From the NCBI GenBank assembly GCA_017938145.1, contig JAGBCB010000010.1, positions 62,001 to 126,000 on the forward strand: a stretch of 64,000 bases of DNA, written 5' to 3'. Below, piece by piece: positions 1-64,000 of the stretch (positions are counted from its first letter, which is position 1; the number at the start of each line of letters is the position of its first letter). The DNA comes from Lachnospiraceae bacterium (lineage in GTDB: Bacteria > Bacillota > Clostridia > Lachnospirales > Lachnospiraceae). A program made the translations under genes and the position numbers. The notes under the pieces were generated by a model that did not search any database, was not told the origin of the DNA, and saw nothing but the letters and a program-made list of their open reading frames with translations.

Positions 1-1
1 T

Positions 2-1249
2 TACGGAGGCTGGGAATGTGCAGACCATAACTGGAATGCAGTCTGTGCCGGAAGTATCGGAAGCGCATGTATTTATCTGATGGAAGGAAAAAATGAAGAA
101 CGGCTGGAACAATGTTTAAGAAGGATTTGCCATTCTCTGGAATTTTATTTAAACGGATTTAAAGAAGACGGCACCTGTATGGAAGGAATCGGCTATTTTA
201 CATACGGTATGACTTATTTTACCGGGTTTGCGGAACAGCTTTTGCGATACAGTAAAGGGACCATAAATCTGTTTGAAAACGAAAAAGTAAAAAACATCGC
301 CCGGTTCCAACAAAAAATGTATTTTAGCAGCGGAAAAACCGTTAGTTTTTCGGATGGGGACCGGGATGCTAAATTCCGGATGGGCCTCACCTGCTTTTTG
401 GCAAAACAGTATGAGGGAGTCCGGATTCCGCCGGAAACCTTGGCCGCAGATTTCGAGACGGATCCCTGCTACCGGTTCATGGGGCTGATGAGGGATTATT
501 TGTGGACAAAGGAAGAAAGGGTGACAGAAGCATTAGATACAGCGTCACGCCATGATATTCTTTCGGATGCCCAGTGGAGTATTTGTGAGGGAGCAAACGG
601 GGCTGCCATGGCAATTAAGGGCGGAAATAACGCAGAACCGCATAATCACAATGATGTAGGAAGCTTTATTTATCTGGCTGATGAGGAATTTATGGTAACA
701 GACCTTGGTGCCGGAGAATATACCAAAGAGTATTTTGGAGAAGGACGGTATCAGATTTTGTGTAATTCTTCGCTGGGGCACAGTGTACCGTTGATTGGCG
801 GGCAGAAGCAAAAAAGCGGGGCAGAATATGGTGCGTCGGAATTTACTGCGGATGGTTGCGGACGGACAAAGGTGGAATTTGCGGGTGCATATCCGGGAAA
901 TGTGGTAAATCGTCTGGTAAGGGAAGCGGATTTTTCTATGGACAGCGGTGCATTAACCGTTACCGATTGCTTTGAGTTACCAAAAGGAACTATTTTTTTC
1001 ACAGAGCAGATTGTAACACAATGCGACGTGGAACTTACGGAGCACGGGGCATGGCTTAGAGGAAAACAGCATGATTGCGTGTTACAACTGCCGGAGATTG
1101 TAAAATTTATCTGGTGTCAGGAAAAGGAGCATAAAAACCATCAGGGAGAAACAGAGATTGTCCGGCTGCTGCAATGGTCGGTACCGCTACAACCGGGAAG
1201 AGAAAATAAGGGCTCTACCTGGTTTGCCATGATAGCATACAAAAAATAA
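2..1249 (+). CDS. Heparinase II/III-like polysaccharide lyase family protein (5' partial)
   Basis: The reading frame is open from base 2, so the gene enters from the left; 415 residues are visible. The first visible residues carry a W-x-C-A-D-H-N-W-N-A-V-C segment, typical of the helical toroid of heparinase II/III-like lyases. Further on, a P-H-N-H-N-D-V-G-S-F motif begins the C-terminal beta-sandwich domain of the family. Known members cleave uronic-acid polysaccharides (heparinoids, alginate and relatives) by beta-elimination; the substrate here cannot be read from sequence. No signal peptide can be judged because the start is missing. There is no clear terminator before the moxR promoter downstream. 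Family assignment is firm, specificity unknown. Confidence 0.8.
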   Translation, partial: YGGWECADHNWNAVCAGSIGSACIYLMEGKNEERLEQCLRRICHSLEFYLNGFKEDGTCMEGIGYFTYGMTYFTGFAEQLLRYSKGTINLFENEKVKNIARFQQKMYFSSGKTVSFSDGDRDAKFRMGLTCFLAKQYEGVRIPPETLAADFETDPCYRFMGLMRDYLWTKEERVTEALDTASRHDILSDAQWSICEGANGAAMAIKGGNNAEPHNHNDVGSFIYLADEEFMVTDLGAGEYTKEYFGEGRYQILCNSSLGHSVPLIGGQKQKSGAEYGASEFTADGCGRTKVEFAGAYPGNVVNRLVREADFSMDSGALTVTDCFELPKGTIFFTEQIVTQCDVELTEHGAWLRGKQHDCVLQLPEIVKFIWCQEKEHKNHQGETEIVRLLQWSVPLQPGRENKGSTWFAMIAYKK

Positions 1250-1314
1250 AAGGAGCACTTTTGTCAATTCCGCTTTCCGGCCTCTGAAATGTCAGATTCT
1301 GAGCCTTAACCGCA

Positions 1315-1343
1315 TAGACAGGCAGAGGGGAAAAAAGTATAAT
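1315..1343 (+). promoter_or_regulatory. Sigma-A promoter for the moxR operon
   Basis: TAGACA (1315-1320) and TATAAT (1338-1343) are separated by 17 bases, close to the vegetative consensus. This separates the MoxR operon from the lyase gene upstream. The remaining bases of 1250-1382 hold no gene. Confidence 0.6.
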
Positions 1344-1382
1344 TAAGGTAAATAAAACAAATAGAAGAGAGGGTTTTGAAAA

Positions 1383-2330
1383 ATGGAAGTAACAAAGTTT
1401 ATACAGTTTCGGGAAAAGGTAGTTGAGAATTGCTCCAAGATTATTTTAGGTAAGGAAAAGGCAATCGAAAAGATTGCAGTCAGCTTTCTTTGTAACGGAC
1501 ATGTGCTTTTGGAAGATGTACCGGGAACCGGAAAGACGATGCTGTTCCGTGCATTTGCAAAGACAGTAGGGGGAGATTTTAAGCGTATCCAGTTTACACC
1601 GGATGTTATGCCGTCCGATGTAACCGGTATCAATTTTTATAACATGAAGGAAGGCGATTTCGAACTGAGAAAGGGTCCTGTGTTTACCGATGTGGTACTG
1701 GCAGACGAAATTAACCGTGCCACACCAAGAACCCAGTCCAGCCTTTTGGAGGCAATGGCAGAGCATCAGGTATCCATTGACGGAACATCATATCCTTTGT
1801 CTCAGAATTTTATGGTAGCGGCAACACAGAACCCGTTGGAATCCCACGGTACCTTCCCGCTTCCGGAAGCGCAGTTAGACCGTTTCTTTATGAAGCTATC
1901 CCTTGGTTATATGACAAGAAAAGAAGAACTGGCGGTTATGGCAAGAGAGAATACAACTGCATTGCTGGATAAACTGGACTGTGTTGTAACAGCAGAAGAA
2001 ATCGCAGAATTGAAGAAAGCGTATCATGATGTGACGGTAACCGAGCCGGTGGCAGACTACATAATGGATATTATTGAGCTTACCAGAAATCATGGGGATA
2101 TTACGGTGGGAGCATCCACCCGTGGTGCCATTGCACTGTATGAGGCTTCCCAGGTGCTGGCGGCATTCCGGGGACGTGATTTTGTGCTTCCGGAGGATGT
2201 GAAGGAGCTTGCACCGGCCATATTGACACACAGACTGACCTACCGTGGCATTTATGGTCAGGGCGAGGCTGCCAATGTGTTTGAGAAGCTTTTGGATGAA
2301 GTAGCTGTTCCGACAGAGGAGAGAGAATAA
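1383..2330 (+). CDS. MoxR-family AAA+ ATPase
   Basis: This 315-residue protein is a MoxR-type AAA+ ATPase. The Walker A loop PGTGKT lies at about residues 47-52 and the Walker B ADE at about 107-109, followed by the MoxR-typical NRA-P-R-TQ sensor stretch and a C-terminal lid. MoxR ATPases act as chaperones that help assemble or activate partner proteins, commonly ones with VWA or DUF58 domains. It is followed after 2 bases by a DUF58 gene and then a membrane protein gene, the usual MoxR operon layout, so the three very likely act together. The start has a GAGAGGG site upstream. The client of the complex is unknown. Confidence 0.92.
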   Translation: MEVTKFIQFREKVVENCSKIILGKEKAIEKIAVSFLCNGHVLLEDVPGTGKTMLFRAFAKTVGGDFKRIQFTPDVMPSDVTGINFYNMKEGDFELRKGPVFTDVVLADEINRATPRTQSSLLEAMAEHQVSIDGTSYPLSQNFMVAATQNPLESHGTFPLPEAQLDRFFMKLSLGYMTRKEELAVMARENTTALLDKLDCVVTAEEIAELKKAYHDVTVTEPVADYIMDIIELTRNHGDITVGASTRGAIALYEASQVLAAFRGRDFVLPEDVKELAPAILTHRLTYRGIYGQGEAANVFEKLLDEVAVPTEERE

Positions 2331-2332
2331 TA

Positions 2333-3454
2333 ATGATTTGGTTTTTAATTACCATTGTGGTGGTTGCCCTTGTAGTAGAAAAGGCATCACTTAAAATTCC
2401 TCTGGAGCAGATAAAGTACAAACTGGAGCCTTCCAAGCGCAGTGTAGAGCAGGGGGAAGAATTTCAACTGAATACGACATTGTATAATGCTTCCGCCAGA
2501 AGTATTCCGTATGTTTTTGTGGAAGAGGTACTTCCGGCAGAAGTGGAGATAGAAGGAAGCGATACGCTAAAGCTTTTTCCAGACGGACATTTTTTGCTTC
2601 ACAGAACTACGATTTTTATGGGTAAGCATCAGAAAATTAAGCGCTCCATCCGGGTTTGTATTCAGGAAAGAGGCTTGTTTCGGTTCCGCCAAGCAAGAAT
2701 GAAAGTTGGTGATGCCTTAGGTTTCCGCCAAAGGGAAAAAGAATTCCGGCAGAGCCAGGGTATCGTAGTGTATCCGAGAAAGCTGCAGGATGAACGCTTA
2801 GAGCATGTATTGAGTGATATTTTTGGCAATATTTCCGTGCAAAGCTTTTTGTATGAGGACCCGTTTTTAGTGATGGGATACCGGGACTATACCGGACGCG
2901 AGCCGCTGCGGAGTATCAGCTTTTTACAGAGTGCAAAAAGAAATGAACTTACGGTCAAGGAATACGACCACACCAGAGAAGAAGTGGTGGATATTATTTT
3001 TGATACAAATTATAAGGGAAATTTTGACCACTATTTTGTACAGTTAGAGACGATGTTTTCCATGGTGCGTACTCTTTGTGAGGCCTTTGAGAATAAGGGT
3101 GTCAGCTACCGTCTGATAACCAACGCCTATTATGATTCCATGGAGGAACGGGGCGTTAATGTGATTCAAAGCGGCGGCAGCGGCGGAAAAAGCTTTGATA
3201 AAATTTTAGATATTCTTGGTATGGCATCCCATGCAGCAATGTGTACGACAGAGGAGCTGTTACGGCGGACCTACCTGAATTTGTCCCAGGAAAAAGAATT
3301 TGTGTATGTATGTCAGCGCAGGGATGACGAAACAGAGGCTGCCATAGCAAGGGTGGAGCAGCAGTACAAGATTCACTTTCATCGTATTTACGGAGAAGAT
3401 TTTGAAGCTGTCTATCTGGAAGAAGAGGACAGAAGAAAGAAGGAGATGCAGTAA
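2333..3454 (+). CDS. DUF58 domain-containing protein
   Basis: The 373-residue protein has an N-terminal hydrophobic segment (about residues 2-16), then a beta-rich region with the Y-V-F-V-E-E pattern seen in DUF58 proteins. Around residues 180-200 it has the diagnostic DUF58 stretch R-D-Y-x-G-R-E-P-L-R-S-I, followed by a von Willebrand-like fold region. DUF58 proteins are the usual partners of MoxR ATPases and are thought to work at the membrane or envelope. It lies 2 bases after moxR and its stop overlaps the next start by one base, implying translational coupling. Confidence 0.85.
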   Translation: MIWFLITIVVVALVVEKASLKIPLEQIKYKLEPSKRSVEQGEEFQLNTTLYNASARSIPYVFVEEVLPAEVEIEGSDTLKLFPDGHFLLHRTTIFMGKHQKIKRSIRVCIQERGLFRFRQARMKVGDALGFRQREKEFRQSQGIVVYPRKLQDERLEHVLSDIFGNISVQSFLYEDPFLVMGYRDYTGREPLRSISFLQSAKRNELTVKEYDHTREEVVDIIFDTNYKGNFDHYFVQLETMFSMVRTLCEAFENKGVSYRLITNAYYDSMEERGVNVIQSGGSGGKSFDKILDILGMASHAAMCTTEELLRRTYLNLSQEKEFVYVCQRRDDETEAAIARVEQQYKIHFHRIYGEDFEAVYLEEEDRRKKEMQ

Positions 3455-4692
3455 TGGAAGCATTTTATAAATTGGTATATGATATCAGCTGCTACTATGC
3501 ATTTGCCGCTTTCTTTGTGAGCTATGGTATGGAATATGATGCAAACCCGCTGTCATTTCTGGTATTGTTTGCAGCCTGCTTTTTGGCTGTATATGCAGAA
3601 AAATGTAAGAGATTCAGTCAGGCGGTACAGATTGGTGCCTTTGTGCTTCCGGTAATACCGTTTTTACTGGAGACCAATATCTGGGGAAAACTCATTTTGA
3701 TTTTACCTTGGGCGTATCTGGTTGTGACAGTAGTCCGTCAGGGCTATGATATTACATATACACGGTTTAAGAAAACGTATCTTGTTTTCTTTTGGATTTA
3801 TGTAGCGGTGTTCGCCTTTTTTATGGCAGAAGATTTTGTTAAGGGCGAAGTGGCAATGATGGTAGCAGGCCCGTTTCTGGTGATTTTTTTAGTGTCGGGT
3901 ATTTTTTTACTGCAGATGTTGCGCTATCAGACGGGTTCCGGTGATAAAAAGAAACTGGAAAAGTATCAGCGCAGACAGCTGGTTATTTTCTTGGTAGCAG
4001 CTATGGTATTAACGGCAGGAAATGTAGTGGAACTGCTGTACGCTTATGTGATTTACCCGATTTCTAAGCTGGTGTTTGGTGTGATAGGCGGCCTGGTGAT
4101 TTTTACTGTCAGTAAGCTTGACAGACCTCGGGAAGTTGCCAAAGAATTTGGACACAATGGAGATTTTGAGGAGTATGCAGAACAGCTGCGGGAAGCCCAG
4201 GAAAAAATGGAATCTATCTGGGGACCAATCCGCGAAAGGATGCAGGCGTATGACCCTAATCCGAAAGAAATGGATTATACACCGGTATTCATTGGTATTG
4301 CCGTAGTGGCTGCGATTGTGATTTTTGCGGTAATGCTCGGAGGAAAGAGAATAAAGAGAAAGCAGGCTGCCATTGAAGATGCGAGAGAAGACTTTTACGA
4401 TGAGGTTCCGGTAGAAGAAGTGATAAAAAAGCGCTCCGTGCGTCCGGAAATTGTTATCCGGTATTATTACCGGGAATTCATGAAGAAATCCGAGACAAAA
4501 AAGCATAAGCTGGAGATTTCGGATACGACAAATGAAATTTTGGCAAAGTATCAGGCATGGAATGATGCCACGCAGGAGCAGACGGCGGAGGCAGAGGAAG
4601 CTACGGTTTTGTATCAAAAGACCAGATACAGCAAAGCAAAGGTAACACGTACGGATGCAAATCGGATGAAGGCATTGGTGAAAGGCTTATAG
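3454..4692 (+). CDS. Multi-pass membrane protein of the MoxR operon, no transglutaminase core
   Basis: This 412-residue protein has about six hydrophobic segments in its first 220 residues, a charged, probably coiled stretch, another membrane segment near residues 278-296 and a cytosolic tail. The tail (R-P-E-I-V-I-R-Y-Y-Y-R-E-F region) resembles the C-terminal domain (DUF4129-like) that follows the transglutaminase domain in many MoxR-operon proteins. I see no transglutaminase Cys-His-Asp region between the membrane segments and the tail, so this looks like a shortened version of that third component. It overlaps the DUF58 gene by one base. Function is unknown beyond the operon association. 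Confidence 0.7.
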   Translation: MEAFYKLVYDISCYYAFAAFFVSYGMEYDANPLSFLVLFAACFLAVYAEKCKRFSQAVQIGAFVLPVIPFLLETNIWGKLILILPWAYLVVTVVRQGYDITYTRFKKTYLVFFWIYVAVFAFFMAEDFVKGEVAMMVAGPFLVIFLVSGIFLLQMLRYQTGSGDKKKLEKYQRRQLVIFLVAAMVLTAGNVVELLYAYVIYPISKLVFGVIGGLVIFTVSKLDRPREVAKEFGHNGDFEEYAEQLREAQEKMESIWGPIRERMQAYDPNPKEMDYTPVFIGIAVVAAIVIFAVMLGGKRIKRKQAAIEDAREDFYDEVPVEEVIKKRSVRPEIVIRYYYREFMKKSETKKHKLEISDTTNEILAKYQAWNDATQEQTAEAEEATVLYQKTRYSKAKVTRTDANRMKALVKGL

Positions 4693-4729
4693 TGTAATAA
4701 TATTTTATAAAAAACAACAGGAAAAAATA

Positions 4730-4758
4730 TTGACTTTATTACAGCAGAGTGGTATAGT
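4730..4758 (+). promoter_or_regulatory. Promoter of the T-box transcript
   Basis: TTGACT (4730-4735) and TATAGT (4753-4758) are separated by exactly 17 bases. Transcription would begin near 4765, just before the T-box stem I. I find nothing else in 4693-4730. Confidence 0.75.
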
Positions 4759-4764
4759 TATACC

Positions 4765-5062
4765 GTAAAGTTTATATGAATAAAATGCGTTTGAGCAGAA
4801 ATAAGTAGGCTTGGAAAAATCCTGAAGAGAGTTGTCGGTAGGTGCAAGACAATGGAGATGACCTTGTTGAATTCCTTCTGTTAGCAGTGCACCGAACAAA
4901 TTATTTAAGTAGGATGCAACGGGAGTTCCCGTCACAGAACTAGGGTATACAAGTACCCGACGAGGTCGCTATCGTGAGATGGCGGCGAAACTGAGGTGGT
5001 ACCACGGGAAGTATTGTTATCTCGTCCTCTGTATTCTTAATCGGAATGCAGAGGACTTTTTT
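4765..5062 (+). promoter_or_regulatory. T-box riboswitch leader, probably sensing tRNA-Phe
   Basis: The leader before the phenylacetate-CoA ligase gene has the parts of a T-box. There is an AGAGAG-type stem I base near 4825, and a specifier-loop stretch with GAA followed by TTC (4869-4874), which reads as a phenylalanine codon. The conserved T-box core, with TGGTACCACGG, lies at about 4991-5008, followed by a terminator hairpin. Uncharged tRNA would pair with the specifier and the T-box and favour read-through. Phe specificity fits the phenylacetate enzyme downstream but is my reading of the loop, not a folded model. Confidence 0.88.
5024..5062 (+). terminator. Conditional terminator of the T-box leader
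   Basis: The arms GTCCTCTG (5024-5031) and CAGAGGAC (5049-5056) form a stem that is followed by six Ts. This hairpin would compete with the T-box antiterminator directly upstream. Confidence 0.85.
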
Positions 5063-5107
5063 GTTTTACTGCATTCGGTGTTAAAAAAGGAGAAAGGACA
5101 AAGAAAA

Positions 5108-6415
5108 ATGGAACAAAACTATTACCAGAAATCGATTGAAACCATGCCTGCTGAGGAAATCAAGAAGCTTCAATCCGAAAAGCTTGTAAAGCAGGTAAAG
5201 CATGTTTATGAGAATGTGGAATATTACCGCAATCTCATGGATGAAAAAGGGGTAAAACCTGAGGATATTAAGGGAATTGAGGATTTACATAAACTTCCGT
5301 TCCTGACAAAGGCAGACTTACGTGATGCATATCCGTACGGCCTTTTGGCAAAGCCTTTGGAAGATTGTGTACGTATTCAGTCTACTTCCGGTACAACAGG
5401 AAGAAGAGTGGTAGCATTTTATACCCAGAAAGATGTTGATTTGTGGGAGGACTGCTGTGCCCGTGCGATTATGGCGGCAGGCGGTACAAAGAAGGATGTA
5501 TGTCAGGTGGCATACGGATACGGTCTTTTCACCGGTGGCGCGGGGTTACACGGTGGTTCCCATAAAGTAGGTTGTCTTACACTGCCAATGTCTTCCGGTA
5601 ATACAGAGCGTCAGATTCAGTTTATGACAGATTTAAGCGCAACCATTCTCTGCTGTACCCCGTCCTATGCAGCATATATCGGTGAAACCTTAAAGGAACA
5701 GGGATATAAGCCGGAGGATATTCCTCTTAAGGCAGGTATCTTTGGTGCAGAGCCTTGGACAGAAGAAATGAGAAGAGGCATTGAAGAAACTCTTGGTATT
5801 AAGGCGTATGACATTTATGGTTTGACAGAAACCTCCGGTCCCGGCGTTGCTTTTGAGTGCTCCGAGCAGACCGGTATGCATGTAAATGAAGACCATTTCT
5901 ATCCTGAGATTATCAATCCGGATACCGGTGAGGTGCTTCCGGAAGGCGAAAAGGGTGAGCTTGTATTTACGGCATTGGATAAAGAAGCATTTCCGCTGCT
6001 CCGTTACCGTACCCGCGATATCTGCGTACTTTCCCGTAAAAAGTGTTCCTGCGGACGTACTTTAATTAAGATGGCTAAGCCGATGGGAAGAACTGACGAT
6101 ATGCTGATTATCCGCGGTGTAAACGTATTCCCGAGCCAGATTGAAACTGTTCTCTTAAATGAAGGCTACCAGCCGAACTATCAGATTGTGGTAGACAGAG
6201 CAAATAATACCGATACCTTTGATGTTAATGTAGAGATGAATCCGGAGCAGTTCACTGATAAGGTAAGTGATGTACTTGCTATGGAAAAATCCCTTGCAGG
6301 TGCGATGAAGACCATGCTTGGCATTAATCCTTCCGTACATTTGGTTGCTCCAAAGAGCATTGCCAGAAGTGAAGGTAAGGCAGTCCGTGTAATTGATAAG
6401 CGTAAATTAGTTTAA
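5108..6415 (+). CDS. paaK: Phenylacetate-CoA ligase family protein
   Basis: This 435-residue adenylate-forming enzyme matches phenylacetate-CoA ligase in length and motifs. It has the AMP-binding S-T-S-G-T-T-G-R loop near residues 98-105, a D-I-Y-G-L-T-E core motif and the Y-R-T-R-D hinge region. The family joins phenylacetate (or related aryl acids) to CoA with ATP. The start at 5108 is chosen because it follows an AAGGAGAAAGG site and lies after the T-box terminator; the frame also runs further upstream inside the leader, which is not coding. The T-box upstream and the ACT-domain gene downstream point to aromatic amino-acid metabolism, for example re-use of aryl acids made from phenylalanine. 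Confidence 0.9.
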   Translation: MEQNYYQKSIETMPAEEIKKLQSEKLVKQVKHVYENVEYYRNLMDEKGVKPEDIKGIEDLHKLPFLTKADLRDAYPYGLLAKPLEDCVRIQSTSGTTGRRVVAFYTQKDVDLWEDCCARAIMAAGGTKKDVCQVAYGYGLFTGGAGLHGGSHKVGCLTLPMSSGNTERQIQFMTDLSATILCCTPSYAAYIGETLKEQGYKPEDIPLKAGIFGAEPWTEEMRRGIEETLGIKAYDIYGLTETSGPGVAFECSEQTGMHVNEDHFYPEIINPDTGEVLPEGEKGELVFTALDKEAFPLLRYRTRDICVLSRKKCSCGRTLIKMAKPMGRTDDMLIIRGVNVFPSQIETVLLNEGYQPNYQIVVDRANNTDTFDVNVEMNPEQFTDKVSDVLAMEKSLAGAMKTMLGINPSVHLVAPKSIARSEGKAVRVIDKRKLV

Positions 6416-6436
6416 TCTGAAAGGAGATAAGAAAAA

Positions 6437-6868
6437 ATGGCAATTAAACAGTTAACTGTTTTCGTTGAAAACAAACAAGGCACCATGGTTTCCATCACTG
6501 AGATTCTTTCAAAGAATAATATTAATATCAGAGCGTTATCGATTGCAGAAACACAGGATTTCGGTATTCTGCGCCTTATCGTAAATGATGAAGAAGCCGC
6601 TAAAACAATTCTTGCGGATGCAGGTTATCTGATTAAGATTACCAATGTTGTCGGCGTAAAAATCGGGGATGCTCCTGGTAAGCTTTGTGAAGCGCTGAAA
6701 GTCCTTGATGAGAGCAACATCAATTTAGAATATCTTTATGCATTTATGGCCAGAACAGAAAAGCATGCGTACGTTGTATTAAGAGTAGAAGATAATGATG
6801 CGGCAGAAAATGTACTTGTAAATGCAGGTTTCCATCTGATTACAGAGGCAGATATCAGAAAACTGTAA
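6437..6868 (+). CDS. Tandem ACT-domain protein
   Basis: This 143-residue protein consists of two ACT domains (about residues 3-68 and 72-140) and nothing else. Each begins with the usual beta strand and Gly turn (V-F-V-E-N-K-x-G and G-D-A-P-G-K-L). ACT domains bind amino acids and regulate enzymes. It lies 21 bases after the ligase in the same T-box-controlled operon. Such ACT proteins commonly sit beside phenylacetate-CoA ligases in Firmicutes, so a role as an aromatic amino-acid sensor is plausible. An AAGGAGAT site precedes the start. Confidence 0.88.
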   Translation: MAIKQLTVFVENKQGTMVSITEILSKNNINIRALSIAETQDFGILRLIVNDEEAAKTILADAGYLIKITNVVGVKIGDAPGKLCEALKVLDESNINLEYLYAFMARTEKHAYVVLRVEDNDAAENVLVNAGFHLITEADIRKL

Positions 6869-6909
6869 TTTGAACAACGAAAAACTTATAACAAAGTAAT
6901 AGCAAAAAT

Positions 6910-6936
6910 AAGGGCGTCCTTTCCTGGGACGCCCTT
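6910..6936. terminator. Shared terminator between the ACT gene and glgD
   Basis: A 10-bp GC-rich perfect stem (AAGGGCGTCC at 6910-6919 with GGACGCCCTT at 6927-6936) lies between convergent genes. The T-rich run is better on the minus strand (end of glgD), but the hairpin can serve both sides. Confidence 0.8.
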
Positions 6937-6956
6937 ACTGTATGTTTTAAGACATA

Positions 6957-8096
6957 TTATACAGTTGCATGTTTTGTAACATAAATCGGATAAGTATCGG
7001 TGCCTCTCATGGTCTTAAGCTCGGAAACTACAGCGTTCTTATCGGTAATAATGTATTCGATATCGGCACCTGCTTTAACAACGGTGTCCTGCATGAGAAT
7101 ACAGTTCTTAACCTTTGCACCCTTTTCGATTTTAACACCACGGAAGAGAATGGAATTTTCTACTTCACCTTCGATGACACAACCGTCGGCAGCCATGATG
7201 TTTTCTGCTTTTGCGCCGGCAATATATCGGGTTGGATTGTCGTCACGAATCTTGGTGTAAACAGGAGCTGTATCAAACAATGCGTTTAAGTTAGCGTCGT
7301 CGAGAAGCTTCATGTTTTCGTCAAAATAACTCTTTAAACTTGTAATGCGTGCAACATAACCATCGTATTTGTAGCCGTTCATCTTCAAATAGCTGAAAGC
7401 ATTCATCAGAACATCACGCTCAAAATAGCGTAAGCCACGAACGAAAGCAGCGTCTACAATTTCAATTAATAATTCACGCTTTAAGACGAAAATGCTCATG
7501 GAAAGATTCTGCTTTCCTTCACGGTTTCTGTTAACAAAGATTTCAGTGATACGGTCACCCTCTAAGTTAAAGGTGTAGTAGAAACTGTCTTCACCGGAAA
7601 GCTTTTTGTAACCGTCCGGAAGCTCGGTTTCGTTATAAGCGATAGTAACATCGGCACCGGAAGCAACATGGGCATCTAACATTGCTGCGAAATCGAAGTT
7701 AACAGCAATGTTGGCATCTGCCATAACCACGTATTCTTCCTTCTGGCTGCGGAGGAAATCGATGATGCCCTCCAGAGCGGAGATACGGCCGGTATAATGT
7801 AAGGATGTTTTTTCGGCATTTGGAGGGAAGAGGGTAAGACCGCCGTTTTTGCGGACTAAATCCCATTCACGACCGGAACCCAAATGGTCCATAAGGGAAT
7901 GATAGTTTTTATTTACCAACAGGGAAATGTTATCAATTCCGCTGTTGCTCATGCCGGATAACACAAAGTCAATCATGCGGTAACGGCTTGCAAAAGGGAT
8001 GGAAGCCATAAGACGCACGTTTGCAAGCTCCGGAACAGTTGCATCATAACTGTTCGGGAAAATAATACCAAGTGCACTTGTTTTAGAATTTAACAT
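6957..8096 (-). CDS. glgD: GlgD, regulatory subunit of glucose-1-phosphate adenylyltransferase
   Basis: The 379-residue protein has the nucleotidyltransferase fold plus a C-terminal left-handed beta helix like GlgC. It lacks the G-G-x-G-S-R-L loop of the catalytic subunit; its N-terminus reads [10 protein letters not shown] instead, which is typical of GlgD. In Firmicutes GlgD forms a heteromer with GlgC and modulates ADP-glucose formation for glycogen. The start overlaps the glgC stop by 7 bases, so the two are co-translated. Confidence 0.92.
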
Positions 8097-9298
8097 ACTT
8101 CTGCACCACCTTCCACATCACTACTTACCATGGCGTTTGGACCAATCTTGGCGCCATCGCCTACAGTTACGCCAGGGCCTAAAGTTGCAACACCGGCAGA
8201 ATCAGCGGTTGGCATAGCACCGACAACGGTATTTTCACCGATGGTTACGTTTTCGGCTACGATACAGTGTTTAACAACAGCTCCTGCTTTAACAACAGAG
8301 CCGCCCATAACAACCGCATCTTCAATAACAGCACCCTTTTCTACCTTGACGCCTGCAAAAAGAACAGAGTGCTTTACGGTACCGTCTACACGGCAACCGT
8401 CGGTAATCATGGAATCTTCCACAACAGCACCCTTGCTGATTTTATGACCGGTCATACCGCTGTTGCGGCTGAAAATCTTCCAGTCTTCGTCAAATAAGTT
8501 GATGCCGGAGTTTTCAGGGTCGAGAACTTCCATATTTGCTTCCCAAAGGGAAGAAATGGTACCAACGTCCTTCCAGTAACCGGAGAAGTGGTAGGAGTAC
8601 ATTCTGCGGCCGTCACGAAGCAGGTTTGGAATGATATTGTTACCGAAGTCGTTGGAAGAGTTTGGATCTGCTTCGTCTTCGGTGAGATACTTCTTTAAAA
8701 TATCCCAGTTGAAAATGTAAATACCCATGGATGCTAAGTTGGACTTAGGATTCTTTGGCTTTTCCTGGAACTCGGTAATACGGTCGTTTTCGTCGGAAAC
8801 CATGAGACCGAAACGGGAAGCTTCTTCCCACGGAACTTCCATAACCGCTACGGAGAATTCTGCGTTCTTTTCCTTGTGGAATTTAAGGAAATCGCGGTAG
8901 TCCTGCTTACAAATCTGATCACCGGAAAGAATGATAACATATTCCGGATCGTAGCGCTCGATAAATGCGATATTCTGGTAGATGGCATTTGCTGTACCCT
9001 TGTACCAGTCAGAGCCGGATGCCTGCTGGTAAGGCGGAAGTACATGCACACCTCCGTTTAAACGGTCTAAGTCCCAAGGCTGACCGTTGCCGATATACTC
9101 GTTTAATACGAGTGGCTGATACTGTGTTAAAATGCCGACGGTATCAATGCCGGAGTTTACACAGTTAGATAATGGGAAATCGATAATACGGTATTTTCCG
9201 CCGAACGGAACCGCCGGCTTAGCCAATTTCTGGGTTAATGCGTATAATCGGGATCCCTGACCGCCTGCAAGAAGCATAGCAATCATTTCTTTACCCAT
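8090..9298 (-). CDS. glgC: Glucose-1-phosphate adenylyltransferase, catalytic subunit
   Basis: This 402-residue enzyme makes ADP-glucose from glucose-1-phosphate and ATP, the first committed step of glycogen synthesis. The N-terminal A-G-G-Q-G-S-R-L nucleotide loop (residues 11-18) and the K-P-A-V-P-F-G-G stretch are intact, and the C-terminal half has hexapeptide repeats of the beta helix. A GAGGAGG site precedes the start on the minus strand and a good promoter lies upstream. It overlaps glgD. The glycogen synthase glgA lies separately, 38 kb away at 47464. Confidence 0.96.
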
Positions 9299-9348
9299 AA
9301 CGTTACCTCCTCATAAGTATATAATTTTGCTTAAGTTATGATAGTTCT

Positions 9349-9377
9349 ATTATAGTTTAAAAATTAGTTTTTTTCAA
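9349..9377 (-). promoter_or_regulatory. Promoter of glgCD
   Basis: On the minus strand TTGAAA (plus coordinates 9372-9377) and TATAAT (9349-9354) are spaced by 17 bases, about 50 bases upstream of the glgC start. Confidence 0.75.
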
Positions 9378-9544
9378 GAATTATCTGATAAAAACCGTAT
9401 GAGGATTAAAATTGTTTGTGGAATAATTGGGGTTGATAATAGGCAATGGATGTTTTGTATGATATAATAAAAAATATTTGAATTTGTATGTAAGATTTTA
9501 TATACAAAAGTGGTGAATATAGGTGAGAGGAGAAAGAGGATTAT

Positions 9545-10105
9545 ATGGAAGATAAAAAAATTATAAAATTGTTGTTTGCCAGGGCAGAGAGTGCCATTAC
9601 GGAACTTGCTGCCAGATTCGGCAAGCAATTACAGCGGATTGCCTATAATATATTGGGAAATCCGTTGGATGCGGAAGAGTGTACCAATGACACTTATTTG
9701 GCACTCTGGAATGCGATTCCGCCTGTATCACCGGACCCGCTGGCTCCTTATGTATACCGAACCGGCAGGAATACTGCCTTAAAGAGATTACATAGGGATA
9801 CGGCTAAGAAAAGAGACAGCCGCTATGATGTTTCTTTGGAAGAACTGAATGAATGCCTTCCGGGAGAAACCATGGAGCAGACGGTGGATGCCAGAGAGCT
9901 TGGCCGTACCATGGACCGGTTTTTGGATACCAAGTCAAAGGAAAGCCGCTATATTTTTGTAAGACGCTATTGGTTTGGGGATTCGGTTGCAGATATAGCA
10001 AAGGAATTGAAATTGAAGGAGAACGCAGTTTACGTCCGCTTGAACCGTATCAGAAGCAGTTTGAAAGAGTACCTTTTAAAGGAGGGATACCATTATGAAG
10101 CATGA
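9545..10105 (+). CDS. ECF-type RNA polymerase sigma factor
   Basis: The 186-residue protein is a two-domain sigma-70 family factor. Region 2 is visible at about residues 12-75 (I-L-G-N-x-x-D-A-E-E-C-T-N-D-T) and region 4 at about 125-175, with a helix-turn-helix (V-A-D-I-A-K-E-L-K-L-K-E-N-A-V). I know close relatives in Clostridia whose next gene encodes a membrane anti-sigma factor. Here the stop overlaps the start of the serpin gene by 11 bases, indicating translational coupling and making the serpin the candidate partner. The start follows a GAGAGGAGAAAGAGG site. I do not see a copy of the downstream TGAAAC-CGTC promoter in front of this gene; a TATAAT lies at 9463-9468 without a well-spaced -35. 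Confidence 0.92.
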   Translation: MEDKKIIKLLFARAESAITELAARFGKQLQRIAYNILGNPLDAEECTNDTYLALWNAIPPVSPDPLAPYVYRTGRNTALKRLHRDTAKKRDSRYDVSLEELNECLPGETMEQTVDARELGRTMDRFLDTKSKESRYIFVRRYWFGDSVADIAKELKLKENAVYVRLNRIRSSLKEYLLKEGYHYEA

Positions 10106-11513
10106 GGAAATTTTAACCGCATTAGAGGAAATCAGTGATAAGCATATTAAAGAAGCAGAAAAAGCCCCGAAGAAAAAGGGAAGACGATTTTTAAGAATGG
10201 CAGTGGCTGCTGTTTTAGTAGTTGTCATTGGTGTGAATGTGCTGTCTGCGCCTATGAGAATCAGAGCAGATGAGGTAGCAAAGGCTTCTGAATCAAGAGC
10301 GTTGGAACGCCCGGATTTTGATGATTATAAGGACCGGGATAAGTGGAGAGCGGATTATGATGCCTGGGATACAGAAAGAAATCTACGCAGTGAAACCGTG
10401 GCAGAGGCTAGAACGGGCTTACATGATTTTTTTACTGAAGGAAACAATGTGTTTCTACAAGTGTCGAACAGTGAAAACAAGTTATGGTCGCCGGTAAATG
10501 CGTACATTGGTCTGGCGATGACAACAGAGTTAACAGAAGGGGAGACAAGACAGCAGGTTTATGATATATTAGGTGTAGAAGGTGCGGAGGAACTCCGCAA
10601 GCAGGTGAGTGCCGTTTGGGAAAGCGTATATCAGGACAATTCCCATGAGGTTTGCATACTTGCAAATTCCCTGTGGTTAGAAAAAGGCTTGCAGTATAAT
10701 CAGGACGCCATGGATGCCATTGCGTATCATTATTATGCTTCCGTTTATCAGGGCGATTTAGGCAGCGATAAAATCAATAAGGACATTGCTGCATGGATTA
10801 ATAACAATACCGGTAAGTTTTTAAATGAAAGCACAAAAAATATTTCACTGTCGCCGGAAACTGTCCTGGCACTGTATTCCACCTTATATTTTCAGGCAAA
10901 ATGGTCGGATGAATTTAATGAGAGCAATAATACAGACGGTATATTCCATGCACCGGGCGGAGATATCCGGGCGGAGTACATGAATAAAAAGCTGAAGCAG
11001 ATGAATTATTACTGGGGAGAGACGTTCAGTGCCGTGAATTTGGGTTTGAAAAACGGTTGCGGTATGTGGTTTATTCTTCCGGATGAGGGTAGGACAGTAA
11101 ATGACGTACTAAATGATGGTGCCTACATGGACATGGTGTTATCGAACAACTATGAAAACAGCAAGTATATGAAGGTAAATCTTTCCGTTCCGAAGTTTGA
11201 CGTAGCCTCCACTATGGATTTAAGCGATGGCTTAAAAAACATGGGGGCAACGGATATTTTTACTGAGACTGTTGCTGATTTTTCGAAGATTACTTCGGAT
11301 TTGCCGGTCTACTTAACCGGAGCAAACCAGTCGGTCCGCGTTCAGATTGACGAAGAGGGCGTAAAGGCTGCGGCATATATTGAATTTCCGGGCGCAGGAA
11401 GCGCAGCACCTCCGGACGAAATTATCGATTTTGTACTGGACAGACCGTTCCTGTTTGTAATTACAAGTAATAAGATTCCGTTGTTTGCGGGATGCGTGAA
11501 TCAGCCGGAATAG
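10095..11513 (+). CDS. Membrane-anchored serpin with anti-sigma-like N-terminus
   Basis: The 472-residue protein has three parts. Residues 1-33 are charged and cytosolic, with an E-E-I-L-T-A-L-E-E-I-S-D-K pattern like the N-termini of anti-sigma factors paired with this sigma family. Residues about 34-52 form one membrane segment. Residues about 110-470 are a full-length serpin, with the S-P-V-N-A-Y start helix (near 132), the hinge E-E-G-V-K-A-A-A (420-427) and the D-R-P-F-L-F-V-I strand after the reactive loop. The loop (about 428-440) is rich in Gly, Ala, Ser and Pro, so a protease preferring small residues is a reasonable guess as target. Serpins trap proteases by loop cleavage and insertion. 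The gene overlaps the sigma gene by 11 bases. The serpin call is strong; the anti-sigma role is inference. Confidence 0.9.
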   Translation: MKHEEILTALEEISDKHIKEAEKAPKKKGRRFLRMAVAAVLVVVIGVNVLSAPMRIRADEVAKASESRALERPDFDDYKDRDKWRADYDAWDTERNLRSETVAEARTGLHDFFTEGNNVFLQVSNSENKLWSPVNAYIGLAMTTELTEGETRQQVYDILGVEGAEELRKQVSAVWESVYQDNSHEVCILANSLWLEKGLQYNQDAMDAIAYHYYASVYQGDLGSDKINKDIAAWINNNTGKFLNESTKNISLSPETVLALYSTLYFQAKWSDEFNESNNTDGIFHAPGGDIRAEYMNKKLKQMNYYWGETFSAVNLGLKNGCGMWFILPDEGRTVNDVLNDGAYMDMVLSNNYENSKYMKVNLSVPKFDVASTMDLSDGLKNMGATDIFTETVADFSKITSDLPVYLTGANQSVRVQIDEEGVKAAAYIEFPGAGSAAPPDEIIDFVLDRPFLFVITSNKIPLFAGCVNQPE

Positions 11514-11539
11514 TGAAACATTTTAGCGTTTTTTGCGTC
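11514..11539 (+). promoter_or_regulatory. Putative ECF-sigma promoter in front of the small-protein genes
   Basis: TGAAAC (11514-11519) and CGTC (11536-11539) are separated by exactly 16 bases, matching the general ECF promoter pattern known from Bacillus sigma-W and sigma-M. It begins directly after the serpin stop codon and lies about 35 bases upstream of the next start. This suggests the small genes that follow are targets of an ECF factor, plausibly the adjacent one. Confidence 0.6.
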
Positions 11540-11574
11540 TAATATATAGAAGGATGTAAAGGAGGCCGGTGATA

Positions 11575-12000
11575 ATGAAGAAAAAAACATGGATAATTTT
11601 GTTTATCTCTTTAGTAATTATTTTGGCAATAGGTATTATCTGCTATAAGTCCATCGGACGTAGACCATATAAGTCTTTAGAAGCTGTGGATATTGTTTCT
11701 GCGTCCGTAGAACTTCTTCCACCGGATGAAACGGTTCAAATTATCGAGATAAAAGAATTGGTAGAATATCTGAAAGAAGTGGTTATTTACGAGCAGGATG
11801 ATTCCTGGATGGAATATGCAGGTCAGGCTACTGTGTTTACACTTACCATGGCGGACGGAACGGTAGAAGAGGTTACGGCATATAATCCATTTGTGATAAT
11901 TAATGGTGTTGGATACCGCACCAAGTATGAGCCATGCGAACAACTGAACAATTTGGCTAACCGGTTATTGCATCGCAAAAAAGAGTTACAGGAAAGGTGA
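11575..12000 (+). CDS. Small single-pass membrane protein of unknown function
   Basis: The protein is 141 residues from the ATG at 11575, chosen over a GTG six bases earlier because the GGAGG (11561-11565) is 9 bases away. One membrane segment lies at about residues 5-24 and the rest should be outside. The exported part has an alternating pattern ending in P-F-V-I-I-N-G-V-G-Y-R-T-K-Y-E-P-C-E. I have seen this ending in small exported proteins of Clostridia, possibly the DUF5301 group, but I am not certain. It is the first gene after the putative ECF promoter. Confidence 0.65.
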   Translation: MKKKTWIILFISLVIILAIGIICYKSIGRRPYKSLEAVDIVSASVELLPPDETVQIIEIKELVEYLKEVVIYEQDDSWMEYAGQATVFTLTMADGTVEEVTAYNPFVIINGVGYRTKYEPCEQLNNLANRLLHRKKELQER

Positions 12001-12032
12001 GTTTTTTTATGAATAAAAAGGAGGGGCATTCA

Positions 12033-12380
12033 ATGAAAATACATAGTAAAAGTTTGATAAAGTTAATAGCACCAATTTTGGCTTTTCCTATTTTATTTCT
12101 TCCATATCAGCTATTGAATAGCGCAGTTATTGTAAAATGGCTGGGGTGCGGCTGCCCGAAGGTGGATGCTTCCGGTGAAATGATTCATGACTATTTCAGC
12201 GCCAATGATTTTACCAGAGTCTTTTGGATTGTTGTGGCAGTTGGAGTAACGGTGTTTTCCTGGTTTGTTTCGAAGAAGGTTCTTGGGAAGAACCGAGCAA
12301 GAGTACTGTATGTTGCAGGAATATTCGTGGCTTCGTTATTCATTGCAACCTGGGTGACAGGGCAGCTACTGTGGAGTTAG
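12033..12380 (+). CDS. Small three-helix membrane protein of unknown function
   Basis: The protein is 115 residues from the ATG at 12033, chosen because GGAGG lies 8 bases upstream; GTG (11997) and ATG (12009) starts further up lack such a site. It has three hydrophobic segments (about residues 9-30, 62-80 and 88-110). Between the first two is an extracytoplasmic loop with a C-G-C-P motif. I do not recognise the family. It lies in the run of small envelope genes behind the ECF promoter. Confidence 0.6.
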   Translation: MKIHSKSLIKLIAPILAFPILFLPYQLLNSAVIVKWLGCGCPKVDASGEMIHDYFSANDFTRVFWIVVAVGVTVFSWFVSKKVLGKNRARVLYVAGIFVASLFIATWVTGQLLWS

Positions 12381-12393
12381 AGGAGGCTGTGGA

Positions 12394-12906
12394 ATGAAAA
12401 AGAAACTGATATGGCTTTTTATAATTGCCTGCGCCATAATTCTAATTTTTTGCATAAGGAACCGGATTCCGAAAAGAGATACCAATCTTGAATTTTGGAT
12501 TGCTGAAAATGTGGATGATGTGAATTTTTCAGGTTATCAGGAAAAGTACGGATTGATGGGTGGCCGTCAATATTATGGAACCGGGTATATTCCGACAACA
12601 AATGAAAACGGAGAACAAATAAATCCGGAAGAATATGTACTTTATACGGTAACATCGTATCCGGACTATATAAGCAAGCATAAGCATATTACAAGTATTT
12701 CTATAACTGACCCATCGGTGACAATATATGGATTAACGTATAATTCTTCTGCGGATGAGGTGGAAGCAACCATGAAAAGCCATGGGTTTAAGAAGGCAAG
12801 CGACAGAAGAAATACTTACACAAAAGGTAAAGTATCCATAAGCTTTTTACAGGAAGGTATTTATATAAATGTGAAAGTCAGAAATATCTTCAAGATACAG
12901 TTTTAA
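12394..12906 (+). CDS. Exported or membrane-anchored protein of unknown function
   Basis: This 170-residue protein has an N-terminal membrane anchor or uncleaved signal (about residues 4-21) followed by an extracytoplasmic domain. I do not recognise the domain. It contains a Y-G-L-M-G-G-R-Q-Y-Y-G-T-G-Y region and later an I-Y-G-L-T-Y-N-S-S-A-D-E-V stretch, a pattern seen in repeats that test helix-strand packing in small lipoproteins. A GAGGAGG site lies 8 bases upstream. It belongs to the small-gene run behind the ECF promoter. Confidence 0.65.
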   Translation: MKKKLIWLFIIACAIILIFCIRNRIPKRDTNLEFWIAENVDDVNFSGYQEKYGLMGGRQYYGTGYIPTTNENGEQINPEEYVLYTVTSYPDYISKHKHITSISITDPSVTIYGLTYNSSADEVEATMKSHGFKKASDRRNTYTKGKVSISFLQEGIYINVKVRNIFKIQF

Positions 12907-12938
12907 GGAGATTGGTTGATAAGAAATGGGGGGAAGAA

Positions 12939-13304
12939 ATGAAGAAGATAATAGTAATTATCATAACCTTAGTTTATATTTTTAGCGTGACAGGCTGCGG
13001 TAAAAAATATGAAGGTCCCTTATCCTGCATATCGTATATCGGAAACGAAGGAACCGTGGTTTTAATTGATATGACGGAAGATGTACATAAGGAGATACTT
13101 GCGGTATTAAATAGCGGACATTGGTATAATGATGTTTCAAAATGTGAGCCCGATTATTCGTTTGAAACAAAGAACGAAACAATCTATTATCATGCGGACT
13201 GCGGAACCTTTAATGATGCGACAAATAAGCGGTACATGACACTTCCAGAAGCTGAAAAAGCGAAAATAAACCAGTTGTTGGGCGTAACGATGGTTTGTGA
13301 GTAA
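12939..13304 (+). CDS. Small lipoprotein of unknown function
   Basis: The 121-residue protein starts at the ATG at 12939 behind a GGGGGGAAG site; a TTG 27 bases upstream is less likely. The lipobox V-T-G-C puts the lipidated Cys at residue 20. The mature part ends with an H-A-D-C-G-T-F-N-D pattern that I associate with a widespread family of small Clostridia lipoproteins of unknown function. Last intact gene of the run behind the ECF promoter. Confidence 0.7.
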   Translation: MKKIIVIIITLVYIFSVTGCGKKYEGPLSCISYIGNEGTVVLIDMTEDVHKEILAVLNSGHWYNDVSKCEPDYSFETKNETIYYHADCGTFNDATNKRYMTLPEAEKAKINQLLGVTMVCE

Positions 13305-13330
13305 AAATTGAAGGAGTAAGTAGTCATAAA

Positions 13331-13472
13331 ATGAAAAATCGGTGGTGCGGATGGTCCCACTGCAATTTTTCTTGCGGGGACTATTGGCGTGGGCAGTGTA
13401 ATTGTTGAAATTATAATAGGAGTTCTTTTAATTGCTGTTGGCATCTGGGGACTCAGAAAGCTGAAAAAATAG
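13331..13472 (+). pseudogene. Frameshifted mini membrane protein with a GGADGPTAIFLAG motif
   Basis: The frame ending at the stop 13470-13472 encodes 44 residues from position 13338: I-G-G-A-D-G-P-T-A-I-F-L-A-G, then one hydrophobic segment and a basic tail ending in K-K. The motif is the signature of the beta subunit of sodium-pumping decarboxylases, but here it stands alone in a very small protein. The only nearby ATG (13331) is one base out of frame: after it come five As where four would join it to the motif. This suggests a one-base shift in a poly-A run, from decay, assembly error or slippage. In the ATG frame a 25-residue Cys-rich peptide would result, which I take to be spurious. Confidence 0.5.
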
Positions 13473-13513
13473 CGGTTGCAACTGTCAGTTGCTAAATTTT
13501 AAACCCGCTTTGA

Positions 13514-13542
13514 TAGACTTTTATCTGTGCGCTTGTTATAAT
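13514..13542 (+). promoter_or_regulatory. Promoter of the first XRE regulator
   Basis: TAGACT (13514-13519) and TATAAT (13537-13542) are separated by 17 bases, about 30 bases before the start of the regulator gene. Confidence 0.5.
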
Positions 13543-13572
13543 TTAGACATCAAGATGACAGGAGGAATACAT

Positions 13573-14445
13573 ATGAGTTTAGGCGAGAGAATTTACAAAC
13601 TCCGGACAGAAAAGAATCTATCACAGGGGGATTTGGCAGATCGGTTAGAGGTATCCAGACAGTCTGTTTCCAAATGGGAAAACAACAATGCGGTACCGGA
13701 CCTTGACAAGATTATAGCTTTAAGTGAAATATTTGATGTTTCCTTAGATGTGCTGGTAAAGGGCAAGACTACAGAAGTAGAAAATGCGGATGATATACCT
13801 CAAAACAGGAAAGAAAGCTATACTACAAACGTAGAAAATAATTTTCCGCCACGCAAGATAGCAGGAACCATCCTTTTTTGCATGGGATTTGTTGTACTTT
13901 TGTTCTGTACGCTGTTAGGCGGGGCGCTTACCGGTCTGGTGTTTTGTCTGCCATTTGTGGTTTGCGGAATCATTTGCTTTATATTTAAAACAAATGCCGG
14001 TTTGTGGTGTGCCTGGGCAGTCTATGTGCTTCTTGATATTTTTACACATTATGCTATGGGAATCAGCAGGTCAGCGGTGATGCTTTCCCATCTTTGGACA
14101 GCGGAAATGAATTATGGAAGGCTGGCAATTGCATGGGGGCTTGTATTAATCCTTGTTGTAATTATTGCAGTTACGGTTGTCCGGCTGGGAAAAAAGCCGT
14201 TTTCTTTGAAAAAGAAGGGGTTAGAGCAGTTGATTGCAGCCTGGCTGGTAGTTCTGGCGCTTCAGGTAATTACCTGGGCCTGGGGCCGCAGCGAAACCTA
14301 TATGTATATGATTGACCATATTATGACTATGGGTGCTGTTTATAGTTTGATTTCCCTGCTGCTTAGTTGGTGTAAAATTATTGCACTAACCGTAGCATTG
14401 GTGGTTACCGTACGTTTTATCAGAACCAAGAAACAGCAGTTATAG
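13573..14445 (+). CDS. XRE-family regulator with C-terminal membrane segments
   Basis: The 290-residue protein begins with an XRE helix-turn-helix (about residues 5-60, with L-S-Q-G-D-L-A-D-R-L-E-V-S-R-Q-S-V-S-K-W-E). The second half has several hydrophobic segments (about residues 97-290), so the regulator is probably membrane-bound. The start at 13573 follows an AGGAGGAAT site; the frame extends upstream without one. Membrane-bound XRE regulators are common in Clostridia, and their ligands are mostly unknown. It begins what looks like an accessory block. Confidence 0.85.
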   Translation: MSLGERIYKLRTEKNLSQGDLADRLEVSRQSVSKWENNNAVPDLDKIIALSEIFDVSLDVLVKGKTTEVENADDIPQNRKESYTTNVENNFPPRKIAGTILFCMGFVVLLFCTLLGGALTGLVFCLPFVVCGIICFIFKTNAGLWCAWAVYVLLDIFTHYAMGISRSAVMLSHLWTAEMNYGRLAIAWGLVLILVVIIAVTVVRLGKKPFSLKKKGLEQLIAAWLVVLALQVITWAWGRSETYMYMIDHIMTMGAVYSLISLLLSWCKIIALTVALVVTVRFIRTKKQQL

Positions 14446-14480
14446 TCGTCAACATGTACATTTTCTCCATGCTCCATTGT

Positions 14481-14509
14481 TTTACAAATTCTTTCTTTGT
14501 ATGTATAAT
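14481..14509 (+). promoter_or_regulatory. Promoter of the second XRE regulator
   Basis: TTTACA (14481-14486) and TATAAT (14504-14509) are separated by exactly 17 bases; the gene starts about 50 bases later. Confidence 0.7.
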
Positions 14510-14559
14510 AAAATCATCACCTATAGGAAGATAAATATACGTAAGGAGAAAGGAAAAAC

Positions 14560-15495
14560 ATGAGTTTGGAGTTTGGTAAAAAAATTGCTGCACTTCGTAA
14601 AATGCAGGGAGTAACACAGGTGCAGCTTGCCGATTATTTGATGGTTCAGCCACAAACGATTTCCAGATGGGAATCGGAGGGCGGTACCCCGGATATAATG
14701 CTTCTTCCTAAAATAGCAACATTTTTTAATGTGTCGATGGATGAATTGTTCGGTATGACGGATATGGAGCAGATTGACCATCTTGTATATAAGTATTCTG
14801 TTTTGCGGGATGAAAAATCTTTCGAAGAGGTTATGGGACGGATTGAGCTTGCACTGGCTTCGATGGAAAACGGAGAATGTCCGGAAAAACAGGAACAGCT
14901 GCTTGCATGGAAGGTACATATTTATATTCAAAAATCAAGGAAAGCACAGGAGGCGGCAGAAGCAATTCTGGATGAATTAAGGGAAAATCTTTCTGAGTCC
15001 AGTCAGCTTTCTTTGCCTCTTAAGCTTCAAAAAAACCAGTTTTTGATTCAAAAGGGTGAAGGGAGAACTGTTTTAAAGGAGGTAAAAGCTGCATGGGAAA
15101 AGGAGCAGTCTATTGAATCGCTATATTGCTATATGATGGCTTTAACAGAGCTGGATCGTGCAGGGGAGCTTCTTGGGCTTTGGAAACAGACTCCGGTGCA
15201 GCAACTGGTGCAGAACATAACAGCAGAAACGGAGCCTTTGTGGCAGATGATGTTTTACAGTGCGGCTGCAGAAGAAGTGGAAGCCATTTTTGTAAGTCAG
15301 TTAGAGCGTTTTAAAACAGAGGCGGGAGATTACGCTGTTTTTGAAGCGGAGTGGACCTATACCGGCTTTTTGAAAAAGCTTGGACGTGAGGCAGAAAAGG
15401 AAGCAGGAAAGAAGCAACCGTTAGAAATGGTTGAAACATTACCTGTCAATGAGTATTTGAAAATGAATTATGTAAATCGTATACAGAATCTATAG
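14560..15495 (+). CDS. XRE-family regulator with long helical C-terminal domain
   Basis: This 311-residue cytosolic protein has an XRE helix-turn-helix at about residues 8-62 (V-T-Q-V-Q-L-A-D-Y-L-M-V-Q-P-Q-T-I-S-R-W-E). A mostly helical domain of about 230 residues follows; I do not recognise it, though its pattern resembles TPR-type sensor domains. An AAGGAGAAAGG site precedes the start. A hairpin terminator lies right after the stop, so this is a one-gene transcript. Confidence 0.85.
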   Translation: MSLEFGKKIAALRKMQGVTQVQLADYLMVQPQTISRWESEGGTPDIMLLPKIATFFNVSMDELFGMTDMEQIDHLVYKYSVLRDEKSFEEVMGRIELALASMENGECPEKQEQLLAWKVHIYIQKSRKAQEAAEAILDELRENLSESSQLSLPLKLQKNQFLIQKGEGRTVLKEVKAAWEKEQSIESLYCYMMALTELDRAGELLGLWKQTPVQQLVQNITAETEPLWQMMFYSAAAEEVEAIFVSQLERFKTEAGDYAVFEAEWTYTGFLKKLGREAEKEAGKKQPLEMVETLPVNEYLKMNYVNRIQNL

Positions 15496-15503
15496 TGATT
15501 AAG

Positions 15504-15535
15504 AGGTTTATCATTTCGATGGTAAACCTTTTTTT
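15504..15535 (+). terminator. Terminator after the second XRE regulator
   Basis: AGGTTTA (15504-15510) pairs with TAAACCT (15523-15529), extended by two inner pairs, and is followed by a run of Ts. Confidence 0.8.
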
Positions 15536-15555
15536 ATTTTTAATCAAAAAAGAGC

Positions 15556-15584
15556 TTGACATATCGAAACACGGACCATATAAT
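15556..15584 (+). promoter_or_regulatory. Consensus sigma-A promoter of the TetR regulator gene
   Basis: TTGACA (15556-15561) and TATAAT (15579-15584) are both perfect matches with a 17-base spacer. The spacer contains TCGAAAC, half of the palindrome found downstream, so repression here is likely. Confidence 0.9.
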
Positions 15585-15605
15585 GAACTTGCGTTCAAGA
15601 ACGAG

Positions 15606-15617
15606 TGTTTCGAAACA
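15606..15617. promoter_or_regulatory. Putative TetR operator, 12-bp perfect palindrome
   Basis: TGTTTCGAAACA is a perfect 12-base palindrome between the promoter and the TetR start, with a second half-site TCGAAAC inside the promoter spacer. The position near the expected transcription start suits autorepression. Confidence 0.6.
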
Positions 15618-15649
15618 AGTATTCAAAATAGAAAGGAAGGTGTAAAACT

Positions 15650-16303
15650 ATGCCGCCAAAACCAAAATTCACAAAGGAAGAGTTAATACAGGCTGCTCTG
15701 GAGTTAACCAGAGAGGGTGGCTTGGATCTGGTTGTTGCACGTAACTTAGGTAAAAAGCTGAATACAGCGCCTTCCACAATTTTTACCCATTATGATTCGG
15801 TAGAAGAAATCCGGCAGGCAGTCATGGATGCGGCAAGGGAACTGTATAACGGATATGTGGAAGAGGGGCTTGCTATGGTGCCGCCAATGAAGGGCTTTGG
15901 AGTACAGTATATCCGTTTTGCCATGGAGGAACCGAATTTGTATTCCGTTTTATTTATGAAGAAGCGGGACGATTTCAAATATGTGGACTATATTATCAAC
16001 GAAGGTCATTATGAACGGGTGATTACTGCGGCGGAAGAAAATTTTTCTTTGGAGAGAAAGCAGGCAGAGCTCTTGTATCACAATATGTGGGCCTATGCCC
16101 ACGGAATTGCGGTTATGTCCGCCACCGGTGTATGTAATTTTTCCCTGGAGGAAATTTCGCAGATGCTTGGTATGGCGTGCCGCAGCTTCTTAATCGGCAT
16201 GAAGATTCGGCGGGATGAAAGAGAAGTAACTATGCCAAAGGCAGGCGGTGTGATGCCGGGCGGTGTGGAGTCCTATATGTCGGCTGGAGGGAATAAGAAT
16301 TAA
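15650..16303 (+). CDS. TetR/AcrR-family transcriptional regulator
   Basis: The 217-residue protein has a TetR helix-turn-helix in residues about 8-55, with the A-P-S-T-I-F-T-H-Y-D-S-V-E-E-I-R recognition region. A TetR-type helical ligand domain follows, with W-A-Y-A-H-G-I-A-V-M, a motif common in the WHG-type C-terminal domain. A GAAAGGAAGG site precedes the start. It has its own near-perfect promoter and a palindrome likely to be its operator. The regulated gene is probably itself and the small KTR gene 20 bases downstream; a ligand cannot be inferred. Confidence 0.88.
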   Translation: MPPKPKFTKEELIQAALELTREGGLDLVVARNLGKKLNTAPSTIFTHYDSVEEIRQAVMDAARELYNGYVEEGLAMVPPMKGFGVQYIRFAMEEPNLYSVLFMKKRDDFKYVDYIINEGHYERVITAAEENFSLERKQAELLYHNMWAYAHGIAVMSATGVCNFSLEEISQMLGMACRSFLIGMKIRRDEREVTMPKAGGVMPGGVESYMSAGGNKN

Positions 16304-16322
16304 AGCTTTAAGGGGAGATTAT

Positions 16323-16508
16323 ATGGAGAACAGTTGGATTTATTGCCCGGTGTGTAATAATAAAACAAGAATACAGGTGCGGGAAGAAACCGTTATGAAG
16401 AGCTTCCCGCTGTTTTGTCCGAAGTGTAAAAAAGAAACACTGATAGACGTAAAAGAAAAGCATATCGTAGTAGTTACAGAGCCAGACGCTAAGACGCAGA
16501 GCCGGTAA
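16323..16508 (+). CDS. Cysteine-rich KTR-domain protein
   Basis: This 61-residue protein has two CxxC pairs (Cys8/11 and Cys32/35) that can bind zinc, the N-K-T-R motif after the first pair and the E-P-D-A-K-T-Q-S-R ending. These match the cysteine-rich KTR family, often annotated as a conjugal-transfer-associated protein and frequent on or near integrative conjugative elements of Firmicutes. No integrase or transfer genes are next to it, so it may mark the remains of such an element. It lies 20 bases after the TetR gene and ends in a strong hairpin. Confidence 0.85.
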   Translation: MENSWIYCPVCNNKTRIQVREETVMKSFPLFCPKCKKETLIDVKEKHIVVVTEPDAKTQSR

Positions 16509-16557
16509 ACCCAGTAGAAGGAAACACAGTACTTCTATAGGTTTACCGGCTTATTTT
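16501..16557 (+). terminator. Terminator after the KTR gene
   Basis: A perfect 10-bp inverted repeat, GCCGGTAAAC (16501-16510) and GTTTACCGGC (16541-16550), has an inner repeat (GTAGAAG / CTTCTAT-like) and a T-rich tail. The left arm overlaps the KTR stop codon. Confidence 0.7.
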
Positions 16558-16573
16558 ATTGGAGGGAGAGTAA

Positions 16574-16795
16574 GTATATGAAATACCGCTTTGTGCCCGT
16601 ATTATGGCAGTGGCAGATATGTTTGATGCGGTGTCGGAAAAGAGGTGCTACCGGGATGCCATGTCTTTGAATCAGTGCTTTGCTATTATTGGAGAAGGAA
16701 GCGGGCAGGATTTTGACCCTGTAATTGCAGAAACCTTTCTAAACTGCAGGGAGAAGGTAGAACAGGTACATAAGGAATTCAGTGCAAAACAATAG
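16574..16795 (+). pseudogene. Remnant of an HD-GYP phosphodiesterase domain
   Basis: From 16574 the frame reads E-I-P-L-C-A-R-I-M-A-V-A-D-M-F-D-A-V and continues to S-G-Q-D-F-D-P-V-I. This is the C-terminal end of HD-GYP domains, which hydrolyse cyclic di-GMP. The HD motif and the GYP motif that precede this part in the family are absent, and an in-frame stop lies just upstream, so only about 73 residues remain. The break lies immediately behind the KTR terminator, as if an insertion or deletion removed the front of the gene. It could still be translated from an internal ATG but would be inactive. Confidence 0.75.
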
Positions 16796-16808
16796 GAGGT
16801 ACGGAATC

Positions 16809-18335
16809 ATGAAAGAGAAAAATTCATTTTTGATCGAACAGGAAAAACAGGCAAATAAACTGGCAGCCCAAGTAATGCAGGTTACATTTTTGTTTTTTAC
16901 ACTTACCTTTATCTTAAATATTATCGGGATATTTAAAGTGGAAAAAACTATTATGCTGATTGCTTACATTGTAGGAAGTATTGTTTTGATTGTCCCATCG
17001 TTGCTTGTTTTAAAATTTAAAATGGACAGCAGATATGTAAAAGGAATTGTTGTTCTTGGTGCGGTAAGCTTTGTAACAATACTCAGTACGACGCTTACCT
17101 GGCACGTGGTTGCAATTTATGTATATCCGATAGCCATTGCAAGCTTATATTTTTCAAAAAAATTAAATATTGTGGCTACCGCATTGACAATAGCAGGTGT
17201 ATCTGCGGGCCAGATTGCGGCATTTTTCCTGCAGACTCTGCCAGATGATAATTTAGACGAACTGCAAAGAGTTATTATTTTCGGAATTGTGCCGAGAGCA
17301 TTGATTCTGGTTGCGCTGGCAGCAATTTTTACAACACTCGGCAACCGCACCTCTGCCATGCTTTCCAACCTGATGGGCGCAGAGGAGCAGGAGCGTATGT
17401 TTAAGCAGATGCAGGCAATGAAGAAAGGAGCAATGGAAACCTCTGCAGTGTTATACAACATGGTGAATGAGCTTTCCGATATTACCGAAAGCTCCATGCA
17501 GGCAAATGAACTGATTACCCAGGAAACGGATGCACTTTTAGTTGGTGCGGTGGATAATACTACAATTGTAGAAAATACAAATCAGAGAATGCAGGATATT
17601 TCAGAAAAGATAACTTCTTTAAGTGAGCTGAATCACCAGACGGCACAGTTAACCGTGGAAATCGAGAAGAACACGCAGGAAAACCAGAGCCTTATGGAAG
17701 AAGCCACCGGCAATATGGAGCAGATTTACAATAGTACCGAAGAAAGCAAGCAGATTATTTTTACGTTGGGCGAAGCTTCCAAGGAGATTATCGGCATTGT
17801 GCAGACTATTACCGGAATTTCTTCCAAGACCAATATTCTGGCATTGAATGCCTCCATTGAAGCGGCAAGAGCCGGGGAGCAGGGCAAGGGTTTTGCCGTT
17901 GTGGCAGAGGAAATTAAAAAGCTTGCAGAGCAGACCAAAACGGCAACGGAGCATATCGGAACTATTGTTTATGAGGTTGTCGGCAACACCGAAAAGGCGG
18001 TTGCTTCCATGGAGCAGAATGCCGTATATACACAGAACGGAATGGAAAGCATCCGTAAGGCGAATGAGTCCGCAACAACGGTTACTGCCTCCAACCGTAA
18101 GCTGGCAGACCAAATACGTGAGATTGACAGCATGGCAGGCATGATTCGGGAAAAGAGCGCCGAAGTAGCAGATGCCATGGAAAAGGTCAGCTTAAATGCA
18201 CAGCAAAACTGTACGGCAGTGGAGCAGATTTCCGCGGCAACACAGGAAAACTCTGCAGGCATGTCCAGTCTTAACGGCTTTGTAGAGCACATCAGGGAAA
18301 ATACAGAGCAGTTAAATGCGCTGGTACAGGAGTAA
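16809..18335 (+). CDS. Methyl-accepting chemotaxis protein with multi-pass membrane sensor
   Basis: This 508-residue chemoreceptor starts at 16809 behind AGGAGGTACGG. The N-terminal 190 residues contain about six hydrophobic segments and no large extracellular domain, so it probably senses within the membrane or in short loops. The long coiled signalling domain has the conserved tip ([20 protein letters not shown]) near residues 335-360, which contacts CheA and CheW. I see no HAMP domain. It follows the HD-GYP remnant after 13 bases and may once have shared its transcript. CheV is encoded at 41084. Confidence 0.93.
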
Positions 18336-18355
18336 AAATAGAAGAGGATTTTAGC

Positions 18356-19336
18356 GTGAATTATCAATTTGAAAAATTTATAGACAAGCATATTGAGGAA
18401 GCAGTACAATTAGCATTAAAGGAACTGGAAGCGGAGCGCGTTTTTTGCAGTGAACTTCCGGTTTCTGATTTTGAAGAACGGCTGAAACAGATTTTATGGT
18501 GGCTTGGTAGTCAGCCATACGGAAAGGCAGCTTTGTGTGATGGAAAGCTGGTTGGATATCTTTTATTTGCCGGTCCGTGGGACGGTTTTTTCGGAGACGT
18601 AAAGGGCGTGTTTTCTCCGCTTGGAGGAAGTGCTTTCTCATACGAATGCAAAGAACAAGGAAAACTTGCATCCATGCTGTTTGCCGAGGTGGCACAGGAG
18701 TTTGGGCAGGACGGCATTTTTAGCTGTGCACTGAGCCGCTATGCCCATGACGAAGAGGTGGCAAAGTCCTTTGTGTTAAATGGTTTTGGAATCCGCTGTA
18801 TGGATGCGGTACGGGATATTACGGGTCCGTCCATACCAAGTGTTTCATCAAATGTGAAATATGAAGAGCTGGAAAGACAGCAGTTTTGTGAAGTGAAGCA
18901 TTTGCAGAAAGGACTTAACAGACATTTGCATCAGGCGCCGGTATTCTTTCCGCTTCCGGAAGGTGGATTTGATGCATGGTTTTCAGAGTGGATAAAACGG
19001 GATACCATGCGCATTTTTGTGGCAAAGGCAGACGAAAGGATCATCGGATTTATCTCGATAATTGAGGAAGGCGAAAACTTCATCACAGAATATCCGTGGA
19101 TGAAAAATATCTGCGGGGCATATTTTGAGGAAGCGTATCGCGGCTGCGGAATTTCACAGGGCTTACTGAATTTCGTATGTGATACCTTAGTGGAAGAGGG
19201 CTCTGTCTGTCTGGGAGTAGACTGTGAAACCATGAATCCTACGGCACTCCGTTTCTGGGAAAAGTATTTTGTGCCGTATACCTACTCCTTTGCCAGAAGA
19301 ATTGATGAGAGAATACAGGGAGGTAACCTGGAATGA
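18356..19336 (+). CDS. GNAT-family acetyltransferase, tandem-domain
   Basis: The 326-residue protein appears to hold two GNAT folds. The second has the clearest acetyl-CoA motif (Y-R-G-C-G-I-S-Q-G-L-L), followed by N-P-T-A-L-R-F-W-E-K-Y-F, both typical of GNAT motifs A and B; the first half has weaker signs. GTG at 18356 is used as start with GAAGAGGA upstream. Substrate unknown. It overlaps the DUF3795 gene by four bases, beginning a tight run of small stress or resistance-like genes. Confidence 0.82.
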   Translation: MNYQFEKFIDKHIEEAVQLALKELEAERVFCSELPVSDFEERLKQILWWLGSQPYGKAALCDGKLVGYLLFAGPWDGFFGDVKGVFSPLGGSAFSYECKEQGKLASMLFAEVAQEFGQDGIFSCALSRYAHDEEVAKSFVLNGFGIRCMDAVRDITGPSIPSVSSNVKYEELERQQFCEVKHLQKGLNRHLHQAPVFFPLPEGGFDAWFSEWIKRDTMRIFVAKADERIIGFISIIEEGENFITEYPWMKNICGAYFEEAYRGCGISQGLLNFVCDTLVEEGSVCLGVDCETMNPTALRFWEKYFVPYTYSFARRIDERIQGGNLE

Positions 19337-19767
19337 AAACAATATGCGGAATTGATTGCAGCGGCTGCGGGATGAAGGAAATCTGTAAGGGTTGTGCAGA
19401 AACAAACGGTCGTCCGTTCGGTGGGGAATGTGTTGCTGCGGAATGTTATAAGTCGGGCGGAGAAGCCTGTTTTGTTACATGCAAAAAGCAGTTAATCGAA
19501 GAATTTAATGCTCTTGGAATTGCAGATATGCCGAAGATAACGGAGCTGTGCCAGCTTTGCGGTTCCTTTGTAAACTTGGAATACACATTACCAAACGGAG
19601 AGAAAGTAAAGCTTCTGGACGATACAAAGGTTTATCTTGGTTATCAGGTAGAAAAACAGGGCAGTGACCGGTGCTACGGACTTGTTGCAGATCAGCAGTA
19701 TTTGCTTGTATGCGAATACGGATGCAACGGAGCAGATGCTGAAATTGTGGTATACAAGAGGAGGTAG
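19333..19767 (+). CDS. DUF3795 domain-containing Cys-rich protein
   Basis: The 144-residue protein begins with C-G-I-D-C-S-G-C-G and continues with C-K-G-C, the Cys-rich start of DUF3795 proteins, and has further Cys pairs (C-Q-L-C near residue 74). The family likely binds metal; its role is unknown. The start overlaps the acetyltransferase stop (ATGA) and has GGAGG 9 bases upstream, so the two are coupled. Confidence 0.8.
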   Translation: MKTICGIDCSGCGMKEICKGCAETNGRPFGGECVAAECYKSGGEACFVTCKKQLIEEFNALGIADMPKITELCQLCGSFVNLEYTLPNGEKVKLLDDTKVYLGYQVEKQGSDRCYGLVADQQYLLVCEYGCNGADAEIVVYKRR

Positions 19768-19772
19768 TTTTT

Positions 19773-20189
19773 ATGTTAAATATTTCAAATGAAGTGGAAA
19801 AAATATTATTGGACCGTTTTGGCAAGGACAGTATCCTTGCTTTGGCTACAACTGACGGTACTGTGCCTTATGTCCGCAGTGTGGATGCCTACTATGCGGA
19901 TGGTGCATTTTATGTGCTTACCTATGCGTTGTCAAACAAGATGAAGCAGATAGAAGCTAACCCTGTGGTGGCCCTGGCCGGTGAGTGGTTTACAGGACAT
20001 GGAAAAGGAGTTAATCTGGGCTACTTCGGAAAACCGGAAAATGCAGAAACAGCAAAGAAAATGCGGGAGGTTTTTGCGGCCTGGATTGATAACGGACACA
20101 ACAATTTTGAGGATGTAAATACCTGTATTTTAAAGATTGAACTGACGGATGGAGTGTTGTTTTCCCATGGAACGAGGTATGAAATTTAA
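19773..20189 (+). CDS. Pyridoxamine 5'-phosphate oxidase-like flavin protein
   Basis: The 138-residue protein has the split-barrel pattern of the PNPOx-like family: I-L-A-L-A-T-T-D-G-T-V-P-Y-V-R near the start and then a Y-A-L-S-N-K-M-K-Q-I-E-A-N-P-V-V stretch. Members bind flavin or F420 and reduce various small substrates; the real activity is unknown. It starts 5 bases after the DUF3795 stop, with an AGGAGGTAG site, in the same operon. Confidence 0.82.
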   Translation: MLNISNEVEKILLDRFGKDSILALATTDGTVPYVRSVDAYYADGAFYVLTYALSNKMKQIEANPVVALAGEWFTGHGKGVNLGYFGKPENAETAKKMREVFAAWIDNGHNNFEDVNTCILKIELTDGVLFSHGTRYEI

Positions 20190-20211
20190 CAGAAAGGAAA
20201 GATAGAGTGCA

Positions 20212-20667
20212 ATGGAAAAAACAGCAAGTCAGATACAAAAAGAAAGAATAAAGGAATTGGAAGATAAAGCGAATGCATTGATTGAAAAGTGTGACGTCGC
20301 AACTCTCACTTCAGTTAATGAAAAGGGCTATCCACGCACCTGTCTGCTCTCGATTGCTAAGGCAGATGGATTTTCGGATGTGTATTTTGTAACCTCCAAA
20401 CGTTCGGAGCTTAATGGTAAGGCAACACATTTTGAAAAAAATCCGAAGGCAAGTGTCTGCTATTTTCTTGGCGGAGACAGCGTTACATTGATTGGAACAG
20501 TGGAATTTGTGACAGACCGGGAAGTGCAGGAAGCAGTCTGGAAGGAAACAGACCGGAAGTTTTTCAAAAATGGAATTGATGACCCGAAGTTCCGGCTGAT
20601 TAAATTTCACACGACAGAAGCAACCTTTTGGATTGAAGGTAAGTTCAGGACGTGCAAATATAAGTAG
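20212..20667 (+). CDS. Second pyridoxamine 5'-phosphate oxidase-like flavin protein (general stress 26-like)
   Basis: This 151-residue protein is another PNPOx-like split barrel, closer to general stress protein 26: V-A-T-L-T-S-V-N-E-K-G-Y-P-R near residue 24, then S-K-R-S-E-L-N-G-K-A-T-H-F-E-K-N-P-K. It is 22 bases after the first PNPOx gene but only distantly similar, so it is not a fresh duplication. Function unknown beyond likely flavin binding. Confidence 0.82.
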   Translation: MEKTASQIQKERIKELEDKANALIEKCDVATLTSVNEKGYPRTCLLSIAKADGFSDVYFVTSKRSELNGKATHFEKNPKASVCYFLGGDSVTLIGTVEFVTDREVQEAVWKETDRKFFKNGIDDPKFRLIKFHTTEATFWIEGKFRTCKYK

Positions 20668-20675
20668 GAGGCTTT

Positions 20676-21335
20676 ATGAATCAGGAAAGGTCAGAATTAA
20701 ATAAAACGATGCAGTTACAGCTTAAGAAAAAGGATTCTTTTTCGGCAGGAATAGATACTTTGATAAAGCTCAGGAAAGAGCTTATGAAGCAGCTTTTGCA
20801 GGTTAAGGAGGAGTTATCCCCTGCGGATTTTTACGCCATGCCGTATCCGAATGCAAATGGATACCACAGTAAAACCATTGCGTATTCCCTCTGGCATATT
20901 TTCCGGATTGAAGATATCGTTGCCCATTCTCTTATAGCGGATGATGAGCAGGTTTTCTTTAGGGAAGATTATCAAAGGCGCATAAATTCCCCAATTATAA
21001 CAACAGGGAATGAGCTTGTAGGGAAAGAAATTGAAGAGTTTTCAAAAAAAATATCCATTGATGAATTGTATCATTACATAATGGATGTGGATGCATCCAC
21101 AACACAAATTTTGAAGTCCCTTACCTTTCAGGATACGAAAGAAAAGATAACGGATGAAAAGAGAAAGAATTTGGAATTGCTGCGTGTGGTAAGTGAGGAT
21201 GAAACTGCCTGCTGGCTCATTGATTACTGGTGCAAAAAAGACGTAAAAGGATTAGTTCAAATGCCGTTTTCCAGACATTGGATAATGCATATTGAGGCCT
21301 GCTTAAGGATAAGGGATAAGCAGTGCCCAAAATAG
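20676..21335 (+). CDS. DinB-like helical protein
   Basis: The 219-residue protein has the pattern of the DinB/YfiT four-helix family: an H-S-K-T-I-A-Y-S-L-W-H-I-F-R-I-E-D helix near residue 67 and an H-W-I-M-H-I-E-A-C helix near the end, which would supply metal-binding histidines. Some members are thiol transferases, but most are uncharacterised. An AGGAGG lies just before the start, 8 bases after the previous gene. The end overlaps the upstream part of the MFS frame. Moderate confidence in the family. Confidence 0.65.
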   Translation: MNQERSELNKTMQLQLKKKDSFSAGIDTLIKLRKELMKQLLQVKEELSPADFYAMPYPNANGYHSKTIAYSLWHIFRIEDIVAHSLIADDEQVFFREDYQRRINSPIITTGNELVGKEIEEFSKKISIDELYHYIMDVDASTTQILKSLTFQDTKEKITDEKRKNLELLRVVSEDETACWLIDYWCKKDVKGLVQMPFSRHWIMHIEACLRIRDKQCPK

Positions 21336-21349
21336 AAAGAAGAAACAAA

Positions 21350-22642
21350 ATGAAACAGGAGAATAAAACAAATAAATATCATTTGAAGGATTTTTATATT
21401 TTATGGAGTACCCAAAGTATATCCCAGCTTGGTAGCAGTATCACAGCATTCGCACTTACTTTGTGGCTGTATGAAAAGACAGGTTCTTCGTTAAGTACCG
21501 CAGCACTTACCATATGCTCCTACGCACCGTATGTATTAATGAGCATATTTGCGGGAGCATTGACGGATAGATTTGATAAAAAGAAGACGATGCTTGTTTG
21601 TGATGTGTTTGCAGTGTTTTGCACTATAATCGTATTTTTGCTGTATCGCTCGGATTGCCTGATGATATGGCATTTATATGCGTTAAATGCCGTTTCGGGA
21701 CTCATGAATACTATCCAGCAACCGGCGTCGGAAGTGGCGATGACACTTATCATTCCTGAGGAAGATTATCAGAAGACAAGCGGTCTTCGTTCCTTGTCAA
21801 GGTCACTGATATCCATTTTGAATCCGCTGATTGCAACCGCGTTGTATTCGTTTATAGGGCTGAATGGTGTGATAGCAGTAGACATCGGAAGCTTTGCGGT
21901 GGCATTTGTTGCACTGTGGTTTTTTATCAATATTCCGGAAAGCAGCAGTGATAGAAAAGAAAGTGTACTTGTTCTTGCCAAAGAAGGTATTGGTTTTTTG
22001 AAGAAAAATCCGATGATTATGACATTGATACTGTTTATGTCAGGTGTCAATCTGATAGCTTCTGCCTTTGATGCAACCTTGCCGGGGTATGTGCTTCCTA
22101 ATCCGAAGGGTGGACAAACGGTTCTTGGAATTGTAACTTCCTGCTCCGGTATTGCAATGATTTTTGGCAGTATGATAGTTTCTGTCTTGCCTAAGCCGAA
22201 GGACAGGGTTAAGATTGTATATTTGACCATGCTGTTTTCCCTGGGGTCTGAAAACTTTTTATTGGCATTTTCCAGGGAACCGGTCTTATGGTATCTCGGA
22301 CAGATTATCGGCTGGATTCTTGTGCCTGTTATGAGTGCTAACCTGGACGTGATTCTCAGAAGCTCCATTCCGGTGGAATTACAGGGACGTGTGTATGCAT
22401 GCCGAAATACACTTCAGTTTTTTACAATCCCGATTGGTTTATTCCTGGGCGGTTTTATGGTAGATAATGTGTGTGAACCGTTTATGGCCGGATATGGGAA
22501 TACAGCCATTTTAAATACTCTTTTTGGCACTGGGAAAGGCTCCGGCGCAGCACTTATGATGTTTCTGCTGGGCTTAAGCGGAAGCTTAATCTGCATCATT
22601 ACCGGCAGAAAATTGAAACGGTATCATTATAGCGAAACCTGA
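21350..22642 (+). CDS. MFS transporter, drug-efflux type
   Basis: The 430-residue protein has about 12 membrane segments, an N-terminal pattern like macrolide-efflux MFS proteins (Q-S-I-S-Q-L-G-S-S-I-T) and the loop motif G-A-L-T-D-R-F-D-K-K-K between helices 2 and 3. Start at 21350 chosen over a GTG at 21323, which would overlap the DinB-like gene; the ribosome site (AAGAA) is weak either way. Probable proton-driven exporter of a small toxic molecule; substrate unknown. Confidence 0.85.
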   Translation: MKQENKTNKYHLKDFYILWSTQSISQLGSSITAFALTLWLYEKTGSSLSTAALTICSYAPYVLMSIFAGALTDRFDKKKTMLVCDVFAVFCTIIVFLLYRSDCLMIWHLYALNAVSGLMNTIQQPASEVAMTLIIPEEDYQKTSGLRSLSRSLISILNPLIATALYSFIGLNGVIAVDIGSFAVAFVALWFFINIPESSSDRKESVLVLAKEGIGFLKKNPMIMTLILFMSGVNLIASAFDATLPGYVLPNPKGGQTVLGIVTSCSGIAMIFGSMIVSVLPKPKDRVKIVYLTMLFSLGSENFLLAFSREPVLWYLGQIIGWILVPVMSANLDVILRSSIPVELQGRVYACRNTLQFFTIPIGLFLGGFMVDNVCEPFMAGYGNTAILNTLFGTGKGSGAALMMFLLGLSGSLICIITGRKLKRYHYSET

Positions 22643-22716
22643 CAAATTTCCGCAAACATGGAAATGTAAATCCAGAAACAATCTTCTATAATGGGCTACA
22701 ACAGGAGGACAAACGT

Positions 22717-23607
22717 ATGGAGTGGATTGCAACGATGCAGCAGGCAATTGCCTATATGGAAGAGCATCTTTTGGAGGAAATCAACTACGAAGCGGTGGCG
22801 GGGCATGTGCACACCTCAAGCTACGAGTTTCACAGGGCATTCAGCTTTCTCTCCGGGATGACGGCAAATACCTATATCCGCAACCGCAGGCTCTCCCTGG
22901 CGGGACGGGAGATTGTGGAGACCGATGCCAGAATCACCGATATTGCGTTAAAGTACGGGTATGATACGCCGGAAAGCTTTACCAAGGCATTTACCAGGTT
23001 TCACGGAGTGGCGCCAAGATACGCCAGGGAAGAGTCTGCAAGGCTGGTACTGTTTAATCCTCTTGTCATTAAACTTAGTGTGGAAGGCGGAAAAAGTATG
23101 GATTACAGAATTGTACAGATAAAGGCGCAGAAGTTTCTTGCACTGGCAAGAAGCTTTAAAAACGAAATCATCAATGATACGGAAAATCATGACATCCCGG
23201 ACTTCTGGGTTGAGTGCCATGACAGAAATCTGGTAGAACCGCTTAGAAAGTTACGGCCGGAGGGAAAGAAGGACCTATATGGTCTTTGTACACCGACGGT
23301 AGAGGGCGAGGACAGCTTTGAATACGGCATCGGTGTATTGGTGGATGAAGAAACCGCAGGCTTTGATATTTCTGCAATGGAAGCAGCAGGCTACCGCATC
23401 TGGGATGTAAAGCCGGGCACTTATGTAGTGTTTGACTGCATCGGTGAAGACGGGGACTGTATCAGTGATACCTGGGAGAAGTTTTATAAGGAATTCCTGC
23501 CTCAGATGGGTTATACCGCAGAGTCGGAAACCGACTATGAAATTTATTTTGAAAGGGGAAGAATAGGGCTTTTTTGCGAGCTTTGGATTCCGGTAAAAAA
23601 GAAATAA
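22717..23607 (+). CDS. AraC-family regulator with GyrI-like effector domain
   Basis: The 296-residue protein has an N-terminal AraC double helix-turn-helix (about residues 8-108, with I-T-D-I-A-L-K-Y-G-Y-D-T-P-E-S-F-T-K-A-F). A GyrI/AraC_E_bind-type ligand domain follows (about 128-296). This layout matches multidrug-sensing activators such as Rob and BltR-like proteins. AGGAGG precedes the start. A TATAAT at 22687-22692 has no good -35. The MFS exporter gene directly upstream could be among its targets, which is inference. Confidence 0.88.
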   Translation: MEWIATMQQAIAYMEEHLLEEINYEAVAGHVHTSSYEFHRAFSFLSGMTANTYIRNRRLSLAGREIVETDARITDIALKYGYDTPESFTKAFTRFHGVAPRYAREESARLVLFNPLVIKLSVEGGKSMDYRIVQIKAQKFLALARSFKNEIINDTENHDIPDFWVECHDRNLVEPLRKLRPEGKKDLYGLCTPTVEGEDSFEYGIGVLVDEETAGFDISAMEAAGYRIWDVKPGTYVVFDCIGEDGDCISDTWEKFYKEFLPQMGYTAESETDYEIYFERGRIGLFCELWIPVKKK

Positions 23608-23630
23608 GTTAATATCTAAAAAATGCAAAA

Positions 23631-23662
23631 ACGGAATGTTTTCGGACATTCCGTCTTTTTTT
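23631..23662 (+). terminator. Terminator after the AraC regulator
   Basis: ACGGAATGT (23631-23639) pairs with ACATTCCGT (23646-23654), followed by seven Ts. It closes the accessory stretch before the hydrogenase cluster. Confidence 0.88.
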
Positions 23663-23785
23663 GATATTGTTTGTTAAAATTTTGTGTTTCTTCTTTCTTT
23701 ATGGCGGAAACTATGCTATAATTTTATATTGAGTAAATATATGAAAAAATCTAAATAAATCGGAGAACGTAGGAGGAAAACAAAG

Positions 23786-24025
23786 ATGAAAATCACAGTA
23801 TGTATTGGTAGTTCCTGTCATATTAAAGGGTCCAGACAGGTAGTAGAAGGACTGCAGCGTCTGATTGCAGAGCATAATCTTGGTGACAAGGTGGAAATCA
23901 ACGGCACTTTCTGTATGGGACAGTGCCAGAAGGGTGTATGCGTGGAAATTGAGGAGAAAATTTTCTCGGTAACCCCGGAAACCGTAGAGGAATTCTTTGA
24001 GCAGAACGTGCTCGGAAAGGCGTAA
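23786..24025 (+). CDS. Thioredoxin-like [2Fe-2S] ferredoxin, first copy
   Basis: The 79-residue protein has Cys6, Cys11, Cys43 and Cys47, in a CX4C...CX3C arrangement of the thioredoxin-like [2Fe-2S] (NuoE/HydC C-terminal) family. It presumably passes electrons to or from the iron-only hydrogenases encoded next. AGGAGG precedes the start. A second copy follows after 4 bases. A TATAAT (23717-23722) upstream has a weak -35. The pairing of two such small proteins with a PAS hydrogenase is known from Clostridia. Confidence 0.88.
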   Translation: MKITVCIGSSCHIKGSRQVVEGLQRLIAEHNLGDKVEINGTFCMGQCQKGVCVEIEEKIFSVTPETVEEFFEQNVLGKA

Positions 24026-24029
24026 GGTT

Positions 24030-24281
24030 ATGATTATCCAGATTTGTGTAGGAAGTTCCTGCCATATCAAAGGTTCTGCGGAAATTGTGGCTTTGTTTCA
24101 AAAGGCAGTGGAGGAATATCATTTAGAAACCGAGGTAACCCTGGCCGGCAGTTTTTGTACAGGACAGTGCAACCGGGTTGGTGTTACAGTGCAGATTGAT
24201 GATGAAACTTATACCGGTTTAAAGGTAGAAGATTTTAAAGATTTTTTTAAAGAGAAGGTACTTTCGGTACTGGGTAAGTAA
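24030..24281 (+). CDS. Thioredoxin-like [2Fe-2S] ferredoxin, second copy
   Basis: This 83-residue protein shares C-x-G-S-S-C-H-I-K-G-S with its neighbour and has Cys6, Cys11, Cys43 and Cys47 in the same places, so the two genes stem from a tandem duplication. Start at 24030; the frame also runs further upstream across the first copy. Probable electron carrier for the hydrogenase pair. Confidence 0.88.
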   Translation: MIIQICVGSSCHIKGSAEIVALFQKAVEEYHLETEVTLAGSFCTGQCNRVGVTVQIDDETYTGLKVEDFKDFFKEKVLSVLGK

Positions 24282-24303
24282 CAAAGGGGGAAGAAGGTAA
24301 GAT

Positions 24304-25980
24304 ATGGCAAATTGTCTGACGTTAAAAAAATCAAATTGTAAAAACTGTTATAAGTGTATCCGTAATTGTCCGGTAAAGGCAATTAAATTCTCCGGTAATC
24401 AGGCACAAATTATCGGAAATGAGTGCATTCTCTGCGGTCAGTGTTTTGTAGCATGTCCGCAAAATGCCAGAGAAATTGTGCAGGAAACGGAAAAGGTAAA
24501 GGTTCTTCTTCAAAGCGGTGCGCCTGTAATCGTAAGCCTTGCTCCGTCATTTATCGGTAATTATGACGGTGTCGGCATTGATGCAATGAGAAGAGCATTA
24601 CAGAAGCTTGGTTTTGCCGATGTGGAAGAAACCGCCATCGGTGCCACCATGGTTAAAAATGAATACGACAGAATGTTAAGGGAAGAACACAGGGATATCA
24701 TTATCTCCTCCTGTTGTCATTCCATAAACTTATTGATACAAAAATATTTTCCGGCTTGTCTGGAATACCTGGCTGATGTGCTGTCCCCGATGCAGGCCCA
24801 TTGCCAGGATATTAAAAAGAGAATTCCAAATGCCAAGACTGTGTTTATCGGACCATGTCTTTCCAAAAAGGATGAGGCAGAGTATTACAGTGGTATTGTA
24901 GATGCGGTGCTGACCTTTGAAGAATTGACGAACTGGTTAAAGGAAGAAAATATTGAACTGGAGCAGGAGATGGATGTTACTCCGGAATCCCGTGCACGGT
25001 TCTTCCCAACCACCGGCGGTATTTTACGTACCATGACAAAAAATGTACCGAATGTAAAGTATATTGCCATTGACGGTATTGAAAAGTGTATGGCGGCCCT
25101 TCGGGATATCGAAACCGGAAAGGTTCATCATTGCTTTATTGAAATGTCTGCCTGTGAAGGCAGCTGTATCAACGGACCGATTATGAATAAGGCAAACAAT
25201 ATGCCGATTATGGACTATATTGCTGTGGCTGATTATGCGGGTGAAAAGGATTTTGCTGTATCCCAGCCTGCACCTGTTACCTTAAAAAAGCAGTTTGAAT
25301 ACATAGAGCACAAGCTTTCCATGCCAACCGAGGCTGAAATTATGAGCGTTATGCGCCAGATGGGTAAAAATACACCGGCTCAGGAATTAAACTGTGGTTC
25401 CTGTGGTTATAACACCTGCCGGGAAAAGGCAATTGCCGTATGTCAGGGCAAAGCCGAGATTTCCATGTGCCTGCCGTATTTAAAGGATAAAGCGGAAAGC
25501 TTTTCCGACACCATGGTTAAAAATACACCAAACGGATTACTGGTGCTGAATGAAAATATGGAAGTGCAGCAAATCAACGAAGCGGCAAGAAGAATTTTAA
25601 ATATCCGTCATGCTTCCGACGTCCTTGGTGAGCAGGTAACCCGCATTATGGATTCCGGCTCTTTCATCAATGTTTATACTACCGGAAGACCTATCCAGAA
25701 CCAGAGGGTATATCTGGCAGAATATCAGCGCTATGTAGAGCAGACGGTAGTTCATGATAAGGATTCCCATTTGTTAATCGGTATTTTACGTGATGTTACG
25801 GATGAGGAAATCCAGAAGGAAAAGAAGGAAAAAATCAGTCGCCAGACCATGGAAGTTGCAGATAAGGTAGTAGAAAAGCAGATGCGTATTGTTCAGGAAA
25901 TTGCGTCCTTACTTGGTGAGACCGCAGCCGAAACAAAGATTGCACTTGCAAAGCTGAAGGAGTCGATAGCAGATGAATGA
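24304..25980 (+). CDS. hydS: PAS-containing sensory [FeFe] hydrogenase (HydS-like)
   Basis: The 558-residue protein carries two [4Fe-4S] ferredoxin motifs (Cys12/15/18/22 and Cys41/44/47/51) and an [FeFe]-hydrogenase H-cluster domain with altered motifs: S-S-C-C-H-S near 137, G-P-C-L-S-K-K near 185 and S-A-C-E-G-S-C near 282-288. A further Cys-rich [4Fe-4S] domain starts near Cys364 and a PAS domain spans about 400-510, ending in a coiled tail. The variant motifs and PAS domain match group C sensory hydrogenases, thought to sense hydrogen rather than make it. Neighbours (a phosphatase and a second hydrogenase) support signalling. AAGAAGG precedes the start; the end overlaps the phosphatase gene by 8 bases. 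Confidence 0.88.
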   Translation: MANCLTLKKSNCKNCYKCIRNCPVKAIKFSGNQAQIIGNECILCGQCFVACPQNAREIVQETEKVKVLLQSGAPVIVSLAPSFIGNYDGVGIDAMRRALQKLGFADVEETAIGATMVKNEYDRMLREEHRDIIISSCCHSINLLIQKYFPACLEYLADVLSPMQAHCQDIKKRIPNAKTVFIGPCLSKKDEAEYYSGIVDAVLTFEELTNWLKEENIELEQEMDVTPESRARFFPTTGGILRTMTKNVPNVKYIAIDGIEKCMAALRDIETGKVHHCFIEMSACEGSCINGPIMNKANNMPIMDYIAVADYAGEKDFAVSQPAPVTLKKQFEYIEHKLSMPTEAEIMSVMRQMGKNTPAQELNCGSCGYNTCREKAIAVCQGKAEISMCLPYLKDKAESFSDTMVKNTPNGLLVLNENMEVQQINEAARRILNIRHASDVLGEQVTRIMDSGSFINVYTTGRPIQNQRVYLAEYQRYVEQTVVHDKDSHLLIGILRDVTDEEIQKEKKEKISRQTMEVADKVVEKQMRIVQEIASLLGETAAETKIALAKLKESIADE

Positions 25981-27145
25981 TTTATGTGCGGATATCGGAT
26001 ATAAGAGTATCAATCATTATGGGGAAGAACTTTGCGGCGACCATGTAGATGTAGTAGAGCAGGATGAAAATTCCACCGTTATTGTGCTGGCAGACGGCCT
26101 CGGAAGCGGTGTAAAGGCGAGTATTTTATCTACGCTGACCTCTAAAATCATTTCCACCATGCTGGCAGAGGGCTTATCTTTGGAGGAGTGCGTAGAAACC
26201 ATTGCGGCAACCCTGCCGGTATGTTCCGTGCGTGGTGTGGCATATTCCACCTTTACTATTATGCATTTAAAGAATAATGAGACCTTAGAGATTATGCAGT
26301 ATGATAATCCGCAGGTTATTTTCCTTAGGAATGAAAAAAACTTTGATTATCCGAAAACAGAGCTGAATATCAATGGAAAGAAAATATATAAATCCATCAT
26401 TGATTTACAAGAGAATGATATTTTTGTTGCCATGAGTGACGGCTGTCCTCATGCGGGAATCGGAATCTCTTACAATTTTGGCTGGAAAAGAGAAGACATT
26501 ATTGATTTTGTGGAAACCATGTCTGTTGGCGGTCATACCGCAAAGAATCTCTGTACCATGCTGATTGATGAATGTTTCAAGCTGTACGGTGGACGGCCGG
26601 GAGATGATGCGACGGCATGTATTGTTAAAATCCGTAAGAGAGAACCGATGAATCTTTTATTCGGACCTCCTTTTGATCCGGATGATGGAGACCGTATGAT
26701 GTCCCTGTTCTTTTCCAAGGCCGGAAAGCATATTGTATGCGGTGGTACTACATCGTCCATTGCTGCAAAGTATCTCGGAAAAACGGTAAAGCCTAGTCTG
26801 AGCTATGAACAGTCGGATATTCCGCCGATTGCCACCATCGAGGGAGTAGACCTGGTAACCGAGGGTGTTATCACCATTAACCGGGTTGTGGAGTATGCCA
26901 AGGACTACTTAGGGGAAAACGAACACTATGAGCATTGGAGCTTTAAGCGGGACGGTGCATCCCTAATCAGCCGGTTATTATTTGAGGAGGCCACAGACAT
27001 CAACTTTTATGTGGGACGTGCCATCAATCCGGCACATCAGAACCCGGATTTGCCAATCAATTTTAACATTAAGATGAATTTAGTAGAGGAACTGTCTTCC
27101 TGTTTAAAGAAAATGGGTAAGCGAATTAAAGTGAGTTATTTCTAA
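25973..27145 (+). CDS. SpoIIE/PP2C-type protein phosphatase of the hydrogenase cluster
   Basis: The 390-residue protein has the SpoIIE phosphatase pattern: A-D-G-L-G-S-G near residue 40, M-S-D-G-C near residue 145 and G-D-D-A-T near residue 210. These Asp residues bind metal. A C-terminal part of about 170 residues is not obviously a known domain. It likely dephosphorylates a partner in response to the sensory hydrogenase whose gene it overlaps by 8 bases. Phosphatases in this position are known from group C hydrogenase clusters. The partner (kinase or anti-sigma factor) is not in this cluster. Confidence 0.85.
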   Translation: MNDLCADIGYKSINHYGEELCGDHVDVVEQDENSTVIVLADGLGSGVKASILSTLTSKIISTMLAEGLSLEECVETIAATLPVCSVRGVAYSTFTIMHLKNNETLEIMQYDNPQVIFLRNEKNFDYPKTELNINGKKIYKSIIDLQENDIFVAMSDGCPHAGIGISYNFGWKREDIIDFVETMSVGGHTAKNLCTMLIDECFKLYGGRPGDDATACIVKIRKREPMNLLFGPPFDPDDGDRMMSLFFSKAGKHIVCGGTTSSIAAKYLGKTVKPSLSYEQSDIPPIATIEGVDLVTEGVITINRVVEYAKDYLGENEHYEHWSFKRDGASLISRLLFEEATDINFYVGRAINPAHQNPDLPINFNIKMNLVEELSSCLKKMGKRIKVSYF

Positions 27146-27165
27146 TGGAATTTGGAGAAGGAAAC

Positions 27166-28584
27166 ATGAGAAAGTTTGATACAAAAGTGCAATATTTAAA
27201 GTATAAGGTACTCCGTGAGGTGGCACGGCATGCATGGAATGATACGTTGTTAGAGTCAGTAATGGATATTCCAAAGACGATTGTTCCTGGTAAAGTTCCG
27301 ACTATGCGTTGCTGTGTTTACAAGGAGCGTGCAATCTTAGGAGAAAGAGTAAAGATTGCCATGGGTGGTGATATCAATAATCCTAATGTTATTGAGGTAA
27401 TTGATATTGCCTGTGACGAATGTCCGGCTGCCGGCTATGAGGTAACTGCCTCCTGCCGAGGTTGTCTGGCAAACCGATGTGAAGACGTGTGTAAGAAAGG
27501 CGCAATTTCCTTCGACCACAATCATGTGGCACATATTGACAAGTCGAAATGTGTGGAATGCGGTATGTGTGCCAAGGTATGTCCGTATGCAGCAATTGTA
27601 AACAGAAAACGTCCATGCCAGATTGCCTGCAAGGTAAAGGCAATTAAAATCAAAGAGGACAATGCTGCAGCCATAGATAATGAAAAGTGTATTCAGTGCG
27701 GTGCCTGTGTATATCAGTGCCCATTTGGCGCCATTCAGGACAAATCCTATATTTTGAATGTAATTGACCTGATTAAGAATAGCAATAATAACAAGGAATA
27801 CAAGGTATATGCCCTGGTTGCTCCATCGATTTCCAGCCAGTTCACCTATGCAAAGCTTGGCCAGGTGATTACCGGCTTAAAGGAGCTTGGGTTCTTTACG
27901 GTAATTGAAGCGGCTCTCGGTGCGGATATGGTAGCTATGGCGGAATCCAGGGAGCTTGTAGAAAAGGGATTTTTAACCAGTTCCTGCTGTCCGGCCTTTG
28001 TTCAGTACATTAAGTCGGCATTTCCTGAACTGGTACCGTATATTTCCCACAACATGTCTCCAATGGGAGTCCTGGCAAAATATATAAAGGATACAACTAA
28101 GAATGCCAAGGTTGTGTTTATCGGTCCATGTACCTCAAAAAAAGCAGAGGCACAGTTAGAAAATGTAAAAGAATATGTGGATGCGGTGCTTACCTTTGAA
28201 GAACTGCAGGCGCTGATAGACAGTAAGGACATCGACATTACGTCTTTGGAAGAAGACGTTCTTGACAATGCTTCCTATTTCGGCCGTATTTTCGCACGCT
28301 CCGGCGGTTTGACGGATGCGGTGGTACAGGCGCTGAAAGAGCAGGAACTGGAGTTTGACTTAAAGGCAGTGACCTGTGACGGTATTGAGGCCTGCAAGAT
28401 GGCACTGTTAAAGAAGAGTAAAAATGTGCTGGATGCCAACTTTATTGAGGGTATGGCTTGTATCGGTGGATGCATCGGCGGTGCAGGTTGTCTGACTCAT
28501 GGAGAAAAGAACAAGGCAGAAGTGGATAAGTACGGAAGAGAAGCCTATGAAAAGACGATTTCCGATGCTATATCCTTATTGTAA
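27166..28584 (+). CDS. [FeFe] hydrogenase with N-terminal ferredoxin domain
   Basis: The 472-residue protein has a Cys-rich N-terminal region with at least two [4Fe-4S] motifs (C-V-E-C-G-M-C-A-K-V-C-P and C-I-Q-C-G-A-C-V-Y-Q-C-P) and an H-cluster domain. The latter has S-S-C-C-P-A near Cys274, G-P-C-T-S-K-K near Cys322 and M-A-C-I-G-G-C near Cys432/436. These resemble the group B monomeric hydrogenases. It should be a catalytic hydrogenase that makes or consumes hydrogen with ferredoxin. Start at 27166 chosen for GGAG 8 bases upstream; an ATG at 27145 overlaps the phosphatase stop. It is probably co-regulated with, or controlled by, the sensory unit upstream. Confidence 0.88.
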   Translation: MRKFDTKVQYLKYKVLREVARHAWNDTLLESVMDIPKTIVPGKVPTMRCCVYKERAILGERVKIAMGGDINNPNVIEVIDIACDECPAAGYEVTASCRGCLANRCEDVCKKGAISFDHNHVAHIDKSKCVECGMCAKVCPYAAIVNRKRPCQIACKVKAIKIKEDNAAAIDNEKCIQCGACVYQCPFGAIQDKSYILNVIDLIKNSNNNKEYKVYALVAPSISSQFTYAKLGQVITGLKELGFFTVIEAALGADMVAMAESRELVEKGFLTSSCCPAFVQYIKSAFPELVPYISHNMSPMGVLAKYIKDTTKNAKVVFIGPCTSKKAEAQLENVKEYVDAVLTFEELQALIDSKDIDITSLEEDVLDNASYFGRIFARSGGLTDAVVQALKEQELEFDLKAVTCDGIEACKMALLKKSKNVLDANFIEGMACIGGCIGGAGCLTHGEKNKAEVDKYGREAYEKTISDAISLL

Positions 28585-28634
28585 AGCCATGATGCTTAGT
28601 TGAAATTTGACGCATCCGGGTAAAAAAAGTACGG

Positions 28635-28663
28635 TACACAAGTTAGGACTCCCAAAGTATAAT
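28635..28663 (+). promoter_or_regulatory. Possible promoter of the GH5 gene
   Basis: TACACA (28635-28640) and TATAAT (28658-28663) are separated by 17 bases; the -35 is only 4 of 6. Confidence 0.45.
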
Positions 28664-28700
28664 AGAGGCAAAGAATCCCACAATGGAAAGGAGTCTGAAT

Positions 28701-30365
28701 ATGAAAATAAAGAAATATGCAATGATATTCGGTACAATAATTGCACTTGGATGCGGTTTGCTTGCCTGTGGAAAGGGTGGAGATGACACTCCGGCCAATA
28801 CTCCTACTGCGGAACCGACAAAAGAGCCAAAGCCGGTTCATAAGCCGACTGCAACGGAAGTTGTGTCAGATATGGTAATCGGATGGAATCTCGGTAACGC
28901 ATTGGATAGTTATGTGGCAGGCGAAACAGGACTTGCTACGGAAACCAGCTGGGGAAATCCATACAGTACCAAGGCTATGATTGACGGCATAAAGGAAGCC
29001 GGATTTAATGCAGTCCGTGTTCCTGTGACCTGGTATAATCACATGGATGCATCCACCAACCAAATCGATAAAGAGTGGATGGACCGTGTGGAAGAAGTGG
29101 TAAAATATGTGCTGGATAATGATATGTATTGCATCATTAACGTACACCATGACACCGGTGAAAAGGGCTGGCTGAAGGCAACCGAAAACGGTATCGATGT
29201 TAAGAAGGCAAAATTTAAAGCAATCTGGGAACAGGTGAGTGAACGCTTCGGCGAGTACGGTGACAAGCTCTTGTTTGAAGGTTTTAATGAGCTTCTGGAC
29301 GAAGAGAGCAACTGGACCAAGCCGGGAGAAGAAGCAGGAAGAATTACAAACGATCTGAACCAGTTATTCGTAGATACGGTTCGTGCCTCCGGCAAAAAGA
29401 ACGCCACCAGATGCTTAATTGTAAATACCTATTGTGCCGGTGCAAATAAAGATGTTTTGAAGTATTTTGAGTTGCCGGAAGATACAGTGGCGGATAAGTT
29501 GATTGTGGAAACACATATTTACCAGCCGTACTATTTCACCTCTGAGGTTTCTCCGGATGTTACAGACTGGGCAAACGGTAAACCGACCCTGGAATCCTAT
29601 ATCTACAACATGTACGAAAACTTTATTAAAAAGGGAACACCGGTTATTATCGGTGAGTTCGGTGCAGTGGATAAGGATAATTTAAAGTCTCGTATGTCCT
29701 GGCTGAGATTCTTCGTAGACACCTGTTATAAGTATGGAATTAAGTGCTTCTGGTGGGATAACGGTAATGCGGCACAATATGAAATTTTTGACCGTACCAC
29801 ATTAGAAATAACAGAACCGGAACTTTTAGAGGTTATGATGACGGAAGCAACCGGCGGAACCTATATTTTCCCTAAGGTAGAAGAACCGGAAGAACCAAAA
29901 GATAAGGACCCGAACCTGTGTGCCAATAAGAACAGTTGGAGCAATTACATTAATTCCGGCAATGGTGCTGCAGGTAACGTAAAAATCATTGATAACGGTG
30001 TGAGGGTTTCTATAGAACAGCCGGGCGGTAATGCATGGGATGTACAGTTCTCTTATGTAGGACTTACCTTTGAACAAGGTGTAACCTATAAGGTTTCCTT
30101 TGATTACACCGGTACTCCGGCCCAGACAATGAACTTCCATATGATGCAGAATTATGATCCGTATGTTACTTATGCAACGGTTGCATTGGAGTACAAAGAA
30201 GAAACCCAAACCTATGAAGGTACATTTACCATGACGGAGCCAACGGATAAGAACTCCCGAATTACCTTTGACTGCGGTGCCAGCGAATGCGGCATGCCGT
30301 ATTCGGTATTGATTGAAAACTTAGTTTTACTGAAGGTGGAAGAAACAACAGAAAATACACAATAA
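28701..30365 (+). CDS. GH5 cellulase-like lipoprotein with C-terminal carbohydrate-binding module
   Basis: The 554-residue protein has a lipoprotein signal (lipobox L-L-A-C), a short Thr/Pro-rich linker and a GH5 catalytic domain (about residues 50-390). That domain starts with G-W-N-L-G-N-A-L-D, with acid/base Glu197 (F-N-E) and nucleophile Glu319 (I-G-E-F-G). The C-terminal 150 residues look like a CBM4/9-type sugar-binding module. It probably cuts beta-1,4-glucan or mannan chains at the cell surface; the exact specificity is not readable. Start at 28701 chosen for GGAAAGGAG upstream. It has a strong terminator and is convergent with the YesMN genes. Confidence 0.9.
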   Translation: MKIKKYAMIFGTIIALGCGLLACGKGGDDTPANTPTAEPTKEPKPVHKPTATEVVSDMVIGWNLGNALDSYVAGETGLATETSWGNPYSTKAMIDGIKEAGFNAVRVPVTWYNHMDASTNQIDKEWMDRVEEVVKYVLDNDMYCIINVHHDTGEKGWLKATENGIDVKKAKFKAIWEQVSERFGEYGDKLLFEGFNELLDEESNWTKPGEEAGRITNDLNQLFVDTVRASGKKNATRCLIVNTYCAGANKDVLKYFELPEDTVADKLIVETHIYQPYYFTSEVSPDVTDWANGKPTLESYIYNMYENFIKKGTPVIIGEFGAVDKDNLKSRMSWLRFFVDTCYKYGIKCFWWDNGNAAQYEIFDRTTLEITEPELLEVMMTEATGGTYIFPKVEEPEEPKDKDPNLCANKNSWSNYINSGNGAAGNVKIIDNGVRVSIEQPGGNAWDVQFSYVGLTFEQGVTYKVSFDYTGTPAQTMNFHMMQNYDPYVTYATVALEYKEETQTYEGTFTMTEPTDKNSRITFDCGASECGMPYSVLIENLVLLKVEETTENTQ

Positions 30366-30381
30366 GTATAACCCTCTAAAC

Positions 30382-30415
30382 AAAGGGCCGGCAAATTATT
30401 GCCGGCCCTTTTTGT
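30382..30415. terminator. Shared terminator between the GH5 gene and yesN
   Basis: AAAGGGCCGGC (30382-30392) and GCCGGCCCTTT (30401-30411) form an 11-bp perfect stem followed by Ts. It overlaps the stop region of the minus-strand regulator and can end both transcripts. Confidence 0.9.
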
Positions 30416-31907
30416 ATTCCGATGGCAGAATGCCAACATATTTTTTGAATTTTTTTGTGAAATAATCGGTATTGGTAAAACCGGACAGTTCGCAGGTTTT
30501 TGCGACGGAAAAGCCTTTTTCCAAGTAGTCTCTTGCAAGTTCAATGCGGCGTTCATCCAGATAAGCATTAAAGTGCCGGCCGGTTTCCTTGGCAAATAAT
30601 TTTCCCAGATATGCACTGTTATATCCGAATTGCTTTGCAATGGTTTCCAGCTTTAACGGAGCGGCCAGATTCTCATCAATGTATTGACAGATGCGTTGGC
30701 AAGGACTGGATTGCGAAGCGTCTTTAATGAATGAAATTGCTTTTTGAAGCTGGCGGATAAAATAGGAGATGCTTTCAAAAAGAAAGTGGTCTGCATACAG
30801 CCGGGCGGTAAATTTATCTTTATCTGCGATTTCGCATGCAAGCACTGGATATTGGTCAATCAGTTTGGATGTCACCTGGGTATAGCAGTTTAGCAGAATG
30901 AATCCTATGCTGTCTCTTGGCGGTTTGCGGCAGATAAAGTAATTTGTTAATGCACGAAATTCCTGTTCCACCTTGGCCGGTTCCAGTAAAAGTACCCGGC
31001 ATAGAAGATTTTCAGTAAATGTAATCAGGTTAAAATCCTCAGCGGAAGAATTATCCTGCATAATAGTATCTGCGTATATAAGATTGCTTTGACCGGTTTT
31101 ATAGTAGTAAATATTTTGTGCAATGGACTGAACTTCCTGATATAACGTATTTAATTCCGCCGGCGAATCTGCCTTAGAACTGAAAATGGAAATCAGGTCG
31201 CTGTCCGGTAATACGGTATTGCAGCATGCTTCCAAGTGTTTTTTAATAGCCTGTTCCCGGGCGGAATCGGTTAAAATAATTACCCGGCAGTTACCGGAAA
31301 CCGTTGCGGTAAGATAGTTTTTCTCGGGCAGGGAAAAGAGGGAGAGGTCCTCTGTCTGCTCTGCAGATTCCACAGAAAAGAGGAGAACAAGCCGGAAGTA
31401 CCGGCCGGTTAGTCCCAGGTGGTATACGGTTTCCATTTCCGGTGTATAAGCCATGGAACCGGTAAGGATTCCGGATATAATATTGTTTTTGGCAATGTTC
31501 GCCGGTTGGTCGGAATAGATGGAAACCAGTTGCTCTTTGTGCAGTTCATCAAGGGATTTTTGTACGGCTTCGGTTAACTGGTCCGGGTCCACCGGCTTCA
31601 ATAGATAGGAGGTTACACCATAGTCGATAGCGGACTTTGCATATTCAAAGTCGGAATAACCGCTTAAAATGATGATACGGCCGGAAAAATCCTGTTCTCT
31701 GGCTTTTTTGGCAACGGACAAGCCGGACATGGTTTCCATATGGATGTCCAAAAGAACCAGCTCCGGATTTTCTTCTTCAATTATTTTCAGACCTTCCGGT
31801 CCGTCTTCCGCTTCCAGAAATTCGGTGAAGCCGTAATCGGCCCATGGAATTACCAATTGCAGTCCTTTGCGGATGAGTGGTTCGTCGTCAATGAACAGTA
31901 CTTTCAT
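30396..31907 (-). CDS. YesN-type response regulator with AraC DNA-binding domain
   Basis: The 503-residue protein has a receiver domain (phosphorylated Asp54 in L-L-D-I-H-M), a long central region and a C-terminal AraC double helix-turn-helix (about residues 405-500). Start on the minus strand at 31907, where AAGAGGTG sits just upstream. The adjacent kinase gene ends one base before, so they are co-transcribed. YesN-type regulators usually control sugar uptake or polysaccharide-degradation genes, fitting the flanking GH5 and solute-binding protein genes. Confidence 0.9.
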   Translation of the reverse strand: MKVLFIDDEPLIRKGLQLVIPWADYGFTEFLEAEDGPEGLKIIEEENPELVLLDIHMETMSGLSVAKKAREQDFSGRIIILSGYSDFEYAKSAIDYGVTSYLLKPVDPDQLTEAVQKSLDELHKEQLVSIYSDQPANIAKNNIISGILTGSMAYTPEMETVYHLGLTGRYFRLVLLFSVESAEQTEDLSLFSLPEKNYLTATVSGNCRVIILTDSAREQAIKKHLEACCNTVLPDSDLISIFSSKADSPAELNTLYQEVQSIAQNIYYYKTGQSNLIYADTIMQDNSSAEDFNLITFTENLLCRVLLLEPAKVEQEFRALTNYFICRKPPRDSIGFILLNCYTQVTSKLIDQYPVLACEIADKDKFTARLYADHFLFESISYFIRQLQKAISFIKDASQSSPCQRICQYIDENLAAPLKLETIAKQFGYNSAYLGKLFAKETGRHFNAYLDERRIELARDYLEKGFSVAKTCELSGFTNTDYFTKKFKKYVGILPSEYKKGRQ

Positions 31908-31908
31908 G

Positions 31909-33687
31909 TTACACCTCTTTGTATGGTATCTTAATGGTGGCAGTGGTGCCTTGTTCCGGTATGCTTTCAAAAGACAGGCCGTATTCTTCTCCGTAATGGA
32001 GCTTGATACGGTTATTTACATTGTGTATTCCGATATGGGAAGAGGAATCGGCTTCCCGGTAAGAGGCAAGGGATGTATTCATTTCTTCCAGTTTATCGGA
32101 AGGAATGCCACGGCCGTTATCGGAAATGGAGATAACCAGTTCTCCGTTTCTGAGTAGCACATTGATACTGATTTTTCCGCCCTTTTTCTTTGTGGAAAAT
32201 CCGTGAATAACGGAGTTCTCTACAATCGGCTGAAGGATAAACGGCAGGATAGCGCAGTTTTTCGGGTTCAGGTTCGGGTGAATCTGAATGGAATAATTTA
32301 GTTTGTCCTGAAAACGGAAATGCTGGATTTCCAAGTAGGATTCCAAATATTCCAATGCTTTGGCAAGGGTGGTACTGGAAGCAGGTGCATCCAGGGCATA
32401 GCGGAGTGTTTGACCGAGCTTTAAAATAATGTTATTCAGTTCGGTCTGGTTGCTGAGCAATGCATGCATGCGGATGGTTTCCAGTGTATTAAACAGAAAA
32501 TGAGGATTAATCTGGCTGGCAAGCAGTTCGAACTGGATTTGCTGCTGGCGCAGGGCAAGCTGGTCGGTTTCCTTCTGTTTGGTAAGAATTTGAAGGTGCA
32601 GTTCCTGAATGCCGGTAATGGTGGTTTTCATATCACGGAACAGCTCACCAAGTTCATCGTTGCCGATAAATTCTCCTTCCATGGAAAGATTTCCCTGTGC
32701 AATCTGATGCATTTGCTCACGCACTGCCAGCAGACGCTTGGTGTAAGTATTGGAAAAGGCCGTAAATAACAATAACGGCACAATCGCCAAAATAATTATG
32801 ATGGAAGAAATAACCAACAGAGTTTGGGTTATCTGACGGTTATCGTGGCTGATGGTAATTATGTGAAAGGTTTCGGAGGAAGAAAACACTTTTAAAGTAC
32901 TTTCCAGACCGAGCACTTTTTTGCCGTTCAAAAGATAATTGGATGCTGTATAATCCGGTAAATCCGATTGAAGGGTAATCTGTAACAAATCCCCTGTTTT
33001 TTCCTTGTTAGTGGAATAGAATACAATATTGTCGCTTAAGGTCAGATAAGTGGCCTGCTGCCTGTTATGGTTCATGGAAGAAAGATAGTTATTACTGATT
33101 CCGATTGCTATAACGGCATAGTTTTTTGAATTCGGAAGGGTAATCTTTCTAAGAAGGTACAGGTTTGCCGCAGAGGAAAAGAAATTGGTATCAATCCAGG
33201 TCGTTTCTGCAGGATTCTGCGATAATGCCAGGTACCAATCCGTGTTTTTTATTTCAGGAGTTATAGTATGATATTTACCGGAGGAAACCAATGTCGGATT
33301 GTCAATATACAGGCGAAGATCGGTAATTTCCGCATGGTTATTGCTAAACTCCTCCAGGAGAGTAAAATTGCGGTAAGCAGAATATACTTCGTTGGAATCA
33401 ATGTATTCGGTTGAAATAATGGTATGTAAGGAATTATCGGATGCAATGATATTGGCAATGGAAGTAGTTAAACTGGTAACCGACATTAACATATTCCGGT
33501 TTGCCTGATTAGCCGCCGAAATTTGCGAATCTGCCAGGTTCATCATCTTTTCTTTGGTATCGGTGATAAGAAAAATGCCAAGGATAGTTACCGGAAGAAT
33601 CGCACAGAAGGTATAGAACAGAAATAATTTCTTTTTCAGGTAGATATTATTAAGTTTTTGGGTAAGGGTGTGCCAAAACCGTTTCAT
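31909..33687 (-). CDS. YesM-type sensor histidine kinase
   Basis: The 592-residue protein has an N-terminal membrane segment (about 20-40), an extracellular sensor region, a second membrane segment (about 285-305), a HAMP domain and a histidine kinase domain. That domain has the N-P-H-F-L-F-N-T-L-E motif typical of the YesM/LytS class and the ATP-binding S-D-N-G-R-G-I-P. It is paired with the YesN-type regulator. The ligand may be a sugar or oligosaccharide, perhaps reported by the solute-binding protein encoded divergently; this is inference. Confidence 0.92.
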   Translation of the reverse strand: MKRFWHTLTQKLNNIYLKKKLFLFYTFCAILPVTILGIFLITDTKEKMMNLADSQISAANQANRNMLMSVTSLTTSIANIIASDNSLHTIISTEYIDSNEVYSAYRNFTLLEEFSNNHAEITDLRLYIDNPTLVSSGKYHTITPEIKNTDWYLALSQNPAETTWIDTNFFSSAANLYLLRKITLPNSKNYAVIAIGISNNYLSSMNHNRQQATYLTLSDNIVFYSTNKEKTGDLLQITLQSDLPDYTASNYLLNGKKVLGLESTLKVFSSSETFHIITISHDNRQITQTLLVISSIIIILAIVPLLLFTAFSNTYTKRLLAVREQMHQIAQGNLSMEGEFIGNDELGELFRDMKTTITGIQELHLQILTKQKETDQLALRQQQIQFELLASQINPHFLFNTLETIRMHALLSNQTELNNIILKLGQTLRYALDAPASSTTLAKALEYLESYLEIQHFRFQDKLNYSIQIHPNLNPKNCAILPFILQPIVENSVIHGFSTKKKGGKISINVLLRNGELVISISDNGRGIPSDKLEEMNTSLASYREADSSSHIGIHNVNNRIKLHYGEEYGLSFESIPEQGTTATIKIPYKEV

Positions 33688-33736
33688 GTTTTTCTCCTGT
33701 GGTATGATACTTTAATACTATCAAATCTGTGTTTTT

Positions 33737-33766
33737 TTGTCTATGCAAAAATGGGCAAATTATGAT
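33737..33766 (+). promoter_or_regulatory. Possible promoter of the first solute-binding protein gene
   Basis: TTGTCT (33737-33742) and TATGAT (33761-33766) are 18 bases apart in the divergent gap between the kinase and the lipoprotein genes. Confidence 0.4.
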
Positions 33767-33820
33767 ATGATAGGTCTATAGAAAAGGAACGTGGAATCTG
33801 TTTGGGAGAGGATAGGAAAG

Positions 33821-35518
33821 ATGAGTAAGTTTTTTCGGAAAAACAGAATAAAAAGATGGATGGGATATTTGTTTTTGGGACTGCTTTTGTGTGCCGGCGG
33901 CTGCGGCAAAAAGCAAAGGGAACCTTTAGAACTGGATGTATTTGCGGGAAGGGCAAATTATCAGGGAGAACAAAAGGGCTGGTATGCTAAAATTGTGCAG
34001 GACAAGTTTAATTTAAAGCTGAATATTATTGCTCCGAATGTATCCGGCGGCGGAAACCTGTTATTTGAATCCCGCTTAACAGCAGGAAAAGTCGGAGACA
34101 TAGTCATTACCTCCTATCAGAACATGAAAGAATGTGTAGAGGCCGGAGTTTTGGCTGACCTGACACCATATTTGGAAAAAACTACATATTTGAAGCAGTA
34201 TCTGGATGTAATAAAGCAGATGAATTTGCAAAACGGTTATACGGATGCAATTTATATTATTCCGACTTCTATGTCTTCCATGCCGGCAACGGAGCCAGTG
34301 CTGTACGGCGACAAACCGGAATTTGCATCTTATCTGCCATGGAGTTATTATAAAGAACTGGATTATCCGGTAATTAAAAGTGAGAATGATTTATTGGATG
34401 TTTTAAAGCAAATGCAGGAAAATCATCCGGAAACAGCTGACGGTAAAAAAGTATATGCCTTTTCTCTGTTTAAGGACTGGGATGTGGAATATATGAGTCT
34501 GGCTGCCAATATGGTGAAATCCTACGGATATATTGACACTACGGATTCGATTTTTACTTCTGCGGATTTAAATGAGCTTCAGTATTTGGCTCAAAAGGAT
34601 AGTATTTATTACCGGATGCTGCATTTATATTTTGAGGCGAACCAAAGAGGTCTGCTTGATCCGGAATCCGGCGTGCAAAGCTTCGATGTGATGTACGAAA
34701 AAGCCAGAAACCGCCAGGTGTTGTATCTTTGGTGGGCTTGGATGCTTGGAAACTATGATGACGGAAGTCATGAGGAACGCCATGTATTTATACCGGTCAG
34801 TGATGCTCCGGTAGTATGTGAAGGTTTCAGTACATATGGTGACGGTTACGCCTATGCTATCGGAAAAGATACCAAAAATGTGAAGCGTGTGGTGGAGTAT
34901 CTGGACTGGATGGCTTCTCCGGAGGGCATGATGTATTACGGTGCCGGAATCGAAGGGGTGAGCTATGTTTATGATATTAATGGCAAACCGAAGTATACCA
35001 ATTATTCCAATGAGGCCTGGATGAATAATGCTGAATTAGAAGAAACCTATGGTGGCGGCTCCTACACAGAAGGTTTCTGTCAGTTTAACGATACCATTGT
35101 ACAGCAAAAGGATATCAATCCGGAAACGGGAGAATCCTTTTACTCTGAAAACTGGACGACTACCATCAAAAATAATTACGGGGTAGTGTCGCAACAGTGG
35201 GCGGCACGGTTCGGAGCGGCATCTCCGGCAGAATATTTGAAAAATAACCGGTTGCTGGATGTTTTTATTAAAACCGACTATGTTGCCGGCGAAGAATCGG
35301 AACAACTTTTAATTATCCGGGAAAAATGCTCCGCTTTGATTAAAGAATATTCCTGGAAAATGGTGTTTGCGGAAAATGAAGCGCAATTTACGGAATTTTG
35401 GGATACTCTTTTGACTTTACTGTACCAAAACGGATATGAACAGGTGGAAGCAGCAGACTTGGAGATTATAAAAGAAATGAGAGTCCGTCGTGAAGAATTG
35501 CTGCGTACGGAGCACTAA
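33821..35518 (+). CDS. Solute-binding lipoprotein, orphan
   Basis: The 565-residue protein has a signal peptide with lipobox A-G-G-C and the pattern of family 1 extracellular solute-binding proteins for sugars (long, aromatic-rich mature part). Start at 33821; the frame also extends upstream, but GATAGGAAAG precedes this ATG. No permease or ATPase genes are near. It is divergent from the YesM kinase gene and next to a second, shorter solute-binding protein gene. It may feed a transporter encoded elsewhere or serve the kinase as a sugar sensor. Confidence 0.8.
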   Translation: MSKFFRKNRIKRWMGYLFLGLLLCAGGCGKKQREPLELDVFAGRANYQGEQKGWYAKIVQDKFNLKLNIIAPNVSGGGNLLFESRLTAGKVGDIVITSYQNMKECVEAGVLADLTPYLEKTTYLKQYLDVIKQMNLQNGYTDAIYIIPTSMSSMPATEPVLYGDKPEFASYLPWSYYKELDYPVIKSENDLLDVLKQMQENHPETADGKKVYAFSLFKDWDVEYMSLAANMVKSYGYIDTTDSIFTSADLNELQYLAQKDSIYYRMLHLYFEANQRGLLDPESGVQSFDVMYEKARNRQVLYLWWAWMLGNYDDGSHEERHVFIPVSDAPVVCEGFSTYGDGYAYAIGKDTKNVKRVVEYLDWMASPEGMMYYGAGIEGVSYVYDINGKPKYTNYSNEAWMNNAELEETYGGGSYTEGFCQFNDTIVQQKDINPETGESFYSENWTTTIKNNYGVVSQQWAARFGAASPAEYLKNNRLLDVFIKTDYVAGEESEQLLIIREKCSALIKEYSWKMVFAENEAQFTEFWDTLLTLLYQNGYEQVEAADLEIIKEMRVRREELLRTEH

Positions 35519-35636
35519 AAGTCTAATTTTTACGGGTATGTCTAAAGTTGTGTGGGTGTGTTTTTTTGGAAAATTTTTTTATACTGTCTTTGTAAGATAA
35601 TTAACCTATGATAGAGCGGTTAAGGAGGAGATTGAG

Positions 35637-37082
35637 ATGGTAAAGAAAACATTATTCAAAAAAACAGTGGCAGCATCCATGGCGGCAGTACTGGCATGCG
35701 GAATGATTGCCTGTGGCACAAAGGATGCGGGAGAAGAAAAGAATCCTACGGAAACATCCGGAACAGAAAATAACAATAGTGAAGAACCTGAGAGTCCGTA
35801 TCCTTTGTTAAAGGATGAAAAGGGTAACGTATACGACCTTGGCGGAATGGAAGTAATCATCCGTGACTGGTGGTCCTCCGGTGAGGAACCGGAACCTCAG
35901 AATGCGTATGATGAGGCCCGCAAGGAATATTTGGACTGGATTCAGGATACCTATAATTTTAAGATTAAGATGCTTGCTATCGGTGACTGGTCAAGTGCTC
36001 CGGGGGATTTTGTAAATTATGCATCCACCGGCGGTGATGAAAATTATGTATTCACCGTATGGCAGGGTACTTCCATCACAGCAGCTATGAACAGCGGACT
36101 TATGTATGATTTATCTGAGCTGGATTGTCTTGATTTTACCGACAAAAAGTGGGTAAGCGGTGTACATAACCTGTTAAGCAATAAAGAAGGTATCTATGGC
36201 ATGAATGCCAACACTCCGGAACCGAGAGCCGGTGTTTTCTTTAATAAAAGATTAGTAAAAGAAGCCGGCATTGAGCCGTCAGATCTTTATAAGTGGCAGG
36301 AAAGCGGCGAATGGACCTGGGAAAAATTTGAAGAAGTATGTGCAGCGGTTCAGAGAGACGTTGATAGTGACGGCGTTGTAGATATTTACGGTGAAACCTC
36401 CCAGAGAATCCAGGTGTATTCTGCAGCGGTTTATTCCAACGGCGGTGAATTCGTCGGCAAGGATGAAAACGGAAACTATGTAAATGAGCTGGAATCCGCC
36501 CCAACCTTAGAAGCGTTAAACTGGGGAGTTGACTTAATTAACAAATATGAACTTCCTGTTTCTGCGGAAGCAAACTGGGATTACTATGTAACAGCCTTCA
36601 GAGAAGGTAAAGCAGCATTTTGCGTAGACGATGCTTACCGTTTCAATGATTTTGCCGAAATGGAAGATGACTGGGGATTTTTATGTTTCCCTAAGGGACC
36701 TAGAGCAACCGACTATACAAACTGCTATCAGGATAATGTTTTAATTATTCCTGCCTGCTACGGTGCCGAAAAGGCATGGAAGATTGCCTTTGCTTATAAC
36801 TTATATACCAACCCAATCCCGGGATATGAAGATTATGAAGGCTGGCAGAGCGGATATATGACCAAGAGTAAGGACATCGAGTCTGTAGAACTTACCTTGG
36901 CAAGAATGACAAAGAACGGTATGATTACGTATCATTCCATGGTTCCGGGTATTGAACTCGGTGAAGATATTCTGTGGACCTTAGGTTATCCGGATGCCAA
37001 CGGCGAACTGGCTACACCTGCACAGCGTGCAGAAGGCCTTCGTAATGCATGGGATACAAAGATTAACGAAGCAAATAAATAG
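35637..37082 (+). CDS. Second solute-binding lipoprotein, orphan
   Basis: The 481-residue protein has a lipoprotein signal (lipobox M-I-A-C), a Thr/Glu/Asn-rich spacer and an extracellular solute-binding domain. G-V-F-F-N-K-R-L-V-K-E-A-G-I (near residue 200) is a common landmark of sugar-binding family 1 proteins. A GGAGGAGATTG site lies 5' of the start and a terminator lies after the stop, so it is a separate transcript. No permease genes are near. Compared with the first one it is shorter and only distantly similar. Confidence 0.85.
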   Translation: MVKKTLFKKTVAASMAAVLACGMIACGTKDAGEEKNPTETSGTENNNSEEPESPYPLLKDEKGNVYDLGGMEVIIRDWWSSGEEPEPQNAYDEARKEYLDWIQDTYNFKIKMLAIGDWSSAPGDFVNYASTGGDENYVFTVWQGTSITAAMNSGLMYDLSELDCLDFTDKKWVSGVHNLLSNKEGIYGMNANTPEPRAGVFFNKRLVKEAGIEPSDLYKWQESGEWTWEKFEEVCAAVQRDVDSDGVVDIYGETSQRIQVYSAAVYSNGGEFVGKDENGNYVNELESAPTLEALNWGVDLINKYELPVSAEANWDYYVTAFREGKAAFCVDDAYRFNDFAEMEDDWGFLCFPKGPRATDYTNCYQDNVLIIPACYGAEKAWKIAFAYNLYTNPIPGYEDYEGWQSGYMTKSKDIESVELTLARMTKNGMITYHSMVPGIELGEDILWTLGYPDANGELATPAQRAEGLRNAWDTKINEANK

Positions 37083-37095
37083 AATTAGGAATTAC

Positions 37096-37123
37096 AGGGC
37101 TGTCAAATCCGGCAGCCCTTTTT
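37096..37123 (+). terminator. Terminator after the second solute-binding protein gene
   Basis: AGGGCTG (37096-37102) pairs with CAGCCCT (37113-37119), followed by a T run. Confidence 0.82.
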
Positions 37124-37165
37124 CTTTTGTCACAGAAATTTCACATAAGTTTCCGGGCTGTTTGG

Positions 37166-37194
37166 TTGCCTTTTCTGCTATGTTGTAGTAAAAT
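37166..37194 (+). promoter_or_regulatory. Promoter of the three-gene two-component operon
   Basis: TTGCCT (37166-37171) and TAAAAT (37189-37194) have a 17-base spacer, about 58 bases before the first start. Confidence 0.5.
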
Positions 37195-37251
37195 TAATAG
37201 AAGATATGATAGAGATAATATCTTTTGGTTCTTATACAGAAAGGAAAAAAG

Positions 37252-37863
37252 ATGGACAAGAAATTTACATTTCAGGGGCACACCTTTGATGATGAAAAGC
37301 AGCTGATTGCTGCCAAAAAAGAAGCGGAAGCGGTGGAGTATCTCCGCTCCAAAACCGATTTTGGAAATATGAATAACTTAAGAAAGCTGTATGACCGCAT
37401 TTTAGACAGAGATATGATGGAAACGGTTATCGGTATAGATTTTTTAAAAGAAATCAGGGAAACGCTGATTTCTTCCGGTATGTTTAAGGAAGATCAAATC
37501 CGTACGGTACCGTTGCTCCCTGAGGTAAAAAAACTGAAAAAAAGACAAGAAACCCAAAAACGCAGCAGGGAACGTACTTTGTTGGAACGCAGCGAGCGTC
37601 AGAACACTATTTTAAAGACGGTATGTTTTTTTCTTGTGGTTATTGTCATTGCCATGTTTGTAATTGTACTTACAGGAACACGTTCGCCGTTGGCGGTTCG
37701 TTATGAGGAACAGATTTTGAATAAATATGCGTCCTGGGCGGAAGAATTACAGGAAAAGGAATATTATTTGCGGGAGTATGTCCGTAAATTGGAAGCCCAG
37801 GGTATAGAAGTGCCGGGCTGGGAAACAGAACCGGATGCCGGCAGTGAAACAGAAGGAGAATAA
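37252..37863 (+). CDS. Small membrane protein of unknown function, upstream of a two-component pair
   Basis: The 203-residue protein has a charged cytosolic N-terminal part (about residues 1-125), one hydrophobic segment (about 125-145) and an extracytoplasmic C-terminal part with a Glu-rich, probably coiled stretch. I do not recognise a family. The gene starts at 37252 behind AAAGGAAAAAAG. It lies three bases before the response regulator gene and should be co-translated with it, so it may be a third component that modulates the kinase. Confidence 0.7.
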   Translation: MDKKFTFQGHTFDDEKQLIAAKKEAEAVEYLRSKTDFGNMNNLRKLYDRILDRDMMETVIGIDFLKEIRETLISSGMFKEDQIRTVPLLPEVKKLKKRQETQKRSRERTLLERSERQNTILKTVCFFLVVIVIAMFVIVLTGTRSPLAVRYEEQILNKYASWAEELQEKEYYLREYVRKLEAQGIEVPGWETEPDAGSETEGE

Positions 37864-37866
37864 TTT

Positions 37867-38538
37867 ATGGATCAAATTAAGATATTAGTGGTAGACGACG
37901 AGAGTAGAATGCGTAAACTGGTGCATGATTTCCTCGCAAAGCAGGGATATGTTGTACTGGAAGCCGAAAACGGAGAAGAAGCGGTGGATATTTTCTTTTC
38001 CGATAAGAATATAGATTTAATTATACTGGATGTTATGATGCCGAAAATGGATGGCTGGCAGGTTTGCAAAGAAATCCGACAGTATTCCAAGGTGCCGATT
38101 ATTATGCTGACGGCTAAAAGCGATGAACGGGACGAACTGACGGGATTTGAACTCGGTGTGGATGAATATATCTCCAAACCGTTTTCACCAAAGATTCTGG
38201 TAGCCAGAGTAGAGGCAATTTTACGGCGTGCCAATGTGACCCAGGAAGAAGCGGTGGAAATCGGCGGGATTTATTTGGATAAAGCTGCCCATTCCGTAAA
38301 AATTGACGGACAGCCGGTGGATTTAAGTGTTAAGGAATTCGAACTTCTGGAATATTTCCTTACCAATAAAGGAGTTGCATTATCCAGAGAGAAGATTCTG
38401 AACAATGTTTGGAATTATGATTATTTTGGCGATGCCAGAACCATTGATACCCATGTGAAAAAGCTTCGCAGTAAAATGGGTGAAAAAGGCGATTATATTA
38501 AAACTATTTGGGGTATGGGCTACAAATTTGAACCGTAA
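37867..38538 (+). CDS. OmpR/PhoB-family response regulator
   Basis: The 223-residue protein has a receiver domain with phosphorylated Asp55 (L-D-V-M-M-P-K) and a winged-helix DNA-binding domain (about residues 125-222, with F-G-D-A-R-T-I-D-T-H-V-K-K-L-R). GAAGGAGAATAATTT precedes the start. It sits between a small membrane protein gene and the kinase gene. Target genes unknown. Confidence 0.95.
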   Translation: MDQIKILVVDDESRMRKLVHDFLAKQGYVVLEAENGEEAVDIFFSDKNIDLIILDVMMPKMDGWQVCKEIRQYSKVPIIMLTAKSDERDELTGFELGVDEYISKPFSPKILVARVEAILRRANVTQEEAVEIGGIYLDKAAHSVKIDGQPVDLSVKEFELLEYFLTNKGVALSREKILNNVWNYDYFGDARTIDTHVKKLRSKMGEKGDYIKTIWGMGYKFEP

Positions 38539-38553
38539 AACGGAGAAATGTAT

Positions 38554-40152
38554 ATGAAAAGAAAAATCTCATGGAGATTCAAAATGGTTCTGTTAATGCT
38601 GGCATCGGTAGTGGGCGCCATTGCCGTCACCTGGGTACTTAACAGGACTTTTTTGGAAGATTATTATTTATACAGTAAAATGGATATGCTGGACCAGGTG
38701 TTTCGTGAGGTACATGGTGTAATTGAACGTGCGGAACAGGGAGCGGAAAATTCAGAGGATTCTTTGGAAGATTCAGATGGGTTTCCTGTGGATGAATTTG
38801 GTAATACCGGTACAGAAGAGGAGCAGATCCGTCTTATTTTATCTGATATACAGAAACTGGAATTAGATGTTCAGGCACTTCGGAATGATGTGTCTATTTT
38901 GGTTGCCCAGAATTCCAATGCGGTGTATTTTTCAACCACCAGCAGTCCGGACACCATGAAATATATGCTAGACCGGCTTCTTCCGAATCTTTATCCGGGA
39001 AAGAAACCGGAATACAATTCCTACAAAAAGATAAAAAATGTTGATAACATTTATGATTTATATGAAAGCCACGATATCCGTACCAGATCCAATTTTTTGG
39101 AATTGGTGTGGAACGATGAGGATATGGATACGTATATTTTAATCCGTACCAGTGTGGAAAGTTTGCAGTCCAACGTGGAAATTGCCAATAAATTTCTTGC
39201 TTATGCGGGAATCCTGGTTGCCTTTCTAGTATCAGTTTGTGTGTTTTTCGCCACAAAATCTTTTATTCGACCGGTGGAGGAATTGTCCGGGATTGCAAAG
39301 CGCATGAGCAATTTGGATTTTAATGTAAAGTACAAAGTGGAAAGTAATGATGAAATCGGGGAACTGGGCAGAAGTATAAATCTTTTGTCCGAAAAATTGG
39401 AGGATACCATTTCTGAACTTAAGAGTGCCAATAACCAGCTGCAGACCGATATTGAGCAGAAGGTACATGTAGACGAGATGAGAAAAGAATTCCTGTCCAA
39501 TGTTACCCATGAGTTAAAAACCCCGATTGCGTTGATTCAGGGCTATGCGGAAGGGTTAAAAGATAATATTTCCGAGGATGCGGAAAGCCGGGAGTTTTAT
39601 TGCGACGTGATTATTGATGAAGCCTCTAAAATGAATAAGATGGTAAAGAAACTTCTCACCCTGAACCAGATTGAATTTGGAAATGATACTGTTGAGATGG
39701 AACGCTTTGATGTTGTGGCATTGATCCGGTCGGTATTGGAAAATTCCGATATTCTGCTGAAACAAAAAGAAATCAGGGTACAGTTTGAACGGGCAGAAGC
39801 AGTGGAGGTATGGGCAGATGAATATATGATAGAAGAAGTAGTAACAAACTATCTGACCAATGCTATTCATCATGCGGAAAATGAAAAAGTAATTGATATC
39901 CGGGTGCGCAGGGACGGAGAACATGTAAGGGTATCTGTTTTCAATACAGGAACTCCGATTCCTCAGGAGGATATTGATAAAGTCTGGATTAAGTTTTACA
40001 AAGTGGACAAAGCCAGAACCAGGGAATATGGCGGAAATGGTATCGGCTTGTCTATTGTAAAGGCAATTATGGAATCCCATAATAAGCCATACGGTGTGAT
40101 AAATCATTCTAATGGCGTAGAATTTTGGTTTGAATTAGATGCAGGTATCTAA
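38554..40152 (+). CDS. HAMP-domain sensor histidine kinase
   Basis: The 532-residue protein has membrane segments at about residues 10-30 and 205-228 around an extracellular sensor, then a HAMP domain, a phospho-acceptor box with His319 (V-T-H-E-L-K-T-P) and an ATPase domain (N-G-I-G-L-S-I-V near the end). The ATG at 38554 is preferred to one at 38548 because GGAG lies 8 bases upstream. It is the partner of the preceding regulator. The signal is unknown. Confidence 0.93.
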   Translation: MKRKISWRFKMVLLMLASVVGAIAVTWVLNRTFLEDYYLYSKMDMLDQVFREVHGVIERAEQGAENSEDSLEDSDGFPVDEFGNTGTEEEQIRLILSDIQKLELDVQALRNDVSILVAQNSNAVYFSTTSSPDTMKYMLDRLLPNLYPGKKPEYNSYKKIKNVDNIYDLYESHDIRTRSNFLELVWNDEDMDTYILIRTSVESLQSNVEIANKFLAYAGILVAFLVSVCVFFATKSFIRPVEELSGIAKRMSNLDFNVKYKVESNDEIGELGRSINLLSEKLEDTISELKSANNQLQTDIEQKVHVDEMRKEFLSNVTHELKTPIALIQGYAEGLKDNISEDAESREFYCDVIIDEASKMNKMVKKLLTLNQIEFGNDTVEMERFDVVALIRSVLENSDILLKQKEIRVQFERAEAVEVWADEYMIEEVVTNYLTNAIHHAENEKVIDIRVRRDGEHVRVSVFNTGTPIPQEDIDKVWIKFYKVDKARTREYGGNGIGLSIVKAIMESHNKPYGVINHSNGVEFWFELDAGI

Positions 40153-40179
40153 AAAATAAGATAAACTTTTTGATAAATA

Positions 40180-40208
40180 TTGCCGATATAATTAAAAAGT
40201 GATACAAT
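40180..40208 (+). promoter_or_regulatory. Promoter of the TPTPTP lipoprotein gene
   Basis: TTGCCG (40180-40185) and TACAAT (40203-40208) are 17 bases apart, about 60 bases before the GTG start. Confidence 0.5.
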
Positions 40209-40266
40209 GGTAGGGAGAGGTATGCTCTTTGCGTATACCATTACAAAGTAACAGGAGGTTTTTCTT

Positions 40267-41019
40267 GTGAAAAAAAGAATTTTATTGGTTGTGTTGTCCC
40301 TGATGCTGTGCTTGCTTGCCGGTTGTCTGGAGGCTACGCCGTTAAATGAGGAAGAAATGGATGTTGTTGCGGAATATGCGGCATCCCTGTTGTTAAAATA
40401 CGATAGGCATTACGATACACCGTTGTATTATGCGGAAGATAGAGAGGTGCGTTTATCACCTACACCAACGCCGACTCCAAAGCCAAAGAATCCAACGGCA
40501 ACACCTACACCGGTGGCAGATAATAAAAATCCATCCGGCAGCGGTCCGCAGGAAGAAGTTTCTGCTACGGCAACGCCAACACCGGCACCTCTTTATAATC
40601 AGGAAGAAACTACCAACCAGTTAACCGGACTGATGGCTGTGGAAGATATTACCGTTTCCTGTACCGGCTGTGAACTTATGGATTCGGTTGTCAGCAATGA
40701 TTATTTTTCCTTGCAGGCAAAGGAAGGCAGTCAATATGCGGTGGTAAGCTTTTTACTGCAAAACAATTCCGACCGTGATGTGGTATTTGATGCTTCCGGA
40801 AGAGGCTTGGAATATTCCATGGATGTGAACATCGATACAACCTTCAGAGCGTCACTTTCCTTGCTGGAGAACGATTTGCAGTATATGGAAATTCAGGTTC
40901 CGGCATCCGGTTCTGCAGAGGCAGTGCTTGTTTTTGAAATTTCAGATACAGAAATCAAAACCCTGCATCTGATTATTCAGGACAAGGAAGAGAACACGGT
41001 TTTTGTTAAACTACAATAA
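40267..41019 (+). CDS. Lipoprotein with Thr/Pro linker and unknown C-terminal domain
   Basis: The 250-residue protein starts with GTG at 40267 (ACAGGAGG upstream). It has a lipobox L-A-G-C, then a Thr/Pro-rich linker with repeated T-P (about residues 65-115) and a beta-rich domain in the last 125 residues. The last domain resembles the immunoglobulin-like DUF5067/DUF4352 proteins, but I am not certain. The TPTPTP linker also occurs in the PASTA kinase encoded at 59660, so it is a habit of this genome. Confidence 0.7.
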   Translation: MKKRILLVVLSLMLCLLAGCLEATPLNEEEMDVVAEYAASLLLKYDRHYDTPLYYAEDREVRLSPTPTPTPKPKNPTATPTPVADNKNPSGSGPQEEVSATATPTPAPLYNQEETTNQLTGLMAVEDITVSCTGCELMDSVVSNDYFSLQAKEGSQYAVVSFLLQNNSDRDVVFDASGRGLEYSMDVNIDTTFRASLSLLENDLQYMEIQVPASGSAEAVLVFEISDTEIKTLHLIIQDKEENTVFVKLQ

Positions 41020-41023
41020 ATGT

Positions 41024-41052
41024 TTGAATTATCGGGAAATTAGTACTATAAT
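41024..41052 (+). promoter_or_regulatory. Promoter of cheV
   Basis: TTGAAT (41024-41029) and TATAAT (41047-41052) are 17 bases apart, 31 bases before the cheV start. Confidence 0.7.
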
Positions 41053-41083
41053 TAATAAATATACAAAAGTGGAGGGGTATACT

Positions 41084-41986
41084 ATGGATACAGGTATTTT
41101 ATTAGAAAGCGGGACCAATGAGTTAGAAATTTTAGAGTTTATGGTTGGAAATAACCATTACGGAATTAATGTAGCAAAAATCAGAGAAATTCTTCCTTAC
41201 ACCAAGGTTGTGCCTGTGCCAAATGCAGACCCTGCCATCGAAGGAATATTTATGCCACGTGATGAAATCATTACCAGTATCAGTCTGGCTAAGGTTTTAA
41301 ATCTTCCGGCTTCTGAAAATGAAGCGGCTGATTTATATGTGGTTACATACTTTAATCATACCAATGCAGCATTCCACGTACATTCTGTTGTCGGCATTGA
41401 GCGTGTGTCCTGGGCAGACATCATTAAGCCGGATGCCACCTTAAGCTGTCAGGGTAACGGCGTGGCAACAGGTATCGTAAAAATCAACGGCCGTCTGATA
41501 ATTATGCTGGATTTTGAAAAAATTATTGCAGATATCAGTCCTGCTACCACCTTAAAGGTTGAAGATGTAGATGCACTGGGAGCAAGAGAAAGAAGTAATC
41601 TTCCGATCTTAATTGCAGAAGATTCCCCATTATTATCCCATCTGATTCAGGACTGCTTAAAGCGTGCCGGATACAGTAATTTAATTGTAAATATGGATGG
41701 TCAGGAGGCCTGGGATAAGCTTGAGGCTTTTGCAAAGGAAGGAACTTTGGCAGATAAGGTTAAGTTAGTAATTACCGATATTGAAATGCCAAAGATGGAC
41801 GGTCATCATTTAACAAAATTAATTAAGACCAACGGAAAAACATCTTTTCTTCCGGTTATTATTTTCTCTTCCATGATTTCGGAAGATATGATGAAAAAGG
41901 GCCAGAGCCTTGGTGCGGATGCCCAGATTACAAAACCGGAAATCGGTACTCTGGTAGGAGAAATCGATCGTTTGATTTTAAAATAA
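41084..41986 (+). CDS. cheV: Chemotaxis coupling protein CheV
   Basis: The 300-residue protein is a CheW-like domain (about residues 18-155) followed by a receiver domain (about 175-298, with phospho-acceptor Asp in T-D-I-E-M-P-K). This two-part layout is CheV, which couples chemoreceptors to CheA and adapts by phosphorylation. GGAGGGG precedes the start at 41084. A chemoreceptor gene lies at 16809. There are no other che genes in the window. Confidence 0.93.
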   Translation: MDTGILLESGTNELEILEFMVGNNHYGINVAKIREILPYTKVVPVPNADPAIEGIFMPRDEIITSISLAKVLNLPASENEAADLYVVTYFNHTNAAFHVHSVVGIERVSWADIIKPDATLSCQGNGVATGIVKINGRLIIMLDFEKIIADISPATTLKVEDVDALGARERSNLPILIAEDSPLLSHLIQDCLKRAGYSNLIVNMDGQEAWDKLEAFAKEGTLADKVKLVITDIEMPKMDGHHLTKLIKTNGKTSFLPVIIFSSMISEDMMKKGQSLGADAQITKPEIGTLVGEIDRLILK

Positions 41987-42019
41987 CCGCTACGGAAGTT
42001 GGCAGGAATGAGGGAAAAA

Positions 42020-43519
42020 ATGGCAGTTTGTAAGCATTGCGGGACAGAAATTGAAGATGGATTAGTATACTGTCCGAATTGCGGACAAAGTATAGAAGAA
42101 AATTTCGGTGAATTTTTCGACGCGGATGAAGAACTCGAAGAAGAAGCGTACAATATTTTTGACGCGCCGGAAGAATTTGATATGGACAGCCTGCTCTCCA
42201 GGGAGTTTGACTCGGGCGTTACCATTGCAAGCCGGTCAGAAACAGAACAACCGGAGATATCTTCCGTTGAAGAACCGGAGGAACTGCCTTTGTTTGATTT
42301 ATTCGGAACTCAGGAAACAGGTGAGCAAAGCATACCGGAACCGGAAACTGCGCAGCCGGAAGCTCCTTTAGCTGAGCAGGATGACATTGCGGAGCTGTTA
42401 GGATTATTCGGAGAAGAAACTTCTTCGCAAATTGAGGAATTGTCTCCGGAACCAAGTACGGATTCTATTGAGTTACCGGAAGTAGAAGAGACCGATTTCT
42501 TTGCTTTGGATGATTTGTTTGAAGATTTAAGCCCTTCAGAAGTTCAGACAGTACCTATGGAAGAAGATTCTTTTGACCATGGATTAGAAGAACTTCTGGC
42601 TGCCAATGATGTTATAGAAGAATCCACATCCAAAAAGAAGAAAGAGAAGAAGTCAAAAAAAGAAAAGAAATCTTTCTTCCAAACAGTGTTCGGAAATGTT
42701 CCGGTAGACCCTTCAAAAATCAAGCCGGAGCCTACACCGGAGCAGATAGCTGCCAAAAAGCAGAAAGAAGCTGAAGAAAAACAGGCAAAAGCCGAAGAAA
42801 AAAAGCTGGCTGCCGAAGAAAAGAAACAGATTGCTCAGCGGAACAAAGAAGAAAAAGCCCGTCAGAAAGCTCTTGCGAAGGAAGAGAAAAAGGCGAAAAA
42901 ACTAGAGGAAGCAAAACAGATTCTGGAAGACATGAAAGCAACCAGAATTAATCGCGTGGGAGCTACCATCGTATTTGTTTTCTTCGCAGTGTGTACTATT
43001 ATTCTTCTTTCCGGAAGTGAAATTTTTGGTTATACCATAAGCATACATAGTGCAGAAACAAACTTTAATAATGCATATAACAATAATGTAAAATATTATA
43101 CCGATGCATATAATGATATTTACGGATTGGACATCCGTCCGGAAGATCAGGTGCTTAGTGAAAAAATCATGACTGTTATGTTTGTAAATAAGGAATTAAA
43201 TTCTTATAACAGCTACATGCGGATGAATGATTACCAGTCAGCACTCCATTCCCTGTTACTTGGACTTTACCGTTACGGAAAGTACTATGAGCAGGCAATT
43301 CCTCTTGGCATTGACAGAGACATGGATTATGTCAGAACCCAGATATTAAAAGTACTGGAAACAACGTTCCATGTTTCCGAAGACGAGGCGGAGCTTCTTC
43401 GCAGTATGCTGGAAGCAGCAGGTGCGGGTGGTATGAATTCAAGCATCCATGCAGATGCGGCCAGAGAATATAATCTGGCTCTATATGAAATTGTAACAGA
43501 AAGTGAACTTGAACAATGA
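42020..43519 (+). CDS. Zinc-ribbon membrane protein with acidic and coiled-coil regions
   Basis: This 499-residue protein begins with a zinc ribbon (Cys4, Cys7, Cys18, Cys21), followed by a long acidic, low-complexity region (about residues 25-200). A Lys/Glu-rich coiled coil (about 205-310) ends in a membrane segment (about 315-335), with an extracytoplasmic domain at the end. I do not recognise the C-terminal domain. The start at 42020 has GAGGGA upstream. The end overlaps the hisH start by four bases. Confidence 0.75.
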   Translation: MAVCKHCGTEIEDGLVYCPNCGQSIEENFGEFFDADEELEEEAYNIFDAPEEFDMDSLLSREFDSGVTIASRSETEQPEISSVEEPEELPLFDLFGTQETGEQSIPEPETAQPEAPLAEQDDIAELLGLFGEETSSQIEELSPEPSTDSIELPEVEETDFFALDDLFEDLSPSEVQTVPMEEDSFDHGLEELLAANDVIEESTSKKKKEKKSKKEKKSFFQTVFGNVPVDPSKIKPEPTPEQIAAKKQKEAEEKQAKAEEKKLAAEEKKQIAQRNKEEKARQKALAKEEKKAKKLEEAKQILEDMKATRINRVGATIVFVFFAVCTIILLSGSEIFGYTISIHSAETNFNNAYNNNVKYYTDAYNDIYGLDIRPEDQVLSEKIMTVMFVNKELNSYNSYMRMNDYQSALHSLLLGLYRYGKYYEQAIPLGIDRDMDYVRTQILKVLETTFHVSEDEAELLRSMLEAAGAGGMNSSIHADAAREYNLALYEIVTESELEQ

Positions 43520-44118
43520 TAGCAATAATCGATTATGATGCAGGAAATTTAAAAAGTGTGGAAAAGGCACTGCAGTATTTAGGTGAAGATGTAAAAATCA
43601 CTTCCGATGCCAACGAAATCCTCGGGGCAGATAAGATTATTCTGCCGGGAGTAGGTGCCTTTGGTGACGCAATGGAAAAATTAAATACACGCGGCCTTTC
43701 TGAGGTAATCAGAGAGGCCGTAAAAAGAAAGATACCGTTACTCGGAATCTGCCTCGGCTTACAGCTTTTATTTGAAGCCAGCGAGGAATCTCCAGGAGTA
43801 GACGGTCTTTCTGTTTTGAAAGGAAAAATTGTCAGAATTCCGGATAAGGAGGGCTTTAAGGTGCCTCATATCGGCTGGAATTCTTTAAAAATCAATCCGG
43901 AGTCAAAGCTTTTTTCGGGAATTCCGGAGGATTCCTATGTTTATTTTGTCCATTCCTATTATCTTGCGGCAGAAGAACCGATTGTAGCTGCTACTACAGA
44001 CTATGTGGTTGATATTCACGCAGCGGTGGAAAAAGAGCATGTTTTTGCATGCCAGTTCCATCCGGAAAAAAGCGGTGATATCGGTTTAAAATTACTGAAA
44101 AATTTTGCTACAATGTAA
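43516..44118 (+). CDS. hisH: Imidazole glycerol phosphate synthase subunit HisH
   Basis: The 200-residue glutamine amidotransferase has the G-I-C-L-G-L-Q nucleophile motif (Cys near residue 79) and the H-x-E pair near the C-terminus (F-H-P-E-K-S-G). It feeds ammonia to HisF for imidazole glycerol phosphate synthesis, a step in histidine formation that also yields AICAR. It overlaps the zinc-ribbon gene by four bases and hisF follows after 17 bases. Other his genes are not in the window. Confidence 0.97.
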   Translation: MIAIIDYDAGNLKSVEKALQYLGEDVKITSDANEILGADKIILPGVGAFGDAMEKLNTRGLSEVIREAVKRKIPLLGICLGLQLLFEASEESPGVDGLSVLKGKIVRIPDKEGFKVPHIGWNSLKINPESKLFSGIPEDSYVYFVHSYYLAAEEPIVAATTDYVVDIHAAVEKEHVFACQFHPEKSGDIGLKLLKNFATM

Positions 44119-44135
44119 TTTGAGTGGAGGAAAAA

Positions 44136-44897
44136 ATGTTTACAAAAAGAATTATTCCTTGCCTTGATGTTCACAATGGAAGAGTTGTGAAGGGGGTTAA
44201 TTTCGTAAATTTAAAGGATGCCGGTGATCCGGTGGAAATCGGCGCTGCATACGATAAGGCAGGCGCAGATGAACTGGTATTTTTGGACATTACTGCATCA
44301 TCCGACGCAAGAGCCATTAAAACCGAATTGGTCCGTAAGGTGGCGGAGCGTGTATTTATTCCTTTTACCGTAGGCGGCGGCATCCGTACGGTAGAAGATT
44401 TCAGGGATATTTTACGTGAAGGTGCCGACAAGGTTGCAGTAAATTCTGCGGCTATTTTAAATCCGGAGCTTATCAGCCGCGCAGCTGATAAATTCGGCAG
44501 TCAGTGTGTGGTGGTTGCTATTGATGCAAAACGCCGCCCGGACGGTTCCGGCTGGAATATTTATAAAAACGGCGGCCGTGTAGATATGGGTATTGATGCA
44601 CTGGAGTGGGCAGAAAAGGCATATAAGCTTGGTGCGGGCGAACTGCTTGTAACCAGTATGGACAAAGACGGAACCAAAGACGGTTACGATTTAGAGTTAA
44701 CCCGGAAGATTTCCGAACTGGTTAAAATTCCGGTGATTGCTTCCGGCGGAGCAGGAACCATGGAACATTTTAAAGAAGCATTAACCGACGGTGGAGCAGA
44801 TGCGGCTTTGGCAGCGTCCTTATTCCACTACAAAGAGTTAGAAATTAACGAAGTAAAGCAGTATTTAAGAAATGAAGGCGTAAGTGTCAGATTATGA
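44136..44897 (+). CDS. hisF: Imidazole glycerol phosphate synthase subunit HisF
   Basis: The 253-residue beta-barrel protein has the catalytic Asp residues in C-L-D-V (residue 11) and A-I-D-A (near residue 130). HisF cyclises PRFAR with HisH-derived ammonia. The start at 44136 has GGAGG upstream; a GTG 12 bases earlier is less likely. The stop overlaps the ung start by four bases. Confidence 0.97.
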
Positions 44898-45568
44898 GTA
44901 TGATTTCCAATGACTGGATGGAGGCGGTCCGTCCGGAGTTCAGTAAGCCGTATTATAAAGACTTATATACCTTTGTCAAACAGGAGTACAGCACTCATGT
45001 AGTATATCCTCCTTCCGAGGATATATTTAATGCATTTCATTTTACTCCGTTGTCAAATGTGAAGGTTGTTATTATCGGGCAGGACCCGTATCATAACGTG
45101 GGTCAGGCTCATGGGCTTTGTTTTTCTGTGCAGCCGGGTACGGAGATTCCGCCGTCCCTGGTTAATATTTATAAAGAATTGCAGGATGATTTGGGCTGTT
45201 ATATTCCGAATAACGGATATCTGGTAAAGTGGGCCGAACAGGGCGTTTTACTTCTCAATACGGTGCTTACGGTACGTGCCCATCAGGCCAATTCCCATCA
45301 GGGAAAAGGCTGGGAGCAGTTTACGGATGCGGTTATCCGGGCTGTAAATGCAAAAGAGGAACCGGTGGTATTTTTGCTTTGGGGAAGACCTGCCCAAATG
45401 AAGAAGAGTATGTTAAATAATCCGAAGCATTTGATTTTAGAAGCACCTCATCCAAGTCCGTTATCGGCGTATCGTGGTTTTTTCGGATGCAGGCATTTCA
45501 GTAAAGCCAACGAGTTTTTAAAGAGTAACAATATTGCGCCGGTAGACTGGCAAATTGAAAATATTTAA
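44894..45568 (+). CDS. ung: Uracil-DNA glycosylase
   Basis: This 224-residue enzyme has the family 1 motifs G-Q-D-P-Y-H (catalytic Asp, near residues 61-66) and H-P-S-P-L-S (near 183-188). It removes uracil from DNA as the first step of base-excision repair. It overlaps hisF by four bases (ATGA), so it rides on the hisHF transcript. Confidence 0.96.
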
Positions 45569-45581
45569 AAGAGAACATACT

Positions 45582-46409
45582 ATGTATTCCAGAGTTTATG
45601 TAGAAATAACAACCCTTTGTAACCGAAACTGTACTTTTTGCCCGGGAACAAAAAGAACTCCGAAACGTCTTACTATGGAAGAGTTTCGACTTATTCTTGA
45701 TAAGCTGAAGGGTGTTACCAAATATTTATACCTTCATGTGATGGGTGAACCGTTAACCCATCCGTTGCTTCCGGAGTTTATCCGGTATGCTTCCCTGGAG
45801 GGCTTTCTTGTAAGTGTTACAACCAATGGCACATTATTAGAAAAGCGGGCAGAAGAATTACTGTCAAGCGGGGTATATAAAATAAATATTTCAGTTCACA
45901 GCTTTGAAGAAGGCAGTAATGAAGAATATCAGAACTATATTCATTCCTGCATGGAATTTGCGGATAAAGCGAGTAAAACCGGTATTTTAACGGTTCTACG
46001 CTTGTGGAATAAAGGCTACGATGAAGGAAGGAATATAAATACCCTGCAAATGCTGCAGGATTATTTTGCAGAGGAAGAGTGGAAAGCAGGGGGGAAAGGC
46101 TCCCGTATCAGAAACAAGCTTCATTTAGAATATGATGAGCGTTTTGAGTGGCCAGACATCGGAAAAGAAGATATGGGTGAGGCTGTATATTGTTACGGTC
46201 TGAAAGACCATTTTGCTGTTTTATGTGACGGAAGTATAGTTCCCTGCTGTCTTGACAGAGAAGGTGAAATTACCCTTGGTAATATTTTTTCGGATGATTT
46301 GTCAAAAATTCTTTTGGGAGAACGGGCGGAACAGATGAGGCTGGGATTCCAATGCAGAAAAGCCACGGAAGAACTATGCCGAAAGTGCGGATATGCACGA
46401 CGTTTTTAG
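45582..46409 (+). CDS. Radical SAM/SPASM-type protein
   Basis: The 275-residue protein has the radical SAM Cys motif C-N-R-N-C-T-F-C near residues 13-20. A SPASM-like Cys-rich end (C-C-L-D-R-E-G-E near residue 225 and C-R-K-C-G-Y near the C-terminus) would hold an extra iron-sulphur cluster. SPASM proteins modify peptides or enzymes, but no peptide substrate is encoded nearby. The ATG at 45582 is preferred over a TTG 27 bases earlier. It follows ung closely and ends before a terminator. Confidence 0.85.
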   Translation: MYSRVYVEITTLCNRNCTFCPGTKRTPKRLTMEEFRLILDKLKGVTKYLYLHVMGEPLTHPLLPEFIRYASLEGFLVSVTTNGTLLEKRAEELLSSGVYKINISVHSFEEGSNEEYQNYIHSCMEFADKASKTGILTVLRLWNKGYDEGRNINTLQMLQDYFAEEEWKAGGKGSRIRNKLHLEYDERFEWPDIGKEDMGEAVYCYGLKDHFAVLCDGSIVPCCLDREGEITLGNIFSDDLSKILLGERAEQMRLGFQCRKATEELCRKCGYARRF

Positions 46410-46443
46410 TAATATATACAATTATATATCGTTTTATTACCGG

Positions 46444-46472
46444 AGAGCAGATGAGTTTATCTGCTCTTTTTT
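46444..46472 (+). terminator. Terminator after the radical SAM gene
   Basis: AGAGCAGAT (46444-46452) and ATCTGCTCT (46459-46467) form a 9-bp perfect stem followed by Ts. Confidence 0.88.
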
Positions 46473-46504
46473 GATTTTTTTTTAAATTTTTTATAAAAAA
46501 CATA

Positions 46505-46532
46505 TTGAAATTTGGTAAAAAATGGATATAAT
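46505..46532 (+). promoter_or_regulatory. Promoter of spo0A
   Basis: TTGAAA (46505-46510) and TATAAT (46527-46532) are 16 bases apart. A near-0A-box, AGTCGAA (46565-46571, one mismatch from TGNCGAA), lies between promoter and start and might allow self-regulation; this is tentative. Confidence 0.6.
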
Positions 46533-46584
46533 AATATTTGTAAAGAATTTCCATATTATGACAAAGTCGAAAGGAAGAAGAAAA

Positions 46585-47379
46585 ATGGGAAAAATCAAGG
46601 TGTTAATTGCAGATGATAATTTAAGATCCGCAGGACTTATGGAAGAGGCTATTAAGAAGGATAAAGAGATAGAAGTAATCGGAAAAGCAGAAGATGGTTT
46701 GGACGCACTGGAGCAAATCCGCATCAAGGAACCGGATGTGGTTTTACTGGATTTGATTATGCCGAAGTTGGACGGCCTTGGTGTGATGGAACATGTAAAA
46801 AAAGATATTACTTTGAAAAAGGTTCCTTCTTTTATTGTCATTACAGGAATCGGACAGGAAGTAGTGACAGAAAGTGCATTTGAACTTGGTGCCAGTTATT
46901 ATATGTTAAAGCCTTTTGATTACGAGCTTGTTATCTCCAGAATCAAGCAGCTTCGCGGTGTGAGCAGTCACAGACGTGCAGAAGGAGGGTCTTCTGTTAA
47001 GGGTGGAAATGTGTTTTTAGAGCGTAATCTGGAATCGGATGTTACCAATGTAATTCATGAAATCGGTGTTCCGGCGCATATTAAAGGGTATCATTATTTG
47101 CGTGATGCCATCATGATGTCGGTAAATGATACGGAAATGCTGAATTCCATTACAAAGCAGCTGTATCCTACCATTGCAAAGCGTCATAAAACAACCCCGA
47201 GCAGAGTGGAGCGTGCCATCCGCCATGCCATTGAAGTTGCATGGAGCAGGGGCAAGATGGATACCATTGATGCATTGTTCGGCTATACCGTAAATGGTGT
47301 AAAAGGAAAGCCTACAAATTCCGAGTTTGTAGCATTAATTGCAGATAAAATCCGTTTAGAGTATAAAATGCCGATATAA
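46585..47379 (+). CDS. spo0A: Sporulation master regulator Spo0A
   Basis: The 264-residue protein has a receiver domain (Asp56 phosphorylated, in L-L-D-L-I-M-P) and the characteristic Spo0A DNA-binding domain. The latter has H[11 protein letters not shown] near residue 155 and [13 protein letters not shown] near 210. Start at 46585 with AAGGAAG upstream. In many Clostridia spo0A follows spoIVB; here it follows a radical SAM gene and a terminator. Its presence is consistent with sporulation capacity or another life-cycle switch; none of the other sporulation genes are in the window. Confidence 0.96.
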
Positions 47380-47422
47380 GTCTTTTCAAAGAGAAAAAAA
47401 TGTGATAAAATAGGAGGAGATA

Positions 47423-47444
47423 TTGATCAAGAAAAAAATTGATC
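47423..47444 (+). repeat. Small inverted repeat in the glgA leader
   Basis: GATCAA and TTGATC arms (47425-47430 and 47439-47444) are separated by an A-rich loop, just before the glgA ribosome site. It might be a weak regulatory hairpin or operator. Confidence 0.3.
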
Positions 47445-47463
47445 TACATAAGAAGGAGGAAGT

Positions 47464-48915
47464 ATGAAAAATATTTTATTTGTTTCTTCAGAGTGTGTTC
47501 CGTTTATTAAGACCGGTGGTCTTGCGGACGTTGCAGGTGAGCTCCCAAAGTATATTGATAAAGAAAAGTATGACGTCCGTGTAATTCTTCCGAATTACCG
47601 TGCCATTCCTGAAAAATTTAAGCAGAATTTTGTATATAAAACTCATTTTTATATGGATTTAAGCTGGAGACGTCAGTATGTAGGTATTTTAGAAACCGTG
47701 GTAAACGGTGTTACCTTCTATCTGGTAGATAATGAGTATTATTTCAACGGCGACCGTCCATACGGTAACATTCATGAAGACTTAGAAAAATTTGCATTCT
47801 TCTGCTGTGCAGTATTATCTGCACTGCCATCCTTAAATTTCCGTCCTGACATCGTGCATTGTAACGACTGGCAGACCGGTCTGATTCCGGTTTATTTAAA
47901 GGATATCGACAGCTTTGCTAAGGATTCCTTCTATCACGGAATCAAGAGTATTATGACCATTCATAACTTAAAGTTCCAGGGTGTTTGGGATAAGCAGACC
48001 ATTAAAGATATGACAGGTCTTTCCGACTATTTCTTTACTCCTGACAAGTTAGAGGCATATGGCGATGCAAACTACTTAAAGGGCGGTATTGTTTATGCAG
48101 ATTATGTTACTACCGTTAGTGAAACCTATGCAGGTGAAATCCAGATGCCGTTCTACGGCGAGGGCTTAGATGGTTTAATGAGAGCCCGTAATAACAGCTT
48201 ATGCGGTATCGTAAACGGTATTGACTACAGTGAATATAATCCGGAAACAGACAAGTACATCTGGCATCCGTTTAACGCAAGCAATTTCCGTAAAGAAAAG
48301 GCTAAAAACAAGAAGGAATTACAGAAGGAGCTTGGCCTTGAAGTAGACGAAAAGAAGTTTATGGTAGGTCTTGTTTCCAGATTAACCGACCAGAAAGGTC
48401 TTGACCTGGTAGAATGCGTTATGGAAGAGCTCTGCTCCGAGGATATGCAGTTTGTTATTCTCGGTACCGGCGATCCAAAGTACGAGAACATGTTCCGTCA
48501 CTATGAATGGAAGTACCACGGAAGAGTATCCTCCAGTATTTACTACAACAACGAGAGAGCACACCGCATTTATGCTTCCTGCGACGCATTCCTTATGCCG
48601 TCCCTGTTTGAGCCTTGCGGCTTAAGCCAGTTGATGAGTATGAGATACGGTACCATTCCTATGGTTAGAGAAACCGGTGGTTTAAAAGATACGGTTGAGC
48701 CATACAATGAGTATGAAGGCACCGGTACCGGTTTTGGCTTCTGCAACTATAACGCTCATGAAATGCTCGATATGGTTCGTTATGCTAAGCATGTATATTA
48801 CAACCAGAAGAGGGAGTGGAATAAGATTGTAGACAGAGCTATGGCAAAGGATTTCTCCTGGGTAAGCTCTGCAAGAAAGTACGAAGAACTTTACGACAGG
48901 GTTCTCGGCTGGTAA
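47464..48915 (+). CDS. glgA: Glycogen synthase GlgA (ADP-glucose starch synthase family)
   Basis: The 483-residue GT5 enzyme has the N-terminal K-T-G-G-L-A-D-V substrate motif (near residue 19) and the C-terminal P-S-L-F-E-P-C-G-L catalytic stretch (near 378-386). It transfers glucose from ADP-glucose to a growing glycogen chain. GAAGGAGGAAGT precedes the start. It is separate from glgC and glgD at 7-9 kb. Confidence 0.96.
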   Translation: MKNILFVSSECVPFIKTGGLADVAGELPKYIDKEKYDVRVILPNYRAIPEKFKQNFVYKTHFYMDLSWRRQYVGILETVVNGVTFYLVDNEYYFNGDRPYGNIHEDLEKFAFFCCAVLSALPSLNFRPDIVHCNDWQTGLIPVYLKDIDSFAKDSFYHGIKSIMTIHNLKFQGVWDKQTIKDMTGLSDYFFTPDKLEAYGDANYLKGGIVYADYVTTVSETYAGEIQMPFYGEGLDGLMRARNNSLCGIVNGIDYSEYNPETDKYIWHPFNASNFRKEKAKNKKELQKELGLEVDEKKFMVGLVSRLTDQKGLDLVECVMEELCSEDMQFVILGTGDPKYENMFRHYEWKYHGRVSSSIYYNNERAHRIYASCDAFLMPSLFEPCGLSQLMSMRYGTIPMVRETGGLKDTVEPYNEYEGTGTGFGFCNYNAHEMLDMVRYAKHVYYNQKREWNKIVDRAMAKDFSWVSSARKYEELYDRVLGW

Positions 48916-48935
48916 TTTAACAAATAAAATGATAA

Positions 48936-48957
48936 GGGGATGCGAACCTGCATCCCC
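48936..48957 (+). terminator. Hairpin after glgA
   Basis: GGGGATGC (48936-48943) and GCATCCCC (48950-48957) form an 8-bp stem with a weak T tract, so termination may be partial. Confidence 0.6.
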
Positions 48958-49019
48958 TGCTTTGCGTATTATACGGTATGAGGTTTTGCACCGGAAAGTA
49001 TGCAGAAAGGAATGAAAAG

Positions 49020-50504
49020 ATGAAATTAAGTGATTTATTAACCGGTTTTTCTTACATAATCAAAAACGCAAGTGAAGATATTGAAGTTACCGAACTGGTA
49101 TTTGATTCCAGAAAACAGATTGTGCCGGGAGCGGTATTTGTATGTATCAGCGGTGCTGTGCATGACGGTCATGCATATGCGGCAGCGGCAGTAGAAGCCG
49201 GAGCTGCGGCAATTATTGCGGAGCGTGAGGTTGAAGTTGCAGAGGGAGTATGTCTTGTGGTTTGTGAAAATACCAGAGAAGCTCTTGCCTGCATGTCAGC
49301 TGCATATTTTGGCCATCCGGCAAAAGAACTGGTAACCATTGGTATTACCGGAACAAAGGGTAAAACAACTACTTCTTATATGATCCGGAATACGTTAGAA
49401 CTGGCAGGAATTAAAACCGGACTCATCGGTACCATCGAGGCAATCATCGGAGAGACCCATATCCCTTCCAACAATACCACGCCGGAGTCCTATTTTGTGC
49501 AAAAATATTTCCGTGACATGGTAAATGCGGGCTGCAAGTGCGTGGTTATGGAAGTTTCTTCCCAGGGTCTGATGTTACACCGTGTGGGAGGATTTACCTT
49601 TGATTATGGTATCTTTACCAATCTTTCCCCGGACCATATCGGTGGCAACGAACATAAGGATTTTGCGGATTACCTGCATTGCAAGAGCCTTCTGTTTAAA
49701 CAGTGTAAGGTTGGTATTGCTAATTATGATGATGAGCATATGGAAGAGGTGCTGAAAGGTCATACTTGCGAACTGGAAACCTATGGTGTGGCAGAGGGGG
49801 CAGATCTTCGGGCAGTCAATGTGGATTTACATAACAAAGAAGGGGAACTTTTAGTTTCTTATAATACGACCGGAAACATGGAAATCGAAGTAACAGTGGG
49901 TGTCCCGGGTAAATTTACCGTATATAATTCCTTAACTGCCCTTGCAGTGTGCCGTCATTTTAACATTCCTGAAAAGGTGATTAAACAGGCACTTCGCAGC
50001 GTAAAGGTTAAGGGACGTGTAGAACCTGTGGAGGTTTCCAACCGGTTTACGGTAATGATTGACTATGCCCATAATGCCATGAGCTTAAAGAGTCTGCTTA
50101 CGACGCTGGCAGACTATAATCCAAAGAGAATTGTTTCTTTGTTTGGCTGCGGTGGCAACCGTTCCAGAGACCGACGTTTTGAAATGGGTGAGATATCCTC
50201 CGAGTATGCTGATTTAACGGTAATTACAAGTGATAATCCGCGTACCGAAGATCCGCAGGCCATTATGGAAGACATTCTTACCGGTGTAAAGCGTAAAGAC
50301 GGTGAATATGTGATGATTCAGGATAGAAAAGAAGCAATCCGTTATTGCATTTTAAATGCAAAGGATGGTGATGTTATTGTGCTTGCGGGCAAGGGGCATG
50401 AGGATTATCAGGAAATCAACGGCGTAAAATATCCGATGGATGAGCGGGTGTTAATCCGTGAAATTTTAGCAGAAATGTCTGAGGAAGAGAGAAAAGCATT
50501 ATGA
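49020..50504 (+). CDS. murE: UDP-N-acetylmuramoyl-tripeptide synthetase MurE
   Basis: The 494-residue Mur ligase has an ATP loop G-T-K-G-K-T-T-T (near residue 117) and the D-N-P-R motif, which marks the meso-diaminopimelate-specific form. It adds the third residue to the peptidoglycan stem peptide. Start at 49020 behind AGAAAGG. It overlaps murF (ATGA). Confidence 0.96.
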   Translation: MKLSDLLTGFSYIIKNASEDIEVTELVFDSRKQIVPGAVFVCISGAVHDGHAYAAAAVEAGAAAIIAEREVEVAEGVCLVVCENTREALACMSAAYFGHPAKELVTIGITGTKGKTTTSYMIRNTLELAGIKTGLIGTIEAIIGETHIPSNNTTPESYFVQKYFRDMVNAGCKCVVMEVSSQGLMLHRVGGFTFDYGIFTNLSPDHIGGNEHKDFADYLHCKSLLFKQCKVGIANYDDEHMEEVLKGHTCELETYGVAEGADLRAVNVDLHNKEGELLVSYNTTGNMEIEVTVGVPGKFTVYNSLTALAVCRHFNIPEKVIKQALRSVKVKGRVEPVEVSNRFTVMIDYAHNAMSLKSLLTTLADYNPKRIVSLFGCGGNRSRDRRFEMGEISSEYADLTVITSDNPRTEDPQAIMEDILTGVKRKDGEYVMIQDRKEAIRYCILNAKDGDVIVLAGKGHEDYQEINGVKYPMDERVLIREILAEMSEEERKAL

Positions 50505-51973
50505 TTCCTGTAAAGGTAGAACAACTGGTGGCGGCTGTTGGCGGAAAATTGCTGACGGGCAGCGGCAACCGGCTTATTAAAGACGTTATTATAGACTCCA
50601 GGGAAAAAGCGGAGGACTCCTTATTTGTGCCGATTATCGGGGAGAAGACCGATGGTCATAAGTATGTTGCCGGAGCCCTTGCTAGCGGAGCAAAAACATT
50701 ATTTATGCAAAAAGAAAGTGCCTATAAAGAAGAAATCCTTTCTCTGGCAAAAGATGCAGAGGCTTGCGTGGTTGCAGTGGAAGATACGGTGTCGGCATTA
50801 CAGAATTTTGCTGCTTGGTACCGCAACCAATTTGAACTTCCTGTAGTAGGAATTACAGGAAGTGTCGGTAAAACTACCACAAAAGAAATGATTTCTGCAG
50901 CCTTGGAAACAGAGAAAAAGGTGTTAAAAACCATCGGCAACAAAAACAGCCAGATTGGTCTTCCTCTTATGATGTTTTATCTGGATGATTCCTACGATAT
51001 TGCGATCATTGAAATGGGCATGAGTGAAGTTGGCGAAATGAAAAACCTGACGGCGGTAGCCCGTCCGGAATGTGCGGTTATGACAAACATCGGTGTGGCC
51101 CACATTGCCCAGCTTGGCTCCAAAGAAAATATCCGTAAGGAAAAACTGAATATTATCAACGAATTTGATAAAAAGTCTGTGTTATTTGTTAACGGAAATG
51201 ATACATTGCTTAACAATATAGCCACAGAAATAACACAGAAATCCATTACAATGGATTGTGATGAAGCATCCCGTGCGGTTTTAAAAGACACGAAAGCGCT
51301 TACCTACGGTATTTCCACAGCAGAAGAATTTGACATTTCTGCCGTGGATTTGGTTACCGGTGGCAGCGGTATCGGATTTACTGCGGTTATTAATGCAGAG
51401 GGTACCATACAGAAGGTTCCGGTACAGTTGAAGGTATATGGCAACCATAATGTTATGAATGCCCTGGCAGCCCTGGCAGTGGCGATGCACTACGGAATTT
51501 CTCCGGAAAAGGCGGCAGAAGGCCTGGCAGAATACGAGCCGATTGCCATGCGCGGACAAATTAAAACCGTAAACGGAATTACTTGGATTGACGATACTTA
51601 TAATGCCAGCCCGGATTCCATGAAGAGCGGGGCACAGGTAATGCTTTCTCTGGAAGGTAAACGTCACATTGCGGTATTTGCCGATGTGTTAGAGCTTGGT
51701 GAGGCCTCTGAGCAGCTTCACAGGGAAGTGGGAGCTTTCCTGGCAACGCTTACGGAACAGGGCAGAACAACCGATATCCTCGTGACGGTGGGCACCCAGG
51801 CGGCATTTATTGCGGACGAAGCAAAGAAGCAGGGAATAAAGCAGGCTGTTTCTTTTGCATCAAATGCAGAAGCAACCGAATTTTTGAAACAAACACTTAC
51901 TGCTGGAGACGTGGTTTTAGTTAAGGGATCCCGCGGTATGCATACCGAAGAAATTGTAAAAGCATTTATTTAA
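50501..51973 (+). CDS. murF: UDP-N-acetylmuramoyl-tripeptide-D-alanyl-D-alanine ligase MurF
   Basis: The 490-residue Mur ligase has G-S-V-G-K-T-T-T near residue 121 and the N-A-S-P-D-S-M motif near 368. It adds D-Ala-D-Ala to complete the stem pentapeptide. The start overlaps the murE stop by four bases, so the two are coupled. Confidence 0.96.
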   Translation: MIPVKVEQLVAAVGGKLLTGSGNRLIKDVIIDSREKAEDSLFVPIIGEKTDGHKYVAGALASGAKTLFMQKESAYKEEILSLAKDAEACVVAVEDTVSALQNFAAWYRNQFELPVVGITGSVGKTTTKEMISAALETEKKVLKTIGNKNSQIGLPLMMFYLDDSYDIAIIEMGMSEVGEMKNLTAVARPECAVMTNIGVAHIAQLGSKENIRKEKLNIINEFDKKSVLFVNGNDTLLNNIATEITQKSITMDCDEASRAVLKDTKALTYGISTAEEFDISAVDLVTGGSGIGFTAVINAEGTIQKVPVQLKVYGNHNVMNALAALAVAMHYGISPEKAAEGLAEYEPIAMRGQIKTVNGITWIDDTYNASPDSMKSGAQVMLSLEGKRHIAVFADVLELGEASEQLHREVGAFLATLTEQGRTTDILVTVGTQAAFIADEAKKQGIKQAVSFASNAEATEFLKQTLTAGDVVLVKGSRGMHTEEIVKAFI

Positions 51974-52001
51974 TTATTTAAGATACAAAGGTGGTGAAAC
52001 G

Positions 52002-54233
52002 GTGTTATATGCAGATATCATCGTGGATATATCCCATGAAAGCTTAGACAAAACATATCAGTATAAAATACCGGAGCACCTGACAGAGCAGGTAAAGGTA
52101 GGGCTTCCGGCGGATATTACCTTCGGAAGCGGAAACCGTCATTTAACCGGATATATTGTTGGGCTTTCTGATAAACCTAAAATCGAAGAACACCGCATTA
52201 AAGAAATCGAAGGTCTTGTGGAAAAGGGAATTGCCATTGAATCCCGGATGATTACTTTGGCCCATTGGATGAAGGAAAACTTCGGTGGCACTATGAATGA
52301 TGCCCTGCGGACGGTTCTTTCCGTGAAAAAAAGTGTTAAGCCGGTGGAAAAAAAGCAGATTGCCCTGGCGGTAGACAGAGAAACTGCAGAAAAATTGCTG
52401 AAAGAGTATGCCAGAAAGCATAATGTGGCAAGGGCAAGACTGATAAAAGAATTACTTACCTATCAGCCGATTCCCAAAGAACTGGTTACCGGAAAACTAA
52501 ATGTTTCCGGAGCAACCTTAAAGGCTTTGGAGGAACAAAATATCATCACTACACTTGTAGAAGAAGTGTACCGGACTGCCTCGGGTAAAAATTATATAAA
52601 TTCTACAAGGGTAGTATTAAACGAGAACCAGCAAAAGATATGTGATACCATATGTAAAGACTATGATAACGGGCTCCGGAACACCTATTTAATTCATGGT
52701 GTTACCGGCAGCGGAAAAACCGAAGTTTATTTACAGACCATAGAACATATTGTGGCGAAAGGCCGTCAGGTAATCGTCCTGATTCCCGAGATTGCCCTGA
52801 CTTATCAGACGGTGCGCCGTTTTACGGAGCGGTTTGGTAACCGGGTAGCATTCCTTCATTCCAGACTTTCCATGGGAGAGCGTTACGACCAGTACCGCCT
52901 GGCAAAAGAAGGAAAGCTGGACATCATGATTGGTCCCCGTTCGGCACTATTTACGCCTTTTGAAAACTTAGGCGCAATCGTTATTGATGAAGAACATGAG
53001 TCTTCCTACAAAAGCGAACAGGTGCCAAAGTATCATGCCCGGGAAACAGCCATTCAGCTTGCGCAGATGACTGACTCCTGTGTGATTTTAGGCTCGGCAA
53101 CCCCATCTTTGGAATCCTATGAGCGGGCACAGCAGGGAGAATATGTGCTACTGGAATTAAAGCAGAGGGCAAAAAATGCCAAACTCCCGGAAGTAGAAAT
53201 CGTAGATTTAAAAGAAGAAATGGCGGCAAAGAACCGGTCCATGTTCAGCCGGGCGCTTCAACAAGAGATGGCGGAGCGGCTTATTCGGGGAGAACAGACT
53301 ATGCTGTTTTTAAACCGCAGAGGTTATTCCGGTTCGGTGTCCTGCAGAAGCTGCGGTAAACCGATTATGTGTCCCCATTGTTCGGTTTCCTTAACCCTGC
53401 ATTACGATCAGACGTTACATTGCCACTACTGTGGGCATACTGTTCCATTGCCGGATAAATGTCCGGAGTGCGGCTCCCCATATATTGCGGCATTCGGTAC
53501 CGGTACCCAAAAAGTAGAAGAAGCAGTAAAAAAGCTGTTTCCGCAAGCCAGAGTCCTTCGTATGGATGCTGACACCACCAAAGAAAAAGAAAGTTACGAA
53601 AAAATCTTGTCATCCTTTGCCAATGAAGGAGCAGATATTTTAGTCGGTACCCAAATGATTGTAAAGGGACATGATTTTCCGAAGGTTACGTTGGTAGGAA
53701 TTATTGCGGCAGATTTATCCTTAAATGTGTCGGACTACCGGTCTTCGGAACGGACATTCCAGCTTCTTGCCCAGGCGGCAGGCCGTGCCGGAAGAGATGA
53801 GCTTCCGGGTAAGGTAATTATCCAGACCTACCAGCCGGAGCATTACAGTATTACCACGGCGGCAAAAGAAGACTATTCCGGATTTTTCCGTCAGGAAATG
53901 TCTTTTCGTAAAATGATGAAATATCCGCCTAAGGCTCATATTCTTGCGGTACTCTGTATCGGTCGGGATGAGGCTAGAACAGAGCAGTTTTGCGGCCGGG
54001 TAGCTTTGGCTGCCAAGCAGTATGCAAAAGAGCATGCAGGGGAATATGTGGCGGTTATCGGACCGACAAAGGCAAGTGTAGCAAAAAGTAATGATTTTTT
54101 TAGAAATTTAATCTATATAAAAGCCGATAATTATGATATACTAACTAAGTTGGCATCTGTACTGGATGCATTCCGTGAACAGGATAAAACAATAATTCTG
54201 CAAATGGATTTTGATCCGATGGGCAGTTATTAA
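52002..54233 (+). CDS. priA: Primosomal replication protein N' (PriA helicase)
   Basis: The 743-residue helicase has the Walker A motif G-V-T-G-S-G-K-T, a Walker B D-E-E-H and, between the helicase lobes, the PriA zinc-binding region with paired CxxC motifs (C-R-S-C, C-P-H-C, C-H-Y-C, C-P-E-C). PriA restarts stalled replication forks. The start is GTG at 52002 behind AAAGGTGG. It opens the conserved block that runs to thiN. Confidence 0.97.
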   Translation: MLYADIIVDISHESLDKTYQYKIPEHLTEQVKVGLPADITFGSGNRHLTGYIVGLSDKPKIEEHRIKEIEGLVEKGIAIESRMITLAHWMKENFGGTMNDALRTVLSVKKSVKPVEKKQIALAVDRETAEKLLKEYARKHNVARARLIKELLTYQPIPKELVTGKLNVSGATLKALEEQNIITTLVEEVYRTASGKNYINSTRVVLNENQQKICDTICKDYDNGLRNTYLIHGVTGSGKTEVYLQTIEHIVAKGRQVIVLIPEIALTYQTVRRFTERFGNRVAFLHSRLSMGERYDQYRLAKEGKLDIMIGPRSALFTPFENLGAIVIDEEHESSYKSEQVPKYHARETAIQLAQMTDSCVILGSATPSLESYERAQQGEYVLLELKQRAKNAKLPEVEIVDLKEEMAAKNRSMFSRALQQEMAERLIRGEQTMLFLNRRGYSGSVSCRSCGKPIMCPHCSVSLTLHYDQTLHCHYCGHTVPLPDKCPECGSPYIAAFGTGTQKVEEAVKKLFPQARVLRMDADTTKEKESYEKILSSFANEGADILVGTQMIVKGHDFPKVTLVGIIAADLSLNVSDYRSSERTFQLLAQAAGRAGRDELPGKVIIQTYQPEHYSITTAAKEDYSGFFRQEMSFRKMMKYPPKAHILAVLCIGRDEARTEQFCGRVALAAKQYAKEHAGEYVAVIGPTKASVAKSNDFFRNLIYIKADNYDILTKLASVLDAFREQDKTIILQMDFDPMGSY

Positions 54234-54260
54234 AATACGAAATATCAGGAGGAAACTATT

Positions 54261-54740
54261 ATGGCAATCAGAAATATCAGAACTTACGGCGACAGCTGTC
54301 TTACCAAGGAGTGTAAGCCGGTAAAGGAAATGAACCGTAAACTGGAAGTTTTAATTGAAGATATGTTAGATACGATGTATGATGCAAACGGTGTTGGGCT
54401 TGCAGCTCCCCAGGTTGGCATCTTAAAGCAGGTGGTGGTGATTGACATATCTGCAGACGGCGATTCTCCGATTGTGTTAATCAATCCGGAAATTATTGAG
54501 ATGGACGGCGAGCAGACTGGTGAAGAAGGCTGTCTTAGTGTGCCGGGTAAGTCCGGTGTGGTTACCAGACCAAATTATGTAAAAGTAAAGGCACTGGATG
54601 AAAACATGGAAGAAGTAATTTATGAAGGCACAGAGCTTTTAGCCAGAGCTTTTTGCCATGAAATCGACCACCTGCACGGAATCGTATATGTTTCTAAAGC
54701 AGAGGGCGGAATCCACGATGTAGCAAGGGGCGATGAATAA
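54261..54740 (+). CDS. def: Peptide deformylase
   Basis: The 159-residue metalloenzyme has the three motifs G-V-G-L-A-A-P-Q, E-E-G-C-L-S and H-E-I-D-H-L, holding the metal through Cys and two His. It removes the N-terminal formyl group from new proteins. It overlaps fmt by one base and AGGAGGAAAC precedes the start. Confidence 0.97.
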   Translation: MAIRNIRTYGDSCLTKECKPVKEMNRKLEVLIEDMLDTMYDANGVGLAAPQVGILKQVVVIDISADGDSPIVLINPEIIEMDGEQTGEEGCLSVPGKSGVVTRPNYVKVKALDENMEEVIYEGTELLARAFCHEIDHLHGIVYVSKAEGGIHDVARGDE

Positions 54741-55690
54741 TGAGAGCAGTATTTATGGGTACGCCGGAAATTGCGGCGACAGTGTTAAAAAGTGTATTGG
54801 CATCCCGTCATGAGGTAATTGCGGTGGTAACCCAGACCGATAAGCCAAAGGGCAGAGGTCACGAAATGGCATTCCCTCCGGTAAAGGAAGTTGCCTTAGA
54901 GGCTGGCATTCCTGTGCTTCAGCCACAGCGTGCAAGAGACGAGGCTTTTATTGAGGAACTGCGTGCTCTGAATCCGGATATCATTCTGGTGGCAGCCTAC
55001 GGAAAGCTTCTTCCGAAGGCAATTCTTGACATGCCAAAGTTCGGATGCATCAATGTACATGCCTCCCTGCTCCCGAAATACCGTGGTGCATCTCCAATCC
55101 AGTGGGCAGTGTTAAACGGCGATGAAAAGAGCGGTGTTACCATTATGCACATGGCAGAAACCATGGATACCGGTGATATTATTATGACAGAAGAAGTAGT
55201 TCTTGCGGCTGATGAAACTGCAGGAACCCTTCATGATAAGCTGGCAGAAATCGGCGGACCGTTATTGGTGACCGCTATGGATGCCCTGGAAAACGGAAGA
55301 GCACCAAGAATCCGACAGAACGAAGAAGAAGCTACACATGTTAAGATGCTTGATAAAACAATGGGTGATATCGATTTTACCAAGTCCGCCTTGCAGCTGG
55401 AGAGATGGATTCGTGGATTAAATCCCTGGCCGACTGCGTATACTAAGCTGGACGGCAAAATGTGTAAGCTTTGGAGGGCAGAAGTGATTTCTGCGGAAGA
55501 CCTGAGCAAAGAAGAAAAAAACAATACACCGGGAACTGTTTTTACAGTAAATAAAGACAGTTTTGATGTTCTCACAGGGGAAGGCGCCCTTCGTGTGAAG
55601 GAGCTTCAGCTGGAAGGAAAACGTAAGATGACGGCAGAAGAGTTTTTGCGCGGCTTTAAACTGGAAGCAGGAACCGTACTGGGAAGATAA
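54740..55690 (+). CDS. fmt: Methionyl-tRNA formyltransferase
   Basis: The 316-residue enzyme has the H-A-S-L-L-P-K-Y-R-G motif (near residue 109) and the C-terminal OB-like domain. It formylates initiator Met-tRNA. It shares the def stop/start overlap, as in most Firmicutes. Confidence 0.97.
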   Translation: MRAVFMGTPEIAATVLKSVLASRHEVIAVVTQTDKPKGRGHEMAFPPVKEVALEAGIPVLQPQRARDEAFIEELRALNPDIILVAAYGKLLPKAILDMPKFGCINVHASLLPKYRGASPIQWAVLNGDEKSGVTIMHMAETMDTGDIIMTEEVVLAADETAGTLHDKLAEIGGPLLVTAMDALENGRAPRIRQNEEEATHVKMLDKTMGDIDFTKSALQLERWIRGLNPWPTAYTKLDGKMCKLWRAEVISAEDLSKEEKNNTPGTVFTVNKDSFDVLTGEGALRVKELQLEGKRKMTAEEFLRGFKLEAGTVLGR

Positions 55691-55731
55691 TTCTGCTTCT
55701 TTGATTTGTCTGAATACAAGGAGGCTTGCAT

Positions 55732-56433
55732 ATGCCATTTTTCTATGGTTTTGATTCTACTTACTTTTTGGTACTGATTGGTGTGATTCTCTCTTTATGG
55801 GCATCTGCCAGAGTAAAAAGCACTTATGCAAAATATTCCGGAGAGCGAAGCCTTTCCGGTATGACCGGAGCGCAGGCTGCTCAGAGAATTTTGTCCATGG
55901 CAGGCATATATGATGTAACAGTGCAGCATGTGGCCGGTAATCTTACCGACCATTATGACCCTAGAAATAAAACGTTAAATCTATCCGATGCGGTTTATTC
56001 CAATGCTTCTGTGGCTGCGGTAGGAGTTGCAGCCCATGAGTGCGGACATGCCATCCAGCACGACAGAGGTTATGCAGCGCTTAAATTTCGCTCGGCACTG
56101 GCACCGGTAGCAAGTATCGGTGCAAATATATCCTGGCCTCTTATTTTGGTGGGATTATTGTTTGGTGGAAGCGGTACACTGATCCGGCTGGGAATCATAA
56201 TGTTTTCCCTGGCGGTGGCTTTTCAATTGGTAACCCTTCCGGTGGAATTTAATGCGTCTAAGCGGGCAATGACAATGTTGGAAGAAACCGGTGTGCTTTA
56301 CGCGGACGAGCTTCCAAAAACAAGAAAGGTGTTAAATGCGGCAGCACTTACTTATGTTGCAGCGGCGGCATCTTCCATATTACAGTTGCTTCGTCTGGTG
56401 TTGTTATTTGGTGGTAACCGGAGAAGAGATTAG
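55732..56433 (+). CDS. Membrane zinc metallopeptidase (YugP-like)
   Basis: The 233-residue protein has an N-terminal membrane segment, the zinc motif H-E-C-G-H (near residue 103) and further membrane segments. It belongs to the zinc_peptidase_2 family (YugP in Bacillus), of unknown substrate. It sits between fmt and rsmB, a common Clostridia variation of the conserved block. The ATG at 55732 is preferred over a TTG two codons upstream because of the AAGGAGG spacing. Confidence 0.85.
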   Translation: MPFFYGFDSTYFLVLIGVILSLWASARVKSTYAKYSGERSLSGMTGAQAAQRILSMAGIYDVTVQHVAGNLTDHYDPRNKTLNLSDAVYSNASVAAVGVAAHECGHAIQHDRGYAALKFRSALAPVASIGANISWPLILVGLLFGGSGTLIRLGIIMFSLAVAFQLVTLPVEFNASKRAMTMLEETGVLYADELPKTRKVLNAAALTYVAAAASSILQLLRLVLLFGGNRRRD

Positions 56434-56453
56434 AAAAGGAATAACATATTCAT

Positions 56454-57818
56454 ATGAAAAATACAAGAGAAACTGCATTTCAGGTAATCTATAAGGTGTT
56501 AGAAGAAGACGAACATTCCCATGTGGTACTCCGACAGGCTCTTTTACAGGAAAAGGACGCGGAAAAAAGAGACCGTGCTTTTGTAACAAGGCTTGTGGAA
56601 GGAACCTTGGAGCGTCTGCTTACCTTGGATTACGTACTGAATCAGATTTCCAAAACACCGGTTAAAAAGATGAAACCGGTAATCCGCACCGTACTCAGGA
56701 TGTCGGTATATCAGATGCTGTTTATGGACAGTGTACCGGATTCTGCCGTATGCAATGAGGCGGTAAAGCTGGTAAAGGCAAAAGGGCTCCAGGGATTGTC
56801 GGGTTTTGTGAACGGCGTCCTTCGAAATGTGGCAAGAAGTAAAGAAATTTGTCTTTCCGAAGATAATTTGCCGGATAAAAAGAAAGATACTGTAAAATAT
56901 CTTAGTGTCCGCTATTCTTTGCCGGAGTGGCTGTGTGCCTATTTTGTAAAAGAATACGGCATGGAACAGTCTGAAAAAATTGCGGAAGGCTCCCTTAGAA
57001 ATCCAAAGACAACCATCCGCTGCAATACAAGTAAAATTGCAAAAGAAGAACTGAAAAAACGATTGACGGCACAGGAATTTTTGGTAGAAGAGGGTGTATA
57101 TGCGAAGGATGCTCTTTATTTGTCCGGTTATGATGCGTTAGAAAAAATCCCGGAATTTAAAGAAGGATTATTTCAAATACAGGATGAAAGTTCCATGCTG
57201 GTAGCTGAACTTGCGGGGCTAAAAAAAGACGATATGGTTTTAGATGTGTGTTCTGCCCCCGGCGGAAAGGCAATTCATGCGGCTAACATATTAGCAGTTC
57301 TCGGTGGCGGCAAAGTAATTGCCAGAGACCTTACCGAAAAGAAAACTGCTTTAATTAAAGAAAATACAGACCGTCTTCAGGTAAACAATATAACCGTTCA
57401 GGTATCCGATGCCACGGTTTTAGATGAGAGCATGATAGAAATGGCTGATGTTGTCATTGCGGATTTACCATGCTCCGGTATCGGAATTATGGCGAAAAAG
57501 CCGGAAATCCGGTATCGCATGTCAGCAGAAAACCAAAGGGAACTGGTGAAACTTCAAAAAGAAATGCTTGCTGTGGTACACCGGTATGTAAAACCGGGTG
57601 GTATTTTAATGTATAGTACTTGTACTGTAAACAAAGAAGAAAATGAGGAACAGGCAAGAGAAATCTGTCAAAAGTACGGATTTGTGCCGGCCCTGGATGA
57701 GGTAGAGCTTCCGGCGGCATTAAAAGCAGAGGTACAGGAAAACGGATGGTTGCAGCTTTTGCCCGGCATTCACGAATGCGATGGCTTTTTCATTTCACGA
57801 CTTAAGAAAACAAAGTAA
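56454..57818 (+). CDS. rsmB: 16S rRNA m5C967 methyltransferase RsmB
   Basis: The 454-residue protein has an N-terminal NusB-like RNA-binding domain (about residues 1-140) and a C-terminal methyltransferase with D-L-P-C-S-G and Y-S-T-C-T-V catalytic Cys motifs. It methylates cytosine 967 (E. coli numbering) of 16S rRNA. The start follows AAAAGGAATAAC. Confidence 0.95.
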   Translation: MKNTRETAFQVIYKVLEEDEHSHVVLRQALLQEKDAEKRDRAFVTRLVEGTLERLLTLDYVLNQISKTPVKKMKPVIRTVLRMSVYQMLFMDSVPDSAVCNEAVKLVKAKGLQGLSGFVNGVLRNVARSKEICLSEDNLPDKKKDTVKYLSVRYSLPEWLCAYFVKEYGMEQSEKIAEGSLRNPKTTIRCNTSKIAKEELKKRLTAQEFLVEEGVYAKDALYLSGYDALEKIPEFKEGLFQIQDESSMLVAELAGLKKDDMVLDVCSAPGGKAIHAANILAVLGGGKVIARDLTEKKTALIKENTDRLQVNNITVQVSDATVLDESMIEMADVVIADLPCSGIGIMAKKPEIRYRMSAENQRELVKLQKEMLAVVHRYVKPGGILMYSTCTVNKEENEEQAREICQKYGFVPALDEVELPAALKAEVQENGWLQLLPGIHECDGFFISRLKKTK

Positions 57819-57829
57819 TAGGACGATAT

Positions 57830-58888
57830 ATGACAGAAAGAATTGATATTAAATCCAAAACAATTGAAGAATTAAAAGAACTTTTGATACAATGGGGCGA
57901 AAAGCCATTCCGTGCAAGTCAGGTTTTTGGCTGGCTTCATGAAAAGAGAGTTTCTTCCTTTGAAGAAATGACCAATGTATCTAAAATTTTACGTGAGAAG
58001 ATGGCAGAGGACTGCAAACTGGTTTCCGTAACAGAAATAGACCGTCTGGAATCCGTGGACGGCACCAAAAAGTTTTTGTTTGAGCTTGCCGACGGACAAG
58101 CCATTGAAAGTGTACTCATGAAGTATCATCACGGAAACTCCGTTTGTATTTCATCCCAGGCAGGATGCCGTATGGGCTGTAAATTCTGTGCATCTACCCT
58201 GGGCGGTTTAATCCGCAATCTTACCGCTTCCGAAATGCTGGAGCAGATTTATGCTATTGAACGGATTACCGGAGAAACGGTTTCCAATGTGGTGGTTATG
58301 GGCACCGGAGAACCTATGGACAATTATGATAACTTTGTCCGCTTTGTCCGTATTCTTTCCGCAAAGGAAGGAAAAAATATCAGTGTTAGAAATATTACGG
58401 TATCTACCTGCGGTATTGTGGAGGGAATTAAACGGCTGGCGGAAGAAAACCTGCCGCTTACCCTGGCGTTATCCCTGCATGCGCCGAATGATGAAATCAG
58501 AAAGCAACTGATGCCGGTGGCATATAAATATAAGTTAGAGGATGTTTTGGCAGCATGCGATGAGTATTACGAAAAAACTTCCAGAAGAATTACCTTTGAA
58601 TACAGCCTTGTGGCCGGGGTCAATGATTCTGCGGAATGTGCGAAAGAACTTTCTTCCAGACTTCGTGGAAAAAACTGCCATGTAAATCTGATTCCCGTAA
58701 ATCCGATTAAGGAGCGGGATTATAAGAAGTCAAGGGATGCGGCAATCCAAAATTTCAAAAATATACTTGAAAAAAATCGAATAAACTGTACAATAAGAAG
58801 AGAGATGGGCTCAGACATCAATGCGGCCTGCGGTCAGTTACGCCGCAGCCATACAACAAAGGAGAATCAGGTCAGAGAGGAGGAGTAG
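57830..58888 (+). CDS. rlmN: 23S rRNA m2A2503 methyltransferase RlmN
   Basis: The 352-residue radical SAM enzyme has the C-R-M-G-C-K-F-C motif (near residue 109) and the C-terminal catalytic Cys in N-A-A-C-G-Q-L. It methylates adenine 2503 of 23S rRNA and the same position class in some tRNAs. It starts 11 bases after rsmB. Confidence 0.97.
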   Translation: MTERIDIKSKTIEELKELLIQWGEKPFRASQVFGWLHEKRVSSFEEMTNVSKILREKMAEDCKLVSVTEIDRLESVDGTKKFLFELADGQAIESVLMKYHHGNSVCISSQAGCRMGCKFCASTLGGLIRNLTASEMLEQIYAIERITGETVSNVVVMGTGEPMDNYDNFVRFVRILSAKEGKNISVRNITVSTCGIVEGIKRLAEENLPLTLALSLHAPNDEIRKQLMPVAYKYKLEDVLAACDEYYEKTSRRITFEYSLVAGVNDSAECAKELSSRLRGKNCHVNLIPVNPIKERDYKKSRDAAIQNFKNILEKNRINCTIRREMGSDINAACGQLRRSHTTKENQVREEE

Positions 58889-58890
58889 CC

Positions 58891-59619
58891 TTGGAGTCAT
58901 ATGCAATTACAGACATTGGCAGTCGCCGTGAAGTAAATCAGGACTATGTCTATTGTAATGATGATACTGTTGGGTTATTGCCGAATCTTTACATAGTGGC
59001 AGACGGCATGGGCGGACATAAAGCCGGAGACTTTGCCTCCAGGTATAGTGTCAATGAGTTCGAAAAAGAACTTAAAGAGCAAAATGCCAGAACCATTATC
59101 GGTTCCATGGAAGGTGCAGTTAGACTGGTAAATGAGCGCTTATTAAAAGAAGCGGCATCCGAACCGGATTACGAGGGCATGGGTACCACATTTGTTGCAG
59201 CCTGTATTGACGAAAGCAATCTCTATGTTTTAAATATTGGTGACAGCCGGTTGTATCTTATCAATGAAAGAGGAACTATCCGGCAGATTACCCAGGACCA
59301 TTCCCTGGTAGAAGAAAAAATTCTCCGTGGCGAAATTGAACGGAAGGATGCAAAAAACCATCCGGAAAAAAACGTAATTACCAGAGCCTTAGGGGCGTCG
59401 GAGCAGGTGCTTCCTGATTTCTTTGAAGTGGAACTTTCCGCCGGAGATTATGTGCTTCTTTGTTCTGATGGATTAACCAATATGGTGGAGGATACAGTTT
59501 TAAAAGAAATGGTTTTAAATCCGGAGAATTCATTAAAAGAAAAAGCAGAAGGCTTAGTTGAACTGGCAAATAAAAACGGGGGAAGAGATAATATTTCTCT
59601 TATCCTTGTTCATATATAG
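58891..59619 (+). CDS. prpC: PP2C protein phosphatase PrpC/Stp
   Basis: The 242-residue phosphatase has the metal-binding D-G-M-G-G-H (near residue 35) and C-terminal G-G-R-D-N-I motif. It reverses phosphorylation by the neighbouring PASTA kinase. The start is TTG at 58891 behind GAGGAGGAG, two bases after rlmN. Confidence 0.95.
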   Translation: MESYAITDIGSRREVNQDYVYCNDDTVGLLPNLYIVADGMGGHKAGDFASRYSVNEFEKELKEQNARTIIGSMEGAVRLVNERLLKEAASEPDYEGMGTTFVAACIDESNLYVLNIGDSRLYLINERGTIRQITQDHSLVEEKILRGEIERKDAKNHPEKNVITRALGASEQVLPDFFEVELSAGDYVLLCSDGLTNMVEDTVLKEMVLNPENSLKEKAEGLVELANKNGGRDNISLILVHI

Positions 59620-59659
59620 ATAATATTTTAGAAAATCACATACACAGATGGAGGTCAAT

Positions 59660-62038
59660 ATGGTTAAACCCGGTATGTATATCAGTGATGATAGATATGA
59701 AATAATTGAAAAAATCGGTTCCGGCGGTATGGCGGATGTATATAAAGCAAAATGCCATCGCCTTAACCGGTATGTTGCAATTAAGATTTTAAAGCAGGAG
59801 TATTCCGGTGATAAAAACTTTATTACCAAGTTCCGCGGAGAGGCGCAGTCTGCAGCAGGATTGTCCCATCCAAACATTGTAAGCGTATACGATGTCGGTG
59901 AAGATAACGGTCTTCACTACATTGTTATGGAACTGGTAGAAGGAATTACATTAAAGAAGTTTATCGAAAAGAAAGGCCGTCTCGCCATTAAAGAAGCTGT
60001 GGGCATTGCTATCCAGATTGCCCAGGGCTTGGAAGCTGCGCACAATAATCATATTATTCATAGGGATATTAAGCCTCAGAACATTATGATTTCCAGAGAA
60101 GGTAAGGTAAAGGTTGCCGATTTCGGTATTGCCAAGGCGGTTTCTGCAAATACATATACGCAGAACGCCATCGGTTCCGTACACTATCTGTCTCCGGAAC
60201 AGGCAAGAGGCGGTTACTGTGACGAAAAGAGTGATATTTATTCTCTTGGTGTAACCTTATATGAAATGTTAAGCGGAACTCTGCCTTTTGCAGGCGACAA
60301 TACCGTTTCTGTGGCATTACTCCATATTCAGAGTGAGCCTCAGCCACTTAGGGAACTGGTTCCGGGTGTACAGTACAGTCTTGACCGTATTGTTCAGAAG
60401 TGTATGCAGAAGCGTCCGGAAAATCGCTATTTATCTGCATCTGAGTTAATCGTAGACTTAAAGCGTTCCATTACTAATCCGGAAGGTGATTTCGTTAAGC
60501 TTCCGGTAAATGGCTATGTGCCGGATAACCCTACCAAGATGTTTACCGAAAATGAGGTAGAAGTAATCCGTACATCCGCTGCAAAGTCTCCGGTAACCCG
60601 TTACGACAGCCGGAATAAAAATAAGAATACCGTATTAAAGGAAGAAGAGGAAGAATTAGACAGCATTAATTCCGGTTGGGAAAAGGCTGTAATTATCGGT
60701 AGTATTATTACTGCATTGATTCTTACCATGGGTATTTTTTATCTTATGTTTAGATTCTTCGGTATTGCGGATTTATTTAACCAGGAGCCGACACCGCCTC
60801 CAACTCCGACGATAGAAGCAACCCCGGTACCAACCGAATCACCGACACCAACTCCAATCGGTACAACCAAAATGCCGAATTTAAACGGATATACCTTTGA
60901 AGATGCAGAAAAATTATTAAAGTTAAAATCCCCTGCATTTACCGTAATTTTGGAAGGCGAAGAATTCAGTGAAAAGCCAAAGGGTACCATTATTGAACAG
61001 TATCCGTTGCCGGATGTAGATGTTTTAATGGATACAACCATCCGCCTTACCATCAGTGCCGGTATGGAGCCGCTTAAGATGGAAAATCTGGCAGACATGA
61101 GCCAGGAATATGCAACCCAGTATTTAATTGCTAAGGGCTTTGAAGTTGTGCCTGCTTATGAAACCAGTGATATTTATGCGCTTGGTCAGGTAACACGTAC
61201 GGTGCCTGCTTTTGGAGAAACCGTATATGAAGGCGACTTAATTACTATTTATGTCAGCACAGGTAAGAATCCTGTTTATGTTCAGATGAAGAATCTGATA
61301 GGTAAAACAGTAGAGGAAGCAAAAGCACTTCTGGAAGCAGATGGACTGGAACTTGGTGCAATTACACCGGAAAGTTCCGATGTCTTTGCCGAAGGATATA
61401 TTATCCGTCAGGATGTAGAAGTAGACAAGGACGTTCTTTCCGGTACCAGTGTTAATGTAGTAGTGAGCCGTGGTGCTGCTGTTGATCCTGTACCAACACC
61501 TACGGATGTCCCTGTGGTTAATCCGGATCCGACAACAGAACCGGGTGCTACGGAAACTCCTGCTCCTACAGAAACAGTAGAGCCTACAACTGCGCCGGAT
61601 GCTTCGGTAACACCGGAACCAACACCGGGTGAAGCTACTCCGCCTGCAACACCGACACCAAGTCCGGAACCAACGCCTAGTCCGTCTCCAACACCAAGTC
61701 CGACACCAACACCTTCTCCAACTCCGGAAGCAGTAGTGTATTATCAGTTGGAACTGCTTACTGCAGAAGATGAAAAGCCGATTGCAGAGGGTGAAACAGC
61801 AGAATATTATATTGAAATCGAACAGGGCATTCCTGGCGTAAGTGGTTATGCGATTTATCAGGTAGCTTCCGGCTATATCAGCGCGGCTGAATACCCTGTA
61901 GATGCGTTCAATTTCAAATTGTATAAATCCTTATATCCAAAGCTTGCAGAGGGCGATGCAATTGTTTATCTGTATGTAGGAGAAAATCTTGATTTGGTAA
62001 AAACATGGTTTATTAATCTACAGGAGTTTACAGAGTAG
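59660..62038 (+). CDS. prkC: PASTA-domain Ser/Thr kinase PrkC with an extra C-terminal domain
   Basis: The 792-residue protein has a cytosolic kinase domain (about residues 8-270; H-R-D-I-K-P-Q-N) and a membrane segment near 345-365. Outside are a Thr/Pro linker and three PASTA domains (about 402-612) that bind muropeptides. A second, longer Thr/Pro-rich linker (about 613-690) and a C-terminal domain of about 100 residues with no obvious family follow. The last part is unusual for PrkC, which commonly ends after the PASTA repeats. The ATG at 59660 (GGAGG 5 bases upstream) is used. It is followed by rsgA with a one-base overlap. Confidence 0.93.
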   Translation: MVKPGMYISDDRYEIIEKIGSGGMADVYKAKCHRLNRYVAIKILKQEYSGDKNFITKFRGEAQSAAGLSHPNIVSVYDVGEDNGLHYIVMELVEGITLKKFIEKKGRLAIKEAVGIAIQIAQGLEAAHNNHIIHRDIKPQNIMISREGKVKVADFGIAKAVSANTYTQNAIGSVHYLSPEQARGGYCDEKSDIYSLGVTLYEMLSGTLPFAGDNTVSVALLHIQSEPQPLRELVPGVQYSLDRIVQKCMQKRPENRYLSASELIVDLKRSITNPEGDFVKLPVNGYVPDNPTKMFTENEVEVIRTSAAKSPVTRYDSRNKNKNTVLKEEEEELDSINSGWEKAVIIGSIITALILTMGIFYLMFRFFGIADLFNQEPTPPPTPTIEATPVPTESPTPTPIGTTKMPNLNGYTFEDAEKLLKLKSPAFTVILEGEEFSEKPKGTIIEQYPLPDVDVLMDTTIRLTISAGMEPLKMENLADMSQEYATQYLIAKGFEVVPAYETSDIYALGQVTRTVPAFGETVYEGDLITIYVSTGKNPVYVQMKNLIGKTVEEAKALLEADGLELGAITPESSDVFAEGYIIRQDVEVDKDVLSGTSVNVVVSRGAAVDPVPTPTDVPVVNPDPTTEPGATETPAPTETVEPTTAPDASVTPEPTPGEATPPATPTPSPEPTPSPSPTPSPTPTPSPTPEAVVYYQLELLTAEDEKPIAEGETAEYYIEIEQGIPGVSGYAIYQVASGYISAAEYPVDAFNFKLYKSLYPKLAEGDAIVYLYVGENLDLVKTWFINLQEFTE

Positions 62039-62922
62039 TGACAGGAAAGATTATTAAAGGAATTGCGGGCTTTTATTATGTGCATACAGAAGGTTCCTCT
62101 GTTTATGAATGTAAGGCAAAGGGAATTTTCCGTAATCAGAAAATAAAGCCTTTGGTAGGCGACAATGTAGAATTAGAAATTTTGGACGAAGAAAAAAAGC
62201 TGGCTTCTATTGTAGATATTCTGCCAAGAAAAAGCCAGCTGATTCGTCCTGCTGTTGCAAATGCAGATCAGGCGTTGGTAGTGTTTGCCACAAAGGATCC
62301 GGAACCGAACCGGAATTTATTAGACCGGTTTCTGATTTTAATGGCAAAACAGAAGCTTCCTGTAATAATTTGTTTCAATAAAACAGATTTAATTTCAGAA
62401 GAAGAATGTAAAAAGTTTGAAAACGGATATCGTAACTCCGGTTATGAAATCCGCTTTCTTTCTGCAAAAGAAAAACAGGGTGCCAAAGAAATCAAGTCTT
62501 TGTTAGACCATAAAACCACAGTCCTTGCCGGGCCGTCCGGAGTAGGAAAATCCACGCTGGTTAATTTGTTGCAGGCCGGAGTGATTATGGAAACCGGAGC
62601 AGTCAGTGAAAAAATCCGTAGAGGAAAGCATACCACCAGACATTCCGAATTTATCTGGATTAATGATGACACTTATATTTTGGACACACCGGGATTCAGC
62701 TCATTGGAATTGGAAGACATAGATGCGGATGAGTTAAAGGAATTTTTTCCGGAATTTCATCCCTTTGAAGGAAAGTGCCGGTTCAGAGGCTGCATCCACG
62801 AAAATGAGCCGGAATGTGCCGTAAAACAGGCATTGCAGGACGGTTTCATTGCAAAGGGACGTTATAACAGCTATTTACAGTTATATAAAAATCTAAAAGA
62901 AAAAGAAAAATTCCGGTATTAG
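62038..62922 (+). CDS. rsgA: Ribosome small-subunit GTPase RsgA
   Basis: The 294-residue GTPase has an N-terminal OB fold, circularly permuted GTPase motifs (N-K-T-D near 118, G-P-S-G-V-G-K-S near 165) and a C-terminal zinc motif with C-R-F-R-G-C-I-H near 245. It matures the 30S subunit. The start is GTG and overlaps the prkC stop by one base. Confidence 0.96.
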   Translation: MTGKIIKGIAGFYYVHTEGSSVYECKAKGIFRNQKIKPLVGDNVELEILDEEKKLASIVDILPRKSQLIRPAVANADQALVVFATKDPEPNRNLLDRFLILMAKQKLPVIICFNKTDLISEEECKKFENGYRNSGYEIRFLSAKEKQGAKEIKSLLDHKTTVLAGPSGVGKSTLVNLLQAGVIMETGAVSEKIRRGKHTTRHSEFIWINDDTYILDTPGFSSLELEDIDADELKEFFPEFHPFEGKCRFRGCIHENEPECAVKQALQDGFIAKGRYNSYLQLYKNLKEKEKFRY

Positions 62923-62943
62923 TCCGGGACGGGAGACACAATT

Positions 62944-63612
62944 ATGTTTCATTTATCACCATCTATCCTTGCGGCAGATTTTACAAAGCTGGGAGCACAA
63001 ATAAAAGAAGTGGAAAACGCCGGTGGCGACTGGCTTCATATTGATGTCATGGACGGACTCTTTGTACCGAGCATTTCTTTTGGTATGCCGGTAATTGAAA
63101 GTATCCGACCGGCTTCCAAGTTGTTTTTTGACGTGCACCTGATGGTGGTGGAACCAATCCGATATATTGATGAATTTAAGCGGGTGGGCGCTGATTTAAT
63201 TACTATTCATGCAGAAGCTTGTGAAGATATCGCTGCAACCATAAATAAAATCCGGGAAGCAGGATGCAAGGTAGGATTATCTATCAGTCCGGATACCGAT
63301 GTGTCTGTGGTGGAACCATGGATTGAATCGGTAGATATGATTTTACTTATGTCGGTACATCCCGGCTTTGGCGGACAGAAATTCATCCCGGAAACCATGG
63401 ACAAAATCCGTGCGGTGCGTCGAATGATAAATGAAAAGAATCCGCTTTGTAATTTAGAAGTAGATGGCGGAATTCATCTTGGAAATGTGGAAGAAGTAAC
63501 AGAAGCCGGTGTAAATGTGGTTGTTGCGGGCACAGCGGTGTTCCGTGGCAATATTGCCGATAATATGGCGGCATTTTACGAAAAGTGCAAAAAGGATGTA
63601 TGCCATGAGTAA
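62944..63612 (+). CDS. rpe: Ribulose-phosphate 3-epimerase
   Basis: The 222-residue beta-barrel enzyme has the H-I-D-V-M-D-G motif (near residue 34) and the G-F-G-G-Q region. It interconverts ribulose-5-phosphate and xylulose-5-phosphate. It lies in the usual place between rsgA and thiN; the end overlaps thiN by 8 bases. Confidence 0.97.
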   Translation: MFHLSPSILAADFTKLGAQIKEVENAGGDWLHIDVMDGLFVPSISFGMPVIESIRPASKLFFDVHLMVVEPIRYIDEFKRVGADLITIHAEACEDIAATINKIREAGCKVGLSISPDTDVSVVEPWIESVDMILLMSVHPGFGGQKFIPETMDKIRAVRRMINEKNPLCNLEVDGGIHLGNVEEVTEAGVNVVVAGTAVFRGNIADNMAAFYEKCKKDVCHE

Positions 63613-64000
63613 AAAAGCATGTATTATTACCGGAGGAGATGTTTCCGAACAATTTCTTTCCGCGTATTTAGAAAAGCATCCGTCGGAGCTTCGTATTGTG
63701 GTAGATGGTGCTTTGGAAATCACCCATGGTCTGGGAGTAAAACCGGACTATATTGTGGGCGATTTTGATACGGTGAATCAGGAACTGTTGGAGTATTACG
63801 ACAAAGATATTATTTTGCGTCATCCGCCGGAAAAAGACCAGACGGATACAGAACTGGCAATAGAAACAGCGCTAAATTCCGGTTGCGACAGTTTGGTATT
63901 CTTTGGGGCTACCGGTTCCAGACTGGATCACAGTCTGGGCAACATTTTTTTGCTGGAATATTTATTGAAACAGGGTATCAAAGCAGAAATTCTGAATGAA
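63605..64000 (+). CDS. thiN: Thiamine diphosphokinase (3' partial)
   Basis: The first 132 residues are visible before the window ends. They contain the G-D-F-D-T motif (near residue 52) and Q-T-D-T-E-L-A (near 80) typical of the family. It converts thiamine to thiamine diphosphate. The start overlaps the rpe stop. This closes the conserved priA-to-thiN block. Confidence 0.93.
   Translation, partial: MSKKACIITGGDVSEQFLSAYLEKHPSELRIVVDGALEITHGLGVKPDYIVGDFDTVNQELLEYYDKDIILRHPPEKDQTDTELAIETALNSGCDSLVFFGATGSRLDHSLGNIFLLEYLLKQGIKAEILNE

Follow-up and report, generated by a model that had tools for sequence, protein, structure and literature searches.

What could a sigma factor have to do with a serpin? 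In the 64,000-nucleotide stretch of DNA from a Lachnospiraceae bacterium analysed here (the window), the gene of an ECF sigma factor (186 aa, 9545..10105; both genes and the elements described within and before them lie on the plus strand) runs into that of a membrane-anchored serpin (472 aa, 10095..11513), and the question raised by this locus is whether the serpin protein is the anti-sigma factor proposed for its neighbour. The sigma gene was called from its ORF and its Pfam and NCBIfam matches, and the serpin gene from its ORF, Pfam, a module profile and a divergence test. ECF sigma factors comprise regions 2 and 4, without region 3, in about 190 aa. The sigma protein matched Sigma70_r2 with 40.5 bits (residues 22-85) and Sigma70_r4_2 with 29.6 bits (residues 132-172) in Pfam, as well as TIGR02937 with 72 bits in NCBIfam; with PF04542 and PF08281 above cut-off and a length of 186 aa, it qualifies as an ECF sigma factor. 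The two ORFs share the 11 nt ATGAAGCATGA (10095..10105), and the serpin gene has its own ribosome site, AAGGAGGG, at 10079-10086 within the sigma gene; translational coupling of the two genes is plausible.

This overlap recurs in relatives. Among those with 59-76% serpin identity, the sigma gene overlapped the serpin gene in 10 of 11, and it is therefore not a product of chance; the eleventh, L064, is a lipoprotein without the sigma gene. Within the 12-member clade of the window, in which the window was represented by L018, the overlap measured 11 nt in nine members and 8 nt in the other three. The genome of origin (3.24 Mb in 72 contigs, 78% complete) yielded four serpins in our search. The other three start with lipoprotein-type secretion signals, and no sigma gene of such type was found beside them in the DNA that was fetched.

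The serpin protein starts with a cytosolic anti-sigma-like module (residues 1-24, MKHEEILTALEEISDKHIKEAEKA; 10095..10166), assigned by the profile described below. The cytosolic part, M1-R34, becomes basic ahead of the membrane (KKKGRRFLR) and is followed by 18 hydrophobic residues (35-52; 10197..10250), which we read as the membrane segment. By the positive-inside rule, applied by eye, the basic stretch places the N-terminus inside and the serpin outside. An extracellular extension (residues 53-118; 10251..10448), like the one in lipoprotein relatives, leads to the serpin domain (residues 124-471; 10464..11507), which matched PF00079 with 216 bits over profile positions 18-370 of 370, that is, nearly end to end; no other Pfam family exceeded its cut-off in the 472-aa protein. 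Solved relatives of the domain in the PDB include conserpin, tengpin and alpha-1-antitrypsin (down to 1e-32). Thus, of the structural observations in the original prediction, the 11-base overlap of the ECF sigma and serpin genes was confirmed by the ORF coordinates and the complete serpin domain by Pfam, and the short cytosolic N-terminus with its single membrane segment agrees with the topology as read by eye. An A-x-A signal-peptidase-like motif after the membrane was considered as a site of first cleavage and dropped as not specific, because lipoprotein relatives have the same motif; we identified no site-1 cleavage site in the serpin protein.

To whom does the N-terminus belong, the serpin or the sigma factor? 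The genome of origin encodes six paralogues of this sigma factor (37-45% identity). Behind five of them (L006-L009, L011) comes a membrane protein whose first residues are similar, and at the sixth (L010) a similar protein stands in front of the sigma gene while the protein behind it is unrelated. The five pairs are like the one in the window in sigma family and N-terminal module, and their genes overlap as well, by 4 nt; they differ from it in the ectodomain, which is Big_14 in L007 and matched nothing over the Pfam cut-off in the others, whereas here it is a serpin. We collected 45 distinct non-serpin partners and built the module profile from 39 complete ones, none with a serpin match, excluding L039_25 (a truncated serpin gene, the same gene as L094_48) and four partners cut by locus ends. 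The module of the window serpin scored 30.8 bits against this profile, compared with a maximum of 6.2 bits among 3240 shuffled serpins. With an alternative profile of 44 sequences the serpin classes and counts were identical, and the shuffle maximum was 4.7 bits. The serpin protein thus carries a cytosolic module common to the partners of paralogous sigmas, as a membrane anti-sigma factor would.

Linkage between module and sigma gene was scored in 148 distinct serpins whose alignment with the window serpin covered at least 200 residues, using a module threshold of 5 bits and a stricter check at 8 bits. The sigma gene stood directly upstream in 35 of the 38 serpins above 5 bits versus 2 of the 110 others (Fisher p 5e-28); at 8 bits the counts were 33 of 36 versus 4 of 112. 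The loci had been gathered with a peptide pattern taken from this very module (DKHIKEAE), with sigma queries and by whole-genome searches with the full-length serpin. When loci from the DKHIKEAE pattern and the sigma queries were left out, the whole-genome serpin searches alone gave 20 of 23 versus 1 of 107 (p 2e-19). Lipobox serpins, recognized by a simple pattern, numbered 62, and none had the sigma gene.

The exceptions were few. Below the threshold, the sigma gene accompanied L073, which at 4.0 bits is of the same type by eye, and L164, where it precedes a secreted serpin without the module. The three module serpins without the sigma gene directly upstream all had sigma-like sequence nearby, as detected with a sigma profile; broken sigma pieces lie near the module-bearing serpin of L149 and an HTH-sigma4 fusion near that of L132/L215, and the third locus, L213, is a tandem array in which a serpin is broken. 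Two further module-bearing serpins outside the count of 148, L190 and L191, proved in extended DNA (L208, L209) to belong to sigma/serpin/serpin arrays. A wider draw comprised 391 genomes of the class, of which 78 gave a serpin match. Among the 28 new serpin loci examined there, three serpins had the module, two of them with the sigma gene, and an extra stretch supplied a further pair, L254. At L249, from a genome outside the order (G968), no sigma ORF was found in the 3.5 kb preceding a module-bearing serpin; the same genome holds the complete sigma-serpin pair L254, and the L249 serpin is possibly a second anchor for the same sigma factor. L249 and L164, each with one partner of the pair lacking, speak against the anti-sigma reading.

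Several other arrangements of serpin and sigma genes were encountered. The serpin of L146 lies behind a different ECF gene (37 bits to the family profile), and those of L230 and L231, with an unrelated membrane N-terminus, behind divergent sigma genes (67 and 57 bits). In these three loci and in L251, the serpins have unrelated membrane N-termini and their genes overlap or adjoin those of divergent ECF sigma factors; they appear to be independent recruitments. The fusion that precedes the serpin in L132 (59 bits) and L215 is of unusual sigma-like architecture: an XRE-type HTH protein (by eye) is joined to a sigma region-4 domain and overlaps the module-bearing serpin. In L061, three sigma/anti-sigma pairs of the same family stand in a row (1773-6663), the middle one being the serpin pair.

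To follow module and sigma gene through descent, we built a tree from the serpin domain only (144 of the 148 rows; quick search, SH-aLRT), on which the module changed 19-20 times. Starred branches provided 11 independent contrasts. With some states set by hand, the sigma gene changed in the same direction in 10.5 of them on average and in the opposite direction in none (sign test, median p 0.002); with automatic, strict scoring the figures were 9.1 of 11 and none (median p 0.004). Module and sigma gene are thus co-inherited, as would be the case for an anti-sigma gene directly behind its sigma gene. L064 is a close case: it shares 61% identity with the window serpin and falls within its clade, yet it is a lipoprotein without the sigma gene. 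A single genus contains L211, with sigma gene and module, L210 (= L188), without sigma gene and with no recognisable module but with the membrane segment kept, and L212 (= L187), also without sigma gene and with a short anchor in place of the module.

The divergence of the paired proteins was compared by partial Mantel tests on 24 sigma-serpin pairs, in which the clade of the window entered as one row and the module was taken as 27 residues. Module distances followed those of the sigma factor when the serpin domain was held constant (partial r 0.55, p 0.0005); with the sigma factor held constant, they did not follow those of the serpin domain (0.08, p 0.24). The pattern was reversed in two control segments of these proteins: the 40 residues before the serpin domain gave 0.05 with the sigma factor and 0.66 with the serpin, whereas for the 27 residues that open the serpin domain the values were -0.06 and 0.32, respectively. 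The break in divergence is close to the membrane, where it would be expected had a sensor domain been swapped under an anti-sigma module. A tree of the sigma factors (80 rows) agrees: those linked to serpins were dispersed among the others, with 15 changes, at least five of them forced by starred branches. Sigma gene and module may also have moved jointly as a DNA block, which is compatible with the same reading.

Taken together, the profile match, the co-occurrence, the paired gain and loss and the divergence test make it very probable that the serpin protein acts as anti-sigma factor to the ECF sigma factor. The same lines support the original prediction, which had proposed this role for the serpin N-terminus and had suggested a search of genomes for sigma-serpin pairs with such an N-terminus; the pair is recurrent, accounting for 35 of the 38 module serpins. 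It had also named what would count against the idea, namely homologues that regularly lack the sigma gene and have another N-terminus. Such homologues are numerous. The N-terminus, however, changes in step with the presence of the sigma gene, as the anti-sigma hypothesis predicts.

If the serpin is an anti-sigma factor, which genes would its sigma factor control? Alignment of the DNA upstream of 12 orthologous loci revealed a promoter-like element, TGTAAGAT-N9-AAAAGTGGTGAATATA (9489..9521), likely the -35 and -10 boxes. The sequence TGTAA[G/C]AT was present in 11 of the 12 upstream regions; the exception was L056, whose sigma start is disrupted. There (2003-4011), an ATPase-like ORF (by eye) directly precedes the sigma gene, and the first residues of the sigma factor and the promoter element are replaced. 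A second, less uniform block around TATAGGTGA lies just ahead of the ribosome site. The element matched once in the window, against 0.02 matches expected by chance. With up to three mismatches, the genome of origin contained one exact copy and one at three mismatches (L217), which looks like chance and was rejected as a further target. With up to two mismatches, a variant search, there was one match each in the genome of origin and in G099 (99% complete), both before the sigma-serpin pair, and no further copy in either genome; the genome of origin being 78% complete and the motif search strict, other targets are possible. An element conserved and nearly unique before the sigma gene suggests autoregulation, and it is likely an autoregulated ECF promoter.

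No neighbouring gene found a match in the flanks of 11 related loci (about 4 kb where available), so promoter, sigma gene and serpin gene form the conserved unit. On this basis, an operon role of the region 11569-13301 was set aside. This region, behind the serpin gene, holds four small membrane- or lipoprotein-like ORFs with no family match over cut-off, and a terminator-like hairpin is located at 13478-13492. The composition of the unit suggests that the main output of the sigma factor would be more sigma factor and more serpin.

Serpins are single-use protease traps. The consensus of the inhibitory hinge at P17-P9 is given as ExGTEAAAA (PMC8233489; PMC10090351). The window serpin, with P numbers taken from alignment to alpha-1-antitrypsin, has the loop EEGVKAAAY-IEFPGAGSAAPP, in which the hinge EEGVKAAAY occupies residues 420-428 (11352..11378) and the remainder IEFPGAGSAAPP corresponds to 11379..11414. 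P17, P15 and P12-P10 fit the consensus, while Val at P14 and Tyr at P9 depart from it; owing to these departures, trapping could be slow or absent. Small residues (A/G/S) flank the presumed scissile bond, and those around P1 point to no particular protease.

From these sequence features we consider it reasonably probable that the locus is a one-operon transmembrane protease-sensing switch with the serpin as anti-sigma factor. Within it we infer binding, trapping, a shape-change signal, regulated proteolysis and autoregulation of the pair. The first ~25 cytosolic residues of the serpin protein would hold the sigma factor at the membrane. An extracellular protease attacking the reactive loop would leave the serpin spent, cleaved with or without trapping, and changed in shape, and the change may expose the membrane-proximal part to site-1 cleavage and then to a site-2 protease. 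The freed sigma factor would transcribe its own operon and so replace the spent single-use inhibitor. A site-2 protease gene is present in the genome of origin and also in 14 of 14 control genomes, which makes this observation permissive only. More tentatively, and as a possibility that we hold less likely than not, the system may act as a meter of consumption: each trapped protease would break one anti-sigma factor and order its replacement, the stressed-to-relaxed transition would cross the membrane as the signal, and recruitment of serpins to this end would have happened more than once, as it seems behind no fewer than three kinds of sigma gene.

Alternatively, the serpin of the anti-sigma factor could inhibit its own site-1 protease, so that the sigma factor would be freed when the protease outnumbers intact serpin and no shape-change signal would be involved. 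The linkage and the divergence test are the same genetics under this variant, and the identity of P7-P4' within the clade of the window, 0.73 compared with 0.72 for the domain, suits one fixed, perhaps endogenous, protease. However, P7-P1 vary in a hand-picked set of 15 from the wider group, a pattern that a variety of outside proteases would produce, and we regard the variant as unlikely.

The serpin could also be a non-inhibitory ectodomain on an anti-sigma factor, its fold being a scaffold that senses a ligand or envelope stress. Val at P14 and Tyr at P9 would agree with this, as would L094_48, which has one small residue at P12-P9, has lost the hinge and looks non-inhibitory. Non-inhibitory serpins acting as cleavable carriers do exist: in human corticosteroid-binding globulin, cleavage of the loop lowers cargo binding, and rat CBG is described as not undergoing the change of shape (PMC3530532). 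CBG, however, is a blood protein with a hormone as cargo, and neither a membrane nor a sigma factor is involved. Against a scaffold stands the conservation of the hinge. The mean pairwise identity of P18-P9 exceeded that of the domain in two groups, with 0.92 versus 0.72 in 13 rows of the window clade and 0.73 versus 0.44 in the 15 hand-picked members of the wider group. In addition, Gly at P15 and small residues at P12-P10 occur in nearly all rows of the 38-row hinge alignment of module-bearing serpins (the 37 over the threshold and L073); of the four positions P12-P9, three are small in 35 rows and all four in two. This pattern favours a working loop, and a pure scaffold seems to us improbable. 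At L094, the hinge-less L094_48 adjoins a second sigma-serpin pair whose hinge is intact, and the two may divide the labour between them.

That the N-terminus is a mere membrane anchor, and the serpin an effector sharing an operon with an unrelated sigma factor, is very improbable: a separate serpin gene does follow a sigma/non-serpin anti-sigma pair after 18-31 nt (counted from its first possible start) in L077, L098, L104, L110 and L118, so serpins can be plain operon members, but the N-terminus studied here matches the modules of non-serpin anti-sigma partners, follows the sigma factor in its divergence and not the serpin domain attached to it, and vanishes with the sigma gene.

The preferred reading, a protease-sensing switch with the serpin as anti-sigma factor, can be compared with known systems. 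SigV-RsiV of Bacillus subtilis and Clostridioides difficile is likewise an ECF sigma factor with a membrane anti-sigma factor, and the RsiV ectodomain, DUF3298/DUF4163, binds and inhibits the signal enzyme. In the window the ectodomain is a serpin, without a Pfam match to an RsiV-type ectodomain, and would be consumed. RsiV is described as an anti-sigma factor that both senses and inhibits lysozyme, is cleaved first by signal peptidase and then by RasP, and belongs to an autoregulated operon (PMC5014341). The pair in the window would be a self-replenishing protease trap with a logic similar to that of RsiV/sigma-V and lysozyme. The SigI-RsgI systems of Clostridium thermocellum also use a membrane anti-sigma factor with outer sensor domains, for which a polysaccharide signal was proposed (PMC3990059); an RsgI N-terminal domain was not detected here by Pfam or NCBIfam, and both mentions of serpins in that paper stand in a table of cellulosomal components. 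In the gut bacterium Bifidobacterium breve, serpin production is protease-inducible through a two-component system (PMC8012564), so there the sensor is separate, whereas here sensor and serpin would be one protein. Human CBG offers a further parallel for the proposed mechanism, as a serpin whose grip on its cargo loosens when the loop is cut (PMC3530532). We found no description in the literature of a serpin as anti-sigma factor or of a sigma-linked protease inhibitor, although a mention in a supplementary table is possible. Prokaryotic serpins with a membrane anchor are noted in a comprehensive phylogeny of serpins, whose main text does not contain the term 'sigma factor' (PMC8233489).

Under the anti-sigma reading, a sizeable group of gut serpins acquires a testable role, that of transmembrane receptors. 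If true, this would be the first case known to us of serpin chemistry wired to transcription. Protease attack would join the cues to which ECF sigma factors respond, in bacteria surrounded by digestive and inflammatory proteases, and the pair would serve as a ready-made genetic protease sensor.
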